From: Campylobacterales bacterium
GTDB lineage: Bacteria > Campylobacterota > Campylobacteria > Campylobacterales > Sulfurimonadaceae
Length of the DNA stretch: 64,000 nucleotides
Direction of reading: 5' to 3'
Assembly: GCA_026390165.1 (NCBI GenBank)
Contig: JAPLGM010000006.1
Span: 1-64,000, forward strand
In this document: positions 1 to 64,000 of the stretch, one piece after another
Position numbering within the stretch: position 1 is the stretch's first letter
Layout of the letters: the number at the start of each line of letters is the position of its first letter
Notes under the pieces: generated by a model
What the model was told of the DNA's origin: nothing
Database searches by the model: none
Seen by the model: only the letters and a program-made list of their open reading frames with translations
Translations under genes and position numbers: made by a program

Positions 1-195
1 ACGTCGCATCATATAGAGACGTTTTAACATCTTCTTGCGAGCGCTGATTTTGAACTGTTTGCGTTTTTCCGTTTCCGTTATATGGTTACGGCGCGCACGA
101 GCTTCAGTAACAACAAGATTACGATCTGTTTGTTTCTTGAAACGTCGGTAAGCAGCGTCAAAGTTATCATCTTGGCGTAAGATAATTCCAGGCAT
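1..195 (-). CDS. rpsU: 30S ribosomal protein S21 (3' end outside window)
   Basis: Small basic protein of the 30S subunit. The reverse strand from the ATG at 193-195 reads 65 residues without a stop and contains the S21 hallmark [11 protein letters not shown] followed by an Arg/Lys-rich helix ([11 protein letters not shown]). Family members are about 70 residues, so only the last few codons and the stop are missing. It is divergent from dnaG. In E. coli rpsU and dnaG lie in the same operon and on the same strand, so adjacency is kept here but orientation is not. Identification is firm. Confidence 0.95.
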
Positions 196-234
196 TCACA
201 TCACCCACTTTCTATTTAAAATTTTCGAATGGGA

Positions 235-243
235 ATCATACCA
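235..243 (-). promoter_or_regulatory. rpsU: extended -10 promoter for rpsU
   Basis: On the minus strand the sequence TGG-TATGAT forms an extended -10 (TGN-TATAAT-like) about 40 bases before the rpsU ATG. No good -35 is visible, as is common for sigma70 promoters of Campylobacterota. The position fits a short 5' leader. Confidence 0.45.
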
Positions 244-275
244 TAATTTTAGAGGGTTTAAGCTAAAATACAGCC

Positions 276-1916
276 ATGATAACCGCCGATTCCATTGAAG
301 CCCTCAAAGCCCGTCTTGATATTGTTGATGTCGTAGGTTCCTACGTCGAGCTCAAACGCTCAGGGGCAAATTTTAAAGCCCCCTGCCCCTTTCACGATGA
401 AAAATCGGCCAGTTTTATGGTCAATGCTCAACGTCAGCGCTACCACTGTTTTGGATGTGGAGTGGATGGGGATGCCATTAAATTTACGATGGAGTATGAG
501 AAGCTCAATTACCCTGAAGCGATCGAAAAATTGGCATCTTCCGTCAATTTCACCCTTCACTACACCGATAATAACGAACGCAAGGAGCGCTCAAATCTCT
601 TAGAGACGTTAAGCGGATGGTACCAAAAACTTTTAGGGGACAATGGCATTGCAAAAAGCTATCTCACCGAACGTGGAATATTTGCTTCGAGTATCGAAAA
701 ATTTTCCATCGGCTATGCCCCCTCTTCTTCTCAAACGCTCCGTTTTCTGGAACAACACCGTTTTGCTCCTCAAGAATCGATTGAACAAGGGGCAATTGGA
801 CGAGGGGAGGAGGGGAATCTGTTTGCCCGTTTTATCGAGCGTATCACCTTTCCGATCTACTCACCCAGCGGAGCGATTGTTGGTTTCGGAGGGCGTACGA
901 TCACGGGACACCAAGCGAAGTACGTCAACTCTTCTCAAAATGCCCTTTTTAATAAATCACGTCTTTTATACGCCTACCATCTTGCCCGCGAAGCAATTTA
1001 CAAAGGGCGTGAGATTATCGTTACCGAAGGGTATCTTGATGTCATTATGCTCCATCAAGCGGGATTTACCCACGCCGTGGCAACCTTGGGGACAGCACTC
1101 ACAACCGAACATCTCCCACTATTACGCAAGGGAGAGCCCAAAGTTCTCGTCGCCTACGATGGGGACAAAGCGGGACGGACAGCAGGACTTAAAGCCGCGA
1201 AGCTTCTAAGTACAGGAGGGTTTGACGGGGGAGTTGTCCTTTTCGGGGAGGGGCTTGATCCTGCCGATATGGTCAAAAATGGACAAATCGAACACCTGAA
1301 TACTCTCTTACACCATCCGATTCCATTTATCGAATTTGTTATCACCGAAATTATCAGTAGCTACAATCTTAGTGATCCAAGGGCGAAAGAGACGGCTCTC
1401 AATGAGATCACAGGGTATCTCAAAACCCTCTCTCCTCTCATGCAAGAAGAATACCGAGGCTTTGTCGCCTCACGATTGGGAATTTCAACAGCACTGGTAA
1501 GACTCTCCTCCCCATCAACGGTAGCTCACCAACCTATTGTTTTTTCTCATCACGATATTTGGGAACTCAGCCTTATTAAAACGATTTTGGAGCGTCCCCA
1601 TATCACTGATTCCCTTCTTGATTTTATTGACCCTTCTGTGTTGCAATACCATGGGAGTGAACTTGCAGCTGCAATCAGTGGAGACGATGATCCAAGATTG
1701 AGTGCCCTTTTAATGGATGACCGAATTCGAATTTTTGAGGGGGATGAGGGGATCCGCGCGGAACTTATCACTTTCTTAACCCACTATTACAACCGAGAAC
1801 TTAAAAAAATAGCGAGTCAAGGTTCGGTATCATTCGATGAAAAATCATACGCTATCCGTCAAATTCGCGATAAAATTGGACGATTAAAACGGGGTGAACT
1901 TGTACCGCTTACTTAG
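276..1916 (+). CDS. dnaG: DNA primase DnaG
   Basis: Synthesises RNA primers at the replication fork with the DnaB helicase. The 546-residue protein starts with a CHC2 zinc-ribbon (C37, H40, C58, C61), followed by the RNA-polymerase core. The TOPRIM motifs are visible as TEGYLD (E251) and AYDGDKAG (D295, D297). The C-terminal helicase-binding part is short and diverged. No clear Shine-Dalgarno precedes the ATG. An AGAGGG lies about 19 bases upstream, and a TAAAAT at 264-269 sits so close that a leaderless message starting near the ATG is possible. It is followed 12 bases later by the PP-loop gene. Confidence 0.97.
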   Translation: MITADSIEALKARLDIVDVVGSYVELKRSGANFKAPCPFHDEKSASFMVNAQRQRYHCFGCGVDGDAIKFTMEYEKLNYPEAIEKLASSVNFTLHYTDNNERKERSNLLETLSGWYQKLLGDNGIAKSYLTERGIFASSIEKFSIGYAPSSSQTLRFLEQHRFAPQESIEQGAIGRGEEGNLFARFIERITFPIYSPSGAIVGFGGRTITGHQAKYVNSSQNALFNKSRLLYAYHLAREAIYKGREIIVTEGYLDVIMLHQAGFTHAVATLGTALTTEHLPLLRKGEPKVLVAYDGDKAGRTAGLKAAKLLSTGGFDGGVVLFGEGLDPADMVKNGQIEHLNTLLHHPIPFIEFVITEIISSYNLSDPRAKETALNEITGYLKTLSPLMQEEYRGFVASRLGISTALVRLSSPSTVAHQPIVFSHHDIWELSLIKTILERPHITDSLLDFIDPSVLQYHGSELAAAISGDDDPRLSALLMDDRIRIFEGDEGIRAELITFLTHYYNRELKKIASQGSVSFDEKSYAIRQIRDKIGRLKRGELVPLT

Positions 1917-1928
1917 AAAAGGAAATTT

Positions 1929-2903
1929 ATGAAAGCCATCGCGCTATTTAGTGGAGGTCTTGACTCGACCCTTGCCATGAAACTAATCATTGACCAAGGA
2001 ATCGACGTTATTGCCTGCAATATTAATACAGGGTTCGGTTCCACGAAAGACCGTCTCACCCACATGAAACATATGTGTAATCAAGTGGGAGCAGAGTTTC
2101 GCAGTATTGATATTCAAGATGAATACCTTGAAGAGGTACTTTTTACCCCTAAGTACGGTTATGGTAAAAACTTCAACCCTTGCATCGACTGCCACGGTAA
2201 AATGTTTGAAGTAGCGAAGCGGGTTATGGAAGAGTGGGGAGCAAGCTTTCTCATTAGCGGTGAAGTTCTCGGGCAGCGTCCAATGAGCCAAAACAGTGAG
2301 TCGCTCCAAAAAGTGCTTGATCTCAGTAATTGCGAGGGGTTATTGTTACGTCCTTTGAGTGCACAAGCTTTAGCAGAGACGATTCCTGAGATACAAGGGT
2401 GGGTAGATCGCAGCAAACTTGAAAATATTATTGGGCGTAACCGTGACCGTCAGATGGAATTAGTAAAAGAGTTTGGAATTAAAGATTATGAAGGTCCAGG
2501 TGGCGGATGTCTCCTTACCGATGAACATTTTTCCCGAAAAATTCGCGATTTTATCGCCCATGATGAGAATTTTCTCAAAGCCGATATTCCAACCCTCAAA
2601 TACGGTCGCCAACTCCGACTTCCTGAGGGGGCGAAGCTTATTATCGGACGAAATGAAGAGGAAAACAGGATACTTGAAGCCATTGAGAATGAAAAATATA
2701 TCCATATTTCTACCGAACTCTTTGGTCCCCATTCATTGATCTCAGCAAATGCAAGTGACGCAGACAAACTATTAGCTGCTAAGGTTGTTTTGGCATACTG
2801 TAAGCCTAATTTTAGCGGAGAGCAAAATCTCGACTTTGGAGTCGATAAAATCACCACCGTTTGTGATCTCACCCGTAGCGATGCAGTGAAGTATTTTATT
2901 TAA
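1929..2903 (+). CDS. ThiI/MnmA-like PP-loop ATP-pyrophosphatase (probable tRNA thiolation-type enzyme)
   Basis: 324-residue protein starting MKAIALFSGGLDST. The SGGLDST motif is the ATP-pyrophosphatase P-loop found in tRNA-sulfurtransferases, asparagine synthetases and QueC. A Cys pair (PCIDCHGKM, around residues 81-89) follows in the position where ThiI/MnmA-like enzymes of this clade carry cysteines. GPGGGCLL around residue 193 begins a C-terminal domain that I link only tentatively to NFACT/DUF814-type RNA-binding modules. By family the likely reaction is ATP-dependent adenylation and sulfur transfer on tRNA, but the exact substrate cannot be read from the sequence. AAGGA precedes the ATG. 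It is closely linked to dnaG, probably co-transcribed. Confidence 0.75.
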   Translation: MKAIALFSGGLDSTLAMKLIIDQGIDVIACNINTGFGSTKDRLTHMKHMCNQVGAEFRSIDIQDEYLEEVLFTPKYGYGKNFNPCIDCHGKMFEVAKRVMEEWGASFLISGEVLGQRPMSQNSESLQKVLDLSNCEGLLLRPLSAQALAETIPEIQGWVDRSKLENIIGRNRDRQMELVKEFGIKDYEGPGGGCLLTDEHFSRKIRDFIAHDENFLKADIPTLKYGRQLRLPEGAKLIIGRNEEENRILEAIENEKYIHISTELFGPHSLISANASDADKLLAAKVVLAYCKPNFSGEQNLDFGVDKITTVCDLTRSDAVKYFI

Positions 2904-2908
2904 TAATG

Positions 2909-2917
2909 TGTTATACT
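2909..2917 (+). promoter_or_regulatory. extended -10 promoter before the 2949 gene
   Basis: TGT-TATACT matches an extended -10 element and lies 31 bases before the ATG at 2949. It would separate the next small gene from the dnaG unit. No -35 is recognisable. Confidence 0.4.
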
Positions 2918-2948
2918 GCTTTAAAATCATTAAAGAGGGGGAGTGAAG

Positions 2949-3374
2949 ATGGCAGGTGTAGCCTTTTCATTTGATAATTTTAAGCCGTTGGTTGATCTTA
3001 ATATTGGTATTGCAAAACGGCTGGATGAAAATCGTTCGGAAAGTTTTACGTTACTTTTTTGCGACTTTTCGGGGATTGACATAAGTTTGATTAATACCAA
3101 TCTTCCCACTTTGCTTCGAACATCGGATTCGATTGTCCATTGTGAGGAGTATTATTTTTTCGTTATGCCCTATACCGATCGATATGGGTGTGCAATCGTC
3201 AAACGAATGATAGAAAATATTTTTACAGCACCTATCCCCACTGCGACCGTTTGCTACCCTGTAAATGGTGAAAATACGACTGAACTCTTCGATTCTCTTC
3301 ATCTCGAAACGAAAAAAATTCACGGAATAAATTTAGAGTGTCTCTACAAAGCTCTTGAGAAAGAAATTTTCTAA
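2949..3374 (+). CDS. small GGDEF-like protein, catalytically degenerate
   Basis: 141-residue cytoplasmic protein of unknown function. The ATG at 2949 is preferred over the in-frame GTG at 2943 because AGAGGGGG lies about 8 bases upstream of it. The middle (LLRTSDSIVHCEEYYFFVMP) follows the pattern of a GGDEF domain around its active-site turn (LR.SD.V.R.GGDEF.ilLP), but HCEEYYF replaces GGDEF, so no cyclase activity is expected. It might be a divergent nucleotide-sensing or protein-interaction domain. It is convergent with the SPOR-like gene, with a 6-base gap. Confidence 0.5.
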   Translation: MAGVAFSFDNFKPLVDLNIGIAKRLDENRSESFTLLFCDFSGIDISLINTNLPTLLRTSDSIVHCEEYYFFVMPYTDRYGCAIVKRMIENIFTAPIPTATVCYPVNGENTTELFDSLHLETKKIHGINLECLYKALEKEIF

Positions 3375-3380
3375 CAAATC

Positions 3381-3908
3381 CTATTGCCGCAATACAACAG
3401 GTTCAAACCGATAGTACGGTGATGTTTTATAAAAATCAATTGCATTAGACAACTCATTTTTATAATTTTCTCGCTTACACGCTTTTGCATCTATAAGTAG
3501 AGTGGATGCAGGTAGTGGCTCTACCGGTTTTTCAACTGCAATAGGTGTCACAACAACAACCCTCTGAGGTTGTTCAGCAGGTGAAGAACCATGTCTGGAA
3601 ACAACCGTCTTATCACTAGTATGATTACGATTTACGGGACGAATAAATGCCTCTTTATTAACTAACATACGGGCTTTTTTAAGAGCGACTTCCGCACTTT
3701 TTTCATCATTATATTTACCTAATGTGACAATATACCGTCCCCCTTCAATATTTTTATGAATTTCCAAATTTGTTTTTTTTAACTTCATATCAAACTCATC
3801 CGTGACCGATTTTTCATATACAGCACTAATCACTTGCACCGTAACCTCTTCCGAAGCATGCACAAGGCTTAATGCCCCTATCATCATCAAAAACATCCAT
3901 TTTTTCAT
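3381..3908 (-). CDS. secreted SPOR-like domain protein
   Basis: 175 residues with a clean Sec signal peptide (MKKWMFLMMIGALSLVHA, cleavage after about residue 18). Residues 22-90 resemble a SPOR repeat fold: an initial beta strand VTVQVISAVYE, a second half GGRYIVTLGKYNDEKSAEVALKKAR, and ending in AFIRPV. SPOR domains bind denuded peptidoglycan. The C-terminal 80 residues are Pro/Val-rich and end in YYRFEPVVLRQ, unlike anything I recognise. The protein is probably periplasmic. It is divergent from the tRNA gene. Confidence 0.6.
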   Translation of the reverse strand: MKKWMFLMMIGALSLVHASEEVTVQVISAVYEKSVTDEFDMKLKKTNLEIHKNIEGGRYIVTLGKYNDEKSAEVALKKARMLVNKEAFIRPVNRNHTSDKTVVSRHGSSPAEQPQRVVVVTPIAVEKPVEPLPASTLLIDAKACKRENYKNELSNAIDFYKTSPYYRFEPVVLRQ

Positions 3909-4041
3909 TTTAACTACACCTTTTATTTATCATTACTGACACCATATCGACATTGCCCCTAAAAAACTTTAAATTTGTATCCAAACAAAAATTAAGTACA
4001 GAAAGGGCATAATTTCAGTTCCCACCCAAAAACACTCTTTT

Positions 4042-4117
4042 GGGCCCTTAGCTCAGCTGGGAGAGCGCGTCGCTGGCAGCGACGAGGTCAGCGGTTCGAT
4101 CCCGCTAGGGTCCACCA
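4042..4117 (+). tRNA. tRNA-Ala (anticodon GGC)
   Basis: A complete 76-base cloverleaf. The acceptor GGGCCCU pairs with AGGGUCC (one G-U pair). The 5-bp anticodon stem CGUCG/CGACG encloses the loop CUGGCAG with anticodon GGC at 4075-4077. The T-arm contains GGTTCGATCCC, and CCA is encoded at 4115-4117. A CATAAT at 4008-4013 is a plausible -10. Confidence 0.97.
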
Positions 4118-4229
4118 ACCTACAATATAACTAACCTCCTAATGATAATCTTTGAGGGGTGGACATTCCAACCTTTAACACTTTCTATCCTCTCACATCA
4201 TCCAAAAAAAAGCAATACAATCCAAAGCG

Positions 4230-4238
4230 TGTTATAAT
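4230..4238 (+). promoter_or_regulatory. extended -10 promoter of the toxin-antitoxin locus
   Basis: TGT-TATAAT is a near-perfect extended -10 located 28 bases upstream of the antitoxin ATG, which is followed by the ribosome site GAAGGGG. Confidence 0.55.
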
Positions 4239-4266
4239 TTTCGTAATTTATTCGAAGGGGTACATT

Positions 4267-4488
4267 ATGACGATGACGATCACCGTTAATGATAGCATTG
4301 CCGATAAAGTAATGGCGTTTTTAAACTCATTCCCTAAAGAGGCGGTGAAGATTGAGCCGTCAGACCCGTGGTATGCCGATGAGGTTAAACGCCGTGCCGA
4401 TGAATACCGACGTGGAGAGATGAAAACCGTTTCCCTCGATCAAGCATTTTGGGATGAGATGGATGATTATATTGATACGGTTGCGTAA
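4267..4488 (+). CDS. type II antitoxin (RelB/ParD-like, partner of a RelE/ParE toxin)
   Basis: 73-residue acidic protein beginning MTMTITVNDSIADKVMAFL. The start at 4267 follows GAAGGGG at 4255-4261 and removes an implausible upstream extension. The C-terminal half (DEVKRRADEYRRGEMKT, then FWDEMDDYI) has the layout of antitoxins that neutralise RelE/ParE-type toxins, and the toxin remnant lies only 3 bases downstream. The antitoxin is intact while the toxin is broken, so it no longer has an obvious partner here. It may still bind its own promoter or neutralise related toxins elsewhere. Confidence 0.7.
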   Translation: MTMTITVNDSIADKVMAFLNSFPKEAVKIEPSDPWYADEVKRRADEYRRGEMKTVSLDQAFWDEMDDYIDTVA

Positions 4489-4491
4489 AAA

Positions 4492-4732
4492 GTGAAAACC
4501 ATACGTAGCGATCAATTTAAAGAAGAGTTAAAAGCGGTATTAGCATTCATAGCCAAAGACAAACGAACCGCCTCTAAGAAGTTCTCACGTGCGTTACAGG
4601 TTGCTATTGATAGTTTACTCGATCATCCACAAAGGTTATACCATCCCTTATTTAGTTGATGGGAATAATATCGTGATTTTAGGTATCTTCAATCAAAACG
4701 AATGGAAGCTAAAAAAAGGAAACCAAGAATGA
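4492..4732 (+). pseudogene. RelE/ParE-family toxin gene with internal deletion and frameshift
   Basis: From the GTG at 4492 the frame reads a typical toxin N-terminus (SDQFKEELKAVLAFIAKDKR) for 47 residues, then runs into a short out-of-frame tail ending at TGA 4657-4659. The missing C-terminus is found in another frame from 4634 to 4732: GYTIPYLVDGNNIVILGIF, then NQNEWKLKKGNQE and a stop. These two pieces are the expected first and last parts of one family member. About 20 residues that normally lie between them are absent, so the junction near 4631-4634 looks like a deletion of some 55-60 bases that also shifted the frame. Confidence 0.8.
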
Positions 4733-5523
4733 AACAATTCATAATTTCTCTATTGGCAATACTATTTTTAGAAGGATGTATGTCTCAACCTTCTACCACA
4801 TCTCCTAAAAGTTGTATAAATACAGCGCAACTAAATAGTTACAGTTATGAGTATCTATCGCGCGTAGCAAAGCTATTACGCGAAGATAAAAAAAATCTTG
4901 AATCCTTTGAAGGATTTATTAATGTACTAAAAGGGACAGTGGATAGCTATTCCCAAATGATAAAATCAAGTGTTTATATCAGTAATGTTGTCCGTTATTT
5001 ACCGATTCCTTACGCAGGAGAAGTATCTAATACCACCAAACTTATTTCTAAAACTGTTTTGAATTTGGGAGGTGCTGCTGGAGCCCTTAACCGTTATAAA
5101 AAAAGTTCCGATATTTTTTTAGAAAACTTTGATAAACTGAGTCCAACAAATGCTAAAGCATCAGAGATATCCAAAGTAGCAATCTACGCCGATACTAAAT
5201 TATTAGTTGATGCATATGATCTTCAAATGGCATTGAGAGAGATTTCCTCTTCTACGGCTATGATGGCAGCAACCACTCAAAGTATTTCCGACACCCTCGA
5301 TGCAACTAGTGGATATCTTAATCAAGCAAAAAATTGGGCAGGATTATCCCAGCCTGCTGGGGATGATAATACAAAAGTGTTACAAAACCATAATTCAATG
5401 AATACTCGGGTGGGACAACTGAACCAAAAAATTACTTCTTTGGGAAACAGTGCTGAAAACTATCGTCTTAATATTGAAAAAGCTCGTATTTATTCAGAGT
5501 TGGCTCTACAACTTGAAAACTAA
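4729..5523 (+). CDS. putative lipoprotein, alpha-helical, unknown function
   Basis: 264 residues with a start at the ATG 4729, preceded by AAAGGAAA. The upstream in-frame ATG at 4702 lies inside the toxin remnant and is rejected. The N-terminus MKQFIISLLAILFLEGC is a lipoprotein-type signal with a slightly unusual lipobox (LEGC). The rest is predominantly helical and rich in Ser, Asn, Lys and Leu. It has a short hydrophobic stretch around VLNLGGAAGALNRY and no motif I recognise. The start codon overlaps the stop of the toxin remnant (ATGA), so it may once have been coupled to the toxin-antitoxin operon. It converges on queF with a 5-base gap. Confidence 0.6.
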   Translation: MKQFIISLLAILFLEGCMSQPSTTSPKSCINTAQLNSYSYEYLSRVAKLLREDKKNLESFEGFINVLKGTVDSYSQMIKSSVYISNVVRYLPIPYAGEVSNTTKLISKTVLNLGGAAGALNRYKKSSDIFLENFDKLSPTNAKASEISKVAIYADTKLLVDAYDLQMALREISSSTAMMAATTQSISDTLDATSGYLNQAKNWAGLSQPAGDDNTKVLQNHNSMNTRVGQLNQKITSLGNSAENYRLNIEKARIYSELALQLEN

Positions 5524-5528
5524 GTTTT

Positions 5529-5912
5529 TTATTTTTTCATCATTTGGCTGTCAATTTCAATGATGGTGTGAACATTTCCACGAGGATAATAATCTGCAAT
5601 CACTTTTAGGTGCTTAGGAGCGATTTTATTCTCAAAGAGTGAATAGATCTCATTCGCACCGTTTTCGTGCGAAATATGACGGTTTCTGAACGAATTAATA
5701 TAGAGTTTGATAGCTTTGAGTTCTGCCACCCATTTATTCGGCGTATATTCGATAGTAATCGTCGCAAAATCGGGATATCCGCTACGAGGACAAAGACAAG
5801 TAAACTCAGGTAATGTCACTTTGACAACATAATCACGCTCATGGACATTAGGCCAAATTTCAAAATCTTTTTCAACATCGAAATTTTCAACTATTTGTTC
5901 GCCGTATTTCAT
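5529..5912 (-). CDS. queF: NADPH-dependent 7-cyano-7-deazaguanine reductase (preQ0 reductase)
   Basis: Reduces preQ0 to preQ1 in queuosine biosynthesis. At 127 residues this is the short, unimodular QueF type. The active-site segment FTCLCPRSGYPDFATI holds the Cys (C41) that forms a thioimide with the nitrile and the acidic partner D48. The QueF signature ELKAIKLYINSFRNR follows. The ATG overlaps the stop of the upstream GGDEF/EAL gene by 4 bases, so both probably belong to one message with gyrB. Confidence 0.95.
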   Translation of the reverse strand: MKYGEQIVENFDVEKDFEIWPNVHERDYVVKVTLPEFTCLCPRSGYPDFATITIEYTPNKWVAELKAIKLYINSFRNRHISHENGANEIYSLFENKIAPKHLKVIADYYPRGNVHTIIEIDSQMMKK

Positions 5913-7326
5913 TTTAGTACCTCTTTTATATTTTCATTGATAGGGGTAATTTTACCGTGATAATTCCCCTGTCGGTAGTTAATTTTTAACAGTTTCGCAA
6001 TTTTGTCACTTTCACCATCTTCAATCATCCCAATCCATGTCGTAGCACCACATAAATGAGCCGTAATATTAAGTCCCTGAATTATATTTTGATACTTTTC
6101 TTCTTTTATATGACGTGAATACAAAGGATCAAAACGGACAAAATCAACTTGAAACTCTTTGAAATACATCAAGGTAGTATGATTTCCTCCCAAACGATCC
6201 AACCCAATTTTATATCCCACAGCACGATATTGGGCAAGCTGTTCACGAAAACGTTTAATTTGGGGGCAGTACTCTTTTTCATCCAATAATAACACAATTT
6301 TATTTTTAGCCTCAGGATAATGCTGTAAAAGTTCTAATGCATACTGAAAAAATAGACTATTACGCAAGGTTACGGCTGAGAGGGCTATAATATGACAAAC
6401 TACCCCTTGAGAGGCCATTTTAACAACAATTTCTAAAAGATGTTCTTCATATTCTCGAATTTTTCCCATACGATTTAAAAAAGGGATAAATCGGCTTTGA
6501 TGAAGATATTGTCCCCTCTCATCAATCAGCTTGAATGTAACTTCAACGATCGAAGCTAGTTCACAACAAATTATTTGTGTTGCAACAGAATAACGGCGGC
6601 ATTCTAATGCTCTCAATACTGAATATTCAAGTTCAGATGGGATAACGTCGTCATCATAATCATCTTCAATTTTTTTATCTTTTTGGGCATATTGAAGTTC
6701 ATAGAGTCGCGTTATTACCTCTTCTTGTTGTTTAAAAAATTTATTATCTAATACAACCGCTGAAAATGTGACTTCAATCTCATTAATACTATTTTCTTGA
6801 TATTTTGCACAAAAAAGTTCTAGTATTGAACTATAATTTTCTTTTTCCCCCAATAACAAAAGTATAAAGCTACCCCCTTTATACTTACAAATAGGGAGTT
6901 TTTTTATCTCTTTAAGGGCAAAAAAATCATTAATTTGAACAACAGCCTCTTTCAAAATAAGATCACCGTTTTTCATCCCATAACGCTCATTAATAAGGGC
7001 AAGATTATCAATAGTGATCATCACAAAGGTACACGTTTGCGTTTTACTCCAACGAGCATAGAGTTTAAAAAAATATTCTGGGGTAAACGTATGCGTAACC
7101 GAATCAGTTATATGTTCATAACTGCTTTGATTGATCAAAAAGAAAAGAAAATAAATGGCCATTGCTAACAAAATCAAAGAAAGTATTATTAAGGATGAAA
7201 GGGTTGTATGAAGCTGTGAAAAAAGGGTAAAAAGGCTTACAGCACTGAGTAAAAAGATGGGCAATCCCATCCGAAGCGCTAATATAAAGTGATGAGAACG
7301 CTCCTTCTCTTCTGTATAAAAAGACA

Positions 7327-7327
<1 letters not shown>
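5909..7327 (-). CDS. membrane protein with degenerate GGDEF and EAL domains
   Basis: 472 residues. Two membrane helices (about residues 17-65) are followed by a GGDEF-like domain. There the active-site turn reads YKGGSF instead of GGDEF, and the N-terminal half keeps the DN.ALINERYG...GD.IL pattern. The C-terminal half has EAL architecture, but the EAL motif is gone and the later acidic motif reads LDRLGGNHTTL where DDFGTG is expected. Neither c-di-GMP synthesis nor hydrolysis is likely, so a signal-binding or scaffolding role is inferred. The start is a GTG overlapping the gyrB stop (TAGTG), which implies translational coupling. This start is the only one that fits the gene order. Confidence 0.75.
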
Positions 7328-9699
<2,372 letters not shown>

Positions 9700-9713
9700 C
9701 TAAAAGGGAGGTT

Positions 9714-10781
9714 TTAAATAACTATGGGCATTACAATGGTTTTAAAATTTTCGCTTTTAAGGACAAAGGGTTGATTGGATTCATTGGCTTCGAGGGTAAA
9801 ATCATTCGTATTGATTTGTCCTAAAAAATCTAAAATATAACGACTATTAATAGCTAAAAGAAAAGGGGACTCAAATCCATTATCAATTTCTAATATTGTT
9901 TTTGCCTCAATATTATCATCACTTAAACTTTCAAATAAAATTGAATCTTTCATGAAAGTTAATTTTATATCATTTGATATAGTTGTAATTTGTTTAATTG
10001 CACTGATAAAGGATGCTTTATGCAATGTAATAGACCGAGAAGCTTCTTTTGGAATAATTCTGTTGTAATCAGGAAATTTCCCATTGATAAGTTTCGTGAA
10101 GAAAAGTGCATTTTCCGATTTAATTATGAGATGGGTATTGTCATAATAAATTTCAATGTTATCTGGAAATAATTTTTGAATTTCAATAATTGCTTTTTTA
10201 GGGACAATAATAGAGAGTTCATGATCATTTTGATTTTCTATATGAACTAAGGCTAGACGACGTGTATCGGTAGAGACAAAATTAATTTGATTTGTTTTAA
10301 TATCAATGAGAGCCCCATTGAGTTCAAATTTTGGGTTATTGGTATCCGCAGCTGGCGTGATTTTTTTGAGAGATTCAATAAGTATTTGGGAGTTAATTGC
10401 AATATTAGGTTTCTCTTCGATAGAGGGGAAAGAGGGAAACTCACTGCTTCTATAGGTAGGTAATTTAAAATTAGATTGTTTTTGATGAATATGAAGATTA
10501 TCGTTAATAAGTTCTAATTCCAATTCTTCATCTTTTAAAATGCGAATAATATCAAGTAATTTTTTACCATTAGCCGTTACGGAACCTGCTTCAATAGCTG
10601 TATGAGCATGAGTTTGTAAGGTAAGTCCTATTTCATAATCAGTAGCTTTTGTACTTAAAATTTTACCATCAGTGGTTAGAAGGATATGGGAGGTTATTTG
10701 TGAGGTATCTTTTTTTTCTAAAAAAGGTTGTAAATGGAGCAACATATTTTCTAAAACGGACTTATCAATAGTTATTTTCAT
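9714..10781 (-). CDS. dnaN: DNA polymerase III beta sliding clamp
   Basis: 355-residue processivity clamp. It encircles DNA as a dimer and tethers the replicative polymerase. The N-terminus MKITIDKSVLENMLLHLQPFL, the middle segment STDTRRLAL and the C-terminal VMPIVI are typical of the Campylobacterota beta clamp. It is AT-rich compared with the rest of the window, as is the whole origin block. It lies downstream of dnaA in the same direction with a 189-base gap holding DnaA-box-like sites, and 71 bases before gyrB. Confidence 0.97.
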   Translation of the reverse strand: MKITIDKSVLENMLLHLQPFLEKKDTSQITSHILLTTDGKILSTKATDYEIGLTLQTHAHTAIEAGSVTANGKKLLDIIRILKDEELELELINDNLHIHQKQSNFKLPTYRSSEFPSFPSIEEKPNIAINSQILIESLKKITPAADTNNPKFELNGALIDIKTNQINFVSTDTRRLALVHIENQNDHELSIIVPKKAIIEIQKLFPDNIEIYYDNTHLIIKSENALFFTKLINGKFPDYNRIIPKEASRSITLHKASFISAIKQITTISNDIKLTFMKDSILFESLSDDNIEAKTILEIDNGFESPFLLAINSRYILDFLGQINTNDFTLEANESNQPFVLKSENFKTIVMPIVI

Positions 10782-10970
10782 AACGTATCTCCTTATTATT
10801 TATAAAGTAGTAATAGCTAGTAGTAGTAGTAAGGGGGTGTGAATGTGTGAATAACTTCATTCAACCCTTTGTCTTAGGGGTGAATAGATGTGATCAAAAG
10901 GAAAGTTTTCATTCACACCTATTCACATCTTGAATTATAGCTTTTTTAAAAACCCTTTACAAATCGAATT
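10782..10970. other. origin module between dnaN and dnaA, DnaA-box cluster
   Basis: Contains several DnaA-box-like 9-mers with core TTCACA: TGTGAATGT at 10838, TGTGAATAA at 10846-10854 (perfect reverse complement of TTATTCACA), TTCATTCACA at 10908-10917 and TATTCACA at 10920-10927. A partial site TTCATTCAA lies at 10856. The two strongest pairs are in opposite orientations. In Helicobacter and relatives the origin is split into modules on both sides of dnaA with similar boxes. The identification as part of oriC is inference from box density and location. Confidence 0.65.
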
Positions 10971-12305
10971 TTAATCGGTTGTTAGGGTAGAAACTTTATT
11001 GGAGAGCTCATCTACTTTTATTTTAAAATCTTCATCATTTTTCATCAGTTCTTGGATTTTTTTCATGGTATGACTGACGGCGGTATGATCTTTCATCCCA
11101 AAATACTGAGCCAATTGGGGCATAGAGTTAGGGGTAAGGTTACGAGAAAGATAAATGGCAATACGACGAGCATAAACAATGTTGCTATTACGGCTTTTGG
11201 AACGAATTTCACTGGATTTAACATTGAGTTCTTTGGAAACAATTTCCATGATTGTATCAATAGTGATGTTACTGCGTTTTTCGGCTATTTGTTCTTTGAG
11301 AACGTTACGGGCAAATTGGATATTAATATCCACTCCCATAAGTTGAGAATACGCATTAAGTTTAGAGAGAATCCCCTCTATTTCACGGGTATTATTTTCG
11401 ATAATAGTGGCAACATAGTTAATAACTTCTTTATCAAGCTTGACTCTATTTATTTCACATTTTTTCTTGATAATTTCTATTTTTGTCTCCAATTCTGGAG
11501 GCTGAATATCGGCAACTAAACCCCACTCAAATCGGCTTTTAAGCCGCTCTTCAAGACCACCTATTTTTTTAGGGTGTTTATCGGACGTAATAATAATTTG
11601 CTTATTTTCATTGCGCAGAGCTTCAAAAGTATGGAAAAACTCCTCTTGAATTTGATTTTTACCACTTAAAAATTGAATATCGTCGATAAGAAGCAAATCA
11701 CACTTTCGATATTTATCTTTAAATCGATCCATTGTACGGTTACTTAAATGACGGCTAAAATCGTTCAAAAACTGTTCTACTGAGGTATAAATAACCACTT
11801 TTCCCTGAGCTGCCATCACATTTCCAACGGCCTGCATAAGATGGGTTTTTCCTAAGCCGACCCCCCCATAAATAAAGAGGGGATTATAGACAATTCCCGG
11901 TTTCTCACTGACACTTTTGGAGGCAACATACGCAAAATTATTGGATCCCCCAACGACAAAATTTTGGAAAGTATAAGAAGGATTAAGGAGTGTGTGGGGT
12001 AATTTTTCACCTTGAACAGGGGTTGCAACAGGAATAGTTGGCATGTTCGATGATATATTTCCTTTTTTGACACAAACGGTAACGGCAGGTTTCACCCCTG
12101 TTTTGATTTCAAAAAGATGAGAAATCTTATTTGAATATTTTGTTTGTATCCAATTAGCAACAAGAGGATTTGGCGCGTAAAAAATAGCCAAATTACTTTT
12201 AGATTCCTCTTCATCATACTGAAGCTGTTTTATATAACGTTTATAGTCGACTTCGCTAATTTCATTTTTTAGCATTTGTAATACCATGCCACCAATGTTA
12301 TTCAT
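10971..12305 (-). CDS. dnaA: chromosomal replication initiator DnaA
   Basis: AAA+ initiator that binds DnaA boxes and melts oriC. It has 444 residues from the ATG at 12303-12305, which sits behind GAGGA; the GTG four codons upstream is part of that ribosome site and is not used. Domain I is N-terminal. Walker A GGVGLGKTH and Walker B LLIDDIQFL are in the centre. The C-terminal domain IV carries the DnaA signature region YARRIAIYLSRN and KDHTAVSHT, which reads the box. The local boxes are TTATTCACA-like rather than E. coli TTATCCACA, in line with a Campylobacterota DnaA. Confidence 0.98.
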   Translation of the reverse strand: MNNIGGMVLQMLKNEISEVDYKRYIKQLQYDEEESKSNLAIFYAPNPLVANWIQTKYSNKISHLFEIKTGVKPAVTVCVKKGNISSNMPTIPVATPVQGEKLPHTLLNPSYTFQNFVVGGSNNFAYVASKSVSEKPGIVYNPLFIYGGVGLGKTHLMQAVGNVMAAQGKVVIYTSVEQFLNDFSRHLSNRTMDRFKDKYRKCDLLLIDDIQFLSGKNQIQEEFFHTFEALRNENKQIIITSDKHPKKIGGLEERLKSRFEWGLVADIQPPELETKIEIIKKKCEINRVKLDKEVINYVATIIENNTREIEGILSKLNAYSQLMGVDINIQFARNVLKEQIAEKRSNITIDTIMEIVSKELNVKSSEIRSKSRNSNIVYARRIAIYLSRNLTPNSMPQLAQYFGMKDHTAVSHTMKKIQELMKNDEDFKIKVDELSNKVSTLTTD

Positions 12306-12436
12306 ATTATTCCTCACCTATGTGAATAGTGTTGACGAATAATAGCAATATTCGCCTATAATTAGGGATAAATTTAGTGTGAATATCTTTATTCACACCT
12401 GTGAATAAGTTTTGAATAGATGTGAATGGAATAGTA
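12306..12436. other. origin module between dnaA and ruvC, DnaA-box cluster
   Basis: A 131-base divergent gap with at least five box-like sites: TGTGAATAG 12321-12329, TGTGAATAT 12378-12386, TTTATTCACA 12388-12397, TGTGAATAA 12400-12408 and TGTGAATGG 12421-12429. The pair at 12388-12408 is head-to-head with 2 bases between. A TATAAT at 12357-12362 with TTGACG at 12332-12337 (19-base spacer) may be the ruvC promoter, so DnaA binding could also control ruvC and dnaA transcription. The last box overlaps the region directly before the ruvC start. Confidence 0.7.
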
Positions 12437-12970
12437 ATGACAATATTAGGGATAGATCCGGGGACACGTAACTGTGGATATGCATTAATAAAAATAGAGG
12501 GTCAAAAATTTAAATTAGTTGAAGCAGGACTTATTAAAATAAAAGCGGAAGGGTTACAATACCAAATTCCACAGATGGTTGAAGCTCTCGAACACCTTTT
12601 TAAACTCCATACTATCGATGAAGTCGCTATGGAAGATATTTTTTATGCCCATAATCCAAAAACAGTATTGAAGTTGGCTCAATTTCGAGGGGCAATTATG
12701 CTCAAAATCTTGCAAGAGCATGGAATGTTTGCTGAATATACAGCACTCCAAGTGAAAAAAGCGCTAACGGGGAAAGCAAAAGCGGCTAAAGAACAAGTGG
12801 CATTTATGGTAAAACAAATTTTAGGGATAACGAAAGAGATAAAACCACTTGACATAACGGATGCGATGGCAGTGGCAATAACTCATGCTCAAAGAGTAAA
12901 ATTAGAGATAAATCAAAAAATTAAGGGACAAAAGGGTGACATAACTATATTTGATAACTCTACCAAATAA
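12437..12970 (+). CDS. ruvC: Holliday junction endodeoxyribonuclease RuvC
   Basis: Resolves Holliday junctions together with RuvAB. The 177-residue protein starts [16 protein letters not shown], which carries the first catalytic Asp (D7). The second acidic motif is [13 protein letters not shown], and the C-terminal [13 protein letters not shown] supplies the last catalytic residues. The ATG at 12437 is chosen because GIDPG should lie close to the N-terminus; the GTG at 12422 falls inside a DnaA box. It is divergent from dnaA across the origin module. Confidence 0.95.
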
Positions 12971-12986
12971 AACATCAATAAATAAA

Positions 12987-13015
12987 AAGCGACTAACACA
13001 CCAGGAGAGTCGCTT
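12987..13015 (+). terminator. stem-loop downstream of ruvC
   Basis: The 8-base arms AAGCGACT/AGTCGCTT with a 13-base loop sit 16 bases after the ruvC stop. No T-run follows, so it may be a weak terminator or a structural element of the origin region. Confidence 0.4.
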
Positions 13016-13414
13016 AATTAGAAGTGTAGCCACACTCCCCTTAGTATTTCTCTATTTTTAAAGACTAAAAAAGCTTTTAAGCAGTAGAAAATTATTTTAT
13101 ATTCACATTGTGAGTGAGTTGTGAATAGTATAGATATTTTTGGGAAGTTTTTACATAGTATTTCAGGAAATATTTAGATAAAATATTCCTGAAATTACAA
13201 AGAGATAAAAATGCTTAAAACCCAAAGAATAGGGGTTTTGATAGCTATTATGAATAATAATAAACACTTTAATCGGGATTAAACGAAGAGTATAAAAGTT
13301 ATTCACATCGTTACTATTTTTAATGAGTGTAACCTAAATGTAACTCCTAGGTAATATCAGTGAAATTAACATAAATTATTCTATTGCCTTAGATCCTCAA
13401 ATAAGGCACCACAT
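13016..13414. other. AT-rich gap with a third group of DnaA-box-like sites
   Basis: About 400 bases with no coding potential. Box-like sites are ATTCACA at 13101-13107, TGTGAATAG at 13120-13128 and a perfect TTATTCACA at 13299-13307. The stretch 13140-13390 is strongly AT-rich with runs of A and T and could be an unwinding element, but the sequence alone does not show which of the three gaps melts. Apart from a short GTGT/ACAC stem near 13024-13035 I see nothing else. Confidence 0.45.
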
Positions 13415-15136
13415 ATGATTAGTGTTGAACAATTACTTAAAAAAGAGTATCCTTCTTTATTTGCATACCCTACTATTATTTCGAAATCTATTATTGGCTT
13501 CACTCGGTTTTTGATTCATGAAAATTCAATCAACCATTTTATACAGCTTCATGAAACTAAAAGTGGTTTGGACTTTATTGATGCTGTATTAAAACATTTG
13601 AATGTTTCCTATAAAGTAATTCACCGAGAAATAGAAAATATCCCCGCTATTGGAAAAGTAATTATTGTTGCTAACCATCCGTTAGGGGCGTTAGATGCGT
13701 TAACATTGATTCAAATGGTCTGTAGTATTAGGCAAGACAAAAAAGTAAAAATAGTTGCCAATAAAATCCTCTCTTCTATTCCTCAGCTCAAAGAATTTTT
13801 AATCAGTGTTGATAATATGAATGAAAAACTTTCCAAAAATTCATTACGTCAAATTGACACTGCATTGCAAGCAGAAGAAGTTGTTATTTTTTTCCCCAGC
13901 GGAGAAGTGTCACGAGCAGGTTTTTTTGGATTAAAAGAGGGAAGTTGGAAGGGGGGATTTATTAAGTTTGCTAAACGTAATTCGACCCCTATTCTTCCTG
14001 TGTTTATAAAAGCACGTAATAGTTGGCTTTTTTATGCGTCATCGTGGATATACAAACCGCTTGGTGCATTGCTCCTTAGTCATGAAATCTTTGCTGCACG
14101 TAATCATATTTTTGATTTTAAAGTGGGTGGAGTGATTAATCCAAGAGCATTTAATGACTCTGCTATGTCTGAAAAACATCACGCTAAATTGTTTCGTAAA
14201 CATTTATTAAAACTTTCAAGAGGAAAAATTGGTATTTATCCAACAGAGTGTTCTATTGCTCATCCTGTATCTCGACAGGAAATTCGTCAAGAATTAAAGC
14301 GTGGAGAGCTTTTAGGAACTACTACGGATAATAAACAAATTTATTTGATTGAGCATGACAATGCACTAAATATTATTAATGAAATTGGACGATTACGTGA
14401 ATATTCTTTTCGTAAAGTGGGTGAAGGGAGTGGTAAGTCTCGTGATATTGATGAATATGATCGCTATTATCATCATTTAGTATTGTGGGATGACGATGAA
14501 CTTGAAGTGGTTGGAGCCTATCGTATTGGGGAGTGTGGTTGGATCCTCTCGTGGTTAGGGAAAGAGGGTTTGTATTTAAATGAGCTTTGTGATATGCACA
14601 ATGAATTTGATTTTATACTTGAAGATGCTATTGAATTGGGGCGCAGTTTTGTTCAGCCAAAATATTGGGGAAGTCGCGCATTGGATTATTTGTGGCAAGG
14701 AATTGGTGCCTATTTGAGCCATAATCCTCATATCAAATATATGATTGGACCTGTGAGTATATCGGGAAATTTTCCTAAAAGTGCTCAAGATGCTTTAGTC
14801 TATTTTTATTCTCACTATTTTGGGGGTGATCATAGTCTGCTATGTGCTAAATCACCTTACCGCCTTTCCGAGTTTGTGCGAGTTGAGTTTATGGAATTTT
14901 TTAAAGGGGATAATTATAAAGAAGATTTTATGAGACTCAAAAATCATCTTAAAAGCTTTGACGTAGGTGTTCCTACCCTTTATAAACAATATACAGAATT
15001 GTGTGAAGAGGGAGGAATTAAATTTATGGATTTTGGTATTGATGTTGATTTTAATAACTGTATTGATGGTTATATTGTAGTGGATATTCGAAAAATCAAA
15101 GAAGCAAAACGTCAACGTTATATAAATAACGTATGA
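13415..15136 (+). CDS. bifunctional acyltransferase, OlsF-like (PlsC domain plus GNAT/OlsB-like domain)
   Basis: 573 residues with two domains. The N-terminal part (about 70-280) is a PlsC-type acyltransferase: NHPLGALD is the HX4D catalytic motif and FFPSGEVSR the substrate-binding motif. The C-terminal part (about 290-510) is an OlsB/hemolysin-like GNAT N-acyltransferase, seen in ELGRSFVQPKYWGSRALDYLW and GPVSISGNFPKSAQDAL. This fusion matches OlsF, which makes ornithine lipids in some bacteria: the GNAT half acylates ornithine and the PlsC half adds the second fatty acid. The ornithine substrate is inferred. It borders the origin region with the start codon after ATAAGGCACC. Confidence 0.75.
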   Translation: MISVEQLLKKEYPSLFAYPTIISKSIIGFTRFLIHENSINHFIQLHETKSGLDFIDAVLKHLNVSYKVIHREIENIPAIGKVIIVANHPLGALDALTLIQMVCSIRQDKKVKIVANKILSSIPQLKEFLISVDNMNEKLSKNSLRQIDTALQAEEVVIFFPSGEVSRAGFFGLKEGSWKGGFIKFAKRNSTPILPVFIKARNSWLFYASSWIYKPLGALLLSHEIFAARNHIFDFKVGGVINPRAFNDSAMSEKHHAKLFRKHLLKLSRGKIGIYPTECSIAHPVSRQEIRQELKRGELLGTTTDNKQIYLIEHDNALNIINEIGRLREYSFRKVGEGSGKSRDIDEYDRYYHHLVLWDDDELEVVGAYRIGECGWILSWLGKEGLYLNELCDMHNEFDFILEDAIELGRSFVQPKYWGSRALDYLWQGIGAYLSHNPHIKYMIGPVSISGNFPKSAQDALVYFYSHYFGGDHSLLCAKSPYRLSEFVRVEFMEFFKGDNYKEDFMRLKNHLKSFDVGVPTLYKQYTELCEEGGIKFMDFGIDVDFNNCIDGYIVVDIRKIKEAKRQRYINNV

Positions 15137-15166
15137 TCTCAACTTTCGCACATAAAACCTCTCTCG

Positions 15167-15275
15167 CTCCCAAGCTCCAGCTTGGGAGTGTATACTAATG
15201 GTCTGTAAACTAAAAATTGTCTGCAACGAGAAGAAATGGATTCCCAATCAAGTCGGGAATGACGGGGAAATTCCC
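15167..15275. repeat. palindromic intergenic repeat (REP-like)
   Basis: Three inverted repeats in 110 bases: CTCCCAAGCT-CC-AGCTTGGGAG at 15167-15188 (10-bp perfect stem), ATTCCC...GGGAAT at 15240-15260, and GGGGAAATTCCC at 15264-15275. The reverse strand reads ATTCCCGACTTGATTGGGAAT, the style of dispersed ATTCCCG...CGGGAAT elements present in many proteobacterial genomes. Its right part overlaps the 3' end of the pseudouridine synthase gene. The hairpins lie between two convergent genes and could also end their transcripts. Confidence 0.6.
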
Positions 15276-16177
15276 ATCGCCTCAAAACATATGGAAACAA
15301 AATCTTCTTTTGAAACGATATGGTAACTGTTCTCTTTATAATCAAATTGCAAACTGTAGGCATGCAGTAATAATCGACTCGCGCCACCCTTTTTTAATCG
15401 TTCTTCGGCAGTTATCTCTTTATCTAAAAATTTTACAATATCAATTTCTTCTTGTCCATAAATAGGATCACCAACAATGGGATGTTTCACGTGAAACAAA
15501 TGAACCCGTATTTGGTGCGTACGGCCTGTTAGGGGGGAGGCTTCTACGAGAGTCATGTTATGTTCAGGAAAGTATTGCAGAGGCTTGATAAAGGTACGGG
15601 AAGCCTTACCATCAGGATGAACCTTGACAACCATTCGTACCAGTGTACTCGGGTCTTCTTTACGTAATAATGGCTCTTGAATATCCATGGGGTGTGTTAG
15701 ATGTCCATGGACCATTGCCAAATAACGTTTAGTTATTTGGCGTTCTTCAAAGAGTAGTTTTAAAACACGCTCGCTTTTTTTGTTACGCGATGCCAAAACC
15801 AAACCGCTTGTCTCTTGATCAATTCGGTGGGTAACATTGGCATCATGTCCAAACCGATGTTTGATTTCATCATTGAGTGAATAGGCCGTACGACGGCTTT
15901 GGGGATGGACAAGGACACCACTTGGTTTGTCATATATGGCAAAATCGGGGGCAACAAATGTAGCAGGTAGCCCAAGGGATAACGGCTCAAAACAGATAAA
16001 ATCAAAATCACCTTCGATAAATCCCATTTGGTTAGACATAACAATTCCGTTTTGAGAAAGTCGTCCTTTGGCAATAAGTCGCTGTGCTTCGGGCTGTCCA
16101 AGACCCAGTTCGCGAATTAAAAATAAGAGTGCTTTTTGACGGGTGGGAGCATGAAGTTTTTTAGTGATAAAGGGCAA
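15248..16177 (-). CDS. RluA/RluD-family pseudouridine synthase
   Basis: 309 residues. It isomerises uridine to pseudouridine in rRNA or tRNA. The catalytic motif HRIDQETSGLVLA contains the Asp nucleophile, and GRTHQIRVHL is the second family motif. An S4-like start (LIAKGRLSQNGIV) precedes the catalytic core. The start is a TTG at 16175-16177 behind AAAGGA with normal spacing; no nearby ATG fits the N-terminus better. The last residues (GISPSFPT) and the stop codon come from the palindromic repeat, so the native C-terminus was probably replaced. Which RNA site is modified is not clear. Confidence 0.85.
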   Translation of the reverse strand: MPFITKKLHAPTRQKALLFLIRELGLGQPEAQRLIAKGRLSQNGIVMSNQMGFIEGDFDFICFEPLSLGLPATFVAPDFAIYDKPSGVLVHPQSRRTAYSLNDEIKHRFGHDANVTHRIDQETSGLVLASRNKKSERVLKLLFEERQITKRYLAMVHGHLTHPMDIQEPLLRKEDPSTLVRMVVKVHPDGKASRTFIKPLQYFPEHNMTLVEASPLTGRTHQIRVHLFHVKHPIVGDPIYGQEEIDIVKFLDKEITAEERLKKGGASRLLLHAYSLQFDYKENSYHIVSKEDFVSICFEAMGISPSFPT

Positions 16178-16270
16178 AATATATTCCTTTGTAAGGGAGG
16201 GTTGGATAGACTAAAGACATAGTTTTAGCGCAGTTTTAAAGCGCATTTTAGCACAGTAAGGAAGAAAATT

Positions 16271-17614
16271 ATGGTAGATCGTTACAGTAGAGAAGAGATG
16301 AAATCCAAATGGAGTATTCAAGCGAAGTATCAGGCATGGCTTGATGTTGAAAAAGCAGTGGTTGTTGCGTGGAATAAATTGGGGCTTATCCCTGACGAAG
16401 ATGCGGCAAAAATTGTTGCAAACGCAGGATTTAGCGTTGAACGTATTGATGAAATTGAAGCCGTTACACGACATGATTTGATAGCATTTACCACATCGGT
16501 TTCAGAAACGTTAGGGGAGGAAAGCCGTTGGTTCCACTATGGGATGACGAGTTCGGATACGGTAGATACAGCCGTTGCGTTACAAATGCGTGATTCGTTA
16601 GCTCTTATTATCGAAGATGTCAAAATGGTGATGGAGTCGATTAAACTACGTGCTATTGAACATAAGATGACATTAGTCGTCGGACGTAGCCATGGTATTC
16701 ACGGTGAGCCTATCACGTTTGGTTTGGTGTTAGCGGTATGGTATGATGAAATGGCGCGTCATCTTACGAATTTGGAACAAACGATGGAGGTTATTGCCGT
16801 TGGTCAAGTCTCCGGAGCAATGGGTAATTTTGCTCACGCACCGTTAGAACTTGAAGAGTATACCTGTGAGGCATTAGGACTTAAATCGGCTCCTGTATCG
16901 AATCAAGTTATTCAACGTGATCGTTATGCACGTCTTGCATCTGCGTTAGCACTCTTAGCCAGTTCCATCGAAAAATTTGCCGTACAAGTGCGCCATTGGC
17001 AACGTACTGAAGTCTATGAGTGTGAGGAGTTTTTTGCTGTGGGACAAAAAGGTTCATCGGCAATGCCCCACAAACGCAACCCGATTTTGACGGAGAATAT
17101 TACAGGGCTTGCTCGTATGGTACGGTCGTATGCAGTACCTGCAATGGAAAACGTGGCATTATGGCATGAGCGTGATATATCCCACAGTTCAACTGAGCGT
17201 TTCTGGCTCCCCGATAGTTTTGTCACTTCTGATTTTATGTTACACCGTTTTAACAGTGTTATCAGTAAACTCGTCGTCTACCCTGAAAATATGATGCGTA
17301 ATCTTAACCTAACAGGTGGTTTGGTTTTCTCACAGCGTGTATTATTAGAACTTCCCCTCAAAGGGGTAAGTCGTGAAGATGCCTACCGTATTGTTCAGCG
17401 TAATGCGATGAAAGTATGGGAAGGGTTGCAACACGGTAAAAGTGCGACCAATGAAAAGGGCGAAAGCTTGTATTTACAATTTTTATTGGATGATGAAGAG
17501 TTACGTCAAAGTTTGAATGAAGAAGCCATCCGTGAATGTTTCAATTTTGATTATTACACGAAAAATGTGGGGCGTATTTTTGATCGTGTATTCAAGGAGC
17601 CTGCTCAATGCTAA
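16271..17614 (+). CDS. purB: adenylosuccinate lyase
   Basis: Catalyses two steps of purine synthesis: SAICAR to AICAR, and adenylosuccinate to AMP, both with release of fumarate. The 447-residue protein carries the fumarase/aspartase-superfamily signature GSSAMPHKRNP and the substrate-binding segments TSSDTVDTA and GRSHGIHGEPITFG. The ATG follows AAGGAAG. Its last codons overlap the nrdA start by 7 bases, and AAGGAG for nrdA lies inside purB, so the two nucleotide-synthesis genes are co-translated. Confidence 0.97.
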   Translation: MVDRYSREEMKSKWSIQAKYQAWLDVEKAVVVAWNKLGLIPDEDAAKIVANAGFSVERIDEIEAVTRHDLIAFTTSVSETLGEESRWFHYGMTSSDTVDTAVALQMRDSLALIIEDVKMVMESIKLRAIEHKMTLVVGRSHGIHGEPITFGLVLAVWYDEMARHLTNLEQTMEVIAVGQVSGAMGNFAHAPLELEEYTCEALGLKSAPVSNQVIQRDRYARLASALALLASSIEKFAVQVRHWQRTEVYECEEFFAVGQKGSSAMPHKRNPILTENITGLARMVRSYAVPAMENVALWHERDISHSSTERFWLPDSFVTSDFMLHRFNSVISKLVVYPENMMRNLNLTGGLVFSQRVLLELPLKGVSREDAYRIVQRNAMKVWEGLQHGKSATNEKGESLYLQFLLDDEELRQSLNEEAIRECFNFDYYTKNVGRIFDRVFKEPAQC

Positions 17615-19974
17615 CTATTATCAAACGCAATGGTCGTCGTGAACCGCTGGACATCAGTAAAATACAAAAATACACATCGGCAGCCGTCAGTGGATTAACA
17701 AATGTATCTCAAAGTGAGTTGGAACTGGATGCCCATATACAGTTCCGTGACGGTATTGCAAGCCATGAGATTCAAAATACCCTTATCAAAACAGCGGTGG
17801 ATAAAATTGATATTGACAGCCCTAACTGGACGTTTGTAGCATCACGTCTCTTCTTATACGATTTGTATCACCGTGTTAATGGTTTTACAGGATATGGAAG
17901 TTTACTCAGTTATTTCGAACGTTGTGAAGCAGAGGGGCGTATTCTCCTAGGGCTAAAAGAGAAGTATGATCTATCCGAATTGGAAAAACATATTGTCCCT
18001 GCACGCGATTTGGAATTCAACTATCTAGGGGTAAAAACACTCTATGACCGTTATCTGATCAAAGACCGTAAAGGGGATCCGATCGAACTTCCTCAACATA
18101 TGTTTATGGCGGTGGCGATGTTTTTGGCTCAAAATGAAGAGGATCGTCAGGGGTGGGCGATTAAGTTTTATGACATGATGTCCAAATTCGAAGTGATGAT
18201 GGCTACCCCTACCCTTTCCAATGCCCGCACAACCCGTCATCAGCTTAGTTCGTGTTACATCGGGAGTTCACCGGATAATATCGAGGGGATTTTTGATGCC
18301 TATAAAGAGATGGCACTCCTTTCGAAATTTGGTGGCGGTATTGGTTGGGATTGGACACAAGTGCGTGCTATGGGTTCGTTCATCGATGGACATAAAAATG
18401 CAGCGGGGGGGACTGTCCCCTTCTTGAAAATCACCAACGATATTGCTATCGCCGTTGATCAGCTAGGTACCCGTAAAGGGGCTATCGCTGTCTACCTCGA
18501 ACCGTGGCATATGGATATTAAAGATTTTCTTGATATTAAGAAAAACTCGGGTGAAGAGCGACGACGTGCACATGATTTATTCCCTGCTTTGTGGATCAAT
18601 GATATGTTTATGAAACGAGTCGTTGAAGATGGTATCTGGACAATGTTCGATCCTTATGATGTCAAAGAATTGACGGAGCTTTATGGTGACGCGTTTGAAA
18701 AACGATATTTAGAATTGGAGCACGACACATCAATTCTCAAAGAACATATCAAAGCAAAAGATTTGTGGAAAAAAATCCTCACGAGTTATTTTGAATCGGG
18801 TAGTCCCTTTTTATGTTTTAAAGACAGTGCTAACCGTGCTAACCCAAATGACCATTACGGAATTATCCGCAGTTCCAATCTTTGTACAGAGATTTTTCAA
18901 AACACACAACCTAACCACTATTTAATCAAAGTGAAATTTGAAGACGGAACGTTTGTCACGTATGAAGAAGATGAATTGGTTATAGTAGATGGTGGTATTG
19001 AAAAACCAGCAAATAAGGTGACAGCACTTGATTCACTGGGTGGACGACCGATTTACATTGTCGAAAAAGAGAAAGTGGATGGGGCAACTGCTGTGTGTAA
19101 TCTTGCGAGTGTCAATCTCTCCCGTATCCATACGAAAGAGGATATTGACCGTATCGTCCCTATTGCTATTCGTGCTCTTGATAATGTGATCGATCTCAAT
19201 TTTTATCCACTTGAAAAAGTAAAACGGACCAATATGCGCAGTCGTGCCATCGGTTTGGGTGTTATGGGTGAAGCACAAATGTTAGCGGAACAAAAAATAC
19301 TGTGGGGAACGCAAGAACACTTTGATAAAATTGATGAAGTGATGGAGTCCGTGAGTTATAACGCTATCAAAGCTTCTTCCGATTTAGCAGTAGAAAAAGG
19401 GGCATACGCTGAGTACAATGGTTCCAAGTGGAGTCGCGGTATTTTGCCAATGGATCATGCCAGCTCTGAGGTACGAAAGCTTGTAGATCGGGGCGGATTA
19501 TTCGCCCCCCAGTATGAATGGGATGTTCTACGCGAAACAATAAAGAAACAAGGGATGCGTAACGGCTATTTAATGGCAATTGCCCCGACAAGTTCGATTT
19601 CCATCCTTACGGGGACAACACAAACAATTGAACCGGTTTATAAACGCAAATGGTTCGAGGAAAATTTATCGGGACTTATTCCTGTAGTGGCTCCCAAACT
19701 CTCACCTGATACGTGGGGATACTATACTCCTGCCTATGATTTGGATCAGACGATCTTGATCAAAGCAGCAGCGATACGACAAAAATGGATCGATCAAGGA
19801 CAAAGTCTCAATATCTTTATCACTCTTGATAAAGCGAGCGGTAAATATCTTAATGACATTTATATGCTTGCATGGAAGCTGGGTCTTAAATCAACCTACT
19901 ACCTCCGTTCTCAATCGCCAGAGCAAAAACAAGATACAGCAGATCGTTCGATGGAGTGTGACGGGTGCCAGTAA
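17608..19974 (+). CDS. nrdA: ribonucleoside-diphosphate reductase alpha subunit (class I)
   Basis: 788 residues. It reduces NDPs to dNDPs using a radical from NrdB. An ATP-cone occupies about residues 1-95 (IIKRNGRREPLDISKIQKY). LSSCYIGSSPDN carries the first redox Cys, NLCTEI the catalytic Cys region, and MAIAPTSSISILTGTTQTIEP the core. The C-terminus ends in the mobile CxxC motif (MECDGCQ). Residues 432-492, between IFQNT and TAVCNLASVNL, form an insert of about 60 residues absent from the E. coli protein but, from memory, also seen in Campylobacter NrdA. nrdB is not adjacent: it lies 5.8 kb away on the other strand, with the ATPase cassette and three other genes in between. Confidence 0.97.
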   Translation: MLTIIKRNGRREPLDISKIQKYTSAAVSGLTNVSQSELELDAHIQFRDGIASHEIQNTLIKTAVDKIDIDSPNWTFVASRLFLYDLYHRVNGFTGYGSLLSYFERCEAEGRILLGLKEKYDLSELEKHIVPARDLEFNYLGVKTLYDRYLIKDRKGDPIELPQHMFMAVAMFLAQNEEDRQGWAIKFYDMMSKFEVMMATPTLSNARTTRHQLSSCYIGSSPDNIEGIFDAYKEMALLSKFGGGIGWDWTQVRAMGSFIDGHKNAAGGTVPFLKITNDIAIAVDQLGTRKGAIAVYLEPWHMDIKDFLDIKKNSGEERRRAHDLFPALWINDMFMKRVVEDGIWTMFDPYDVKELTELYGDAFEKRYLELEHDTSILKEHIKAKDLWKKILTSYFESGSPFLCFKDSANRANPNDHYGIIRSSNLCTEIFQNTQPNHYLIKVKFEDGTFVTYEEDELVIVDGGIEKPANKVTALDSLGGRPIYIVEKEKVDGATAVCNLASVNLSRIHTKEDIDRIVPIAIRALDNVIDLNFYPLEKVKRTNMRSRAIGLGVMGEAQMLAEQKILWGTQEHFDKIDEVMESVSYNAIKASSDLAVEKGAYAEYNGSKWSRGILPMDHASSEVRKLVDRGGLFAPQYEWDVLRETIKKQGMRNGYLMAIAPTSSISILTGTTQTIEPVYKRKWFEENLSGLIPVVAPKLSPDTWGYYTPAYDLDQTILIKAAAIRQKWIDQGQSLNIFITLDKASGKYLNDIYMLAWKLGLKSTYYLRSQSPEQKQDTADRSMECDGCQ

Positions 19975-20336
19975 AGCCCCTGAACGCTTCCTCACTAACG
20001 CCATTGTTAGTGAGGTTAGAGTCCCTTCGTGGAGCGGAAATTCGCTCCATCACACCCCTCTCCCCTACTTCTCTCTCTATTACGTTTAGTGTTCAAGACA
20101 GCGCTCGTGGATATGATTGGATTGATATACGGTTTATTGTTAGTGGTGTTAGGGATGCAAAACTGGTGAGTGATACTATTCTGCGTTCTTTGGATATGTC
20201 TGAGGGGATTACGGTTGAAATAAATATTAACACTTGTGCTTTAGCAATCGGGGAGTATAAAGGGCGTGTAGATGAAGCACCACTTTATATTATTGGTGCT
20301 TCGATGGGAGTTGAAGAGTTGGCGTTTAGTGGGTGA
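19965..20336 (+). CDS. small conserved-looking protein of unknown function, coupled to nrdA
   Basis: 123 residues from a GTG that overlaps the nrdA stop by 10 bases, with GGAG in the nrdA 3' end as ribosome site. The sequence looks like an alpha/beta domain: strands SLSITFSVQDS and WIDIRFIVSGVRDAKL, a helix, then GITVEININTCALAIG. It has no signal peptide or membrane helix. Coupling to nrdA suggests a link with the reductase, but I cannot name the family. The next gene is separated by a promoter and operators, so it ends the purB-nrdA unit. Confidence 0.6.
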   Translation: MPVKPLNASSLTPLLVRLESLRGAEIRSITPLSPTSLSITFSVQDSARGYDWIDIRFIVSGVRDAKLVSDTILRSLDMSEGITVEININTCALAIGEYKGRVDEAPLYIIGASMGVEELAFSG

Positions 20337-20354
20337 GAATATTTGAATATTTTA

Positions 20355-20408
20355 TTGACAATAAATATTTTGTCAGATAATATGACAATAAATATTTTGT
20401 CAAGGAGC
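20355..20408 (+). promoter_or_regulatory. promoter with two identical 20-bp operator palindromes before the ATPase cassette
   Basis: The 20-mer TGACAATAAATATTTTGTCA occurs twice without a mismatch, at 20356-20375 and 20383-20402 (27-base period). Each copy is an inverted repeat with arms TGACAA/TTGTCA. Copy 1 overlaps a perfect -35 TTGACA (20355-20360). A -10-like TAATAT (20378-20383) follows with a 17-base spacer. Copy 2 lies over the transcription start and directly abuts the ribosome site AAGGAG (20403-20408). A dimeric repressor bound here would block both the polymerase and ribosome access. Confidence 0.7.
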
Positions 20409-20413
20409 TTGGA

Positions 20414-21559
20414 ATGCAATTATGTGTTGGACAAGTAGCACGTGCAGAACAGTTTTGGCCGAGAGATACGGAGATAAATCGTATTTGGGATTCAGTGGAA
20501 TCAGGTGGGCACATTTTGATAGCAGCTCCGAGACGTGTTGGAAAAACTTCTGTCATGTACAAAATATACGATGAGCCTCGTGATGGGTATGTTGTCGCAT
20601 TTGTTGATGTCGAATCGGCGGATAATGAGCATGAGTTTTGGCACAAACTCTTCAATACGTTAACCAGTGAAACATTTATCTCTCAAACACATCGTTATAC
20701 AGCAAAATTGGTAACTTCATTACGAGAATTAGCTGGAAAAGTGAAAAAAGTTTCGACATCGGGAATCGAATTCGGTGATGGAGAAACCTTGGATTATGCA
20801 GCTGCATTTGAGAAATTTGTAACGGAATTACAAATAGATAAAAAGCTCATTATTATGGTCGATGAATTTGCTCAAGCAGTAGAAAATATTATCAAATATC
20901 AGAGTAAAGAGAAAGCCGAATCTTTCTTACGAACAGCACGGAGCTTACGGCAAAATCCTAAAATATTGGAAAAAGTAACATTTATATATGCAGGTTCCAT
21001 CGGACTGGAAGGTGTGGTTGCAAGAATCGGTGCAACAAAATCGATTAATGATCTAAATAGTATAAAAATACCTCCTTTGGTATTTGAGGATGCTTTTGTA
21101 TTCACTCGCGCTTTATGTAAAGAGATAGAAGAGGATGATGAAGCTATTACGTATTTGCTAGAAAAAATTGAGTGGCTGATCCCTTTTTATATTCAGCTTA
21201 TTATTCAAGAGACAAATAAAGAGATGCTTACCCGTGAAAGTATAGATCGTGCTATTACAACGGCTTTAGCGCATAAAAATCATTTTGAACACTGGAAAAG
21301 CAAACTCAAAGAGGCATTTGAACCGACAGGCTACAACTTCGCAAAAGAGATTTTGAATGTTATGTCTGACAAACATACGATCAAATCATCAGCGATTACT
21401 AACCTGATTTCAAAACATAATTTAGATCATGATATAGCTAAAGAGATTGTCCATACCCTCGTGTATGATGGCTATATCAATAACAATGACGACCCAAAAA
21501 CATACCGTTTTAATTCCCCGATTTTGCGTATGTGGTGGTATAACAATGTCGCTAACTAA
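20414..21559 (+). CDS. P-loop ATPase of the archaeal-ATPase/STAND-like (MNS) type, cassette A first gene
   Basis: 381-residue cytoplasmic protein. Walker A is APRRVGKTS (residues 38-46), Walker B LIIMVDEF (145-152), and a sensor-like strand TFIYAGSIGLEGVV follows near 200. The C-terminal third is helical and ends in a winged-helix-like segment (DGYINNNDDPKTYRF, then NSPILRMWWYNNV), the usual layout of archaeal-ATPase-type STAND proteins that act as switches or DNA-linked regulators. The ATG follows AAGGAG. The gene overlaps the second ATPase gene by 14 bases. No nuclease or membrane domain is visible, so the function is unknown. Confidence 0.75.
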   Translation: MQLCVGQVARAEQFWPRDTEINRIWDSVESGGHILIAAPRRVGKTSVMYKIYDEPRDGYVVAFVDVESADNEHEFWHKLFNTLTSETFISQTHRYTAKLVTSLRELAGKVKKVSTSGIEFGDGETLDYAAAFEKFVTELQIDKKLIIMVDEFAQAVENIIKYQSKEKAESFLRTARSLRQNPKILEKVTFIYAGSIGLEGVVARIGATKSINDLNSIKIPPLVFEDAFVFTRALCKEIEEDDEAITYLLEKIEWLIPFYIQLIIQETNKEMLTRESIDRAITTALAHKNHFEHWKSKLKEAFEPTGYNFAKEILNVMSDKHTIKSSAITNLISKHNLDHDIAKEIVHTLVYDGYINNNDDPKTYRFNSPILRMWWYNNVAN

Positions 21560-23528
21560 CTATTCACGTTACAAATACACCCCCGATGAGATGGAAGAGA
21601 AAGAGTTCCTATCGCGCTTCGTCGTTCGCACGGACATATTTAATGAAATATTCGAAGATATAAAATCAGCCAACAATACGGTACCGCAACAACACTATAT
21701 CATCATCGGTCAACGTGGGCAGGGAAAAACGACGTTATTGCGAAAGGTGTTGCTTGAGGTGAAAAACTCTCCTGACCTCTCGGAGCGTATTGTACCCGTC
21801 AAATTTTCCGAAGAGCAGTATCAAATCCGTTCCCTTAGCCGACTTTGGGAGGAGGTCGCTGATTATCTCCAAAGCATCTATCCTGAAAGCTTCCCTGACA
21901 TATTGGACAAAATGGAAGTGTATTTCGATGATGAGGATTATGAGCTAAAAAGTTTCTCCCTCTTTGAAAACACCGTTATCCAATCGGAGAAAAAATTACT
22001 GTTGCTGATCGATAATATCGATGAGTTAATCGGCAAACTAAGCATCAAAGAACAACGTAGATTGCGCGAAATATTACTCAGTTCTTCGTCGATTCGTATT
22101 ATCGGCGGCTCCACCGATATGCTCGAACAGCACCATAAATACGATAAACCGTTTTATCAGTTTTTCAAGATCATCAAACTGCGCGGGTTCAATGAATCCG
22201 AAGCGCACACTTTTCTCCGTGCGATTGCCAAAGAGGATCAAAAAGAGCAGATAGAAACGCTTATCCGAACCAATCCCGCACGGATCGAAACGTTGCGACG
22301 GTTGACGGGAGGGGTGCCGCGAACACTTGTTATGCTTTTTGATATTCTGATGGATGATGGGGGAAATGCGTTTGATGATTTGCTCAAAATTCTCGATGAG
22401 GTAACACCGCTTTATAAACACCGAATGGATGATTTGCCTCCGCAATTACAGGAGATTGTCCACACTATCGCGATGAACTGGGACGGGATGCTCACCCGTG
22501 AAGTGGCGAAAAAAACGAAACTAGAGAGTAAGGCGATCTCCGCACAGCTCAAACAGCTCGAAAAATACGAGATCGTCGAATCCGAATCGATAGGTAAAAA
22601 CAAGATTTACAAGATCAAAGAGCGTTTTTTTAACATCTGGTATTTGATGCGCTACGGACGAAAGAAAGACCGGCAGAGGGTCGAGTGGCTCGTGAAGTTT
22701 CTTATGTCATGGTATTCGAAGGAGGAGTTAGAAGAACGGGCTAAGAAGCTTATTGATTCGCTTAAAACAGCAGATGTAAGTCCGAATCATGCGTACCATA
22801 TGGCGGAAGCACTAAGTCATACGGGAATTGATATTGAAATTGAGCATTTTTTGAAGATTGCAGTAAGCCAATTTTTACAAAATAAAAAATCTGTTTTAGC
22901 AAATGAACTAACACCATCTGATGTTATGCTAATAGACAATGCAATTAGATTAACAGAACAAAATCAGTTTGGACAAGCATTAAAAAAATTAGATTTGACA
23001 AAAAGTGATAATAATCAAGTTATACAAAGTTTAAGACGTATTATTTCAGCAGATGAAAAAGCGATGAATTTGATTTTTATCATAAATGAGCAACAAGATA
23101 GTTTAATAAAAGAATATGGGAATATAGGTAAAGATTTTTTAAGTGCATTTGAGGCTTTAGATGAAAAAGGAAGTCCATCTTCTGCACTTTGGATGGCGAT
23201 GATAACGTTAAAATATGATCTATACGAAGAAAGTTATAAAGCAATAATGGAATGGATAAGTTCTGAGGAAGAAAAAAATAGCTCAGAACGATTCACACAA
23301 GAATATTTACTTTTACTACTAGCTAAAGGTCAATACTACCAAGCCAAAAAGTTCTTTGAAATGGAAGAGTACCGATTTAAAGACATCTACAAACCGATTT
23401 GGTATGCGCTAATGATTCTCATGGGAGAGGATGAGGAATACAAAAAGATGGGGAGTGAACTCACCGAGAGTGTGAATGAAGTGTTAACGCGGATTCGGGA
23501 GCTTGAGGAGGAACACGGGAATCTATAA
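21546..23528 (+). CDS. large P-loop ATPase with winged helix and C-terminal helical repeats, cassette A second gene
   Basis: 660 residues from the ATG at 21546, which lies inside the end of the previous gene; an upstream ATG at 21447 in the same frame is shadow sequence. Walker A is GQRGQGKT (55-62), Walker B KKLLLLIDNIDEL (about 147-159), and a sensor-1-like strand IRIIGGSTDML follows. A winged helix (about 305-360, AISAQLKQLEKYEIVE) leads to ERFFNIWYLMRYG, a typical archaeal-ATPase ending. The remaining 280 residues are helical, TPR-like. Bases 22780-23340 are far more AT-rich than both flanks, so the gene is mosaic. The stop overlaps the convergent RNA methyltransferase gene by 6 bases. 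Confidence 0.75.
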   Translation: MSLTNYSRYKYTPDEMEEKEFLSRFVVRTDIFNEIFEDIKSANNTVPQQHYIIIGQRGQGKTTLLRKVLLEVKNSPDLSERIVPVKFSEEQYQIRSLSRLWEEVADYLQSIYPESFPDILDKMEVYFDDEDYELKSFSLFENTVIQSEKKLLLLIDNIDELIGKLSIKEQRRLREILLSSSSIRIIGGSTDMLEQHHKYDKPFYQFFKIIKLRGFNESEAHTFLRAIAKEDQKEQIETLIRTNPARIETLRRLTGGVPRTLVMLFDILMDDGGNAFDDLLKILDEVTPLYKHRMDDLPPQLQEIVHTIAMNWDGMLTREVAKKTKLESKAISAQLKQLEKYEIVESESIGKNKIYKIKERFFNIWYLMRYGRKKDRQRVEWLVKFLMSWYSKEELEERAKKLIDSLKTADVSPNHAYHMAEALSHTGIDIEIEHFLKIAVSQFLQNKKSVLANELTPSDVMLIDNAIRLTEQNQFGQALKKLDLTKSDNNQVIQSLRRIISADEKAMNLIFIINEQQDSLIKEYGNIGKDFLSAFEALDEKGSPSSALWMAMITLKYDLYEESYKAIMEWISSEEEKNSSERFTQEYLLLLLAKGQYYQAKKFFEMEEYRFKDIYKPIWYALMILMGEDEEYKKMGSELTESVNEVLTRIRELEEEHGNL

Positions 23529-24470
23529 TTTCTCCAACAAACAAATAAAAAACCCATCAATCGTATCGGTGGGCAAAATCCGCACGGCGTTTTGAATCCG
23601 CTCGTCAAATACCTCTTTTCCCCAACGCATCAGAGGCTTTTGAATGTTATCGAATGGCAATGTGAGGGGCAAGGTCTTTAAACGTCCTCCATGGCGTTCT
23701 AAGAGGTGCTGAAGGGGGCTTTCGTTCTCTTCTGGGGAAAAGGAGCAGGTACTGTAGAGCAATTTTCCCCCTGGTTTGAGAGCATCGAATGCGGAGAGGA
23801 GGAGTCTTCGTTGAAGCTTGGAGGTCTCTTTGACTTTGTGGATAGACCAAAAAGACATACTTTTAGGTTCATGGGTTTTAAAGCGTGCTTCAGAGGAACA
23901 TGGGGCATCAAGGAGGATACGGTCAAACATCTCGGGACATTTTTTCCCCACGCTCCGCCCGTCGGTCATATAGGTATGGGCGTTGGTCACCCCTTGGGAT
24001 TTTAGGTTGTCACACATGCGAAAAAAACGTTCTCGTGAGAGTTCTACCGCAGAGAGCCACCCTGTGTTTTCCATCATCCCTGCTAACATCAGTGTTTTAC
24101 CCCCTGGGGCGGCGGCGAGGTCGAGGACGGTCTCTTCTGGCTTGGGAGCTAATAAAATAGGGGCAATCATCGAGGAGAGATTTTGAATATAGAGTTTCCC
24201 ACTGTAAAACAGATCGGTTTTGGTAAGGGCGAGTTTGTCTTTGGGGGAGATACGGTAGACCCCTTCTAGAAAGGTTGTTTGCCACCCTACTTTCTCAAAC
24301 GGTATATTTGCTTTTTCTAATTCTGCTTCGAGTTCTTGAGGGGTCGATTTGAGGGTGTTGACTCGAAAGGTGACCTGCTTAGGGGTATCAAATGTTTTGA
24401 GTATCGATGCAAACTGCTGTGAGGGGACAATTTTTTCTAATCGTTCTTTAAACGCTTCGGGGAGGCTCAT
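23523..24470 (-). CDS. RsmB/RsmF-family RNA (cytosine-5-)-methyltransferase
   Basis: 315 residues, NOL1/NOP2/Sun family, SAM-dependent m5C formation in rRNA or tRNA. SAM binding is by DLAAAPGGKTLMLAGMM. The two catalytic cysteines lie in LLDAPCSSEARF (base-releasing) and YSTCSFSPEENE (attacking). It is shorter than RsmB because the N-terminal NusB-like domain is missing. The ATG overlaps the pcm stop by 4 bases. It is the last gene of the nrdB-nitrilase-pcm unit. Confidence 0.88.
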   Translation of the reverse strand: MSLPEAFKERLEKIVPSQQFASILKTFDTPKQVTFRVNTLKSTPQELEAELEKANIPFEKVGWQTTFLEGVYRISPKDKLALTKTDLFYSGKLYIQNLSSMIAPILLAPKPEETVLDLAAAPGGKTLMLAGMMENTGWLSAVELSRERFFRMCDNLKSQGVTNAHTYMTDGRSVGKKCPEMFDRILLDAPCSSEARFKTHEPKSMSFWSIHKVKETSKLQRRLLLSAFDALKPGGKLLYSTCSFSPEENESPLQHLLERHGGRLKTLPLTLPFDNIQKPLMRWGKEVFDERIQNAVRILPTDTIDGFFICLLEKL

Positions 24471-25108
24471 CGGACAACTCCATCAAGAATAGGGACAAAA
24501 TCGCATGTTTCGAGGGGCTCTTCGATGATTTTATTCCCCCTCTTCGTAAAACGGGTAATGATCTGTTGATGCCCTTTCTCCATGGGGGCAATTAAAATTC
24601 CCCCTTCGCGGAGCTGATCGAACAGTTTTTGGGGGATAGCACGTGCTGATGCCGAGAATAAAATCCGCTCAAAAGGGGCGTATTGTTCCCATCCATTTTG
24701 TCCATCATCGGTACGGGTGTGAATATTTCCCAGTTTTAAATGACGAAATCGATCTTTGGCTTCCAGTAAGAGTGATTCTATCCTCTCGATGGTGAAGACA
24801 CGGCGAAAGAGATGGGAGAGGACGGCTGCTTGGTAGCCACTGCCACAACCGATTTCCAAGACACTATCACACCCCTCAGGGCTTAGATACTGGGTCATTT
24901 TGGCAACGGTAAGGGGGGAAGAGATGTACTGCTGTGCCCCGATGGGGAGAGCGTCAAGACGATAGGCATTGTGGCGCATGGCGAGGGGGACGAATGCTTC
25001 ACGATTGGTTTGGATAAGGGCGTTTTTAATAACCAGACGGAGCGGAAACTTTTTGTTAATCTCGTCGCTCATTCGCGTGGTTTTAATGATGGTTACTTTG
25101 TCCGTCAC
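24467..25108 (-). CDS. pcm: protein-L-isoaspartate O-methyltransferase
   Basis: Repairs isoaspartyl residues in aged proteins by SAM-dependent methylation. The 213-residue protein has the SAM motif VLEIGCGSGYQAAVLSHL and the preceding substrate segment (QYISSPLTVAKMTQYL). The start is a GTG overlapping the nitrilase stop (GTGA), so it is translationally coupled. The length is normal for the family. Confidence 0.93.
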   Translation of the reverse strand: MTDKVTIIKTTRMSDEINKKFPLRLVIKNALIQTNREAFVPLAMRHNAYRLDALPIGAQQYISSPLTVAKMTQYLSPEGCDSVLEIGCGSGYQAAVLSHLFRRVFTIERIESLLLEAKDRFRHLKLGNIHTRTDDGQNGWEQYAPFERILFSASARAIPQKLFDQLREGGILIAPMEKGHQQIITRFTKRGNKIIEEPLETCDFVPILDGVVR

Positions 25109-25833
25109 GATTTTATCCCTATATTAAGATAGCGGCGCATGGAGTGTACGGTATGCTCTTCGTACATTAAGGAGAGGGTTTCTGCCCCATTGTTACGCAA
25201 TTCGCTTCCAAAGGGGTTGATAATTCCACTCATTCCACTGGTATCGTCATTGTGAGCATCACTAGCAATAACATAACACTCATTCATAAGGGCAAGGGCA
25301 TTGGTGAGGGTGATGAAGTGCTCGGTTCGAATTTTCCCCCACTGTGCGGGGATGGCAATAATATCGCACCCCTCTAGTCGTTGCCACAAAGATTTAAAAC
25401 GGAGTTCAAAACAAATAAGTATGCCGATCTTTATCCCGTTATAGTTAAAACTCATAATTTGAGCCTCTTCCCCTGCGCTAAAGTGGTTGGTTTCCCCGCC
25501 AAGGTTAAAGAGCTTTGTTTTGGCTTGTGCGTGGAGTATTTTCCCGTCGTGGAGCGCGTAAGCGACGTTGTAAAACTGATCGTCAATTCGGGTGATGGCG
25601 GTAAAGATAAGGAGACGATTTTCGACCCAATTACTGAGTTTTTGAAGGGCTGTGGGGGTGAATTCGGCAGCTTCCTCGAAACGGTCGTAGTCAAATCCTG
25701 TAAGACACACTTCAGGAGCAACGATGATTGCATCTTCCGGTGCTTGAGCAAGAAGTAGGATCAGCTTTGTGAGATTATTTTCAAAAGAGATATCGGTGGG
25801 GATACAAAGGGAAACAATGGATTTAGAAATCAT
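25105..25833 (-). CDS. carbon-nitrogen hydrolase (nitrilase superfamily)
   Basis: 242 residues from the ATG at 25831-25833, which overlaps the nrdB 3' end by 11 bases; the longer upstream frame is nrdB shadow. The Glu-Lys-Cys triad is recognisable: [10 protein letters not shown] (Glu), [13 protein letters not shown] (Lys) and [12 protein letters not shown] (Cys). Such enzymes hydrolyse amides such as omega-amidated metabolites or deaminated glutathione. The substrate cannot be told. It sits between nrdB and pcm, with which it forms an overlapping operon. Confidence 0.85.
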
Positions 25834-26842
25834 CGAAACTGAGGCTTCCTTTGGAGTAGTTGGTGACGGTTCCTTCGAAAAAGTTGGTTTTTTGGTCATT
25901 AAATTTTGAAAAATCATCGACCCATTTGATGGGGTTGGCAACATTGTAGAGAGGTTTTAGCCCAACAGCTTGGAGTCTGACGTCTGCGAGATATTGGATG
26001 TACTGGGCGACGATGTCATTGGTAAGACCCAAAATCTGCCCCTGAGTGATGTATTGTCCCCATGCCGTCTCTAACTCGACTGCTTTGCGAAACATATCGT
26101 ATACCTCTTCGATCAAGCTTTCGGTAAAGAGATCGGCACGCTCTCGCTTGAGGGTGTTGATGATGTTTTGGAAGAGAACCAAATGGGTTACTTCATCACG
26201 CTGAATAAAACGGATCATTTGAGCAGAACCGAGCATTTTCCCTGAACGGGCGAGGGTGTAAATATAGGTAAATCCGCTGTAAAAATAGATCCCCTCTAAA
26301 ATCTGGTTTGCGAAACACGCTTTTACAAAAGCACTCTCGCTGGGATCGTTGGCGAGTTCATCGTAGCGAGCGGCTATGGAATCATTTTTGGTTTTGAGCA
26401 TCATATCTCTACGCCACAAATCATAAATTTCGGCACTGTTTTGGCTGATGGAGTCTACCATAACGGCGTAACTTTGAGAGTGGAGTGCCTCTTCGAAACT
26501 TTGGCGTACCAAAATGAGATTGATTTCAGGAGCCGTTACGTACGGATTGATATTGTCCATCAAGTTGTTTGTTTGGAGGCTATCCATAAAAATGAGTTGA
26601 GAAAGGGCTTTATCGTATGCCGTTTTTTCCATCTCGGTGAGGTATTTATAATCGACGGCATCACGGGTCATATCGACCTCTTTGGGAAACCATGTGTTGT
26701 TAAGCATCATTTCCCAAAGATTGTATGCCCATTGGTATTTGATATTATTAAGTTCAAAAATACCGGTAGGATTTCCACCAAAAATACGACGGTCATTCAC
26801 ATGCTCAGAAGAAGTTGGATTGTATATTTTTTTGCGTTGCAT
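25823..26842 (-). CDS. nrdB: ribonucleoside-diphosphate reductase beta subunit
   Basis: 339-residue ferritin-like radical-generating subunit that partners NrdA. Metal-ligand helices are visible as [11 protein letters not shown] (ExxH) and [12 protein letters not shown] (second ExxH). The C-terminus SFDDF is the tail that docks on NrdA. It is first in a minus-strand operon with the nitrilase, pcm and rsmB-like genes, while nrdA is in another operon on the opposite strand. Confidence 0.96.
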
Positions 26843-26954
26843 GTGAATAGCCTATGTAATAAAATGGTGAAATGAAGAATGGCATTATGTCAAAATATAG
26901 ATTTAGATATGCTAAAACTGAGTATTAATTGCAAAAGGGGAGAGAATGCGTAAG

Positions 26955-26980
26955 CTATGCGTAAAATTATTTACGCATAG
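26955..26980 (-). terminator. stem-loop downstream of the chemoreceptor gene
   Basis: A perfect 11-bp inverted repeat (CTATGCGTAAA/TTTACGCATAG) with a 4-base loop lies 4 bases after the chemoreceptor stop. No T-run follows on the minus strand, so termination strength is uncertain. Confidence 0.5.
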
Positions 26981-26984
26981 AGAA

Positions 26985-28895
26985 TCAATTGGTTTCGGTG
27001 AGGAGATTATCCATGAGAACAAAGAGCTGTTCGCTCGCTTTTTCCATCTCTTTAAAGTTTTTGATAATATCGTTACTGTGATCAAGAATATACTCTTCAC
27101 CATGATCAATATAGGATAAGTTTTTATTGGCATTTTGATGAACGGATGTATGGGGCATTTTCATAAGATCATAGCTTCTTGCTTTACTGAACCGCTCTTT
27201 TCCTTCCCCATCGTACCATTGTCCCAATCGACATTGGTGTGAGTCAACCGCTTTAATCTTGTGATCGCACACCATAACACCGTTGTAGGCTCGTGATTTA
27301 TAGAGAATATGGTCTATTTTTGCCAAAATAATAAAGGAGCTGTTTTCCATTGCGTGCGATGAGTGTACAATTTTAGAAGAGCCTTCATTGAGTTGAATAA
27401 GGGTATTTTCAAACGTGGTAATACTGGAGCTTGAACGTGCTACGACTTTATTCATCTCTTCAGCACTGCTTTGAATGTCGCTCATGTCTTGTTGGAGGGA
27501 ATTGATGGAGAGGGAAATCTCCCCTGTAGCCTTGTGGGTTCTCTCCGCTAGTTTACGTACCTCATCGGCGACTACTGCAAATCCGCGTCCATGTTCACCT
27601 GCGCGTGCTGCTTCGATGGCGGCATTGAGGGCTAAAAGATTGGTTTGATCAGCAATATCGGTGATAAGCTGAATAATAGAGTTAATTTCATTAGTACGCA
27701 TTGTAATATGATTGATTGCATCGGTATTATTGCCAACTTTTTCATTAAGCATATTAAGTTCATTGACAATGGTGGAGATTGTTTGGCGGCTGTCATGGGC
27801 AAGTTTTGCCGAATTTGTGGTTGCGTGGGTGACGTCTTTGAGATTGTGGATATTATTATGGAGATTATCCTGAATCACACTAAGACTTTCGGTAACTTTA
27901 ACACTAAGGTGGCTGAGTTGTGAATTTAGTGCATCTCGACGTTTCTTTTGTTCTTGCTCTTTCATAAGGGTGATACTTTTAGCGACATTTTCAATCCCTT
28001 CGACAAATTCACCGTGCATCCCCTCGTCAGAGAGTTGGTGGGAAAAGTCCCCCTTGGTAGCGCCCAATATAGAGGTATTGATTTGGTGAATAAAATCTTG
28101 AATTTGTCCAATTAACTGGTGCAGGGCTGATCCCATAATTCCAAGTTCCGTTGTAGGGGACGTGTCAACATCCGTTTGGGCAAAATTTCCATGGGCAACG
28201 TGTGTAATAACGTCGGTGAATGCTTCTAAAGCACTCGTGATAGAACGGCGGATCATACTGGCAAAAATAAAGATCAGAAGAGCTACGGTAAGACCCATTC
28301 CAAGGACGAAAAGTTTATAAAAATTAATCTCTTGATGGAGCTCTTTGGAAGCACTTTGGAGCATGCTTTGTTTTAGATCCACTACCTTGTCAAAATTTGT
28401 CCGCGAAGCCTCTGCGTAGGGGGTAAGATCCTTTTTATAGTGAGCATAAATTTCAATTGAGTTATTTGAAATGGTAGCAGAGTTGAGTGATTTCATCATT
28501 GTTATGGTGTTGTCTACGAAGGTTATCGTACTCTCTTTTGCATCGGAGAGCAACTCTTTTTCATCGGGTTCAGTAATGGTTTTTTCGAGTTTGGAAAATG
28601 CCAAGGCAATCGCTTGGTTCCGTTTTTCAAGTTTTTCAAGGTTATTGGTGTAATCATTTCCTAGCATAATATCGCGGCTGGTACGGCTAATATAGTTGAG
28701 ATCTTTTTCGATTTCCAAAGTGAGCATGGCTCCGGCAATAGTCTTCTCTTGCAGTTCACTGTATTGATTCTCCAAACTGCTAAGGGCAAAATAGACAAAA
28801 AGGGAAGCGCCAACAATCGATAGGGTAGCCACCGTTACCAAATAATTCATCCGCTTTTTGACACTAATATTTTGAAGACCTCGCGCTAATCCCAT
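26985..28895 (-). CDS. methyl-accepting chemotaxis protein with C-terminal CZB zinc-binding domain
   Basis: 636 residues. The N-terminal membrane helix (about 15-38) and a second near 195-215 enclose a helical periplasmic sensor (4HB type). A HAMP region (about 216-270) follows, then the signalling domain with the hairpin tip [36 protein letters not shown]. The C-terminus is a CZB domain with [20 protein letters not shown], holding the His and Cys zinc ligands. In characterised proteins CZB domains sense zinc or oxidants such as hypochlorous acid. No cognate che genes are in the window. Confidence 0.93.
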
Positions 28896-29026
28896 ATCTT
28901 TGCTCCCATCACATTTTTGTTATGCTTTTTTTAGGCTGTTATTATAGTCACATTTAGGAGAATTTAGTTACAAATTTGTTGATGGACTGATAGTACGCAC
29001 CCAAGGGGAATGAAGTGCTCTTTGTA

Positions 29027-29035
29027 TGTTAAAAT
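29027..29035 (+). promoter_or_regulatory. extended -10 promoter for the DUF748 gene
   Basis: TGT-TAAAAT lies 28 bases upstream of the ATG at 29064, between two divergent genes. A ribosome site AAAGG follows. No -35 is recognisable. Confidence 0.4.
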
Positions 29036-29063
29036 TGAACATTATTTACAGTAAAGGTAGTCG

Positions 29064-32000
29064 ATGAAAAAACGATTTTTGGCGTATGGAGCCGTGGCAG
29101 TAGTGGGTGTTTATGCGATTGTCGGATTTTTCGGTGTTCCGTATCTCCTTAAGAACACTCTCCCTGATATAATGGCCAAGGCTAGTAATGGGGGAAAGTT
29201 TAGTATCGAATCAAGTTCTGTTAACCCCTTTACTCTTCGTATATGTGTAAAAAAACTCTCTTTTAAAACGCCTGATAATAGTGATTTTATTGCCGTCGAT
29301 CAGGTGAAACTCAATATTGATCCGTTGGGGTATCTGTGGAAAAAACGGGTGGTAATCGATACAGTAGAGATTACTAATCCCCATATTACGATTACCAAAG
29401 ATGCCAATGGGACGATGAATTTTGGCTGGCTTAGTAGCGGTGAGGAAAAAAATGAGACGACGGAGCCCTTGGCGTTGCATTTGGATGATTTTACTCTCAC
29501 TGGGGGAATAATCGAGTATGAGGATAAAAGCGAGGGGCGAGATTATTACCAAAAAATCGAGACGCTCGGATTTCATCTCGAAAATGTTGATTTGAAAGAT
29601 CTCTCGAATAATCACGGGTTGATGCGACTTTATGCCACGATCAATGAGGGGGGATTCATTGATCTTCGGGGACAAATTTCTGCGTTGAAACCGTTTGCCC
29701 TTCATGGAAGCGTGGCGTTTGATTCGGGAGAACTCGCAAACGTTTGGAGCTATTTTAGAGATAAACTCCCGATTGAAGTGACTGAGGGAAAAATGGGGCT
29801 TCGGTTGGATTATGATCTCAATACACAGGATATTAACGCGACTAAACTCTCTAATATAACAGCAAGCATTGATAAGCTGCATATTATCCCTAAAGGGGTG
29901 CCACGTAATCTTTTGAGTATAAATGTCGTCAAATTAGAAAATGGGACGGTATTTCCTCTGCGTAAGGAGCTGAGTGTCGATCGTTTTAGCTTGAATGGTT
30001 TAGAGGTCAGTGGCTCGCGTTCACGCACAGGGGTAATTGATTGGTTGAAGTATATAGAGCAGATCAATAAGGCATTTCCAGAGGATGAAAATGAGACAAA
30101 AGTGCCTTGGAAGGTGGCGATTAATGATATAAACCTTGAAAATATGGGGGTTCGATGGAGTGATCATCAACCAAAAGTCCCCTACTCGGCAACGTTAGAG
30201 GGGATAACACTCTCTTCTCAACTGCTTTCCAGTGATCCGAAAAAGCTTCTTAACGCGCAATTGAAAACGGGAAAAATGGAGGTGCATACTCTCCGTGATA
30301 GTAAAAAAATTGCCACTATTGAGAATGTCGCGGTAGAGGGGATTACCCTAGAGCGTGACATTCAAAATGCCCATATCCAAAACGTCACTCTCAATGGAGT
30401 AACAACGTCTCTCAAACGGCTCAAAGATGGGACGATGGATCTACAAAAATTGAGTGCCCCCTCCTCCAAGATGAAGAGTAAACCAAAAAATTTTGACGAG
30501 AAGCTGTGGCGCTATCGTGTCGATAATTTTGGGGTGAATAATGGAAAAATAGGATTTATCGATACGGTTCCCACCAAAAATGTAGTGGTAAATATTGATA
30601 ATTTCTTCTTAGACGTCAAAGGGTTATCGAGCAATCCAAAAGAGACGATGAATCTAGAGAGTCGCGCGCGGATCAACCAAAAAACGACACTGAAAATCGC
30701 CTCACAGCTTCGTCGTGAGACATACCAAAGTAAGGGAAGTTTTGAACTGACCCATTTCTCCTTCCCCCTTATCGATCCCTATATTGAACCCAGTACCTAT
30801 GCGGCATTGCGTCGGGGTGATCTTGGGGTGAAGGGGGTCTACTCCTTTACTCTAGCAAAAACCTCTGTGGAGGGGAAACTCTCCCTTAACGATTGGGTGG
30901 TAGAGGATCGACGGGACAAAAGTGTCGTATTGGGGTGGAATCGTATCGGGGTGACCCCATTTCACTACGCTTATCCTGATAATCGGCTCAAAATTCGTCA
31001 GCTTTCGGTAGAGGGGCTCTATACCAATATCCTTATCGATCAGAATAAAACGGTGAATCTTTCAACCCTCAGTAAAGCGTCTAAACGTGATACAAAGGAG
31101 AGCAATGCAACGACGAAAGGGGGACATCCGTTTGGTCTGGATATTGTGAAACTGGCGGTGTTGAACAGTAGCGCAACGTTTAGCGACCTCTCTCTCCCCT
31201 TGCCGTTTAGAACCTATGTCCATGACTTGGGCGGAGAGGTGTTGGGGATTTCAACGATTCAAGATGTCTCTACCTTTGTGAAGCTCAGAGGTGGGGTAGA
31301 TGAATATGGATTGGCGAAAATTGATGGGAGACTCAACACCAAAGACCCAAAAAGCTTTACCAATATACACGTGGCGTTTGAGAATCTGGAACTTAAAAAT
31401 TATACCCCCTACTCCCACCAGTTTTTGGGGTATAAAATTGCCAATGGGAAACTCTTTTTAAATTTGGGCTACACGATCAATCAAGGAGCTCTTGATGCGC
31501 AGAATAAGGTTGTCATTAAGCAAATCGCACTGGGTGAGGAGATTGAAGGGGGGGCGAAGTGGCCGATGAAGCTGGTTGTTGCCTTGCTTGAAGACAGTGA
31601 TGGGGTGATTGATATTGATCTCCCTATTGAGGGGAATGTCACTGATCCGAATTTCCGTTATGGAAAAATGGTATGGCAGGTGGTCGGCAATCTTTTCACC
31701 AAAGCGGTCACTGCCCCTTTTCGCCTTTTGGGTTCACTGATGGGGATGAGCTCGGAAGATGATTCCCTCTCGATAATCTCGTTTGAAGCGGGAGAAGAGA
31801 GTGTATCTCCCCCGATGCGTGAAAAATTGGATAAACTCGAAACGGTGTTGGGCAAACGTCCAAAACTTACCCTCACGGTACACGGAGGGTGGGCAATGCA
31901 GGAGGATACCCATGCGCTACAGGTGCACAAACTTATTGCCGCTATCATTGCGCAACACCCTAAGCAAAAATTGAGTGCAACCGATGCCATGAGTGTGGAA

Positions 32001-32318
32001 AATCTTGAAGCTATGGCGAAAAAACAGATGGAAGGGTCGCAACTTAAAGAGCTTCGGGATGGGATGAAGGCAAAATATCTCCAAGAGGGACAGTTTGTCC
32101 AAAACTACACAAACGCGTTGGTCGAGACGTTATCTCCCCTTCAAATAGTTGCCCCAGAGGAGTTGGAACATTTAGGGCATAATCGGGCAAAAACAATCGC
32201 GGACTATCTCTCGAAAAATCCCCTATTAGCGAGTCGCATATCCATAGGAACGGATGAGAAGAGCTCTTTTGAGGTAAAAGAGGGCATACCAACCCGTTTA
32301 GAGTTAACGGTACGATAA
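29064..32318 (+). CDS. large AsmA-like/DUF748 protein
   Basis: 1084 residues anchored by one N-terminal membrane helix (about residues 7-30). The extracytoplasmic part starts with the AsmA/DUF748 pattern (VDQVKLNIDPLGYLWKKRVV, ITNPHITITKDANG) and repeats beta-rich segments throughout. It ends in an OmpA-like region (MREKLDKLETVLGKRPKLTLTVHG, LGHNRAKTIADYLSKN). AsmA-family proteins are thought to span the periplasm and move or bind phospholipids and affect outer-membrane assembly. It appears to be transcribed on its own, followed by yeiH with its own -10. Confidence 0.8.
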   Translation: MKKRFLAYGAVAVVGVYAIVGFFGVPYLLKNTLPDIMAKASNGGKFSIESSSVNPFTLRICVKKLSFKTPDNSDFIAVDQVKLNIDPLGYLWKKRVVIDTVEITNPHITITKDANGTMNFGWLSSGEEKNETTEPLALHLDDFTLTGGIIEYEDKSEGRDYYQKIETLGFHLENVDLKDLSNNHGLMRLYATINEGGFIDLRGQISALKPFALHGSVAFDSGELANVWSYFRDKLPIEVTEGKMGLRLDYDLNTQDINATKLSNITASIDKLHIIPKGVPRNLLSINVVKLENGTVFPLRKELSVDRFSLNGLEVSGSRSRTGVIDWLKYIEQINKAFPEDENETKVPWKVAINDINLENMGVRWSDHQPKVPYSATLEGITLSSQLLSSDPKKLLNAQLKTGKMEVHTLRDSKKIATIENVAVEGITLERDIQNAHIQNVTLNGVTTSLKRLKDGTMDLQKLSAPSSKMKSKPKNFDEKLWRYRVDNFGVNNGKIGFIDTVPTKNVVVNIDNFFLDVKGLSSNPKETMNLESRARINQKTTLKIASQLRRETYQSKGSFELTHFSFPLIDPYIEPSTYAALRRGDLGVKGVYSFTLAKTSVEGKLSLNDWVVEDRRDKSVVLGWNRIGVTPFHYAYPDNRLKIRQLSVEGLYTNILIDQNKTVNLSTLSKASKRDTKESNATTKGGHPFGLDIVKLAVLNSSATFSDLSLPLPFRTYVHDLGGEVLGISTIQDVSTFVKLRGGVDEYGLAKIDGRLNTKDPKSFTNIHVAFENLELKNYTPYSHQFLGYKIANGKLFLNLGYTINQGALDAQNKVVIKQIALGEEIEGGAKWPMKLVVALLEDSDGVIDIDLPIEGNVTDPNFRYGKMVWQVVGNLFTKAVTAPFRLLGSLMGMSSEDDSLSIISFEAGEESVSPPMREKLDKLETVLGKRPKLTLTVHGGWAMQEDTHALQVHKLIAAIIAQHPKQKLSATDAMSVENLEAMAKKQMEGSQLKELRDGMKAKYLQEGQFVQNYTNALVETLSPLQIVAPEELEHLGHNRAKTIADYLSKNPLLASRISIGTDEKSSFEVKEGIPTRLELTVR

Positions 32319-32326
32319 TAACCGTT

Positions 32327-32335
32327 TGCTATAAT
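32327..32335 (+). promoter_or_regulatory. extended -10 promoter for the YeiH-like gene
   Basis: TGC-TATAAT is a consensus extended -10, 27 bases before the ATG at 32362 and followed by the strong ribosome site AGGAGG. Confidence 0.55.
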
Positions 32336-32361
32336 AAGATTTTAATACAGGAGGCAATTGA

Positions 32362-33462
32362 ATGCCATTTTCACCACAAAAGCGTAAAGGTACCCTTAAC
32401 GGTATCCTCTTTGTCGCTATTTTCGCAGCGGCCGCGACGATGATTGCTGATTTGAGTTTTATTAAAAACTTAGGGATCTCACCCTTGGTTGTGGGAATTG
32501 TTTTGGGTATTTTTTATGCCAATACCCTTCATAATAAGTTTCCGTCGGCATGGGAGAGCGGGATCACCTTCTCGGGAAAAAAGATTCTCCGTTTTGCAAT
32601 CGTTTTTTACGGTTTTCGAATCACTTTTCAGCAAATAGCGGAGGTGGGAATGCAAGGGTTTATGGTCTCGCTTTTAGTCCTCTCTTCCACAATGATTATT
32701 GGAATTTGGCTCGGGACGAAAGTATTCAAAATGGACAGAGACACCTCGATATTGACTGCCTCTGGGGCATCGGTATGTGGTGCAGCGGCTGTTTTGGCAA
32801 CGGAACCTGTGCTTAAGGCAGAAGAGTATAAAACGGCGGTTGCTGTCTCGATGGTTGTCCTTTTTGGAACAATCTCGATGTTTTTATACCCTGTCCTTTA
32901 TGCAACGATTATTGAACCCGCTACGGGCTTCTTGCATATGAGTCCTACGACGTTTGGGATGTATGTTGGGGGGACAATTCATGAGGTTGCTCAAGTCGTT
33001 GCTGTCCCAGCATCGGTTCCTGGCGCTGGTGCGGATATGGCGAATACGGCGGTTATTGTTAAAATGACCCGTGTTATTATGATCGCGCCGATGTTGATTA
33101 TCTTGGGGCTAGTCCTTGGGATGATGGCGAAAAAATCGGGAGGGGAAGCGTCGAAGATGCAACTTGTTATCCCGTGGTTCGCTGTTTACTTTATCGGTAT
33201 GGCAGGGGTCAATTCTCTGATTCAAAATTATACCCTAACGGCTCCTCTTGAGTTGGCGACGGTGATTAAAGGGGTTATTACTAATATCAATCTTATCGAC
33301 ACCTTCTTGCTGACGATGGCAATGACCGCATTGGGTATGGGGACACGTTTCGCGAAATTTAAAGGATTAGGACTGGCACCGATCTATACCGCAGGATCTA
33401 TGTTTATTTGGCTTGTTGTGGGTGGTTTTGTTATCACGCAATGGGTTGTGGCGACGTTTTGA
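32362..33462 (+). CDS. YeiH-family putative sulfate exporter
   Basis: 366-residue inner-membrane protein with about ten hydrophobic helices. The segment SILTASGASVCGAAAVLATEPV is the conserved YeiH/UPF0324 core, followed by GGTIHEVAQVVAV. The family is annotated as putative sulfate or anion exporters on limited evidence. In a sulfur-oxidising organism export of sulfate or sulfonates would be sensible, but that link is inference. Confidence 0.85.
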   Translation: MPFSPQKRKGTLNGILFVAIFAAAATMIADLSFIKNLGISPLVVGIVLGIFYANTLHNKFPSAWESGITFSGKKILRFAIVFYGFRITFQQIAEVGMQGFMVSLLVLSSTMIIGIWLGTKVFKMDRDTSILTASGASVCGAAAVLATEPVLKAEEYKTAVAVSMVVLFGTISMFLYPVLYATIIEPATGFLHMSPTTFGMYVGGTIHEVAQVVAVPASVPGAGADMANTAVIVKMTRVIMIAPMLIILGLVLGMMAKKSGGEASKMQLVIPWFAVYFIGMAGVNSLIQNYTLTAPLELATVIKGVITNINLIDTFLLTMAMTALGMGTRFAKFKGLGLAPIYTAGSMFIWLVVGGFVITQWVVATF

Positions 33463-33534
33463 TTTTTGAAATGGGTTTGATCCGATAAAATGAGCCTATT
33501 GTTTTATCTATGGTTAGAATAAAAGGAACTTACA

Positions 33535-34824
33535 ATGACTTTGATCGATAGAAAAAAGTATTTTAATCTGTGCGATCCATTTGTTTACTCTGATCCAGAT
33601 GGTTTAGAGAATGTTAATCTTGATGAGATGGGTGTCAGAGGACGTGATTGGTCGGATGTCTTATCGGCTGGGATAGAGCTTTCGGATACGCCTATCTGTG
33701 AGCTTTTTACGGGGCATCGCGGAAGCGGCAAGACAACGGAATTGAAAAAAGTTCAACGTCGATTGGAAGCTGAATCGGGTGCAAACCTGCTCACCGTCTA
33801 TATTAATGCGGAAGAGTATGTCGATACCAGTAATGAGATCGACGTAACGGATATTTTGAGTATTATTGTCCATTCTACAATCAAAGAAGTGGCAGTGTTT
33901 TTGGACAAAGACCCTAACGAGGTTCTGCATGATGGTTATTTTCAGCGTTTGTGGAACTGGTTAGTTACGACGGATGTCGCTTTTAAAGAGGCTGAGTTTA
34001 ACGTCACTGATAGTGCAAAATTGGTTTTCGAGATGAAAACACGCCCTTCATTGAGACAAAAAATCCGCGAATCCATTGCATCCAATTTCAGTACTTTTGT
34101 TAAAGATATACGAGATGAGTTGATGGCTCAGCAGGGTAAAGTTTTGCCAAAAAAGGCAGGGTTACTCATTATCTTTGATCAGCTTGAGAAACTTCGTGGA
34201 TTAAGCTCCAACTGGGGCGATGTTCTTAAAAGCGCCGAAAAGGTATTCGGAGGCGACGGACAATACATCAAGCTTCCAGTTCATGTGATTTATACTCTCC
34301 CTCCGGCACTTGCGACCAAGATGCATCATATCAATTTTTTACCCGTCATTAAAATCAAAACCAAAGAGGGTAATCTTAATCCTAAGGGGATAGAGGCAAT
34401 GAGAGATATGGCACTCAGACGTATTCCTGAGGCTAGTATGTATGAATTGCTAGGAGAGAACTGGCGTGAGCGTTTGGATGAGATTATTATCCATTCGGGC
34501 GGGTTTCCGAGAGATTTGATGTTGATGCTAAGATCGGCACTGAGGGCATCCTCCTTTCCTATTAGCCAAGAAGCGTTTGAGAATATTTTTAATGATTCAT
34601 TAAATGAGTTTAAACAGCTTATTATGCGGGAAGATTTTGAGTGGCTTGCTAAAGTAGCAAAAAATAAAGTGCTTACTCTCGATAGCGATGCCCACTCCGC
34701 TTCGGCGGATCGGATGCTCTCGATTCATGCCGTATTTCAGTATCTCAACGGGGAGTTGTGGTACGACGTCCATCCTGCGGTTGCGAAAATACTGGAGAGC
34801 GATATGGCCGATGTACCATTATGA
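33535..34824 (+). CDS. P-loop NTPase of STAND/KAP-like type, cassette B first gene
   Basis: 429 residues. An N-terminal lead of about 55 residues precedes Walker A GHRGSGKT (60-67) and Walker B GLLIIFDQLEKL (209-220). HVIYTLPPALATK (about 256-268) resembles a sensor-1 strand, and HSGGFPRDLMLMLRSALRAS is the helix with GxP typical of archaeal-ATPase/STAND proteins. The C-terminus (LSIHAVFQYLNGELWYDVHP) looks like a winged helix. The ATG follows AAGGAA. The stop overlaps the next start (ATGA), so the two proteins are made together. No effector domain is visible in this protein. Confidence 0.75.
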   Translation: MTLIDRKKYFNLCDPFVYSDPDGLENVNLDEMGVRGRDWSDVLSAGIELSDTPICELFTGHRGSGKTTELKKVQRRLEAESGANLLTVYINAEEYVDTSNEIDVTDILSIIVHSTIKEVAVFLDKDPNEVLHDGYFQRLWNWLVTTDVAFKEAEFNVTDSAKLVFEMKTRPSLRQKIRESIASNFSTFVKDIRDELMAQQGKVLPKKAGLLIIFDQLEKLRGLSSNWGDVLKSAEKVFGGDGQYIKLPVHVIYTLPPALATKMHHINFLPVIKIKTKEGNLNPKGIEAMRDMALRRIPEASMYELLGENWRERLDEIIIHSGGFPRDLMLMLRSALRASSFPISQEAFENIFNDSLNEFKQLIMREDFEWLAKVAKNKVLTLDSDAHSASADRMLSIHAVFQYLNGELWYDVHPAVAKILESDMADVPL

Positions 34825-36551
34825 TCACTGATAAAGAGACGTTCCTCAAGGCGATAAAATCACACCCTTCTCTCCAATCGCTGATTAACGGGATAATTCT
34901 CTCAGCGCGTTGCAACTTTTTTCTCCTCTCCTCGAAAACCCCGCTCACGACAGATGTCCTTTTAAGCTATATCCAATCTACCGTAGAAACCGCCTTTGGC
35001 ACCCCATTGGATCTTAAAATTTTTCGTCCGAATCGGAAACCTAACAGCGATTACCACGATATGCTTGACGCTATGATTCGTCCCTTATCGGAGTACGAGA
35101 ATAGTACGTTTAACCATGGGCTGTATGTTTTGGATTTTACGAGTATGGGAGACAAACAAGATGAGATGGCGATTGTCTTTCAGCGTTTGAACGAGTTGCG
35201 CAATACGTTGATCGGACGGTTGGACGGTTCGTTACTCGTTATACTCCCTTTCGGGACGGAGCGCGAGTTTGCAATTCGTGCACCTGATTTGTGGTCGATA
35301 CGAAGCTCTATGTGTATGATGGACGAGGCATTGTATGCTGTACAGACAAATATACCGCCATCGTCTGAAACCATAAAAATCAGCGCTACCACGGAGTATA
35401 CTCAAAATGCTGTTGCTGAACTAAGCGATGATGTGGTGCGGCTGCGTGAGCTTTACCGTGTATCACCGACCCGTAATATCAGTAGGGCACTGTTGGTAAG
35501 CTTAGACCGTTACGGAAATTATATAAGTGAATACGGAGACATTAACGATGCGTTAGCGTTATACGATGAGGCTTTGACATGTGCGAAAGGGTTGCTTACC
35601 GAAAATCCCGACAGCCTCGAAGCACAGCGGGATTTATCGGTCAGCTACAATAAAATCGGTGATAGTTACCTCAAAATTGGAGATATTCTACACGCGGAGG
35701 AATCCTATCGCCAATTGCTGAAAATTACTCAGACCATTGCCGAAAAAAATCCCGACAGCCTTGAAGCACAGCGGGATTTATTGGTCAGCTATAATAGAGT
35801 TGGCAATACTTACCTCAAAATTGGAGATATTGAACACGCGGAGGAATCCTATCGTCAATTGCTGAAAACTACTCAAAGAATTGTCGAAAAAAATCCCGAC
35901 AGCCTCGAAGCACAGCGAGATCTATCGATCAGTTACGATAAAATCGGTGATATTTACCTTACAGAGGGGGATATCACACAAGCAGAGGTCTCCTATCGCG
36001 AATCGCTAAAAACTAGGATTGCCATCGCCGAAAAAAATCCCGACAGCCTCGAAGCACAGCGAGATCTATCGATCAGTTACGATAATATCGCTAATATATA
36101 CCTCAAAATGGGGGATATCACACAGGCAGAGGTTCCCTATCGCGAATCACTGAAAATCACTCAGATTATTACCGAAAAAAATCCCGACAGTCTCGAAGCA
36201 CAGCGGGATTTATTAGTCAGTTACAATAACATCGGCGGTATCTTTTTCAAAACGGGAGCCATAGAGCATGCACAGGAAGTCTACAGTAAATCGCTTCAAA
36301 TTGCTCAAGGCATTGTCGAAAAAAATCCCAACAATCTCGAAGCGCAGCGGGATCTGTCAATCAGTTATGCAAGGCTTGGAGAAGTGTATGAAAAGTTAAA
36401 GGATACGCCAACAGCATTGCACTACTGGGAGAAGTGCTCAAGCCAATTCTCCCCTCTGGTAGAAAGTTTTGGTGATGTAGATGGTATTTCGGCTCTATTA
36501 GACCTCTGCAACCAAGCAATAGAGCGATTAACTACCGCTTCCGATAACTAA
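34821..36551 (+). CDS. STAND-like N-terminal domain fused to six TPR-type repeats, cassette B second gene
   Basis: 576 residues from the ATG at 34821 (ATGA overlap); the frame open upstream of it is shadow. Residues 1-190 contain FQRLNELRNTLIGRLDGSLLVILPFG and APDLWSIRSSM. From memory these resemble the catalytically inactive STAND-like domain that precedes TPR or CHAT regions in bacterial conflict proteins; no Walker A is seen. Residues 262-549 are six tandem 48-residue units starting NPDSLEAQRDLS.SY, five nearly identical and the last diverged, forming helical TPR hairpins for protein binding. The 3' end overlaps the convergent comM gene by 20 bases. Function unknown. Confidence 0.7.
   Translation: MITDKETFLKAIKSHPSLQSLINGIILSARCNFFLLSSKTPLTTDVLLSYIQSTVETAFGTPLDLKIFRPNRKPNSDYHDMLDAMIRPLSEYENSTFNHGLYVLDFTSMGDKQDEMAIVFQRLNELRNTLIGRLDGSLLVILPFGTEREFAIRAPDLWSIRSSMCMMDEALYAVQTNIPPSSETIKISATTEYTQNAVAELSDDVVRLRELYRVSPTRNISRALLVSLDRYGNYISEYGDINDALALYDEALTCAKGLLTENPDSLEAQRDLSVSYNKIGDSYLKIGDILHAEESYRQLLKITQTIAEKNPDSLEAQRDLLVSYNRVGNTYLKIGDIEHAEESYRQLLKTTQRIVEKNPDSLEAQRDLSISYDKIGDIYLTEGDITQAEVSYRESLKTRIAIAEKNPDSLEAQRDLSISYDNIANIYLKMGDITQAEVPYRESLKITQIITEKNPDSLEAQRDLLVSYNNIGGIFFKTGAIEHAQEVYSKSLQIAQGIVEKNPNNLEAQRDLSISYARLGEVYEKLKDTPTALHYWEKCSSQFSPLVESFGDVDGISALLDLCNQAIERLTTASDN
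35604..36467 (+). repeat. in-gene tandem repeat, 144-base period, six units
   Basis: Units begin at 35604, 35748, 35892, 36036, 36180 and 36324. The opening stretch AATCCCGACAGCCTCGAAGC is identical or nearly so in the first four and has single changes in units five and six. Identity at the DNA level, including third codon positions, points to recent duplication or gene conversion. The reading frame is kept because 144 is a multiple of three. Confidence 0.9.
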
Positions 36552-38037
36552 GCGCCTCCAAGAGGTGCTCTTTTCTTATATTCTCGCACTCCTCCAAGTC
36601 GGCAATCGTCCGCGCTACTTTTAAAATCCTCCCCACCGCTCGAAACGACAATCCAAACCGTCCGATAGCTTGATCCATAATCCTTTGCTCTTCCTCTCCA
36701 AGAGGACAAAATTTTGGTATCTCTTGATCGGTGAGGGATCCGTTGAGCCGCTCTTGACCCCGCTTCTTTTGTTGCATAAAGGCAGTGCGTACTTTTTGGT
36801 GGAGTTGTTCGGAGGTAAAGGAGGGTTTATCCTCTGCATTGCTTTGGTGCATTTGGATAAAGAGATCGATACGGTCTAAGAAAGGATCGGAGAGGCGGGA
36901 ACGGTAACGGCTGATTTCCACATCGGAACATCGGCACGGGGTTGCTTTGCTCAGAAGATTTCCGCATGGGCAGGGGTTCATTGCCGCAACGAAGAGAAAA
37001 TTGGCGGCATAGGTTACTTTGGAGTTGACACGGGAGATACGGATATGGCGATCTTCAAGGGGTTCGCGCAACGCTTCGAGGATGTTTTTGGAAAAATGGG
37101 GAAGCTCATCGAAAAAGAGCATCCCCCCATGGGCTAGCCCCACCTCCCCGATTTGCGCTTTGTGGGACCCTCCCCCGAAAATACTCGATTGGGTACTGGT
37201 ATGGTGCGGAGATCTGAAAGGGCGAACGGGAGCGAAAGAGGGTTCTTTTCCGTCGAGTATTTCAAGCTTTGCACACTCTAACATCTCGTCGTTGTGTAAG
37301 GGTGGGAGGATATGGTGAAGCCGTTTGGCAATCATCGATTTCCCCGATCCAGGGGAACCTTCAAGGAGAATATTATGCATCCCCGCAGCACAGACGAGAG
37401 CGGCACGTTTGGCATGCTCCTGCCCTTTTATCTCTTTGAAATCGAGAGGGTACTCTTGGTGATAAAAATAATTTTGCTCTTCGTGCTTAAGGGTGGGATA
37501 GGAAAAATCACTGGGGCTAACATGGACGCTTGGGTGGAGGTTTTGCAATATTTCGAGTGTTTCATTAAGGGTGTGGGCGCCATAAAACTGAATATGGGGG
37601 ATACGGGAGAGTTTTTCAAGGGCATTTGCAGGGACGATCGCTTTGGTGATAACTCCTTGGTTGGCGAGAGAGAGGATGATAGGATAGAGGAGCGTGTTTT
37701 CGCTCACACTCCCATCAAGACCCAGTTCTCCGAAGACATACCACCCTTGTGTCTCAACACTGCTCTCTCCAAGAGCGATAAGGGTGGCAATGGCAAGATC
37801 GAAATGGGAACCCTCTTTGCGTATGTCACTGGGGGCGAGATTGATGGTGAGACGTTTGGGGGGGAAGGTGAAACTGTTACTTAGCAGTGCCGATTTGACC
37901 CGCTCTTTGGACTCGGCGATGGCAGTGTTCGCCATCCCGACGATCGTAAAGGCAGGGAGCCCTTTGGTTGCGGTAAATTGTACCTCGACGGTTTTAGCAT
38001 CAATCCCCTCTAAGGTTGCACAAAGCAGCTGTTTCAT
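36532..38037 (-). CDS. comM: YifB/ComM family Mg-chelatase-like AAA+ ATPase
   Basis: 501 residues. In naturally transformable bacteria ComM is a hexameric helicase that extends branch migration during integration of incoming DNA. The N-terminal ChlI-like domain (FTIVGMANTAIAESKERVKSAL) is followed by Walker A GSPGSGKSM, the FRSPHHTSTQSSIFGGG segment, LFFDELPHF and the zinc-like MNPCPCG. The C-terminus has the usual LSFRAVGRILKVARTIADL. The ATG follows GGGAGAG. It is the last gene of the tig-clpP unit, and its 3' end overlaps the TPR gene by 20 bases. Confidence 0.92.
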   Translation of the reverse strand: MKQLLCATLEGIDAKTVEVQFTATKGLPAFTIVGMANTAIAESKERVKSALLSNSFTFPPKRLTINLAPSDIRKEGSHFDLAIATLIALGESSVETQGWYVFGELGLDGSVSENTLLYPIILSLANQGVITKAIVPANALEKLSRIPHIQFYGAHTLNETLEILQNLHPSVHVSPSDFSYPTLKHEEQNYFYHQEYPLDFKEIKGQEHAKRAALVCAAGMHNILLEGSPGSGKSMIAKRLHHILPPLHNDEMLECAKLEILDGKEPSFAPVRPFRSPHHTSTQSSIFGGGSHKAQIGEVGLAHGGMLFFDELPHFSKNILEALREPLEDRHIRISRVNSKVTYAANFLFVAAMNPCPCGNLLSKATPCRCSDVEISRYRSRLSDPFLDRIDLFIQMHQSNAEDKPSFTSEQLHQKVRTAFMQQKKRGQERLNGSLTDQEIPKFCPLGEEEQRIMDQAIGRFGLSFRAVGRILKVARTIADLEECENIRKEHLLEALSYRKR

Positions 38038-38121
38038 CGTATCTCTCCCAAGTTGAGTACGATAATTGTAGCGAAATGATTTTTTTTGGTGAGAAATAAG
38101 GCAAAATGCAATATTTGGTGA

Positions 38122-38637
38122 TTATCGTTTCTCTTTGAGGGCTCTTTTGTACTCTTTTTCAAATTTCTTACGGCGATTGTAAGAGAGTTTCTCGATAAAA
38201 AGTTTTCCCTCCAAATGATCCATTTCGTGCTGTATTGCGATAGCTAAAAGCTCATTGGCTTCAAGAATACACGCGTCACCGTGACGGTTTTGGTAGTGGA
38301 GGGTCAGCGATTCAAACCGCTCAATATCTTCATAAAAGCCTGGAACACTCAAACACCCCTCTTGGTAAAGCGTTTGCCCCTTGGGGGTATGAATAACAGG
38401 ATTCATTATTTCGAGAAGATTCTCTTTTTTTTGCTCCCCCTCTTCATCGGGGATGCACAGCAGTAATGCACGAATGGGGCGAGCCACCTGAATGGCGGCG
38501 AGTCCAATACCGTTATTAATCAGCATTGTTTCAAACATATTATCCAAGAAGGTATGAAGATCATTATCGAAATGCTCCACTGCTTTAGAATGTGCTTTAA
38601 GTAATTTATCGGGGTAAGTGACTATTTTTAACTGCAT
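38122..38637 (-). CDS. def: peptide deformylase
   Basis: Removes the N-formyl group from nascent proteins. The 171-residue protein has all three motifs: GIGLAAIQVA (usually GxGLAAxQ), EGCLSVPG with the metal-binding Cys, and QHEMDHLEG with the HExxH metal site. It lies 13 bases after the GGDEF gene in the operon with tig and clpP, all involved in early protein fate. Confidence 0.96.
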   Translation of the reverse strand: MQLKIVTYPDKLLKAHSKAVEHFDNDLHTFLDNMFETMLINNGIGLAAIQVARPIRALLLCIPDEEGEQKKENLLEIMNPVIHTPKGQTLYQEGCLSVPGFYEDIERFESLTLHYQNRHGDACILEANELLAIAIQHEMDHLEGKLFIEKLSYNRRKKFEKEYKRALKEKR

Positions 38638-38650
38638 AGATTAAAATCGC

Positions 38651-39682
38651 TTAGCCGTTACAGATAACGTAGTGGAATTTCTTTTCATTATTGGCTTTCT
38701 CCATGGCATCGAGTGTACAGGTGAGGGTATTTTCGATCGTCTGAGATGGACTAATTTCGGCAACCCCTATTGCAATACGAAGTTGAATCTCATTTTCACC
38801 GAGAAAGAAGTTCGTTCCAGAGACCAAGTCATACAGTCTATCAGCTGCACGCTTGGCACTTTCCATATCCGTGTGCTTAAGCATCATGGCAAAGATCCCC
38901 TCCCCATAATGGGCAACCGTATCACTTCGACGTGAAGTTTTAAGGAGCAATCGCGCAACGGTACGCATCATAAGCCCTTTGGCTTTTTCCCCTGTGATTT
39001 GTGAGAGGGTCGTTGTTGAAAGCTGAACCATAATAAGGGAACTTTTGTGACGAAATTCCTCGATTAGTTGAGACTCTTGGGTAAGTTTGGCAATGAGGTA
39101 GCGCTTATTATAGACACCGTATTGGTCATCAAAAATAGTCTCATTCTCTACTTGTCGGACAACAGCAGCCGTTTCGTTGTAGAGCTCTTTCATGTGGGAA
39201 ACTTGTTTTTTTAAGATGTTCCCGAGTTTACCGACATCTCCGCTAAGAGAGGCGAGAAGATCACCTGCGACCGCTATGGAAGGGGTGTTTTTCATCTCAT
39301 CTTTGCGTTTATCGAGAATTTTTTCCATTAAAGTCATATTTTTATAGAGTGTTGCTGTCAATTGTAAAATGCTCTTAATGGAAGAAAAACCTTGCTTTAG
39401 TGTCCGTTCAAGTCCAATATTTTTCTCATCCCCATTCCCCTCTTCAAGCTCAAGAATAGCACCAATTTGGCGACGGAGACCATCGCTTTTATCGTCGAGT
39501 ATCCGATCGAAATAGAGGGAAAAATTATTGGGGGTAGGGGGAAGATTCTCCATAATAAGAGCATTAAGAACCTCTTTGGCAAAAATTTCCAAATCACTGG
39601 TGGGGTCACTTAGTGCATTTGAACTGATAAGAGCACCCTCCTCTTTAGTTGATGAACGTTTGTGATCATTAAAATTTGCCAT
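38651..39682 (-). CDS. GGDEF-like protein with degenerate active site
   Basis: 343 residues, no membrane helix. The N-terminal 170 residues are helical (NNFSLYFDRILDDKSDGLRRQIG). The C-terminal 170 follow the GGDEF fold (DDQYGVYNKRYLIAKL, RRSDTVAHYGEGIFAMML), but the signature is GEGIF in place of GGDEF, so the catalytic acid pair is altered. The IRIAIGVAEI end strand is kept. It may be inactive or bind nucleotide only. It sits between clpP and def with gaps of 9 and 13 bases, which places this signalling-type protein in a protein-maturation operon. Confidence 0.75.
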   Translation of the reverse strand: MANFNDHKRSSTKEEGALISSNALSDPTSDLEIFAKEVLNALIMENLPPTPNNFSLYFDRILDDKSDGLRRQIGAILELEEGNGDEKNIGLERTLKQGFSSIKSILQLTATLYKNMTLMEKILDKRKDEMKNTPSIAVAGDLLASLSGDVGKLGNILKKQVSHMKELYNETAAVVRQVENETIFDDQYGVYNKRYLIAKLTQESQLIEEFRHKSSLIMVQLSTTTLSQITGEKAKGLMMRTVARLLLKTSRRSDTVAHYGEGIFAMMLKHTDMESAKRAADRLYDLVSGTNFFLGENEIQLRIAIGVAEISPSQTIENTLTCTLDAMEKANNEKKFHYVICNG

Positions 39683-39691
39683 AGTGGACCC

Positions 39692-40288
39692 TTATTTCTC
39701 TTCTTTTTCTTTTTGGAGAAGAACTTCATCGATGATACCGTAGGCTACACCCTCAGCGGCGGACATAAAGTTATCACGATCGGTATCTTTTTCGAGTTTT
39801 TTGACCGTTTGTCCGCAGTTTTTAGCCAAAATTTCATTCAGCTCCGCTTTCATACGCAAAATCTCTTTGGCTTGGATCTCAATATCGGTTGCTTGACCTT
39901 GAGCACCGCCCAAAGGTTGGTGAATCATAATCCGTGCATGAGGGAGCGCGTAACGTTTCCCCTTGGTGCCAGAGCTGAGCAAGAATGCCCCCATAGAAGC
40001 TGCTTGACCGATACAGATGGTACAAATATCAGGACGGATGTAGTTCATCGTATCGTAAATTGCCATCCCAGAGGTGATAACCCCCCCCGGAGAGTTGATA
40101 TAAAAATAGATATCTTTTTGAGGATCTTCAGCTTCTAAAAAAAGTAATTGCGCCACAATAGAGGAGGATACCTGATCGTTTACCTCACCGCTAAGCATAA
40201 TGATACGGTCTTTTAGAAGACGTGAATAGATGTCATACGACCGCTCACCACGTCCTGTTTTTTCAATAACGTAAGGGATATAACTCAT
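39692..40288 (-). CDS. clpP: ATP-dependent Clp protease proteolytic subunit
   Basis: 198-residue serine peptidase that forms the tetradecameric barrel used by ClpA or ClpX. The triad is visible: S98 in [15 protein letters not shown]123 in [10 protein letters not shown] and D172 in [24 protein letters not shown] is the substrate-binding strand. It lies 5 bases after tig, the common tig-clpP order, but no clpX follows here. Confidence 0.97.
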
Positions 40289-40293
40289 CAGGC

Positions 40294-41589
40294 TTACTTG
40301 ATTTTGTCGTTAAGCAATTTACTTAACACGCGATCTTCGATCATTGCCATTTGGATAGCTGGCAAATACCCTGATTCTTGGTAGTTTTTGTAAACAGCAG
40401 CCGGATCTTGTCCCACTTGCATTGCTTCGTAATAGATAGTTTGCATTAATTCTTGCTCGTTTACAACGATACTTTCAGCACGGGCAAGTGCATCAACGAT
40501 AAAGGTGGCTTTAACGGCACGACACGCATCGTCACGGAATGTTTCGCGCAACTCTTTTAATTTTTCGGCATCATCACGAATTTCTTGAATTTGCTCTTCG
40601 GTCATATCCCGTGCTGTTTTATTCAACGCCATATCCATCTCTTGCTCGACGATGAATTCAGGGAGATCGATGGTGTAGGCACTTACGAACAGTTCCATAA
40701 GAGTTGGTTTTAGCTCCTCATTATAAAGGGTACTCATTGCTTCGTTTTCGAGTTGCTCTTTTACTTTTTCTTTGAGCATATCAACGTTTGCATCATCGAA
40801 TCCAGGAAGCATTTTTTTCGCCAACTCATCATCAATAACAACGGGCTCTTTTGCTTGAATCGCGTGAATTTTTACTTTGAATTGAGCAGGTTTTCCTGCT
40901 AGTTTTGCTCCGCCGTAGTTTTCAGGAAAGGTAACGTCGATGGTTTTCTCTTCCCCTTTTTTCATCCCGATCACTTGGTCTTCAAATCCTGGGATAAATT
41001 GACCACTTCCCAAACGAAGTGAGAAATTCTCAGCTTTACCACCTTCGAACGGTTCGCCATCCACAAATCCTTCAAAATCCAACAATGCTGAATCTCCATT
41101 TACGAGAGCGCGATCTTCGTCGATGTTGACAAGTGGTGCTTGTGCCCCTGCTAATTCTTCGATACGGATGGTAATTGCCAAATCATCAATAGCAGGTTTA
41201 GCTACTTCAGGAACCATTGCTGCATAGTCACCTAAGGTGATTGCTGGGCGCATTGCGATGGTTAGTTCAACGTCAATACCATTCTCATTCTTTTCGAATT
41301 TTGAGATGCTTGGTTCACCGATAAGGGTGTCAGCCGCGATTTCCATCAATGAGAGAGCTTCATTAAGCAAATCTCGAAGGGCTTGCGATTCTGCGTCTTG
41401 AACGAGACGGTCACCGTATTGTTTTTTGACAGCACTTACAGGAACTTTCCCTTTACGGAAACCAGCGATTTTCGCATCTTTGCTCAATTGATGGGCAATT
41501 TTTTCGACGTTTGCATCAATCGTATTACGTGTAATAGCCGCGTTGATTTTTGCGTTTGCGGAGTCGATTTTGTTGGTAGTGATTTTCAT
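40294..41589 (-). CDS. tig: trigger factor chaperone
   Basis: Ribosome-bound chaperone and peptidyl-prolyl isomerase. It has 431 residues from the ATG at 41587-41589 behind AAAGGA; a longer upstream frame lacks a sensible start. The N-terminal ribosome-binding signature GFRKGKVP is present. The FKBP-like domain spans about 150-235 ([39 protein letters not shown]), and the helical C-terminal domain follows. A -10-like TATTAT on the minus strand at 41635-41640 could drive the tig-clpP-GGDEF-def-comM unit. Confidence 0.96.
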
Positions 41590-41717
41590 TCTATTCCTTT
41601 GGGAGGTTATCTCTATATCGAGTAAATGGTGGCAATAATACCCAAAAAGTATTAATAAATGGCTGAATAAAAGCAAAGACGTGTTAGAGTAAGAGAATAT
41701 TTTTTAAGTGAGATGGT

Positions 41718-42296
41718 ATGGAATTAAATGATCAATTTATAGAAGCAGTCAAGACGATGATTTCCCATGTTGGGGAGGATGTGATGCGGGAGGGGCTCCT
41801 TAAGACCCCTGAACGTGTTTTAAAATCGTATGAATTTATCTATGGTGGTTATAAAGAGGATCCCCAATCCATTTTGAATTCAGCCATGTTTGAGAGCTCT
41901 AACGATGAGATGGTCCTTATCAAAGATATTGAGTTTTATTCCACGTGTGAACACCATTTACTCCCTATTATCGGGCGTGCCCATGTTGCTTATATCCCTG
42001 ATGGGAAAGTGGTGGGACTCTCGAAAATCCCCCGTGTTGTTGATGTATTTGCCCGTCGTATGCAAATCCAAGAGCAGCTGACGGAACAAATCGCTGATGC
42101 CCTTATGCAGTCGATTGCTCCCAAAGGGGTGGCGGTCGTGATCCAAGCACGACATATGTGCATGGAGATGCGTGGGGTGGAGAAGATTAGTTCGACGACG
42201 ACCTCCAGTGCCCTTCGCGGATTGTTCAAACGGGATGAAAAAACTCGAATGGAATTTTTTAGCCTCATCAACTCCTCCAGCGGTAACCGTTACTAA
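41718..42296 (+). CDS. folE: GTP cyclohydrolase I
   Basis: Converts GTP to 7,8-dihydroneopterin triphosphate, the first step of folate synthesis; this product also feeds the preQ0 pathway that ends in QueF. The 192-residue protein carries zinc ligands in [20 protein letters not shown] and RHMCMEMRG, and the catalytic [13 protein letters not shown]. The fliI start lies 3 bases downstream, so the two are co-transcribed. Confidence 0.96.
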
Positions 42297-42299
42297 GTT

Positions 42300-43604
42300 A
42301 TGTCCCTTAAAGCACTGAGAGAACGGTTGGGTTCTGAGAAACTTCACACCATTTTTGGAATGATTACGAAAATATCCCCCACCATGATCACCGCCGAGGG
42401 GCTTCATGTGAGTATCGGCGATACGGTGATGATCGTTTCAGAGGTTGATGGTGCGGAAGCATTAGGGATGGTGAGCGAAGTAGAGAGGAACCGTTTTTTT
42501 GTCACCCCCTTTCGGTTTGTAGAAGGGTTTCGTGCGGGTGATAAGGTGTTCCCCAATCAAACAGGGATGGCAATTGAGGTGGGAGAGGGGCTTTTAGGTC
42601 GGGTTGTTGATCCGTTTATGAAGCCCATCGACGGTAAAGGTCCCATATATGGGAGCCATGTTGAGCCCATCATCAAAGCCCCCATTGCGGCGATGAAACG
42701 GGGGATGATTGATGAAGTGTTCAGCGTCGGGGTCAAAACCATTGATGGTCTTCTCACCTGTGGCAAAGGGCAAAAACTGGGGATCTTCGCCGGCAGTGGT
42801 GTTGGAAAATCGACCCTTATGGGGATGATCGTCCGTGGTGCGGATGCTCCCATAAAAGTGGTTGCCCTCATCGGAGAGCGGGGGCGAGAAGTTCCTGAAT
42901 TTATCGAAAAAAGTCTCGGAGGGAATCTGGAAAACACCGTTGTTGTCGTGGCAACGAGTGATGACTCCCCCTTGATGCGTAAATACGGGGCGTTTAGTGC
43001 GATGAGTGTGGCGGAGTATTTCAAATCGCAAGGGCATGATGTCCTCTTTATGATGGATTCGGTCACCCGTTTCGCTATGGCACAGCGTGAAATCGGTCTC
43101 GCACTGGGGGAACCCCCAACGTCCAAAGGATACCCCCCGTCGTCATTGACACTGTTACCGCAACTGATGGAGAGGGCAGGCAAAGAGGAGGGGCATGGCT
43201 CTATCACTGCCTTTTTTACCGTCCTTGTCGAGGGGGATGATATGTCCGACCCAATAGCCGATCAATCCCGCTCTATTCTCGATGGGCACATTGTCCTCTC
43301 GCGTGAAATGACCGATTTTGGGATTTATCCCCCTATCCATATCCTCAACTCCGCATCGCGTGTCATGAACGACATCATCACCCCCGAACACCTCGCCGCC
43401 GTCCGCCGCTTTCGCCGTCTCTATACCCTCCTTAAAGAAAATGAGATGCTCATTCGTATCGGCGCCTACGTCCGAGGGAGTGACAAAGAGTTGGACGAAG
43501 CGATTGCGAAAAAAGCTCAGATGGAGGCATTTTTGTCCCAAGAGGCGATGAGTGTGAGTAACTATCAGGAGAGTGTGGATTTCCTGATAGGGTTGATGCG
43601 GTAA
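42300..43604 (+). CDS. fliI: flagellar export apparatus ATPase FliI
   Basis: 434-residue ATPase of the flagellar type III export system, homologous to F1-beta. Walker A is GIFAGSGVGKSTLMG, the FliI/YscN signature is LGEPPTSKGYPPSSLTLLPQL, and VLFMMDSVTRFAMAQREIG follows Walker B. It is closely linked to folE rather than to other flagellar genes, which fits the scattered flagellar genes of Campylobacterota. It implies a motile cell, consistent with the chemoreceptor at 27-28.9 kb. Confidence 0.95.
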   Translation: MSLKALRERLGSEKLHTIFGMITKISPTMITAEGLHVSIGDTVMIVSEVDGAEALGMVSEVERNRFFVTPFRFVEGFRAGDKVFPNQTGMAIEVGEGLLGRVVDPFMKPIDGKGPIYGSHVEPIIKAPIAAMKRGMIDEVFSVGVKTIDGLLTCGKGQKLGIFAGSGVGKSTLMGMIVRGADAPIKVVALIGERGREVPEFIEKSLGGNLENTVVVVATSDDSPLMRKYGAFSAMSVAEYFKSQGHDVLFMMDSVTRFAMAQREIGLALGEPPTSKGYPPSSLTLLPQLMERAGKEEGHGSITAFFTVLVEGDDMSDPIADQSRSILDGHIVLSREMTDFGIYPPIHILNSASRVMNDIITPEHLAAVRRFRRLYTLLKENEMLIRIGAYVRGSDKELDEAIAKKAQMEAFLSQEAMSVSNYQESVDFLIGLMR

Positions 43605-43746
43605 ATTTTAAGATTACATTCCAAATGTTTCGTATTTAAATACTTTTTAATATAATTAGTTAATTTGTCTTTGTTTTTAATTTAAATATTAGTATTAAAG
43701 GCGTAACCTATAAGTAGACTTTAATCTTTACACAATGGAGGATCAG

Positions 43747-46479
43747 ATGCAACATGAACATAAGAGTAAAAGTAAAATGTTAATGCAACTTATAGGTAAA
43801 CCGCAAATAGCAGTTTCAGTGGTGGTTGCTGGACTGCTTATCGGCTGTGGCGGAGGAGGTGGAAGTACTCCAGCAGCTACGACCTCATATACCGTGAGTG
43901 TTGTTGATGATAACATCGTTGGTTCTACATTAACGGCTGCGGGCTGTACTAGCTCTACAGATAATAAAAATGGAACCTATATATTAAGTGGATGCAGTGC
44001 CCAACCAACACTCATCACGGCTCAGGGTGGTTTTATCGATACAAATGGTAATGGTTCGGAAGATGCTAATGAATCAACGCAAGATAGCCCTTTGGTGCTC
44101 AGAACGTCTCAAACAACGGGAACAGCGTTTAATGTTACCCCTCTTACGACTCTGGCGTATGGTCTTAGCACTGCTGAAATTACTGCCCTAAAAGCTAAGC
44201 TTGGTGGGATTGATCTTTTTGGTAAAGAAGATGCAAGCAAGGAGCTTAGACAAACCGTGAATGCCCTTTTGGCTGGGGCTACCGAGAGTGGATTGGACGT
44301 TAAAACATTTGGAGCCGTGCTAGCACGGCAAATCAATAGCTCAACAGGAACGGGGATTACCGGTATTAAAGAAGCGATAGCTACTATAAAAGCCAACCCT
44401 TCACTACTTGATCCAACTACATTTGGTCTCGTAAAAATCACGGGATTTTTGAGTGATGGGAGGGTAAATGCTGTTAGGACTGGGTCTAATGTCATGACGG
44501 CAATGGTAGCTGAAAAAGTTCCGGATGGAAAAATACGTATCTCTGGATTTATCTATGATGATGTGATTGCCAACGCTGTCGTTATCGCAAAAATTGGTGA
44601 TACTGTACTTGGGACAACAACTGCAGACGCATATGGACGTTATACGTTTACTATTGATAGAACGTCTATCCCAGCAGGAGAAACACTCCAATTTATTGCG
44701 ACATTGGATAACACAGGTACAGGGGAAGATATTAAACTGACTTCATTAATTTCGACGGATAAATTACTAGCTAGTATGGTAAATAGTAAGACAAATGCTT
44801 CTAAAATGGGTGATTTGATCGTCTCAAACGTTACCACAGCTAAAGCAATTATCGCTGAAAAACTCAATCCGAATGTTCTTACAGATGGAAGTATACTTGA
44901 TAGCACAATGCTTACCGTTGAATCGGGCTATGCTGATACCGTTGTAAAAGTGGCGGGTGAGATTAAATATATTATTGATGGTGCCGGAACAACGGGAAGT
45001 GCTACGGATACATTGGCGTATGCACAATCTCTTGTTACTAGCACGGGTGGAACGACAGGAATTACAACCGATCACAGTAGTCTTGTTACCGGTGACGTGG
45101 TATTGAATGGACAGCTTAGTACAGAGATTACGGTCATTGCTCCGACAGCTGTCAGCGGAATAGCAGCCTCCAAAGCGATGTTCCAAGAACTTCGTACACA
45201 AGCACTTTCATTGGTTGATTATAAAAACAGCGGTACCCCTGGATTTATCGATACGAAGGCATTGGCAGTCCAAGAAGCAACGCGAGATGTTGCAGGACCA
45301 GATGTTGTAGCCATTGGCTATTTTGTAAGTGCGATGCAACTTGTAGATAAAAATAGTGGTACCTTTGCTTTGAATGTTCCTGTTAATGTTATCGAAGCAA
45401 CACAAGTAACGTCAGGTGCCAATTATGGAGATATGTATGGAAATCAGTACACAGTAAAAATCCTTGGAAGTATTGATTACTATATGCAACCCTATGAATT
45501 ACAAAGATTACTTTGGATGAATGATACCCCATACAGTATGACAGTAACTCGAACTGGAGATCATTCTTATAGTTATACCTTCACAAATGCAAATGACACA
45601 ACGAAAACGTATAGTGGAACATTTGGATTAAATAATCTAGCGATAAGTATGACAGGCACTCTTCCCGTTACAAAAAGTTGGACCTATGTTCCAACGGGAG
45701 GTTCGTCGGCAGTACATAATACTATTAATGTTAATGTGACAGGAACCGTTGGTGCTGTATCCTCTACAACAGGGCAATTCAATTATGCAGGAACAATTAA
45801 AACGTATGCAGAAAACGGTTCTCTTGATTCAACCTTTACGGTTACGAGTGCAAAATATAACCTGATTAAAAATGGAACGGCTTTGACCTACGAACCATTG
45901 AGTTTTGATGGTGTTTTCGCAATGAAAACATATACATTGACGGGGAAAGTTACTGCATCCAATTATATTGATATTAATGATACTCTTGGTAGATTAAAAC
46001 ATTTTCCTAAAAACGTTATGTTTGATGGAAAAGCTGAAGATTCGACAGATGGTTCTTATATTAGTGGTCTTGTAACGGGAGCAATGGTGAATACAGGGTC
46101 TATAATTGACAACTCTTTGTACGATGTTTCTTTTACGGGAAAACTCAATGTTCCAAATCGACCGTTGACAACAGTCATCTTAACAATGAAGAATATCGAT
46201 GCGGATAAGGCAGATGTTACCCTCTCCTATACGTACGATAAAACGAAAATTGATGTAACGGGAGTGATTGCAAATTTGGGAACGGTTAATGGAATCAATA
46301 AATATACAGCTCAGTTAAAAAACCAAGCGGGTGTTACTATTGATATTAAAGGTGACGCAACGGGCAAAAAGGTAATCGGTATCGTGAGCAAAGACGGAAT
46401 CAGTATCGGAACGATTGATATGCTCAGCAGTGTACCGCGTGTCATTTACTATGACGGTACGTTTGAAACCCTTATTTAA
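43747..46479 (+). CDS. large Gly-rich surface lipoprotein, paralogue of the gene at 48559
   Basis: 910 residues. The ATG at 43747 lies 5 bases after GGAGG, which itself overlaps the ATG at 43735, so the later start is preferred. The signal VVVAGLLIGC has a lipobox, and CGGGGGS follows as a flexible linker. The N-terminal half has an Asp/Asn-rich loop (FIDTNGNGSEDANE) that could bind calcium, then GFIYDDVIANAVVIA, a carboxypeptidase-regulatory-like beta domain. The C-terminal half is Thr/Ser/Asn-rich beta sequence. It is homologous to the 48559 protein over about 430 residues and diverges after that. It is coupled to the outer-membrane gene behind it. Function unknown; adhesion or ligand binding is inferred. 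Confidence 0.65.
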   Translation: MQHEHKSKSKMLMQLIGKPQIAVSVVVAGLLIGCGGGGGSTPAATTSYTVSVVDDNIVGSTLTAAGCTSSTDNKNGTYILSGCSAQPTLITAQGGFIDTNGNGSEDANESTQDSPLVLRTSQTTGTAFNVTPLTTLAYGLSTAEITALKAKLGGIDLFGKEDASKELRQTVNALLAGATESGLDVKTFGAVLARQINSSTGTGITGIKEAIATIKANPSLLDPTTFGLVKITGFLSDGRVNAVRTGSNVMTAMVAEKVPDGKIRISGFIYDDVIANAVVIAKIGDTVLGTTTADAYGRYTFTIDRTSIPAGETLQFIATLDNTGTGEDIKLTSLISTDKLLASMVNSKTNASKMGDLIVSNVTTAKAIIAEKLNPNVLTDGSILDSTMLTVESGYADTVVKVAGEIKYIIDGAGTTGSATDTLAYAQSLVTSTGGTTGITTDHSSLVTGDVVLNGQLSTEITVIAPTAVSGIAASKAMFQELRTQALSLVDYKNSGTPGFIDTKALAVQEATRDVAGPDVVAIGYFVSAMQLVDKNSGTFALNVPVNVIEATQVTSGANYGDMYGNQYTVKILGSIDYYMQPYELQRLLWMNDTPYSMTVTRTGDHSYSYTFTNANDTTKTYSGTFGLNNLAISMTGTLPVTKSWTYVPTGGSSAVHNTINVNVTGTVGAVSSTTGQFNYAGTIKTYAENGSLDSTFTVTSAKYNLIKNGTALTYEPLSFDGVFAMKTYTLTGKVTASNYIDINDTLGRLKHFPKNVMFDGKAEDSTDGSYISGLVTGAMVNTGSIIDNSLYDVSFTGKLNVPNRPLTTVILTMKNIDADKADVTLSYTYDKTKIDVTGVIANLGTVNGINKYTAQLKNQAGVTIDIKGDATGKKVIGIVSKDGISIGTIDMLSSVPRVIYYDGTFETLI

Positions 46480-47627
46480 TGGGTAAAATGGTGTTTTTCA
46501 AAGGGAGGGGGTTTTCTTCCCCTCTTCTATTTTTACTCTTTAGCGTGACGCTATGGGGTGATGTCCTATGTATCGACAACCCTGCCACTGTGCAGGGAAC
46601 AAACGGTTCGTTTATGAGTACATCAGCCTTTATCGCCAGTGATCCTGTATCGGTCAAAGAGTTTTTTGGAGACAAGTGGGGGGGTGCGTATACGCCACGA
46701 AAGGGGACGAATCTCGTATTGGGGAGCGCAAGGGCTGAAATAGGGGGGAATTATGAGGGGTGGCATATCGGGTATATCCACCGTCTGGAGACGATGATCG
46801 AGGCAAGCCGTGATTTTGTCGATCTCTTTTATGCGATCAAACACTCTGAAGATTTAACGATAGGGCGACAGTATGAGCTTAATTTGAAAATTAACGGATT
46901 TCAAGCCGATGGTTTGCATATAGCTAAATCCATTCCCCTCTATACAAATAATGATCTAACTATCAGAGGAGGATTGGGGCTATCGTTGTTGCGTGGTATT
47001 CGAATGCAGCAAGGGGTAATCAATGGTACGGCTACCGCTTTAGCTTCTAAAGATTATAACTATTCGGGAAATATTGATTATTACTATACGAGTAATTATC
47101 TGTATGATCTTAATCTTAATGTTCCAGTAGGGTACGGGATGAGTCCTGATATCGGGGTGATTGTCGATGCGCAAAAGTGGCACAGTGAAATCGTCATCAA
47201 TGATCTTTTCGGGTTTATGCAGTGGAATAACGCCCCCTATACGAATGCTATCATCTCCTCTAATACTAAGCATTATGATAGCGATGGATACGTACAATAT
47301 TCTCCTACTATCACAGGATTGGAGACAACAAGGAAGTTTACGCAACACTTTGATCCGAAAAGTTTTGCTTTGGTTCGATACAACAATAGTGTACTTATCC
47401 CGTTTCTCCAAGTATCGACGACGAGAGGGTATATCTTTCCAGAAGGAGGACTTCTTGTTACCCTCGCAAATGTTCCAACGATAAAGTTATCGTACGAAAC
47501 ATTTTTTCACTCTTATGGGTTGGCATTAACATCAAAATATGGCTATATGGGCTTTCAGACGGATAAACTCAATCCCGATAAAGTGTCGGCTCTGCGTCTC
47601 GCATTTGGAGTACACTATGCGTACTAA
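46479..47627 (+). CDS. putative outer-membrane beta-barrel protein
   Basis: 382 residues beginning at an ATG that overlaps the preceding stop (TAATG); an ATG at 46488 is an alternative. A signal peptide (FSSPLLFLLFSVTLWG) precedes alternating hydrophobic/polar strands and ends in ALRLAFGVHYAY, with the aromatic terminal residue typical of BAM-inserted barrels. I do not recognise the family. Coupling to the lipoprotein gene suggests that the two proteins work together at the surface. Confidence 0.55.
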   Translation: MGKMVFFKGRGFSSPLLFLLFSVTLWGDVLCIDNPATVQGTNGSFMSTSAFIASDPVSVKEFFGDKWGGAYTPRKGTNLVLGSARAEIGGNYEGWHIGYIHRLETMIEASRDFVDLFYAIKHSEDLTIGRQYELNLKINGFQADGLHIAKSIPLYTNNDLTIRGGLGLSLLRGIRMQQGVINGTATALASKDYNYSGNIDYYYTSNYLYDLNLNVPVGYGMSPDIGVIVDAQKWHSEIVINDLFGFMQWNNAPYTNAIISSNTKHYDSDGYVQYSPTITGLETTRKFTQHFDPKSFALVRYNNSVLIPFLQVSTTRGYIFPEGGLLVTLANVPTIKLSYETFFHSYGLALTSKYGYMGFQTDKLNPDKVSALRLAFGVHYAY

Positions 47628-47647
47628 ATTTAAATAAAAGGAATCAC

Positions 47648-48514
47648 ATGAAAAAAAATCTTCTTATTCTTTCCCTCGCGGGAATGGCAACGGTTCTCTC
47701 GGCGGAATCAAAATTTTTTGATGGGTATTCGTATGGGGGTATTGGGTTTGAAAATACGACGTATCAGGAAAGTGGGACAAGTGCCACCTACGGACATATA
47801 AAATCAAAAGCAACAGGTACAAGCCCAGTTTACACGACTGGAAACCTTGTTCGAGTGAATGATAAGTATGATTTTTCACTTGATTTTAGTTCTACCTTGC
47901 TTGCACGTGAATTGAGTGAGACATGGACACGCAATGGTGCGGCATTGCAAAGTACCAATATGGATGTTACAATAAATTCAATGCGACTTTTGGGACATTA
48001 TAAACTCGATGATAAAAATCGTATTGTTTTTGGACCATCTTACTCGTTGAACAGTTTTAAGCGGTTTAATTTCAAAGATACAAATCCTAATGACACGTAT
48101 TTAGTAAATGGTGTTTCAATACCATTGAATGTTGATGATACGGATGGTTTGTTAACTGAAGAGAGAGTAGCTACGCTATTTGCAACTTTTGGTTATTGGT
48201 ATGAAAGTGCGCCAGTAGCAACACCCAATACATTTCGTTTTAAATTGAATGCCCTTTGTTCTCAACCCATTTGGAATAGTGCTTCAAATACTGGGTTTGA
48301 AGGAGTCTCTTTTAGCTCTCTTAGTGGGTACAAAATGGATATTAATGGATATGTAGGTTATCCAATTATGAAAGGTCTTGAACTCGGAATGTTTGTGGGG
48401 TATCAGTATCAACGAAAAATAGGAGATGATAAAAGTCAAGGGATTGTGTGGCCCGATAATACTCTTCAGACTATTCAAGCGGGCTTGTTAGCTTCATGGA
48501 ATTTTAGAGATTAG
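47648..48514 (+). CDS. putative outer-membrane protein
   Basis: 288 residues with a signal peptide (MKKNLLILSLAGMATVLSA) and beta-strand-rich sequence ending in LLASWNFRD. About eight or ten amphipathic strands can be drawn (GYSYGGIGFENTTYQ, YDFSLDFSSTLLARE, LGMFVGYQYQRKIG). It lies 20 bases after the previous outer-membrane gene with AAAGGAA, so it is the third gene of the module. The family is not recognised. Confidence 0.5.
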   Translation: MKKNLLILSLAGMATVLSAESKFFDGYSYGGIGFENTTYQESGTSATYGHIKSKATGTSPVYTTGNLVRVNDKYDFSLDFSSTLLARELSETWTRNGAALQSTNMDVTINSMRLLGHYKLDDKNRIVFGPSYSLNSFKRFNFKDTNPNDTYLVNGVSIPLNVDDTDGLLTEERVATLFATFGYWYESAPVATPNTFRFKLNALCSQPIWNSASNTGFEGVSFSSLSGYKMDINGYVGYPIMKGLELGMFVGYQYQRKIGDDKSQGIVWPDNTLQTIQAGLLASWNFRD

Positions 48515-48555
48515 AAGAGTAAACGATCCACATCGGATCGTTTACTCTTCTTTTT
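48513..48555. terminator. strong bidirectional terminator between convergent surface-protein modules
   Basis: AGAAGAGTAAACGATC pairs perfectly with GATCGTTTACTCTTCT (16-17 bp stem, loop about 5-7 bases). It is followed by T's on the plus strand and by A's ahead of it when read from the minus strand. It begins inside the stop codon of the plus-strand gene and ends 4 bases before the stop of the minus-strand lipoprotein gene. Confidence 0.9.
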
Positions 48556-48558
48556 GCC

Positions 48559-50820
48559 TTAATCAATTGCATGACCACTAACGGTCACTTGTTTATAGGG
48601 TTGGATAGCATCATAAATACCAGCTGTCCGAGCGTTTTGGGTGGTCAATTTGTCAGCTATGATTTTTTGTATCACTTTGTCGCGTTGTATTGAAGTCATA
48701 CTTTTATAGAGCCCTAATAATAGTGTGTTATCGGTAGACCAGTTGATGTGTACCGTACCGATAGGGTTGTACTCTTTTTTGTAGAGTTTACCACCAGAGA
48801 CATAATAAATAGCACGAGTATCACTCCATTGGATGAGGAGAAACTCTTTATTGTATTTTGTCACTTTTTCCCATTTATATGAGGTGTCAGTTCCAACTTC
48901 GGAGGTTTGAATATATCCATTACTTCCTAGATAAAAAGGGCTGACTCTACTGTCTGAGCCTATTTCAGTAAACGCTTTTGTTGTTGCATCGTACGTACCG
49001 GCATTGTGAGATGTTGCCACAAAATTGGTAAAGAATCCCTCGGTTCCCTCGCCGATCACTTCGCTTTTGATAAAATAAATCGTGGCAGCTATACTTTTAT
49101 AGAGAATGTTCTCTTTGGATAATAGCGTATATTTTTCCGCAACCTTGTAATCTCCTGCATTATAAAGGGTATATCCATCGCCAGACCATTTAAAACTTCC
49201 CGAAGGGAGAATTTCATCTTTGTACGAAAACCACGGTACTATAGTCGTATTTATATCAAAGACGATGGGGATAGTATCATCTTTGTAGGAAGATGACGCT
49301 GTTTCTAACGCATTATAATAGATGAACTTTCCAGTGCCATCTGTTTTGATCTCATTCGTACTGTAGGTAAACGGAGTGCCATTTATACTTGAGAAATAGG
49401 TGTCATAGTCAAACTGATATAACGTTTTTCCCTCCATAATACTGCGCATCGTCGTTGTCCCTGTAGTAACATTATTGGTAGAGTTGAGTTGTTCACCAAG
49501 GATGGGGTCATTGGCAATGTCATCGGAATGATCGGTATAAATGCTTGTATTTGCCGTACCTAATGCAACGGCAATAGCAAGCTCTAGCGTATTGTTCCCG
49601 GCAACAATATCTTTTTTATCATCAACAACATTTTTGATAGCTGAAGCGATTTCGAGAACTTTAGCGGCATACATTGTTTCGACAATCATTTTAGTTTGGG
49701 TCAATACTGCGGCGTTGCTTTGTGCCGCAGTATTGATTTTGTCAACCAGTACCGCTTTAGCAGTCGTGACGTTGGAGATAATCAGATCTTCTATAGTTCC
49801 GCTAGAAACTTTGGAACCGAAACTTCCCCCTTTGAGCTCATCGGTAGTAATGTAGGCAATCAGTTTTGTGGTTCCTGAAATAGCTTCGAATTTTAAAACT
49901 TTTGAGGTTGCTAAAAGAGCCACATCAATATCAATACTATAACGCCCTTGCTCATTTGATACCCCTGATCCGACTACGGTTGATCCATCATAGATAGTTA
50001 TGGCTGCATTCGCAATGGTCTTATCATACACAAATCCAGCTAATTTGACTTTACCTGCGGTTACGGTATTCGTGTTTTTTACCTGAGCAAGCGGACTGGA
50101 AGTCAAATCAATATCCTTTGTATCATCGATAAATCCACCAAATACGGGACCGTACTTCGCTTTGTATTGTGCCAAATTTGCTGGATTCATCATAGACTCT
50201 TTCGCTGCAACAAGTGCCGCAATACCCGTTAAACCACTCGCTTTAATTTGATCTTTTAAATCTTTGACAAAGGCATTGTACTGGGTAATCCCCGCTTCAC
50301 GTGCTGAGATAAGGATGGCATTGACGGAGCGCATTAAATTTCTATTAGTGGCGTTGTCTTTAAATAGATCGGCTTGAGAGACACCAAGTGCTACAGCTAA
50401 ACTTGCTAAATCAGATTCTTGTGAGGCTAGTGTTGTAAGTGGTGTTACCACAAAACCATTTGCTATAGTAGTTTGAGATGTCATAAGAATGAGAGGGGCC
50501 GTTTGGCTCACTTCGGTAGCTCCTTGTATCCCATCGCTGTCGACATCTACGAATCCACCCACAGCAGTAATAGTGGACGGGGCTGCTGTACACTCTTTGA
50601 GGGTGTATGATCCACCGCCATTTTTAGTAAACGTTGCACATTCAGGTGCACTCACGGTTGCATCTACAACGTTGTCATCGATAATAGACACGGTATATGT
50701 GCCAGTTGGGACATTTGAATTAGGGGTTGTTGTGACAGGGCTACTTCCACCTCCACATCCGACTAAAAAGGCAGCAGCTACACCAGAGAGGAAAATAGCT
50801 GTAATTTTTGCATTATTCAT
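48559..50820 (-). CDS. surface lipoprotein, paralogue of the gene at 43747
   Basis: 753 residues from the ATG at 50818-50820 behind AAGGA. Lipoprotein signal FLSGVAAAFLVGC is followed by GGGSS. The N-terminal half parallels the 43747 protein: YTVSIIDDNVV, GGFVDVDSDGI (Asp-rich loop), PLILMTSQTT, VTPLTTLA, GFVYDKTIANAAI and ISNVTTAKAVL occur in the same order. The C-terminal 280 residues are different, with several aromatic strands (IVPWFSYKDEILPSGSFKW). It follows the TraF-like outer-membrane gene by 25 bases, so the two are one unit. A common ligand-binding N-terminus with variable C-termini is inferred. Confidence 0.65.
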   Translation of the reverse strand: MNNAKITAIFLSGVAAAFLVGCGGGSSPVTTTPNSNVPTGTYTVSIIDDNVVDATVSAPECATFTKNGGGSYTLKECTAAPSTITAVGGFVDVDSDGIQGATEVSQTAPLILMTSQTTIANGFVVTPLTTLASQESDLASLAVALGVSQADLFKDNATNRNLMRSVNAILISAREAGITQYNAFVKDLKDQIKASGLTGIAALVAAKESMMNPANLAQYKAKYGPVFGGFIDDTKDIDLTSSPLAQVKNTNTVTAGKVKLAGFVYDKTIANAAITIYDGSTVVGSGVSNEQGRYSIDIDVALLATSKVLKFEAISGTTKLIAYITTDELKGGSFGSKVSSGTIEDLIISNVTTAKAVLVDKINTAAQSNAAVLTQTKMIVETMYAAKVLEIASAIKNVVDDKKDIVAGNNTLELAIAVALGTANTSIYTDHSDDIANDPILGEQLNSTNNVTTGTTTMRSIMEGKTLYQFDYDTYFSSINGTPFTYSTNEIKTDGTGKFIYYNALETASSSYKDDTIPIVFDINTTIVPWFSYKDEILPSGSFKWSGDGYTLYNAGDYKVAEKYTLLSKENILYKSIAATIYFIKSEVIGEGTEGFFTNFVATSHNAGTYDATTKAFTEIGSDSRVSPFYLGSNGYIQTSEVGTDTSYKWEKVTKYNKEFLLIQWSDTRAIYYVSGGKLYKKEYNPIGTVHINWSTDNTLLLGLYKSMTSIQRDKVIQKIIADKLTTQNARTAGIYDAIQPYKQVTVSGHAID

Positions 50821-50845
50821 AATGCATCCTTGTATATTGGTGTCT

Positions 50846-52159
50846 TTACCAGGCCGATGAAAGGGCAAAGTTTACCATTGCTTGCTTTGGGTACGTGGTT
50901 CCATCAATTTCCCCTTTTTGACTTGCCATTTGTGCTGCAAGTTCGAAATGGAGCCATTTTGGCCCCGTTGCAATTCCTGCGGTGTAGATAAGACCTGCGG
51001 TATCATTAGCCGCCATATTTTGCATTAACCCGACATTGAGTTCTAAGAAAGAGAGATCGAGGTTGGCACCCCCTCCGAGGTAACGGGTATTGTAGTGGCT
51101 GATCGACTCATTTTCGGTAAGATCTGCATCAAATGCGAGTTCCACCCAGTTACCAATTTTGTAAGCAGCACCAGCACGTACGGCAGGTTTGAGCGTATAC
51201 TCTCCCCCCCCTGCGATTTGAGAAAGGGCAAATGCAGGGGAGTTAAGATTTTTACCCACCATGGCGAGGGTAAGATTGTCAACAGCATCGGGTTTGAACG
51301 CCAATCCTAAATCGATACCGTAGGTGGTCGTATCTTTGGTATTATCCTTTATGTTGTTAAAAGCGTTGTCGGAGTCGAGGGTAATTCTTTTATTGAAAGT
51401 TTTTCCCGCCATCAGTTTGAGTGCTCCCCCAACCGCCAAAGAACCATATCCCGTATTCAATGCGTATCCATACGCGAGGGGAACTTCGGCAACGGCAAGT
51501 CCGACGACATTAACATACGTTGTTGCTGCTCGATTGGTAGCTGCATCACCTAGTGAATAGGCTAAAGATGAATTGGTATAGGCGGTTTCAGTCGAGTTGG
51601 TTAATAAACCATCAGAACCTAACTGATAATAATTACTGTCATTTCCTTGGAAAATAAGTTGAGTATGTGTTTGGTCGATCGTTGCTACTGCACCGATATC
51701 GGACGTCCCAAAAAGCCCTGTCCCGAATGAGCCAAACGAGAGACCTAGATCGACTGTTGGGCTAGCTTGAAACCCTTTTTGATCCATCCCCCCAATGATG
51801 TCACGAGCCTTTAGAATCGTATCAACATCTTTCGTGGTGACAACGCTACTATTGTTGATATTACCATCGGCAATATTCATCACATTCGAAAAATCCAAAT
51901 TACTTAAATCCCCGACTGCTTTTCCTGCCCCTGTATCTTTGATTCCGATGCCTGCGCCAAGGTGGATACTAAATTTTTCAGGGTTATTCGCCAAAAGGGC
52001 TGGGTTGTTGTAGGCTGCGAGAGAGGAGGGAGAGGTAGCGATACCTGCTCCCCCCATAGAGGCGGCACGGGCTCCTAATGCTTGAAATTCCATCGCGGAT
52101 ACGGTTGTAGCAATACAGGCAGAGGCAATGAGAGAGAGTACGATTTTTGTTGAGGTCAT
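50846..52159 (-). CDS. outer-membrane protein of the TraF_2/FadL-like type
   Basis: 437 residues with a signal peptide (LSLIASACIATTVSA). The mature start FQALGARAASMGGAGIATS and SLAAYNNPALLA are characteristic of barrel proteins labelled conjugal transfer TraF-like (PF13729-type) in databases, a family distantly similar to FadL and PorV. The C-terminus has long beta strands and ends in MVNFALSSAW. Despite the family label no conjugation genes are near, and it is coupled to a surface lipoprotein, so an outer-membrane transport or anchoring role is more likely. Confidence 0.65.
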   Translation of the reverse strand: MTSTKIVLSLIASACIATTVSAMEFQALGARAASMGGAGIATSPSSLAAYNNPALLANNPEKFSIHLGAGIGIKDTGAGKAVGDLSNLDFSNVMNIADGNINNSSVVTTKDVDTILKARDIIGGMDQKGFQASPTVDLGLSFGSFGTGLFGTSDIGAVATIDQTHTQLIFQGNDSNYYQLGSDGLLTNSTETAYTNSSLAYSLGDAATNRAATTYVNVVGLAVAEVPLAYGYALNTGYGSLAVGGALKLMAGKTFNKRITLDSDNAFNNIKDNTKDTTTYGIDLGLAFKPDAVDNLTLAMVGKNLNSPAFALSQIAGGGEYTLKPAVRAGAAYKIGNWVELAFDADLTENESISHYNTRYLGGGANLDLSFLELNVGLMQNMAANDTAGLIYTAGIATGPKWLHFELAAQMASQKGEIDGTTYPKQAMVNFALSSAW

Positions 52160-52294
52160 AATGACTCCTTATTTCTATAATTAAAATATGTTACATTCTT
52201 ACACAAAGCCGTTATAAAGCTAATGAAAAGTAAACATTTAGGTGTAAATTCTTTTAAATGTAACAAATGGAAACAAAATAAGGAGATTTTAGAG

Positions 52295-52744
52295 ATGAGG
52301 AGGTTAAAATTACGAATGGTTAAATTTTTGATTGTAGCTTTTATTCTTCCCTTTATTCTTCTGGCAAAAGTGGCGGATTATAATGATGTTTTTGAAAAAG
52401 CGGGAGCGCACTATAATATCCCTCCGTTGCTTCTCAAAAATATTGCCGCCATCGAAAGTGGCGGTAATCCCAATGCCATCCGACGCAATGATAATGGAAG
52501 TAAAGATTACGGGTTAATGCAGATTAACTCTATCCATTTTCGTCGTTTGGCACAGTGGGGGATTAATGAGCACAATATTCTCAATCCTCAAGTTAATATT
52601 TTTGTGGGGAGTTGGTTACTCTCCGAACACATCAAAGAGGAGGGGTTTAATCTTCAAGCCATTGGAAACTATCACTCTAAAACACACGTATATAAAGAGA
52701 AGTGGTTACATCGGCTAGTTGTGGCGTTGAAAGAGTCACCCTAA
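52295..52744 (+). CDS. lytic transglycosylase-like protein (SLT/IagB type)
   Basis: 149 residues from the ATG at 52295, nine bases behind AAGGAG; the frame upstream of it is not supported. A membrane anchor or signal (VKFLIVAFILPFILLAKV) precedes a goose-type lysozyme fold. NIAAIESGGNPNAI holds the catalytic Glu, and DYGLMQINSIH and GNYHSKT are the other family motifs. Small IagB-like enzymes cut peptidoglycan locally to let secretion systems, pili or flagella pass. The nearest such system here is the type II secretion operon 4 kb downstream. Confidence 0.85.
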   Translation: MRRLKLRMVKFLIVAFILPFILLAKVADYNDVFEKAGAHYNIPPLLLKNIAAIESGGNPNAIRRNDNGSKDYGLMQINSIHFRRLAQWGINEHNILNPQVNIFVGSWLLSEHIKEEGFNLQAIGNYHSKTHVYKEKWLHRLVVALKESP

Positions 52745-52753
52745 AAAGGGTGA

Positions 52754-52990
52754 TTATTTGGGGATAACGATCTCGATTCCTAGGGTATCAACATCTCCAT
52801 CACTCTCTTTGGTGATGTTGACGCTTTGCGCTTGGATATATTTACGAACTACCGCGATAATATCCGCTTTCATCTCTGCCATAAAGGGGTAGGCGGTATT
52901 ATTGCGATCGGAACTAATGGCGATACGAAGACGGTCTTTTGCAACTCCGGCACTCTTCTCTTTTTTGTTAAATAAAGAAAAAAAACTCAT
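52754..52990 (-). CDS. minE: cell division topological specificity factor MinE
   Basis: 78 residues. It stimulates MinD ATPase and drives oscillation that keeps the Z-ring at mid-cell. The N-terminal anti-MinCD part (FSLFNKKEKSAGVAKDRLRI) is followed by the dimerisation half ending in LGIEIVIPK. The ATG overlaps the minD stop by 4 bases. Confidence 0.92.
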   Translation of the reverse strand: MSFFSLFNKKEKSAGVAKDRLRIAISSDRNNTAYPFMAEMKADIIAVVRKYIQAQSVNITKESDGDVDTLGIEIVIPK

Positions 52991-53802
52991 TGGAATAAAC
53001 TTTTGATTTTTCCCATCAACGAGGGGGCAGTGTAGGTTTCTACATCTGCAAACGGTACATTTTCACCGCATAGCCGTTTACTAATGCGCGTATATGCCGC
53101 ACCTGCTTGCGATTTTTCATTTAAGATAATAGGTTTCCCTGTGTTAGATGCCTCGATAATCCCTTTGTCTTCGGGGATTTTACCCAGTAGGTCAATGGAC
53201 AAAATATCCAAAATATCATCGCTTGTCAGCATCTCTCCGCTTGCAACCATAGCGGGATTGATACGGTTGATGACAAGATATTTTTGAACTTTTTTATTCT
53301 CTTTGGCTCTTTCGCATTTGGCATCGACGATTCCAATCGCTTTATCGGCATCACGAATAGAGGAGACTTCGGGGTTGACCACCACGATGGTCGCATCGGC
53401 GTACATGATGGTGTGTTCAAACCCGCTCTCAATCCCCGCTGGTGCATCAAGGATGACATAATCAAACTCCTCTTTGAGGGTTTCGATCAGTTTTTTTACC
53501 TTCTCTTGGACGAGTGCTGATTTGTCTTTGGTCTGGGATGCGGCAAGGAGGAAAAGATTTTCTGTATGCTTACTTTTGATAAGTGCCTGCTTGAGTCCTG
53601 CCTCATCATCCATAACATGTACCATATCGTAGATGACCCGATTCTCTAATCCCAAAATCAGATCAAGGTTTCGCTGCCCCAAATCAAAATCAACAAGGAC
53701 AACTTTTTTCCCCTCTTGTGCAATCCCGATACCAAGATTGGCTGTGGTGGTCGTTTTACCAACCCCCCCCTTACCGCTTATTATTGCATAGACTATGCCC
53801 AT
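52987..53802 (-). CDS. minD: septum site-determining ATPase MinD
   Basis: 271 residues. The deviant Walker A GKGGVGKTTTTANLG with the signature Lys is at residues 10-24. LVDFDLGQRNLDLILGLENR and VILDAPAGIESG follow, and the amphipathic membrane-targeting helix SLMGKIKSLF is at the C-terminus. It recruits MinC to the membrane and is displaced by MinE. Its ATG lies in the minC 3' end (10-base overlap). Confidence 0.97.
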   Translation of the reverse strand: MGIVYAIISGKGGVGKTTTTANLGIGIAQEGKKVVLVDFDLGQRNLDLILGLENRVIYDMVHVMDDEAGLKQALIKSKHTENLFLLAASQTKDKSALVQEKVKKLIETLKEEFDYVILDAPAGIESGFEHTIMYADATIVVVNPEVSSIRDADKAIGIVDAKCERAKENKKVQKYLVINRINPAMVASGEMLTSDDILDILSIDLLGKIPEDKGIIEASNTGKPIILNEKSQAGAAYTRISKRLCGENVPFADVETYTAPSLMGKIKSLFQ

Positions 53803-54338
53803 TTAGGTTCCTTTTCAATCGGTGATACAATGATCTCTTCACCATTAAAGATAATTTTATTAAATTTGTTTTCCAATAAACTGCCGTCAATTTCGGCACC
53901 GTTAAAAACGATCATCGCTTTGGGGGAGGTTTTTACCAGCATAAAATCCCCATTGCAAAAGATCATCCCATCGACGGTACCGGTTACGATGAGGTTACCT
54001 TCAACGTGTAGTTTTGCACCGCTATTGACGCGGTTGAGTACCAGTAAGTCACTCTCTACTTTGATCTCTTGCCCACTTCGGACAATCTCATCAATAATTT
54101 TTAGATCACTTTGTTTTAACACAAGCTCTTGATGTTTGTTATCACTGACACTTAGATGGGTGGTATAGGTTACCTTATTGTTCGTAAGATACTCCTCTAT
54201 CGCAGGGGTTATTTCCCCTTTGAGATAAATGAGATAGTGTTTGAGCATAACAAGATTCTTATCCATAAAGGCCAAAAAAGCGTTTTCAGAATCTATTGTT
54301 AATTCAAAAACCCGAACAGAATACTGTTTAACTTTCAC
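53793..54338 (-). CDS. minC: septum site-determining protein MinC
   Basis: 181 residues. It is the FtsZ-polymerisation inhibitor of the Min system and the first gene of the minCDE unit. The N-terminal domain is diverged. The C-terminal beta-helix domain carries LLVLNRVNSGAKLHVEGNLI and GTVDGMIFCNGDFML, where E. coli MinC has the G-rich turns that bind MinD. It is somewhat shorter than the E. coli protein (231). Confidence 0.88.
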   Translation of the reverse strand: MKVKQYSVRVFELTIDSENAFLAFMDKNLVMLKHYLIYLKGEITPAIEEYLTNNKVTYTTHLSVSDNKHQELVLKQSDLKIIDEIVRSGQEIKVESDLLVLNRVNSGAKLHVEGNLIVTGTVDGMIFCNGDFMLVKTSPKAMIVFNGAEIDGSLLENKFNKIIFNGEEIIVSPIEKEPKWA

Positions 54339-54612
54339 TGTACCCCTTATTGAAATATTTTAACTCGTACGATTATGATCGGTAATTATAACATAGTGCA
54401 TCTATCGAATAAACTACCTGTAGCAAACTATATTTTAAAACAGTTCACAATTATTACAAAGCTGCTACATCAATGTAATCTAGCCCATTCCAATGCTAAG
54501 AACACTTATTGCTTTAAATTGTAATTTTTCATACTAAAAAGCACTTTTTGTGTTATCTAGCTGTAATCATTCATCGATACGATGTTGCCATTATTTGCAA
54601 AAGGATAGGATT
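54339..54612. other. divergent intergenic region between minC and the phoX-like gene
   Basis: 274 bases, AT-rich, no ORF of note. It must carry the promoters of both divergent genes. I see no convincing Pho-box or other known operator. Confidence 0.4.
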
Positions 54613-56766
54613 ATGGAAGATAAAAATTTACAAGGTAAATTGCTCATTGGTCACGATGACTGCAATAATTCAAATAACGAAAGTTTTGATGATGTCCTAT
54701 CTCAACGGCTTAATCGCCGTGATCTGATGAAGTTAAGTGCTGGACTTATTGGATCGACATTGTTTGGTTCATTTATGAGTGGATGTAATTCGGATGAAAC
54801 AACTCCTGCAACTTCCCCTGTTGCAGCGGCGGCACTTTTATCGTTTACCCCTGTTGCTAAAAATATGAATGATACTGTTACCGTTGCGACGGGGTATACA
54901 GCGAATGTCCTTTACCGTGTCGGTGATCCGATCAAGCTGGGTGTTAATAATTATCTTAATGACGGAACGGATACCGATTTTGACAGCCGAAGCGGCGATT
55001 GTCATGATGGTATGAAATATTTTGGTCTCAAAGCAGATAATAGCGGATATGAATTGACCAATTCCACTAACGGCTTGATGTGCATTAACCATGAATACAT
55101 TAACCAAAACTATCTTCATACGGTAGCGGAAGTCGCTGCTATCAATAATGCTTCACGTATTCCTGCTCAAGTAGACAAAGAGATGGCAGCACATGGGGTT
55201 GCTGTTATCAAGATCACGAATGGCGGTACAGGTTTTGCCCTCGATAAAACATCAGGGTATAACCGTCGTATCACTGCAACTACACCGATGAAGCTCCAAG
55301 GAGTTGCAGCGGGAAGTTCTTATATGGTAACGCCTTATTCAACAACAGGTATGGCTACACGTGGTACGGTGAATAACTGCGCCAATGGGTATACCCCATG
55401 GGGAACGTATCTGACGTGCGAAGAGAATTGGAACGGTTATTTCAAATACAGTGCTACTGGTCGTACCGCGAAAGAGGTTGCTGCGTTTAGCCGTTATGGA
55501 CTCTCAGCAACTAGCCGCTATGGCTGGGAAAGTGTTTATACGCAATGGATGGCAACGGTAACCGGTGCGGATGCAACAGCCGATTACCGTTATGGGCCAA
55601 ATACGTTTGGCTACAATGTCGAGATCGATCCGTTTAATCCAACCTCAACTCCTGTCAAACATACGGCAATGGGACGTTTCGCTCATGAGGGGTGCTGGCC
55701 GGCGAAAGCAACGGCGGGTAAACCGGTTGTTTTTTACATGGGAGATGATTCCAAAGGGGAGTACATCTATAAATTTGTCTCAACCCAAAACTGGGATGCA
55801 GCGGATGCAACAGGCGGACTCACTGCGGGTGCGAAGTATTTGGACAGCGGAACGCTCTATGTTGCCAAATTCAATGCGGATGGAACAGGAAACTGGCTCA
55901 AACTCGATATTTCTGAAACGGCAATCGCAACGTATGCAACGTATACGTTTGCTGACGCTGCCGATGTCGCTGTTCATAGCCGACTTGCTGCCGATGCGAT
56001 GGGCGCAACCAAAATGGACCGTCCGGAGTGGGGCGGTGTTCACCCGACTACGGGTGAGGTTTATATGACGTTGACCAATAACTCCAACCGTGCCAAAACC
56101 GGTTCGTATGGCCTTGATGCGGCTAACCCACGTTACTACACCGATACGTATAACGTTACTACTACCAACAAAGGGAATGTCAACGGTCATATCATCCGAT
56201 GGAAAGAGACAGGTAGTGAACCTGCTGCAACGACATTTGCATGGGATATTTATCTCTTCGGGGCACAATCCGATGCCAATGCCACCAATGTAAATCTTTC
56301 CGGTCTAACTGCCGATAATGATTTTTCAAGCCCTGACGGATTATGGTTCAGTGACGTATCAAAAGGTCTTATGTGGATTCAGACGGATGATGGAGCCTAT
56401 ACCGATACGACCAACTGTATGCTTTTGGCGGCATTGCCTGGCAGTGTCAATGACGGCACGGCCACCTCTGTTACTAGTTTGGCTGTTCCAACCAACGGTA
56501 CCGCTGATCAAGCGATCACAACCTATGTCGGAGCTAAACCGGGGACAACCAAGCTGAAGCGTTTTCTTGTCGGACCTAAAGATTGTGAAATCACAGGTAT
56601 CACCGAAACACCGGACGGTAAAACGATTTTTGTCAATGTTCAGCACCCTGGTGAAGACGGAACAACAACAGCTCTTACGAGCCACTGGCCTGATGGTGAA
56701 ACGACTCGTCCTCGTTCATCAACCATCGTAATAACGAAAAATGACGGCGGCATCGTCGGAATATAA
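54613..56766 (+). CDS. PhoX-family (DUF839) phosphatase-like protein, Tat-exported
   Basis: 717 residues from the ATG at 54613 behind AAGGA; the open frame upstream is not supported. The N-terminus has the twin-arginine motif NRRDLMKLSAG followed by a hydrophobic stretch and FMSGC, so the mature protein may be a Tat-dependent lipoprotein. PhoX features are NGLMCINHEYI, TPWGTYLTCEENWNGYF, GRFAHEGC and SPDGLWF. PhoX enzymes are calcium/iron-dependent alkaline phosphatases, for which Tat export with bound cofactors is expected. Activity on phosphate esters is inferred from the family only. Confidence 0.85.
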   Translation: MEDKNLQGKLLIGHDDCNNSNNESFDDVLSQRLNRRDLMKLSAGLIGSTLFGSFMSGCNSDETTPATSPVAAAALLSFTPVAKNMNDTVTVATGYTANVLYRVGDPIKLGVNNYLNDGTDTDFDSRSGDCHDGMKYFGLKADNSGYELTNSTNGLMCINHEYINQNYLHTVAEVAAINNASRIPAQVDKEMAAHGVAVIKITNGGTGFALDKTSGYNRRITATTPMKLQGVAAGSSYMVTPYSTTGMATRGTVNNCANGYTPWGTYLTCEENWNGYFKYSATGRTAKEVAAFSRYGLSATSRYGWESVYTQWMATVTGADATADYRYGPNTFGYNVEIDPFNPTSTPVKHTAMGRFAHEGCWPAKATAGKPVVFYMGDDSKGEYIYKFVSTQNWDAADATGGLTAGAKYLDSGTLYVAKFNADGTGNWLKLDISETAIATYATYTFADAADVAVHSRLAADAMGATKMDRPEWGGVHPTTGEVYMTLTNNSNRAKTGSYGLDAANPRYYTDTYNVTTTNKGNVNGHIIRWKETGSEPAATTFAWDIYLFGAQSDANATNVNLSGLTADNDFSSPDGLWFSDVSKGLMWIQTDDGAYTDTTNCMLLAALPGSVNDGTATSVTSLAVPTNGTADQAITTYVGAKPGTTKLKRFLVGPKDCEITGITETPDGKTIFVNVQHPGEDGTTTALTSHWPDGETTRPRSSTIVITKNDGGIVGI

Positions 56767-56770
56767 GTAA

Positions 56771-56790
56771 TCCTCCCCTTAGGGGGGAAT
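56771..56790. terminator. GC-rich stem-loop between phoX-like gene and gspF
   Basis: A run of C's and G's around TCCCC-TTA-GGGG can pair over six bases between two convergent genes. It is short and has one G-U pair and no T-run, so the call is weak. Confidence 0.35.
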
Positions 56791-56815
56791 CGTCCTCTTT
56801 ATCCTCCTGAAAAAA

Positions 56816-58033
56816 TCACCCCAAATTCAGTGAAAAAATCGGCAACAGCATCGCCGTAACCATAACGCCGATAACTCCTCCGATGATGAGCATGAGGGAG
56901 GGTTCAAGGACGGAGAGGAAGAGGGTGATTTTGTCTTTATTCGTTTCGATATAGAGGGCGGAGAGGTGATCGAGCATCGAGGCTACTTCACTCGTCTCTT
57001 CCCCGATAGCAATCGCTTCAATAAAGGAGTCGTCGATGTGGTACCCTTGCGTTTGGCTCAAGGCGTTGGAGAGGGATGACCCCTCGACGACTTTACTAGA
57101 AGCGTTCTCGAAAAGCTCTTTGATCACTTCAGAGGAGAGGGTAATACAGGAGAGTTTAATGGTGTTGACCATCGGTATCCCTGAGCGCATCAACAAGGAT
57201 GCAATCGTACAAAAGCGTGCCAAATCTCCCGTTTCGACCATTTTTCCGACGATGGGGAGCTTAAGAATAAGGGAATGAACCCCTTTTTTAAATAGGGTGC
57301 TTGTTGCCATTTTGAACGAAAAAAGCCCGACTGCTGTCAAGAGTGCCAATGCCATCACGAGCCAATAGGTGGCAAAAAAATGGGCGAGGGTGATAATAAA
57401 CTGGGTAAGAGCAGGGAGTGCTTGTCCCGTCGTCTCAAAAATGGCGGTGATTTTGGGGACAACGACAGTGAGCATAAACGAGATCATCAGCAACGAGACA
57501 ACGATGATAAACGAGGGGTAGACCAATGCTTGGGAGAGCTGTTTTTTAATCCTCTCTTGGAGAATCAGATAGCTGGAGAGTTCATTAAGCACTTCGGCAA
57601 GTATTCCCCGATCTTCCGAAATTTTCAGCGTACCGATATAGAAAACGGGGAGGGTGAAATGATCTTGGGACTCTAGCGCTTGGGCGAAACTTTTCCCCTC
57701 ATGGATATGAGAGATAAGGGTCTCAAAGAAACGCTCCATACGGGGGTTATTACGATTTTGATGCTTGAGGAGGGTGAGGGAACGCACCAACGGAATCCCC
57801 GCATTGAGATAGACAGCAAGATCACGGCTCATGGTTGAGAGCACCTGAGAGGGAAGAGTTTTATGTCCAAAGGCGGCGATGATCCCTAAAAAGCTCTCCT
57901 CATGCGGTGAGATACTAGAGAATAAAATTCCCTGTCCTTTGAGCTTCTTTTTTGCCTCCTCGATGTTGGAGGCTTCGATGGTCGCTTTTAGGGGGGAGCC
58001 GCTGCTATCAAGTCCTTTGTAGAGAAATTCCAT
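56816..58033 (-). CDS. gspF: type II secretion inner-membrane protein GspF
   Basis: 405 residues with the two GspF/PilC repeats and three membrane helices (about 170-195, 215-245, 375-400). FLYKGLDSSGSPLKATIEA at the N-terminus and LSRDLAVYLNAGIPLVRSL are family landmarks. It acts as the platform on which GspE works. The ATG overlaps the gspE stop (TAATG). It is the last gene of the operon. Confidence 0.92.
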   Translation of the reverse strand: MEFLYKGLDSSGSPLKATIEASNIEEAKKKLKGQGILFSSISPHEESFLGIIAAFGHKTLPSQVLSTMSRDLAVYLNAGIPLVRSLTLLKHQNRNNPRMERFFETLISHIHEGKSFAQALESQDHFTLPVFYIGTLKISEDRGILAEVLNELSSYLILQERIKKQLSQALVYPSFIIVVSLLMISFMLTVVVPKITAIFETTGQALPALTQFIITLAHFFATYWLVMALALLTAVGLFSFKMATSTLFKKGVHSLILKLPIVGKMVETGDLARFCTIASLLMRSGIPMVNTIKLSCITLSSEVIKELFENASSKVVEGSSLSNALSQTQGYHIDDSFIEAIAIGEETSEVASMLDHLSALYIETNKDKITLFLSVLEPSLMLIIGGVIGVMVTAMLLPIFSLNLG

Positions 58034-59547
58034 TAGACCTCTTTCACCCCAACCCGAATAATCTCATCAAGACTCGTTGTTTGACTTTGCAAGAGTTCAA
58101 TCAACTGATCGGAGAGGAACTTCATCCCTTTTGTTTTCATCAAAGATCTGATCTCACTGTCCCCTTCACTCTCTTTGAGAATCGTCCGTACCGATTCATC
58201 GACCATTAAGAACTCGCCGATGGCGACACGTCCGCGATACCCTGTGTTGTGACAATGACTGCACCCTTTGGGGTGTGAAATAGAAAGTCCGTGAGGGAGT
58301 CCGAGTTCATCGGCATCTTTGTTGGAGAGTTTCATACTCTCTTTACACTCACTACATAACCGGCGGACAAGCCGTTGCGCCAAAACCCCCAAGAGGGTCG
58401 AGGTGATAAGAAACTTATCCAGCCCCATATCCTCAAGCCGTGTGAGAGCGGCGGTGGCATTATTGGTGTGAAGGGTCGAGAGGACGAGGTGTCCCGTCAT
58501 CGCCGCTTGGATGGCGATATGAGCCGTTTCGGTATCCCGTATCTCTCCGATCATGATGACATCGGGATCTTGGCGCAAGATGGAGCGCAGTCCACTGGCA
58601 AAGGTGAGTCCCGCTTTGGTATTGACGGCAATTTGGCTGACGTGGGGGGCATCGTACTCGACGGGGTCTTCAATGGAGATGATGTTCTTTTCAGGACTTG
58701 CCAGCTGTTGGAGAAAAGAGTGCAGTGTCGTCGATTTACCGCTTCCCGTGGGACCCGTGACCAAGATAATACCGTGGGAGAACTGGAGTAGCTCTTCAAA
58801 CGCACTGGTGGTTGTCTCATCAAACCCCAACTCCCGTAAGGTAGGGATAGTGGACGCTTGCATCAAGAGACGCAAAACCACCCGTTCGCCGTGATAGGTG
58901 GGGAGGACGGAGACGCGGATGTCGAGACTTTTCCCCGCCACTTTGACCTGTGTTCGTCCATCTTGGGGAAGCCGTTTTTCGGAGATATCAAGGGCGGAGA
59001 TGACTTTGATACGGCTGATGATGAGGTCGATGATGTTTTTATCAAGGTCAATATGTTTGATAAGGGCACCGTCGATACGAAAGCGTACCTCCCCTTTTTT
59101 CTCATGCGTTTCGATGTGAATATCACTCGCTTTACGCTTGATCGCCTGATAAAAGATCGTATTGACAAACTTGATGATGGGGGCGGACTCTTCACTGGTG
59201 AGGAGATCGGCGGAGTTCTTGATAAAATCGACCAAGGAGAGCTCTTCATCAATAAATTCATTGCTGTCGGGAGTTGATTTGGAGATTTCTAGATCGGTTT
59301 TGAGTTCGAGAAATTTGAGATAGAGGTTTTCAAACCCTGCAACACTGAGATGGGCCAAGGGAATGGTGAGAGAGAGTTTGTTATAAAGCTGAAGAGCGGT
59401 GATCTTTTGTGTTTCGGGGATGATGGCGTACAGAATCCCTTTATGGGTGCAAAACAGCAGGGAGTGGCGAATACACAGTGGAATGTCGATCCCCTCAGGG
59501 ATGGCGAACTCTATGACACTCTCCTCCAAAAACGGAAAGGAGATCAT
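58033..59547 (-). CDS. gspE: type II secretion ATPase GspE
   Basis: 504-residue hexameric ATPase that powers pseudopilus assembly. Walker A is GPTGSGKSTTLHSF, with the Asp box and IRDTETAHIAIQAAMTGHLV after it. A tetracysteine zinc site is formed by RLCSECKES and GCSHCHNTGY. FVNTIFYQAIKRKASDIHIE is the typical N-terminal hinge. Its ATG overlaps the gspD stop (ATGA). Confidence 0.95.
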   Translation of the reverse strand: MISFPFLEESVIEFAIPEGIDIPLCIRHSLLFCTHKGILYAIIPETQKITALQLYNKLSLTIPLAHLSVAGFENLYLKFLELKTDLEISKSTPDSNEFIDEELSLVDFIKNSADLLTSEESAPIIKFVNTIFYQAIKRKASDIHIETHEKKGEVRFRIDGALIKHIDLDKNIIDLIISRIKVISALDISEKRLPQDGRTQVKVAGKSLDIRVSVLPTYHGERVVLRLLMQASTIPTLRELGFDETTTSAFEELLQFSHGIILVTGPTGSGKSTTLHSFLQQLASPEKNIISIEDPVEYDAPHVSQIAVNTKAGLTFASGLRSILRQDPDVIMIGEIRDTETAHIAIQAAMTGHLVLSTLHTNNATAALTRLEDMGLDKFLITSTLLGVLAQRLVRRLCSECKESMKLSNKDADELGLPHGLSISHPKGCSHCHNTGYRGRVAIGEFLMVDESVRTILKESEGDSEIRSLMKTKGMKFLSDQLIELLQSQTTSLDEIIRVGVKEV

Positions 59548-61148
59548 GGCTTGACCACTTTTTTCGCTTCGATTTTCTTCGTGATGTTGGCAATATAACG
59601 CTCTTGGAGGGCATCAAGTTCACTAAGTTGCGTCCGTAAGGCACTCAAATCACTACTTTTTTCGATGATATAGGGGGTGAGGAGGATGACGAGATTAATC
59701 CGATCTTGACTGCTAGCTTTACTCTTAAAGAGATTGCCGAGATAGGGGATGTCTCCCAAAAAGGGGACTTTCGTATTCGTTTCATCGATTTTTTCCCGAA
59801 TAAGCCCTCCGATAATAACACTCTCTCCGTTGTTGACAATAGCGGAAGTGAGCACTTCGCGTTTCGTCGTACTGGGGCGGTCGGCGATGGAGTTGGGTTC
59901 AATATCTTCGAGTTTGGCAGTAACCCCCAAAAGAACTTTATGGTCATTGGAAAGGCGCGGTTTGATTTTGAGGGTGAGCCCGATGTCTTGGCGGGTATAG
60001 TTTTGGGTTATCCCTGTTCCCACCCCTTGTGTTACTCCTGAGCTAATAGACTCGGTTCTCCCCACATAAATGGAGGATTCTTGATTGTCGATACACAAGA
60101 TGGAGGGTTCAGAGAGGATATTCGCGGCACCATTGGTATTGAGGAGGGAGATATTCGCCCCCAGTGCAATTCCGCTGGCGAGGGTAGGAAGGGTGATGGC
60201 ACTAAGCATGCTTGTATCTAATGATATCGCCGATGTTATACCGTCACCTAGTAGTGTATCAAAGGTAAACAAACCATTTGATCCCACTTTCGCCCCTCCG
60301 GATAGCCCGTATTTGATCCCCAGTGCTTCCGATTTTTTTTCACTGATTTCGATGATTTTCGCCCGCACATAAACTTGCTGACGATCATGGTCAAGTTCAC
60401 GTATCGTCGCTTCCAAACTTTTGAAAAGCTCTTCGCTGGTGATAACAATGAGGGAATTCGTCGTATCGTCGTTGGTGATACTTGGGGGTTGTTGTCCCGG
60501 CATAAGGGTCATTTTTCCCAAAATTGTGTTGAGGGTGGTGACGAGGAGTTTGGCATCGGCATTTTTGAGGGGGATGACGTGGGTCGTATTGGCAATGGAC
60601 TCATCCCGTGCATCCAGAATTTTCATCGCCTTTTGAATGGTGGCAATATTTTCGGGAAAGTCGGTGACGATGACCGAATTGGACTCTTTGGATGAGGTAA
60701 TTTTGGCATTTTTGGTCGTGAAGTGCTTGATCTTTGCTGCCATCGTTTCGGCAGAGGCAAAACGGAAGGTAAAGATATAATTTTGCATTTGGGGAATATC
60801 GCTTTTTTGCATCAAAGGGAGATTCATTTGCGTCGCATCAACGGTTTTTACGACACTCAAATATCCCCCCCCACTGTCGATGAGGGTGTACCCTTTGGCA
60901 TCGAGCGTTGTTTCGAGAATTTTATAGAGCTCTTTTTTACTAATGGGTTTATTCCCTGCGTAGCTGATCGTCCCTGGGATCTCTTCACCGATAAAAATAT
61001 TTTTATGGGTCGTGGCTGCGACGAGTTTGATCATATCACTGATCCCCATGCCATCGATGGCAAGAGAGATTTTGTCGTGTGCAGGGGAGGCGGCTAAGAG
61101 TGTAGCGAGTGTGCTTGCGAGGAGAAAAAATTTAACGGGTAATTTCAT
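59544..61148 (-). CDS. gspD: type II secretion secretin GspD
   Basis: 534 residues with a signal peptide (about 19 residues). N-domains (EIPGTISYAGNKPISKKELY, NIATIQKAMKILDAR) are followed by the secretin core (SLLNTNGAANILSEPSILCI, NGESVIIGGLIREK, VPFLGDIPYLGNLFKS). It forms the outer-membrane channel. It is shorter than enterobacterial GspD. The start overlaps gspC by 17 bases. Confidence 0.94.
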   Translation of the reverse strand: MKLPVKFFLLASTLATLLAASPAHDKISLAIDGMGISDMIKLVAATTHKNIFIGEEIPGTISYAGNKPISKKELYKILETTLDAKGYTLIDSGGGYLSVVKTVDATQMNLPLMQKSDIPQMQNYIFTFRFASAETMAAKIKHFTTKNAKITSSKESNSVIVTDFPENIATIQKAMKILDARDESIANTTHVIPLKNADAKLLVTTLNTILGKMTLMPGQQPPSITNDDTTNSLIVITSEELFKSLEATIRELDHDRQQVYVRAKIIEISEKKSEALGIKYGLSGGAKVGSNGLFTFDTLLGDGITSAISLDTSMLSAITLPTLASGIALGANISLLNTNGAANILSEPSILCIDNQESSIYVGRTESISSGVTQGVGTGITQNYTRQDIGLTLKIKPRLSNDHKVLLGVTAKLEDIEPNSIADRPSTTKREVLTSAIVNNGESVIIGGLIREKIDETNTKVPFLGDIPYLGNLFKSKASSQDRINLVILLTPYIIEKSSDLSALRTQLSELDALQERYIANITKKIEAKKVVKP

Positions 61149-61959
61149 AGATGAGTTCCTTGTCGAGGTTATTGCGCAGTACGAGTATGCGTATGCTTCG
61201 AAGATGGGGTACTTGACTAATTAAGGCCAACATATCGGGGTACGATTCAATTTTTTTGTTGTTGATCGATTGGATAATATCACCGTTTACAATCCCCATT
61301 TGGGCGAAAACAACGTCTGGGGATATCGAATTGACCCGAAATCCTGTGATTTTGCCTTGATTCATTTCGGGGGTGATGTCGAGTTTCTTCCCAAGGGTTT
61401 GGAGGTCACTGAGTTGTTCGGAAATCGTTTGATAGGGAATACTTCGCCATTCATTTTCTTGGGCATCAGGGTGGGCAGGATCGGCTACAGCCCGAGTCAC
61501 AATTTCTTGACGACTAAGGTTGTCATCAAACCCCAATCGGAGACGATACGTTTTCCCATAGCCTCGAAACAGTGCCGCCGTATCGGTGAGAGAAACAAGA
61601 TGAAAGGCGTTTTTATACACTCCATGCAAAGGGACGACAGTGGAGATTTTTCCATCGCTAATACTGATAAAAGAGTCACTATCGGAGCGGTAGATTGCCT
61701 TTATCCGATGGGGTTCAGGAACCAAGGTTGTGGTGCTCACCGTCTTGGTGTGAATTGCCCCTTCGAAATGTTCTATAATCCCAAACTTTTGTCCCAAATG
61801 GAAAATATTGAAAAAAGGGTCAAATGAGCTTAAAAACCGTTCTTGGGATGCTGTCGATAAAAAGGCTCCTCCAAAGGTGGTGAGACTCCATATTAGGACG
61901 AACGGCAGTGCGAAGTAGTTAAAGCGTCGAAGGAGAAATTCGTTAAAAAGTTGTTTCAT
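61132..61959 (-). CDS. gspC: type II secretion protein GspC
   Basis: 275 residues from the ATG at 61957-61959. One membrane helix (about 15-35) precedes a homology region that contacts the secretin and a C-terminal PDZ-like domain (NSISPDVVFAQMGIVNGDII). GspC joins the inner-membrane platform to GspD. Its start lies inside gspN (17-base overlap). Confidence 0.82.
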   Translation of the reverse strand: MKQLFNEFLLRRFNYFALPFVLIWSLTTFGGAFLSTASQERFLSSFDPFFNIFHLGQKFGIIEHFEGAIHTKTVSTTTLVPEPHRIKAIYRSDSDSFISISDGKISTVVPLHGVYKNAFHLVSLTDTAALFRGYGKTYRLRLGFDDNLSRQEIVTRAVADPAHPDAQENEWRSIPYQTISEQLSDLQTLGKKLDITPEMNQGKITGFRVNSISPDVVFAQMGIVNGDIIQSINNKKIESYPDMLALISQVPHLRSIRILVLRNNLDKELIYEITR

Positions 61960-62455
61960 ACACGAGCCCCTCTTTTTCGGTATGGAGTTTAAAGACAAGG
62001 AGGGGATAGCGTCGTAACTCAGGGGTAGGGTCAAAGACGAGTCGTACTTTTTGATCGACCAGATCAACATCCCCGTTGCATTGCCCGAAATCTCCCTCTC
62101 CGTGGAGTTGGAGACTTAACGGATGCCACAGCGAATAGGTGAGGGTCATCGTCTCGATGGCTCCGGGAAAAAAGGGGCGATAGAGGGGGGAAACGGTGAC
62201 CTGCGAGAGGGTAAGCTGGTTAAAAAAAATCCAAGGGGTAAGTCGAATATTTTCTATTGCAGCGATGTTGATAGTGTCCATCATAACGGTTGCGTTTTGG
62301 ACATCCAAATAGAGGTAACGGTTATCAAGAGTTTCTCCTGTAAGAACGATATTTTTTTCCAGAAGGAGTTGCTCAAAAGTATAATAGAGCTTCTCTTTTG
62401 GAAGAAGTATAATGATAAGGAGAAGGAGATAAAGAGGATAAAGGAGGGGTCTCAT
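61943..62455 (-). CDS. GspN-like type II secretion protein
   Basis: 170 residues with an N-terminal membrane helix (LLYPLYLLLLIIILLP) and a beta-rich extracytoplasmic part (VLTGETLDNRYLYLDVQNAT). Position between gspM and gspC, membrane topology and size suggest GspN, but similarity is too low for a firm name. It overlaps both neighbours, by 17 and 4 bases. Confidence 0.55.
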   Translation of the reverse strand: MRPLLYPLYLLLLIIILLPKEKLYYTFEQLLLEKNIVLTGETLDNRYLYLDVQNATVMMDTINIAAIENIRLTPWIFFNQLTLSQVTVSPLYRPFFPGAIETMTLTYSLWHPLSLQLHGEGDFGQCNGDVDLVDQKVRLVFDPTPELRRYPLLVFKLHTEKEGLVYETTF

Positions 62456-62853
62456 GCTTCAACCTCTACGATGATGACACCTTTGGAGCTACTATTACGT
62501 TGCAACGTCAATTTCTTGATGACTAACATAGAGTTAAGAAGTTTATTCGCAATATGGTTAAACTCATTCGATGAAAGATTTGTAAATTCCAGATAAAGGG
62601 CTCCTCCGCGTCTCTCCTCTTTACTCATACTGGGGAGAGTTTTTAAATAGGTCAACTCATTTTGGGAGGTCGTAGTTGACCAGCGTGTTTTGAGGCTCTC
62701 AATCTCTTTGGCTTGTACGGTGAGGGTCGTAATGTCGTTTTGGGATTCTTCAAGGCTACTTGAAGAGCTGAGGGCGAAAATTCCTGCGATAGTGATCAGC
62801 ACAAGGGTGATAATCATGGCGAGTGAGAGTCTGTTTTCTGCGGTATATTTCAT
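62452..62853 (-). CDS. GspM-like type II secretion protein
   Basis: 133 residues from the ATG at 62851-62853, which overlaps the gspL-like stop by 4 bases; a TTG three codons upstream is not needed. It has a single membrane helix (LSLAMIITLVLITIAGIFAL), a coiled-coil stretch and a small alpha/beta end domain (LVIKKLTLQRN). Topology and position match GspM, the partner of GspL. Confidence 0.6.
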   Translation of the reverse strand: MKYTAENRLSLAMIITLVLITIAGIFALSSSSSLEESQNDITTLTVQAKEIESLKTRWSTTTSQNELTYLKTLPSMSKEERRGGALYLEFTNLSSNEFNHIANKLLNSMLVIKKLTLQRNSSSKGVIIVEVEA

Positions 62854-63995
62854 GGAATCCAAACCTCAAGTTGATTGCCGTGTTCACTTATTTTCGCCTT
62901 TTTAAACGGTTTCATAATTGCTTTTTTAAGATCCTCTTTGACTTTATTTTCCGAAGCATTGAGAAGTATTTTAATATTTTTTCCATCATAAACAATCTCA
63001 TCTATCCCCTCCCCTTGAAATACGAGAAGAGAAGGGGTTGGGATATTGGATGAACCATTGACTAACAAACGGTTAGGTTCTCCTGGGTTGGAACCGGGGA
63101 TGAGGACGACACCCTCCACGGGAGCAGAGGAGGGTGTCACTGTTTGCGAAGGGGTATTTACGTTGGTAGGCAAAGTTGCGTGGATGGAGAGATCACTAAT
63201 ATGGAGAAATTGTTCGCGAAGACGAAGTTGTCCCGCCTCTTTTTTTTGAAGGGAGCGTGTCAGTGCGTCACGTTCAAAGGAGGTTTCAGGGAGTTTGTCA
63301 TGATCCAGCACCTCTTCCTTAAGGGAATCTAATCGCCCCATCTCTTGATAATTCAATACGGTATGTGCCGTTAAATTTCCCAATATAAGGATCAAAATAA
63401 ACAAGGTTTTTTTAACGGTTTTAGAGGTGAGCGTCGGTGAACTTAACTGTTCTACTGGGATGGATTGGATAAAAAAACGGGGTTTGGCTAATGCCTCATT
63501 GATACCGATAGCACCATTGATGTGAAGGTAATCCGAATCAATTTCGATGACAACCCCCTCAATGGTGGTTAATATTTTCCCATTATCCAGACGAATCGGA
63601 TGTTCTTCATCGGCAAATACCCATTGGGCAAAAGTAAACTTTTCAATCACGGCAGTATGGGGAAAAGCGTGGAGTTTATGAGAAATTTCGGCGGGATTAT
63701 AGGCGATAAGGCTGTAACTGTTCTTTCCCGTTTTTTGAGCGGCATACCGATACTCATCACCTAGATCGAAGAGGGCTGGACCAAATGTTGCTGCTTCTTT
63801 GGCAGTTTTAACATTGAGTACCGCTTGAATCGCCCAATAATCACGTGGAGGGAGGATCATGACGGAATTATTTGGGATATTTTCTGGAAGTTCATCACTA
63901 TAAACTAAGATGGTAGGAGAGCACACAAAACGGTATAAAAAAGGATACTTTTGGCACAGTGATCGTAATCCCTGAAAACGATTAGAGAAACTCAA
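62850..63995 (-). CDS. GspL-like type II secretion protein (5' end near or beyond window edge)
   Basis: 381 residues from a TTG at 63993-63995; the frame is still open at the window end, so the true start may lie outside. An actin-like cytoplasmic part (residues 1-200) is followed by a membrane helix (TLFILILILGNLTAHTVL), a coiled coil (RLDSLKEEVLDHDKL) and a periplasmic ferredoxin-like domain at the C-terminus. It would connect GspE to the membrane platform. The upstream gene, possibly gspK, is not visible. Confidence 0.65.
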   Translation of the reverse strand: MSFSNRFQGLRSLCQKYPFLYRFVCSPTILVYSDELPENIPNNSVMILPPRDYWAIQAVLNVKTAKEAATFGPALFDLGDEYRYAAQKTGKNSYSLIAYNPAEISHKLHAFPHTAVIEKFTFAQWVFADEEHPIRLDNGKILTTIEGVVIEIDSDYLHINGAIGINEALAKPRFFIQSIPVEQLSSPTLTSKTVKKTLFILILILGNLTAHTVLNYQEMGRLDSLKEEVLDHDKLPETSFERDALTRSLQKKEAGQLRLREQFLHISDLSIHATLPTNVNTPSQTVTPSSAPVEGVVLIPGSNPGEPNRLLVNGSSNIPTPSLLVFQGEGIDEIVYDGKNIKILLNASENKVKEDLKKAIMKPFKKAKISEHGNQLEVWIP

Positions 63996-64000
63996 TGCGT

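Follow-up and report, generated by a model that had tools for sequence, protein, structure and literature searches.

A mobile pair of STAND-type ATPase genes that probably represses itself through tandem palindromic operators

Introduction

Type II toxin-antitoxin operons and ParA-type operons are autoregulated by their own products, which bind palindromic operators lying over the promoter. Bacterial STAND/NLR-like proteins are known immune receptors, and defence operons are held down by separate repressors. An Orc1-fold ATPase that binds its own promoter has been described in Orc1-2 of Saccharolobus, a transcription regulator that is not a replication initiator; it binds by means of its winged helix, with a strength that depends on nucleotide state (PMC9738581).

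The module described here consists of two ATPase genes, termed ORF1 and ORF2, and lies in a window of 64,000 nucleotides from a Campylobacterales bacterium (contig JAPLGM010000006.1). Like Orc1-2 (PMC9738581), it combines an AAA-type ATPase carrying a winged helix with a motif in its own promoter, binding being predicted in the case of the module. Orc1-2 differs in that its motif is a non-symmetric hexamer, its regulon is a global one for DNA damage, and it is a single gene without a TPR sensor, whereas the module has palindromic tandem operators that are private to one two-gene cassette. With type II toxin-antitoxin and ParA-type operons the module shares the format of a short mobile two-gene unit with palindromes over the promoter; its products, however, are both STAND/AAA ATPases, with no match to ParA and none to a toxin or antitoxin family in Pfam or NCBIfam. 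BrxR, CapW and RptR hold defence-type operons low, as is predicted for the module, but are encoded by separate repressor genes, of which the module carries none.

ORF2 resembles Avs/AVAST proteins (8dgc, Avs3; 9jap, EfAvs5) and Apaf-1/NLRs in having an ATPase core, a winged helix and a superhelical C-terminal region with a variable sensor. The module is distinguished from these by two ATPases instead of one, by an operator array of its own and by the lack of a recognisable effector domain (none in Pfam, and no PADLOC Avs model matched). No other PADLOC defence system was assigned either, the best E-values being about 1e-4 (weak mad8 match, E 2e-4), and neither protein is named by PADLOC or NCBIfam. 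The archaeal PF01637 proteins SSO1545 (2fna) and PABY2304 (2qen) are the best matches of ORF1 in both fold and sequence, but with 14-16% identity in the fold alignment and with no partner ATPase or operator in that evidence. A search of the open-access literature yielded no description of this ATPase pair. Its proposed repressor logic is of a known kind, but in the literature searched there appears to be no description of such logic in a mobile pair of STAND-type ATPases with a hypervariable sensor.

Results and discussion

Twin palindromes cover the promoter of the module

The 20-mer TGACAATAAATATTTTGTCA is present twice on the forward strand upstream of ORF1 (20356-20375 and 20383-20402), with 0 mismatches and a period of 27 bp, both as the original prediction had it. 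Shuffled windows contained 0 copies, even when 3 mismatches were allowed. The copies are palindromic as claimed (TGACAA-N8-TTGTCA, with perfect 6-bp arms), but not perfectly so, as 8/10 pairs are complementary.

From the sequence, a good promoter TTGACA-17-TAATAT with a spacer of 17 bp is predicted at 20355-20383 (Table 1). The -35 box and the greater part of the spacer lie within the first copy. The second starts on the final base of the -10 box, spans the expected start site near 20390 and reaches into the AAGGAG motif that precedes the ORF1 start codon; the placement of the two copies around the promoter was thus correctly described. In relatives the conserved unit is the slightly longer 22-mer TTGACAA-N8-TTGTCAA, the window equivalents of which are listed as operators 2 and 3. 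A third palindrome further upstream is frequent in relatives; the window is without this operator 1 (score 0.29).

Table 1. Features of the two-ATPase module in the window.
Feature	Coordinates	Strand	Basis and remarks
Whole module	20337..23528	+	Clean insertion between 123-aa gene (19965-20336) and convergent methyltransferase gene (23523-24470); left edge approximate; empty sites in L072, L073
Operator 2 (TTGACAATAAATATTTTGTCAG)	20355..20376	+	Over -35 box and most of spacer; exact repeat, 0 by chance; position kept in relatives
-35 box TTGACA	20355..20360	+	Within operator 2; TTGAC retained in operator 2 of most relatives
-10 box TAATAT	20378..20383	+	Spacer between operators; TATAAT-like boxes at same place in relatives
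Operator 3 (ATGACAATAAATATTTTGTCAA)	20382..20403	+	End of -10 box to ribosome-binding site; 27 bp from operator 2; exact repeat, 0 by chance; position kept in relatives
Ribosome-binding site AAGGAG	20402..20407	+	Sequence
ORF1, ATPase_2 (PF01637), 381 aa	20414..21559	+	Pfam, above cut-off; acidic variable C-terminal winged helix 304-368; model pLDDT 90.6
ORF2, STAND/NACHT-like ATPase, 660 aa	21546..23528	+	Pfam, model, fold; winged helix ~297-359; TPR/Sel1 ~401-590; conserved C-terminus 601-650

The operator array is retained across phyla

Two or three palindromes were found in nearly every ORF1 upstream region. The 35 regions examined, from at least six phyla, contained 80 sites, i.e., 2.29 per region as compared to 0.014 in shuffles; the rule for calling sites was drawn up with these sequences in view, and several loci nearly duplicate others, so that the size of this excess counts rather than the exact number. 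The spacing between sites was exactly 27 bp in 37 of 45 cases. When pairs were scored for the fixed motif at a spacing of 27 bp, 31 of 34 regions surpassed all 200 shuffles.

The half-site drifts among lineages while palindromy and layout are retained. Campylobacterota have TTGACAA/TTGTCAA, and Desulfobacteria with their kin have TTGACAAT/ATTGTCAA. The form TTGACTAT/ATAGTTAA is shared by Bacteroidota and Moraxella plasmids, although the ORF1 of the latter has an identity of only 28%. The second spacing widens to 33-34 bp in Bacteroidota, around a -7 box of the TAnnTTTG type, which suggests that the array adapts to the promoter type of the host. Deviating spacings were also seen at L056 and L037.

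The operator is private to the module

In the 2.64-Mb Sulfuricurvum-like genome that contains the window, the only copies of the 20-mer were the two described above, with up to 3 mismatches allowed. This genome-wide search had been named beforehand as a check, and its outcome points to autoregulation; it also excludes a dispersed repeat unrelated to promoters, which would have spoken against the original prediction. The looser pattern TGACAA-N8-TTGTCA was likewise confined to the window site. Among 151 genomes of the family, ORF1 is present in seven. The full promoter-operator pattern was found with 0 mismatches in six, every one of them a module carrier, and the seventh carrier (G138) retains a single operator. 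In this search of 151, carrier genomes showed the full pattern at no further promoter. Elsewhere in 15 carrier genomes, half-site patterns occurred at the level of a reversed-pattern control, i.e., at the level of chance. A site belonging to the regulon of a global regulator was rejected on these grounds, namely the absence of copies at other promoters and the chance-level sites in other carriers. The distribution of the operator supports private autoregulation as opposed to a regulon or a dispersed repeat.

The module is a mobile cassette of two genes

In the window the module is an insertion of about 3.2 kb that comprises the operators, ORF1 and ORF2 only and sits where the stop codons of two convergent genes overlap. 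In two relatives from the genus (L072 and L073) this site is empty, with the 123-aa gene followed directly by the methyltransferase gene. The 123-aa gene, which has no Pfam match, overlaps the end of a ribonucleotide reductase gene and was present in 41 of 41 genus genomes searched. In the sister genome G106 the module is located at another place and has three operators.

Homologues of ORF1 are rare (5 of 377 genomes of the class; 25 loci in named genomes) and always paired with ORF2, which was found in the same five genomes. They are spread over Campylobacterota, Pseudomonadota, Thermodesulfobacteriota, Calditrichota, Fidelibacterota (Neomarinimicrobiota) and Bacteroidota, and in the tree the gammaproteobacterial members are nested among Campylobacterota. 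Judging from these comparisons, the module moves horizontally and its operators travel along. No relatives were found in phages and viral contigs, a plasmid search gave only distant matches, and most copies found are chromosomal.

Some copies lie near defence genes. One Moraxella copy adjoins qatC/qatD, and L018 adjoins a type I-B retron pair; CARF-nuclease and WYL genes are found no more than about 4.5 kb from L020, and the neighbour of L038 encodes a KAP-like ATPase that weakly resembles QatA. Most loci, including that of the window, are situated among housekeeping genes.

Two ATPases with dissimilar winged helices

ORF1 scored 36.9 bits against PF01637 (cut-off 33.2) and has kept both Walker motifs, with an invariant PRRVGKTS and a conserved IIMxDEF. 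Its AlphaFold model has a confident winged-helix fold and is also similar to Orc1/Cdc6. In nearly all members the winged helix of ORF1 carries a net acidic charge, helix 3 being one of its most variable parts.

ORF2, the start of which overlaps the end of ORF1, reached 38.1 bits against NACHT (cut-off 26.7) and is composed of a NACHT/STAND ATPase, a winged helix and TPR/Sel1 repeats, in this order (AlphaFold model, mean pLDDT 77.3). The nearest fold to its N-terminal part is archaeal Orc1 on DNA, with Apaf-1, a plant NLR and Avs also ranking high; these matches, like those of ORF1, are matches by fold, at identities of about 8-16%. The recognition helix, SKAISAQL in the window, follows SKx(V/I)S(A/S)QL and is near-invariant across phyla, with column entropies of 0 to 0.54 at S328, K329, I331, S332, A333, Q334 and L335. 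The winged helix carries a net positive or neutral charge in every member examined and weakly resembles ArsR/SmtB (NCBIfam, 23.5 bits, below cut-off). Outlier helices were found in G586 (TTVNKVSAQL) and in Segatella (NSDITSQI), both with different upstream repeats. A residue-to-half-site code, in which NH in the ORF2 wing would go with CTAT sites, was tried and fails, as L037 has NH together with CAAT sites.

Closely related ORF2 proteins are mostly 94-100% identical over residues 1-400 and mostly 84-96% over residues 601-650. Between these parts, at residues ~401-600 (window 22746-23345), identity falls to 12-46% in many 50-residue blocks, and does so in several independent pairs. These pairs are window/L017, L011/L013 and L018/L020; L034/L035 has 38-62% identity in the middle part, and L026/L027 is milder (70-80%). 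Taken together, close pairs are about 97% identical ahead of the region and about 95% beyond it, but often 20-45% and mostly 20-60% inside it. Profile searches place TPR/Sel1 repeats in this region. No hypervariable region was seen in ORF1 of the window/L017 pair. A constant core with changing repeats, as ORF2 appears to have, is what recognition proteins show; either cassette exchange or fast divergence would account for the variability.

Self-repression by ORF2 as the favoured explanation

The view that the unit is repressed and autoregulated is supported by an operator that is private to its promoter and travels between phyla inside the two-gene cassette, and regulation by a module protein is considered very probable. 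No separate repressor gene is adjacent, as had been noted. The operator moves across phyla in a cassette that holds the two ATPase genes only, and a distant host-encoded regulator is thus very unlikely. Of the two binders originally proposed, the ATPases themselves or a distant regulator, the former are left. The conservation of the array across phyla, the frequent third operator and the hypervariable region of ORF2 go beyond the original prediction. If a module protein is the regulator, ORF2 is likely to be the one that binds: its non-acidic winged helix with a near-invariant recognition helix makes it a better candidate than ORF1 with its mostly acidic, variable winged helix. The outliers in which both the ORF2 helix and the upstream repeats are altered agree with ORF2 as the binder, in two cases. 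Against this, many winged helices of STAND proteins have no DNA-binding activity.

The converse assignment, in which the C-terminal winged helix of ORF1 is the operator-binding repressor and ORF2 a co-repressor or inducer sensor, is rather unlikely. ORF1 is encoded by the first gene, its winged helix is confidently modelled and its fold is Orc1/Cdc6-like, and presence alone cannot separate two proteins that always occur together; yet the winged helix of ORF1 is mostly acidic, poor conservation of its helix 3 is at odds with a conserved operator, and ORF2 shows the opposite pattern. Binding of the operators by a host regulator from a distant gene, for which the missing dedicated small repressor gene and the precedent of BrxR, CapW and RptR could be cited, is much less probable, given that the same array with its 27-bp spacing accompanies the module in six phyla or more. 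Further, no other promoter in carriers has the full pattern, so that a host regulon is not available for the module to use.

Direct repeats in front of a gene for an Orc1-fold ATPase also look like an iteron or ORB layout, in which the ATPases would be initiators of a replicating element. This is highly improbable, as the sites coincide exactly with promoter elements and, in Bacteroidota, are respaced around a different -7 box; in addition, most copies found are chromosomal, the one in the window being a 3.2-kb insertion with nothing else, phages and viral contigs gave no matches, plasmids gave few and distant ones, and no Rep family was found in Pfam. A leader hairpin or attenuator formed by the palindromes in RNA is still less credible. 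The strand across both copies does fold well (z = -3.3), but the expected start lies inside operator 3, neither palindrome would be transcribed whole, and in every lineage the expected start is preceded by operators 1 and 2; the reading was rejected as RNA from the expected start folds unremarkably (z = 0.15). A reading of the palindromes as mobile-element ends or as a dispersed repeat is hardly conceivable, for although operator 2 is about 18 bp from the left insertion edge, a counterpart is missing from the right edge and from the rest of the genome, and the tie to promoter elements is strict across lineages.

A two-ATPase module that represses itself through its palindromes is, with good probability, the best explanation as a whole. 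In the proposed mechanism, the winged helix of ORF2 would bind the 22-bp palindromes 27 bp apart, two in the window and three in relatives, perhaps as one dimer per palindrome and possibly together with ORF1. Occupation of operator 2 over the -35 box and of operator 3 over the start site up to the ribosome-binding site would block RNA polymerase and hold the module at a low, self-set level. A change in nucleotide state or sensing of a ligand by the TPR region of ORF2 would release the operators, and induction could follow upon a sensed threat, e.g., a phage protein.

The hypervariable TPR region of ORF2 together with some defence-gene neighbours suggests an immune or conflict sensor, and a role of the module in conflict or defence is moderately favoured. 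Tentatively, the module might be an NLR-like immune system in which a STAND receptor doubles as repressor of its own operon, with sensing of an invader by the TPR region both activating the partner ATPase and lifting repression, so that a single molecular switch would serve detection and induction alike. Part of the same speculative reading is that exchange of TPR cassettes or diversifying selection renews specificity while core and operators remain fixed. If this were true, a receptor that is its own operator-bound repressor and is retained across phyla along with a hypervariable sensor would tie sensing directly to expression, and the module would be a simple system for studying how cells restrain the level of such dangerous proteins. 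As a genomic signature, the conserved array of operators can also be used to find further modules.

Aberrant upstream regions and a look-alike promoter

In Sulfurimonas OB8 (G138; L019, 3738-3757) one intact operator precedes two intact genes and no clear -10 box is present; this promoter is possibly damaged or differently driven. A distant relative (G586; L065, around 4600-4740) has another upstream array, with GTTTTAAAC-like palindromes every 16 bp. In G544 of the Pseudoalteromonas family (L069, 3034-4101; also L053) ORF1 is broken by an interrupted N-terminus and an internal stop while ORF2 is open, and no operator array is found directly upstream of the broken gene.

One-mismatch matches to the module pattern in two Sulfuricurvum genomes, G112 (L043, 1440-1560) and G051 (L044), turned out to lie outside any module, in the promoter of a toxin-antitoxin pair that is YefM/YoeB-like by sequence resemblance. 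This promoter contains repeated TGACAACAT-TTGACAAAAT blocks and is probably a case of convergent autoregulation.
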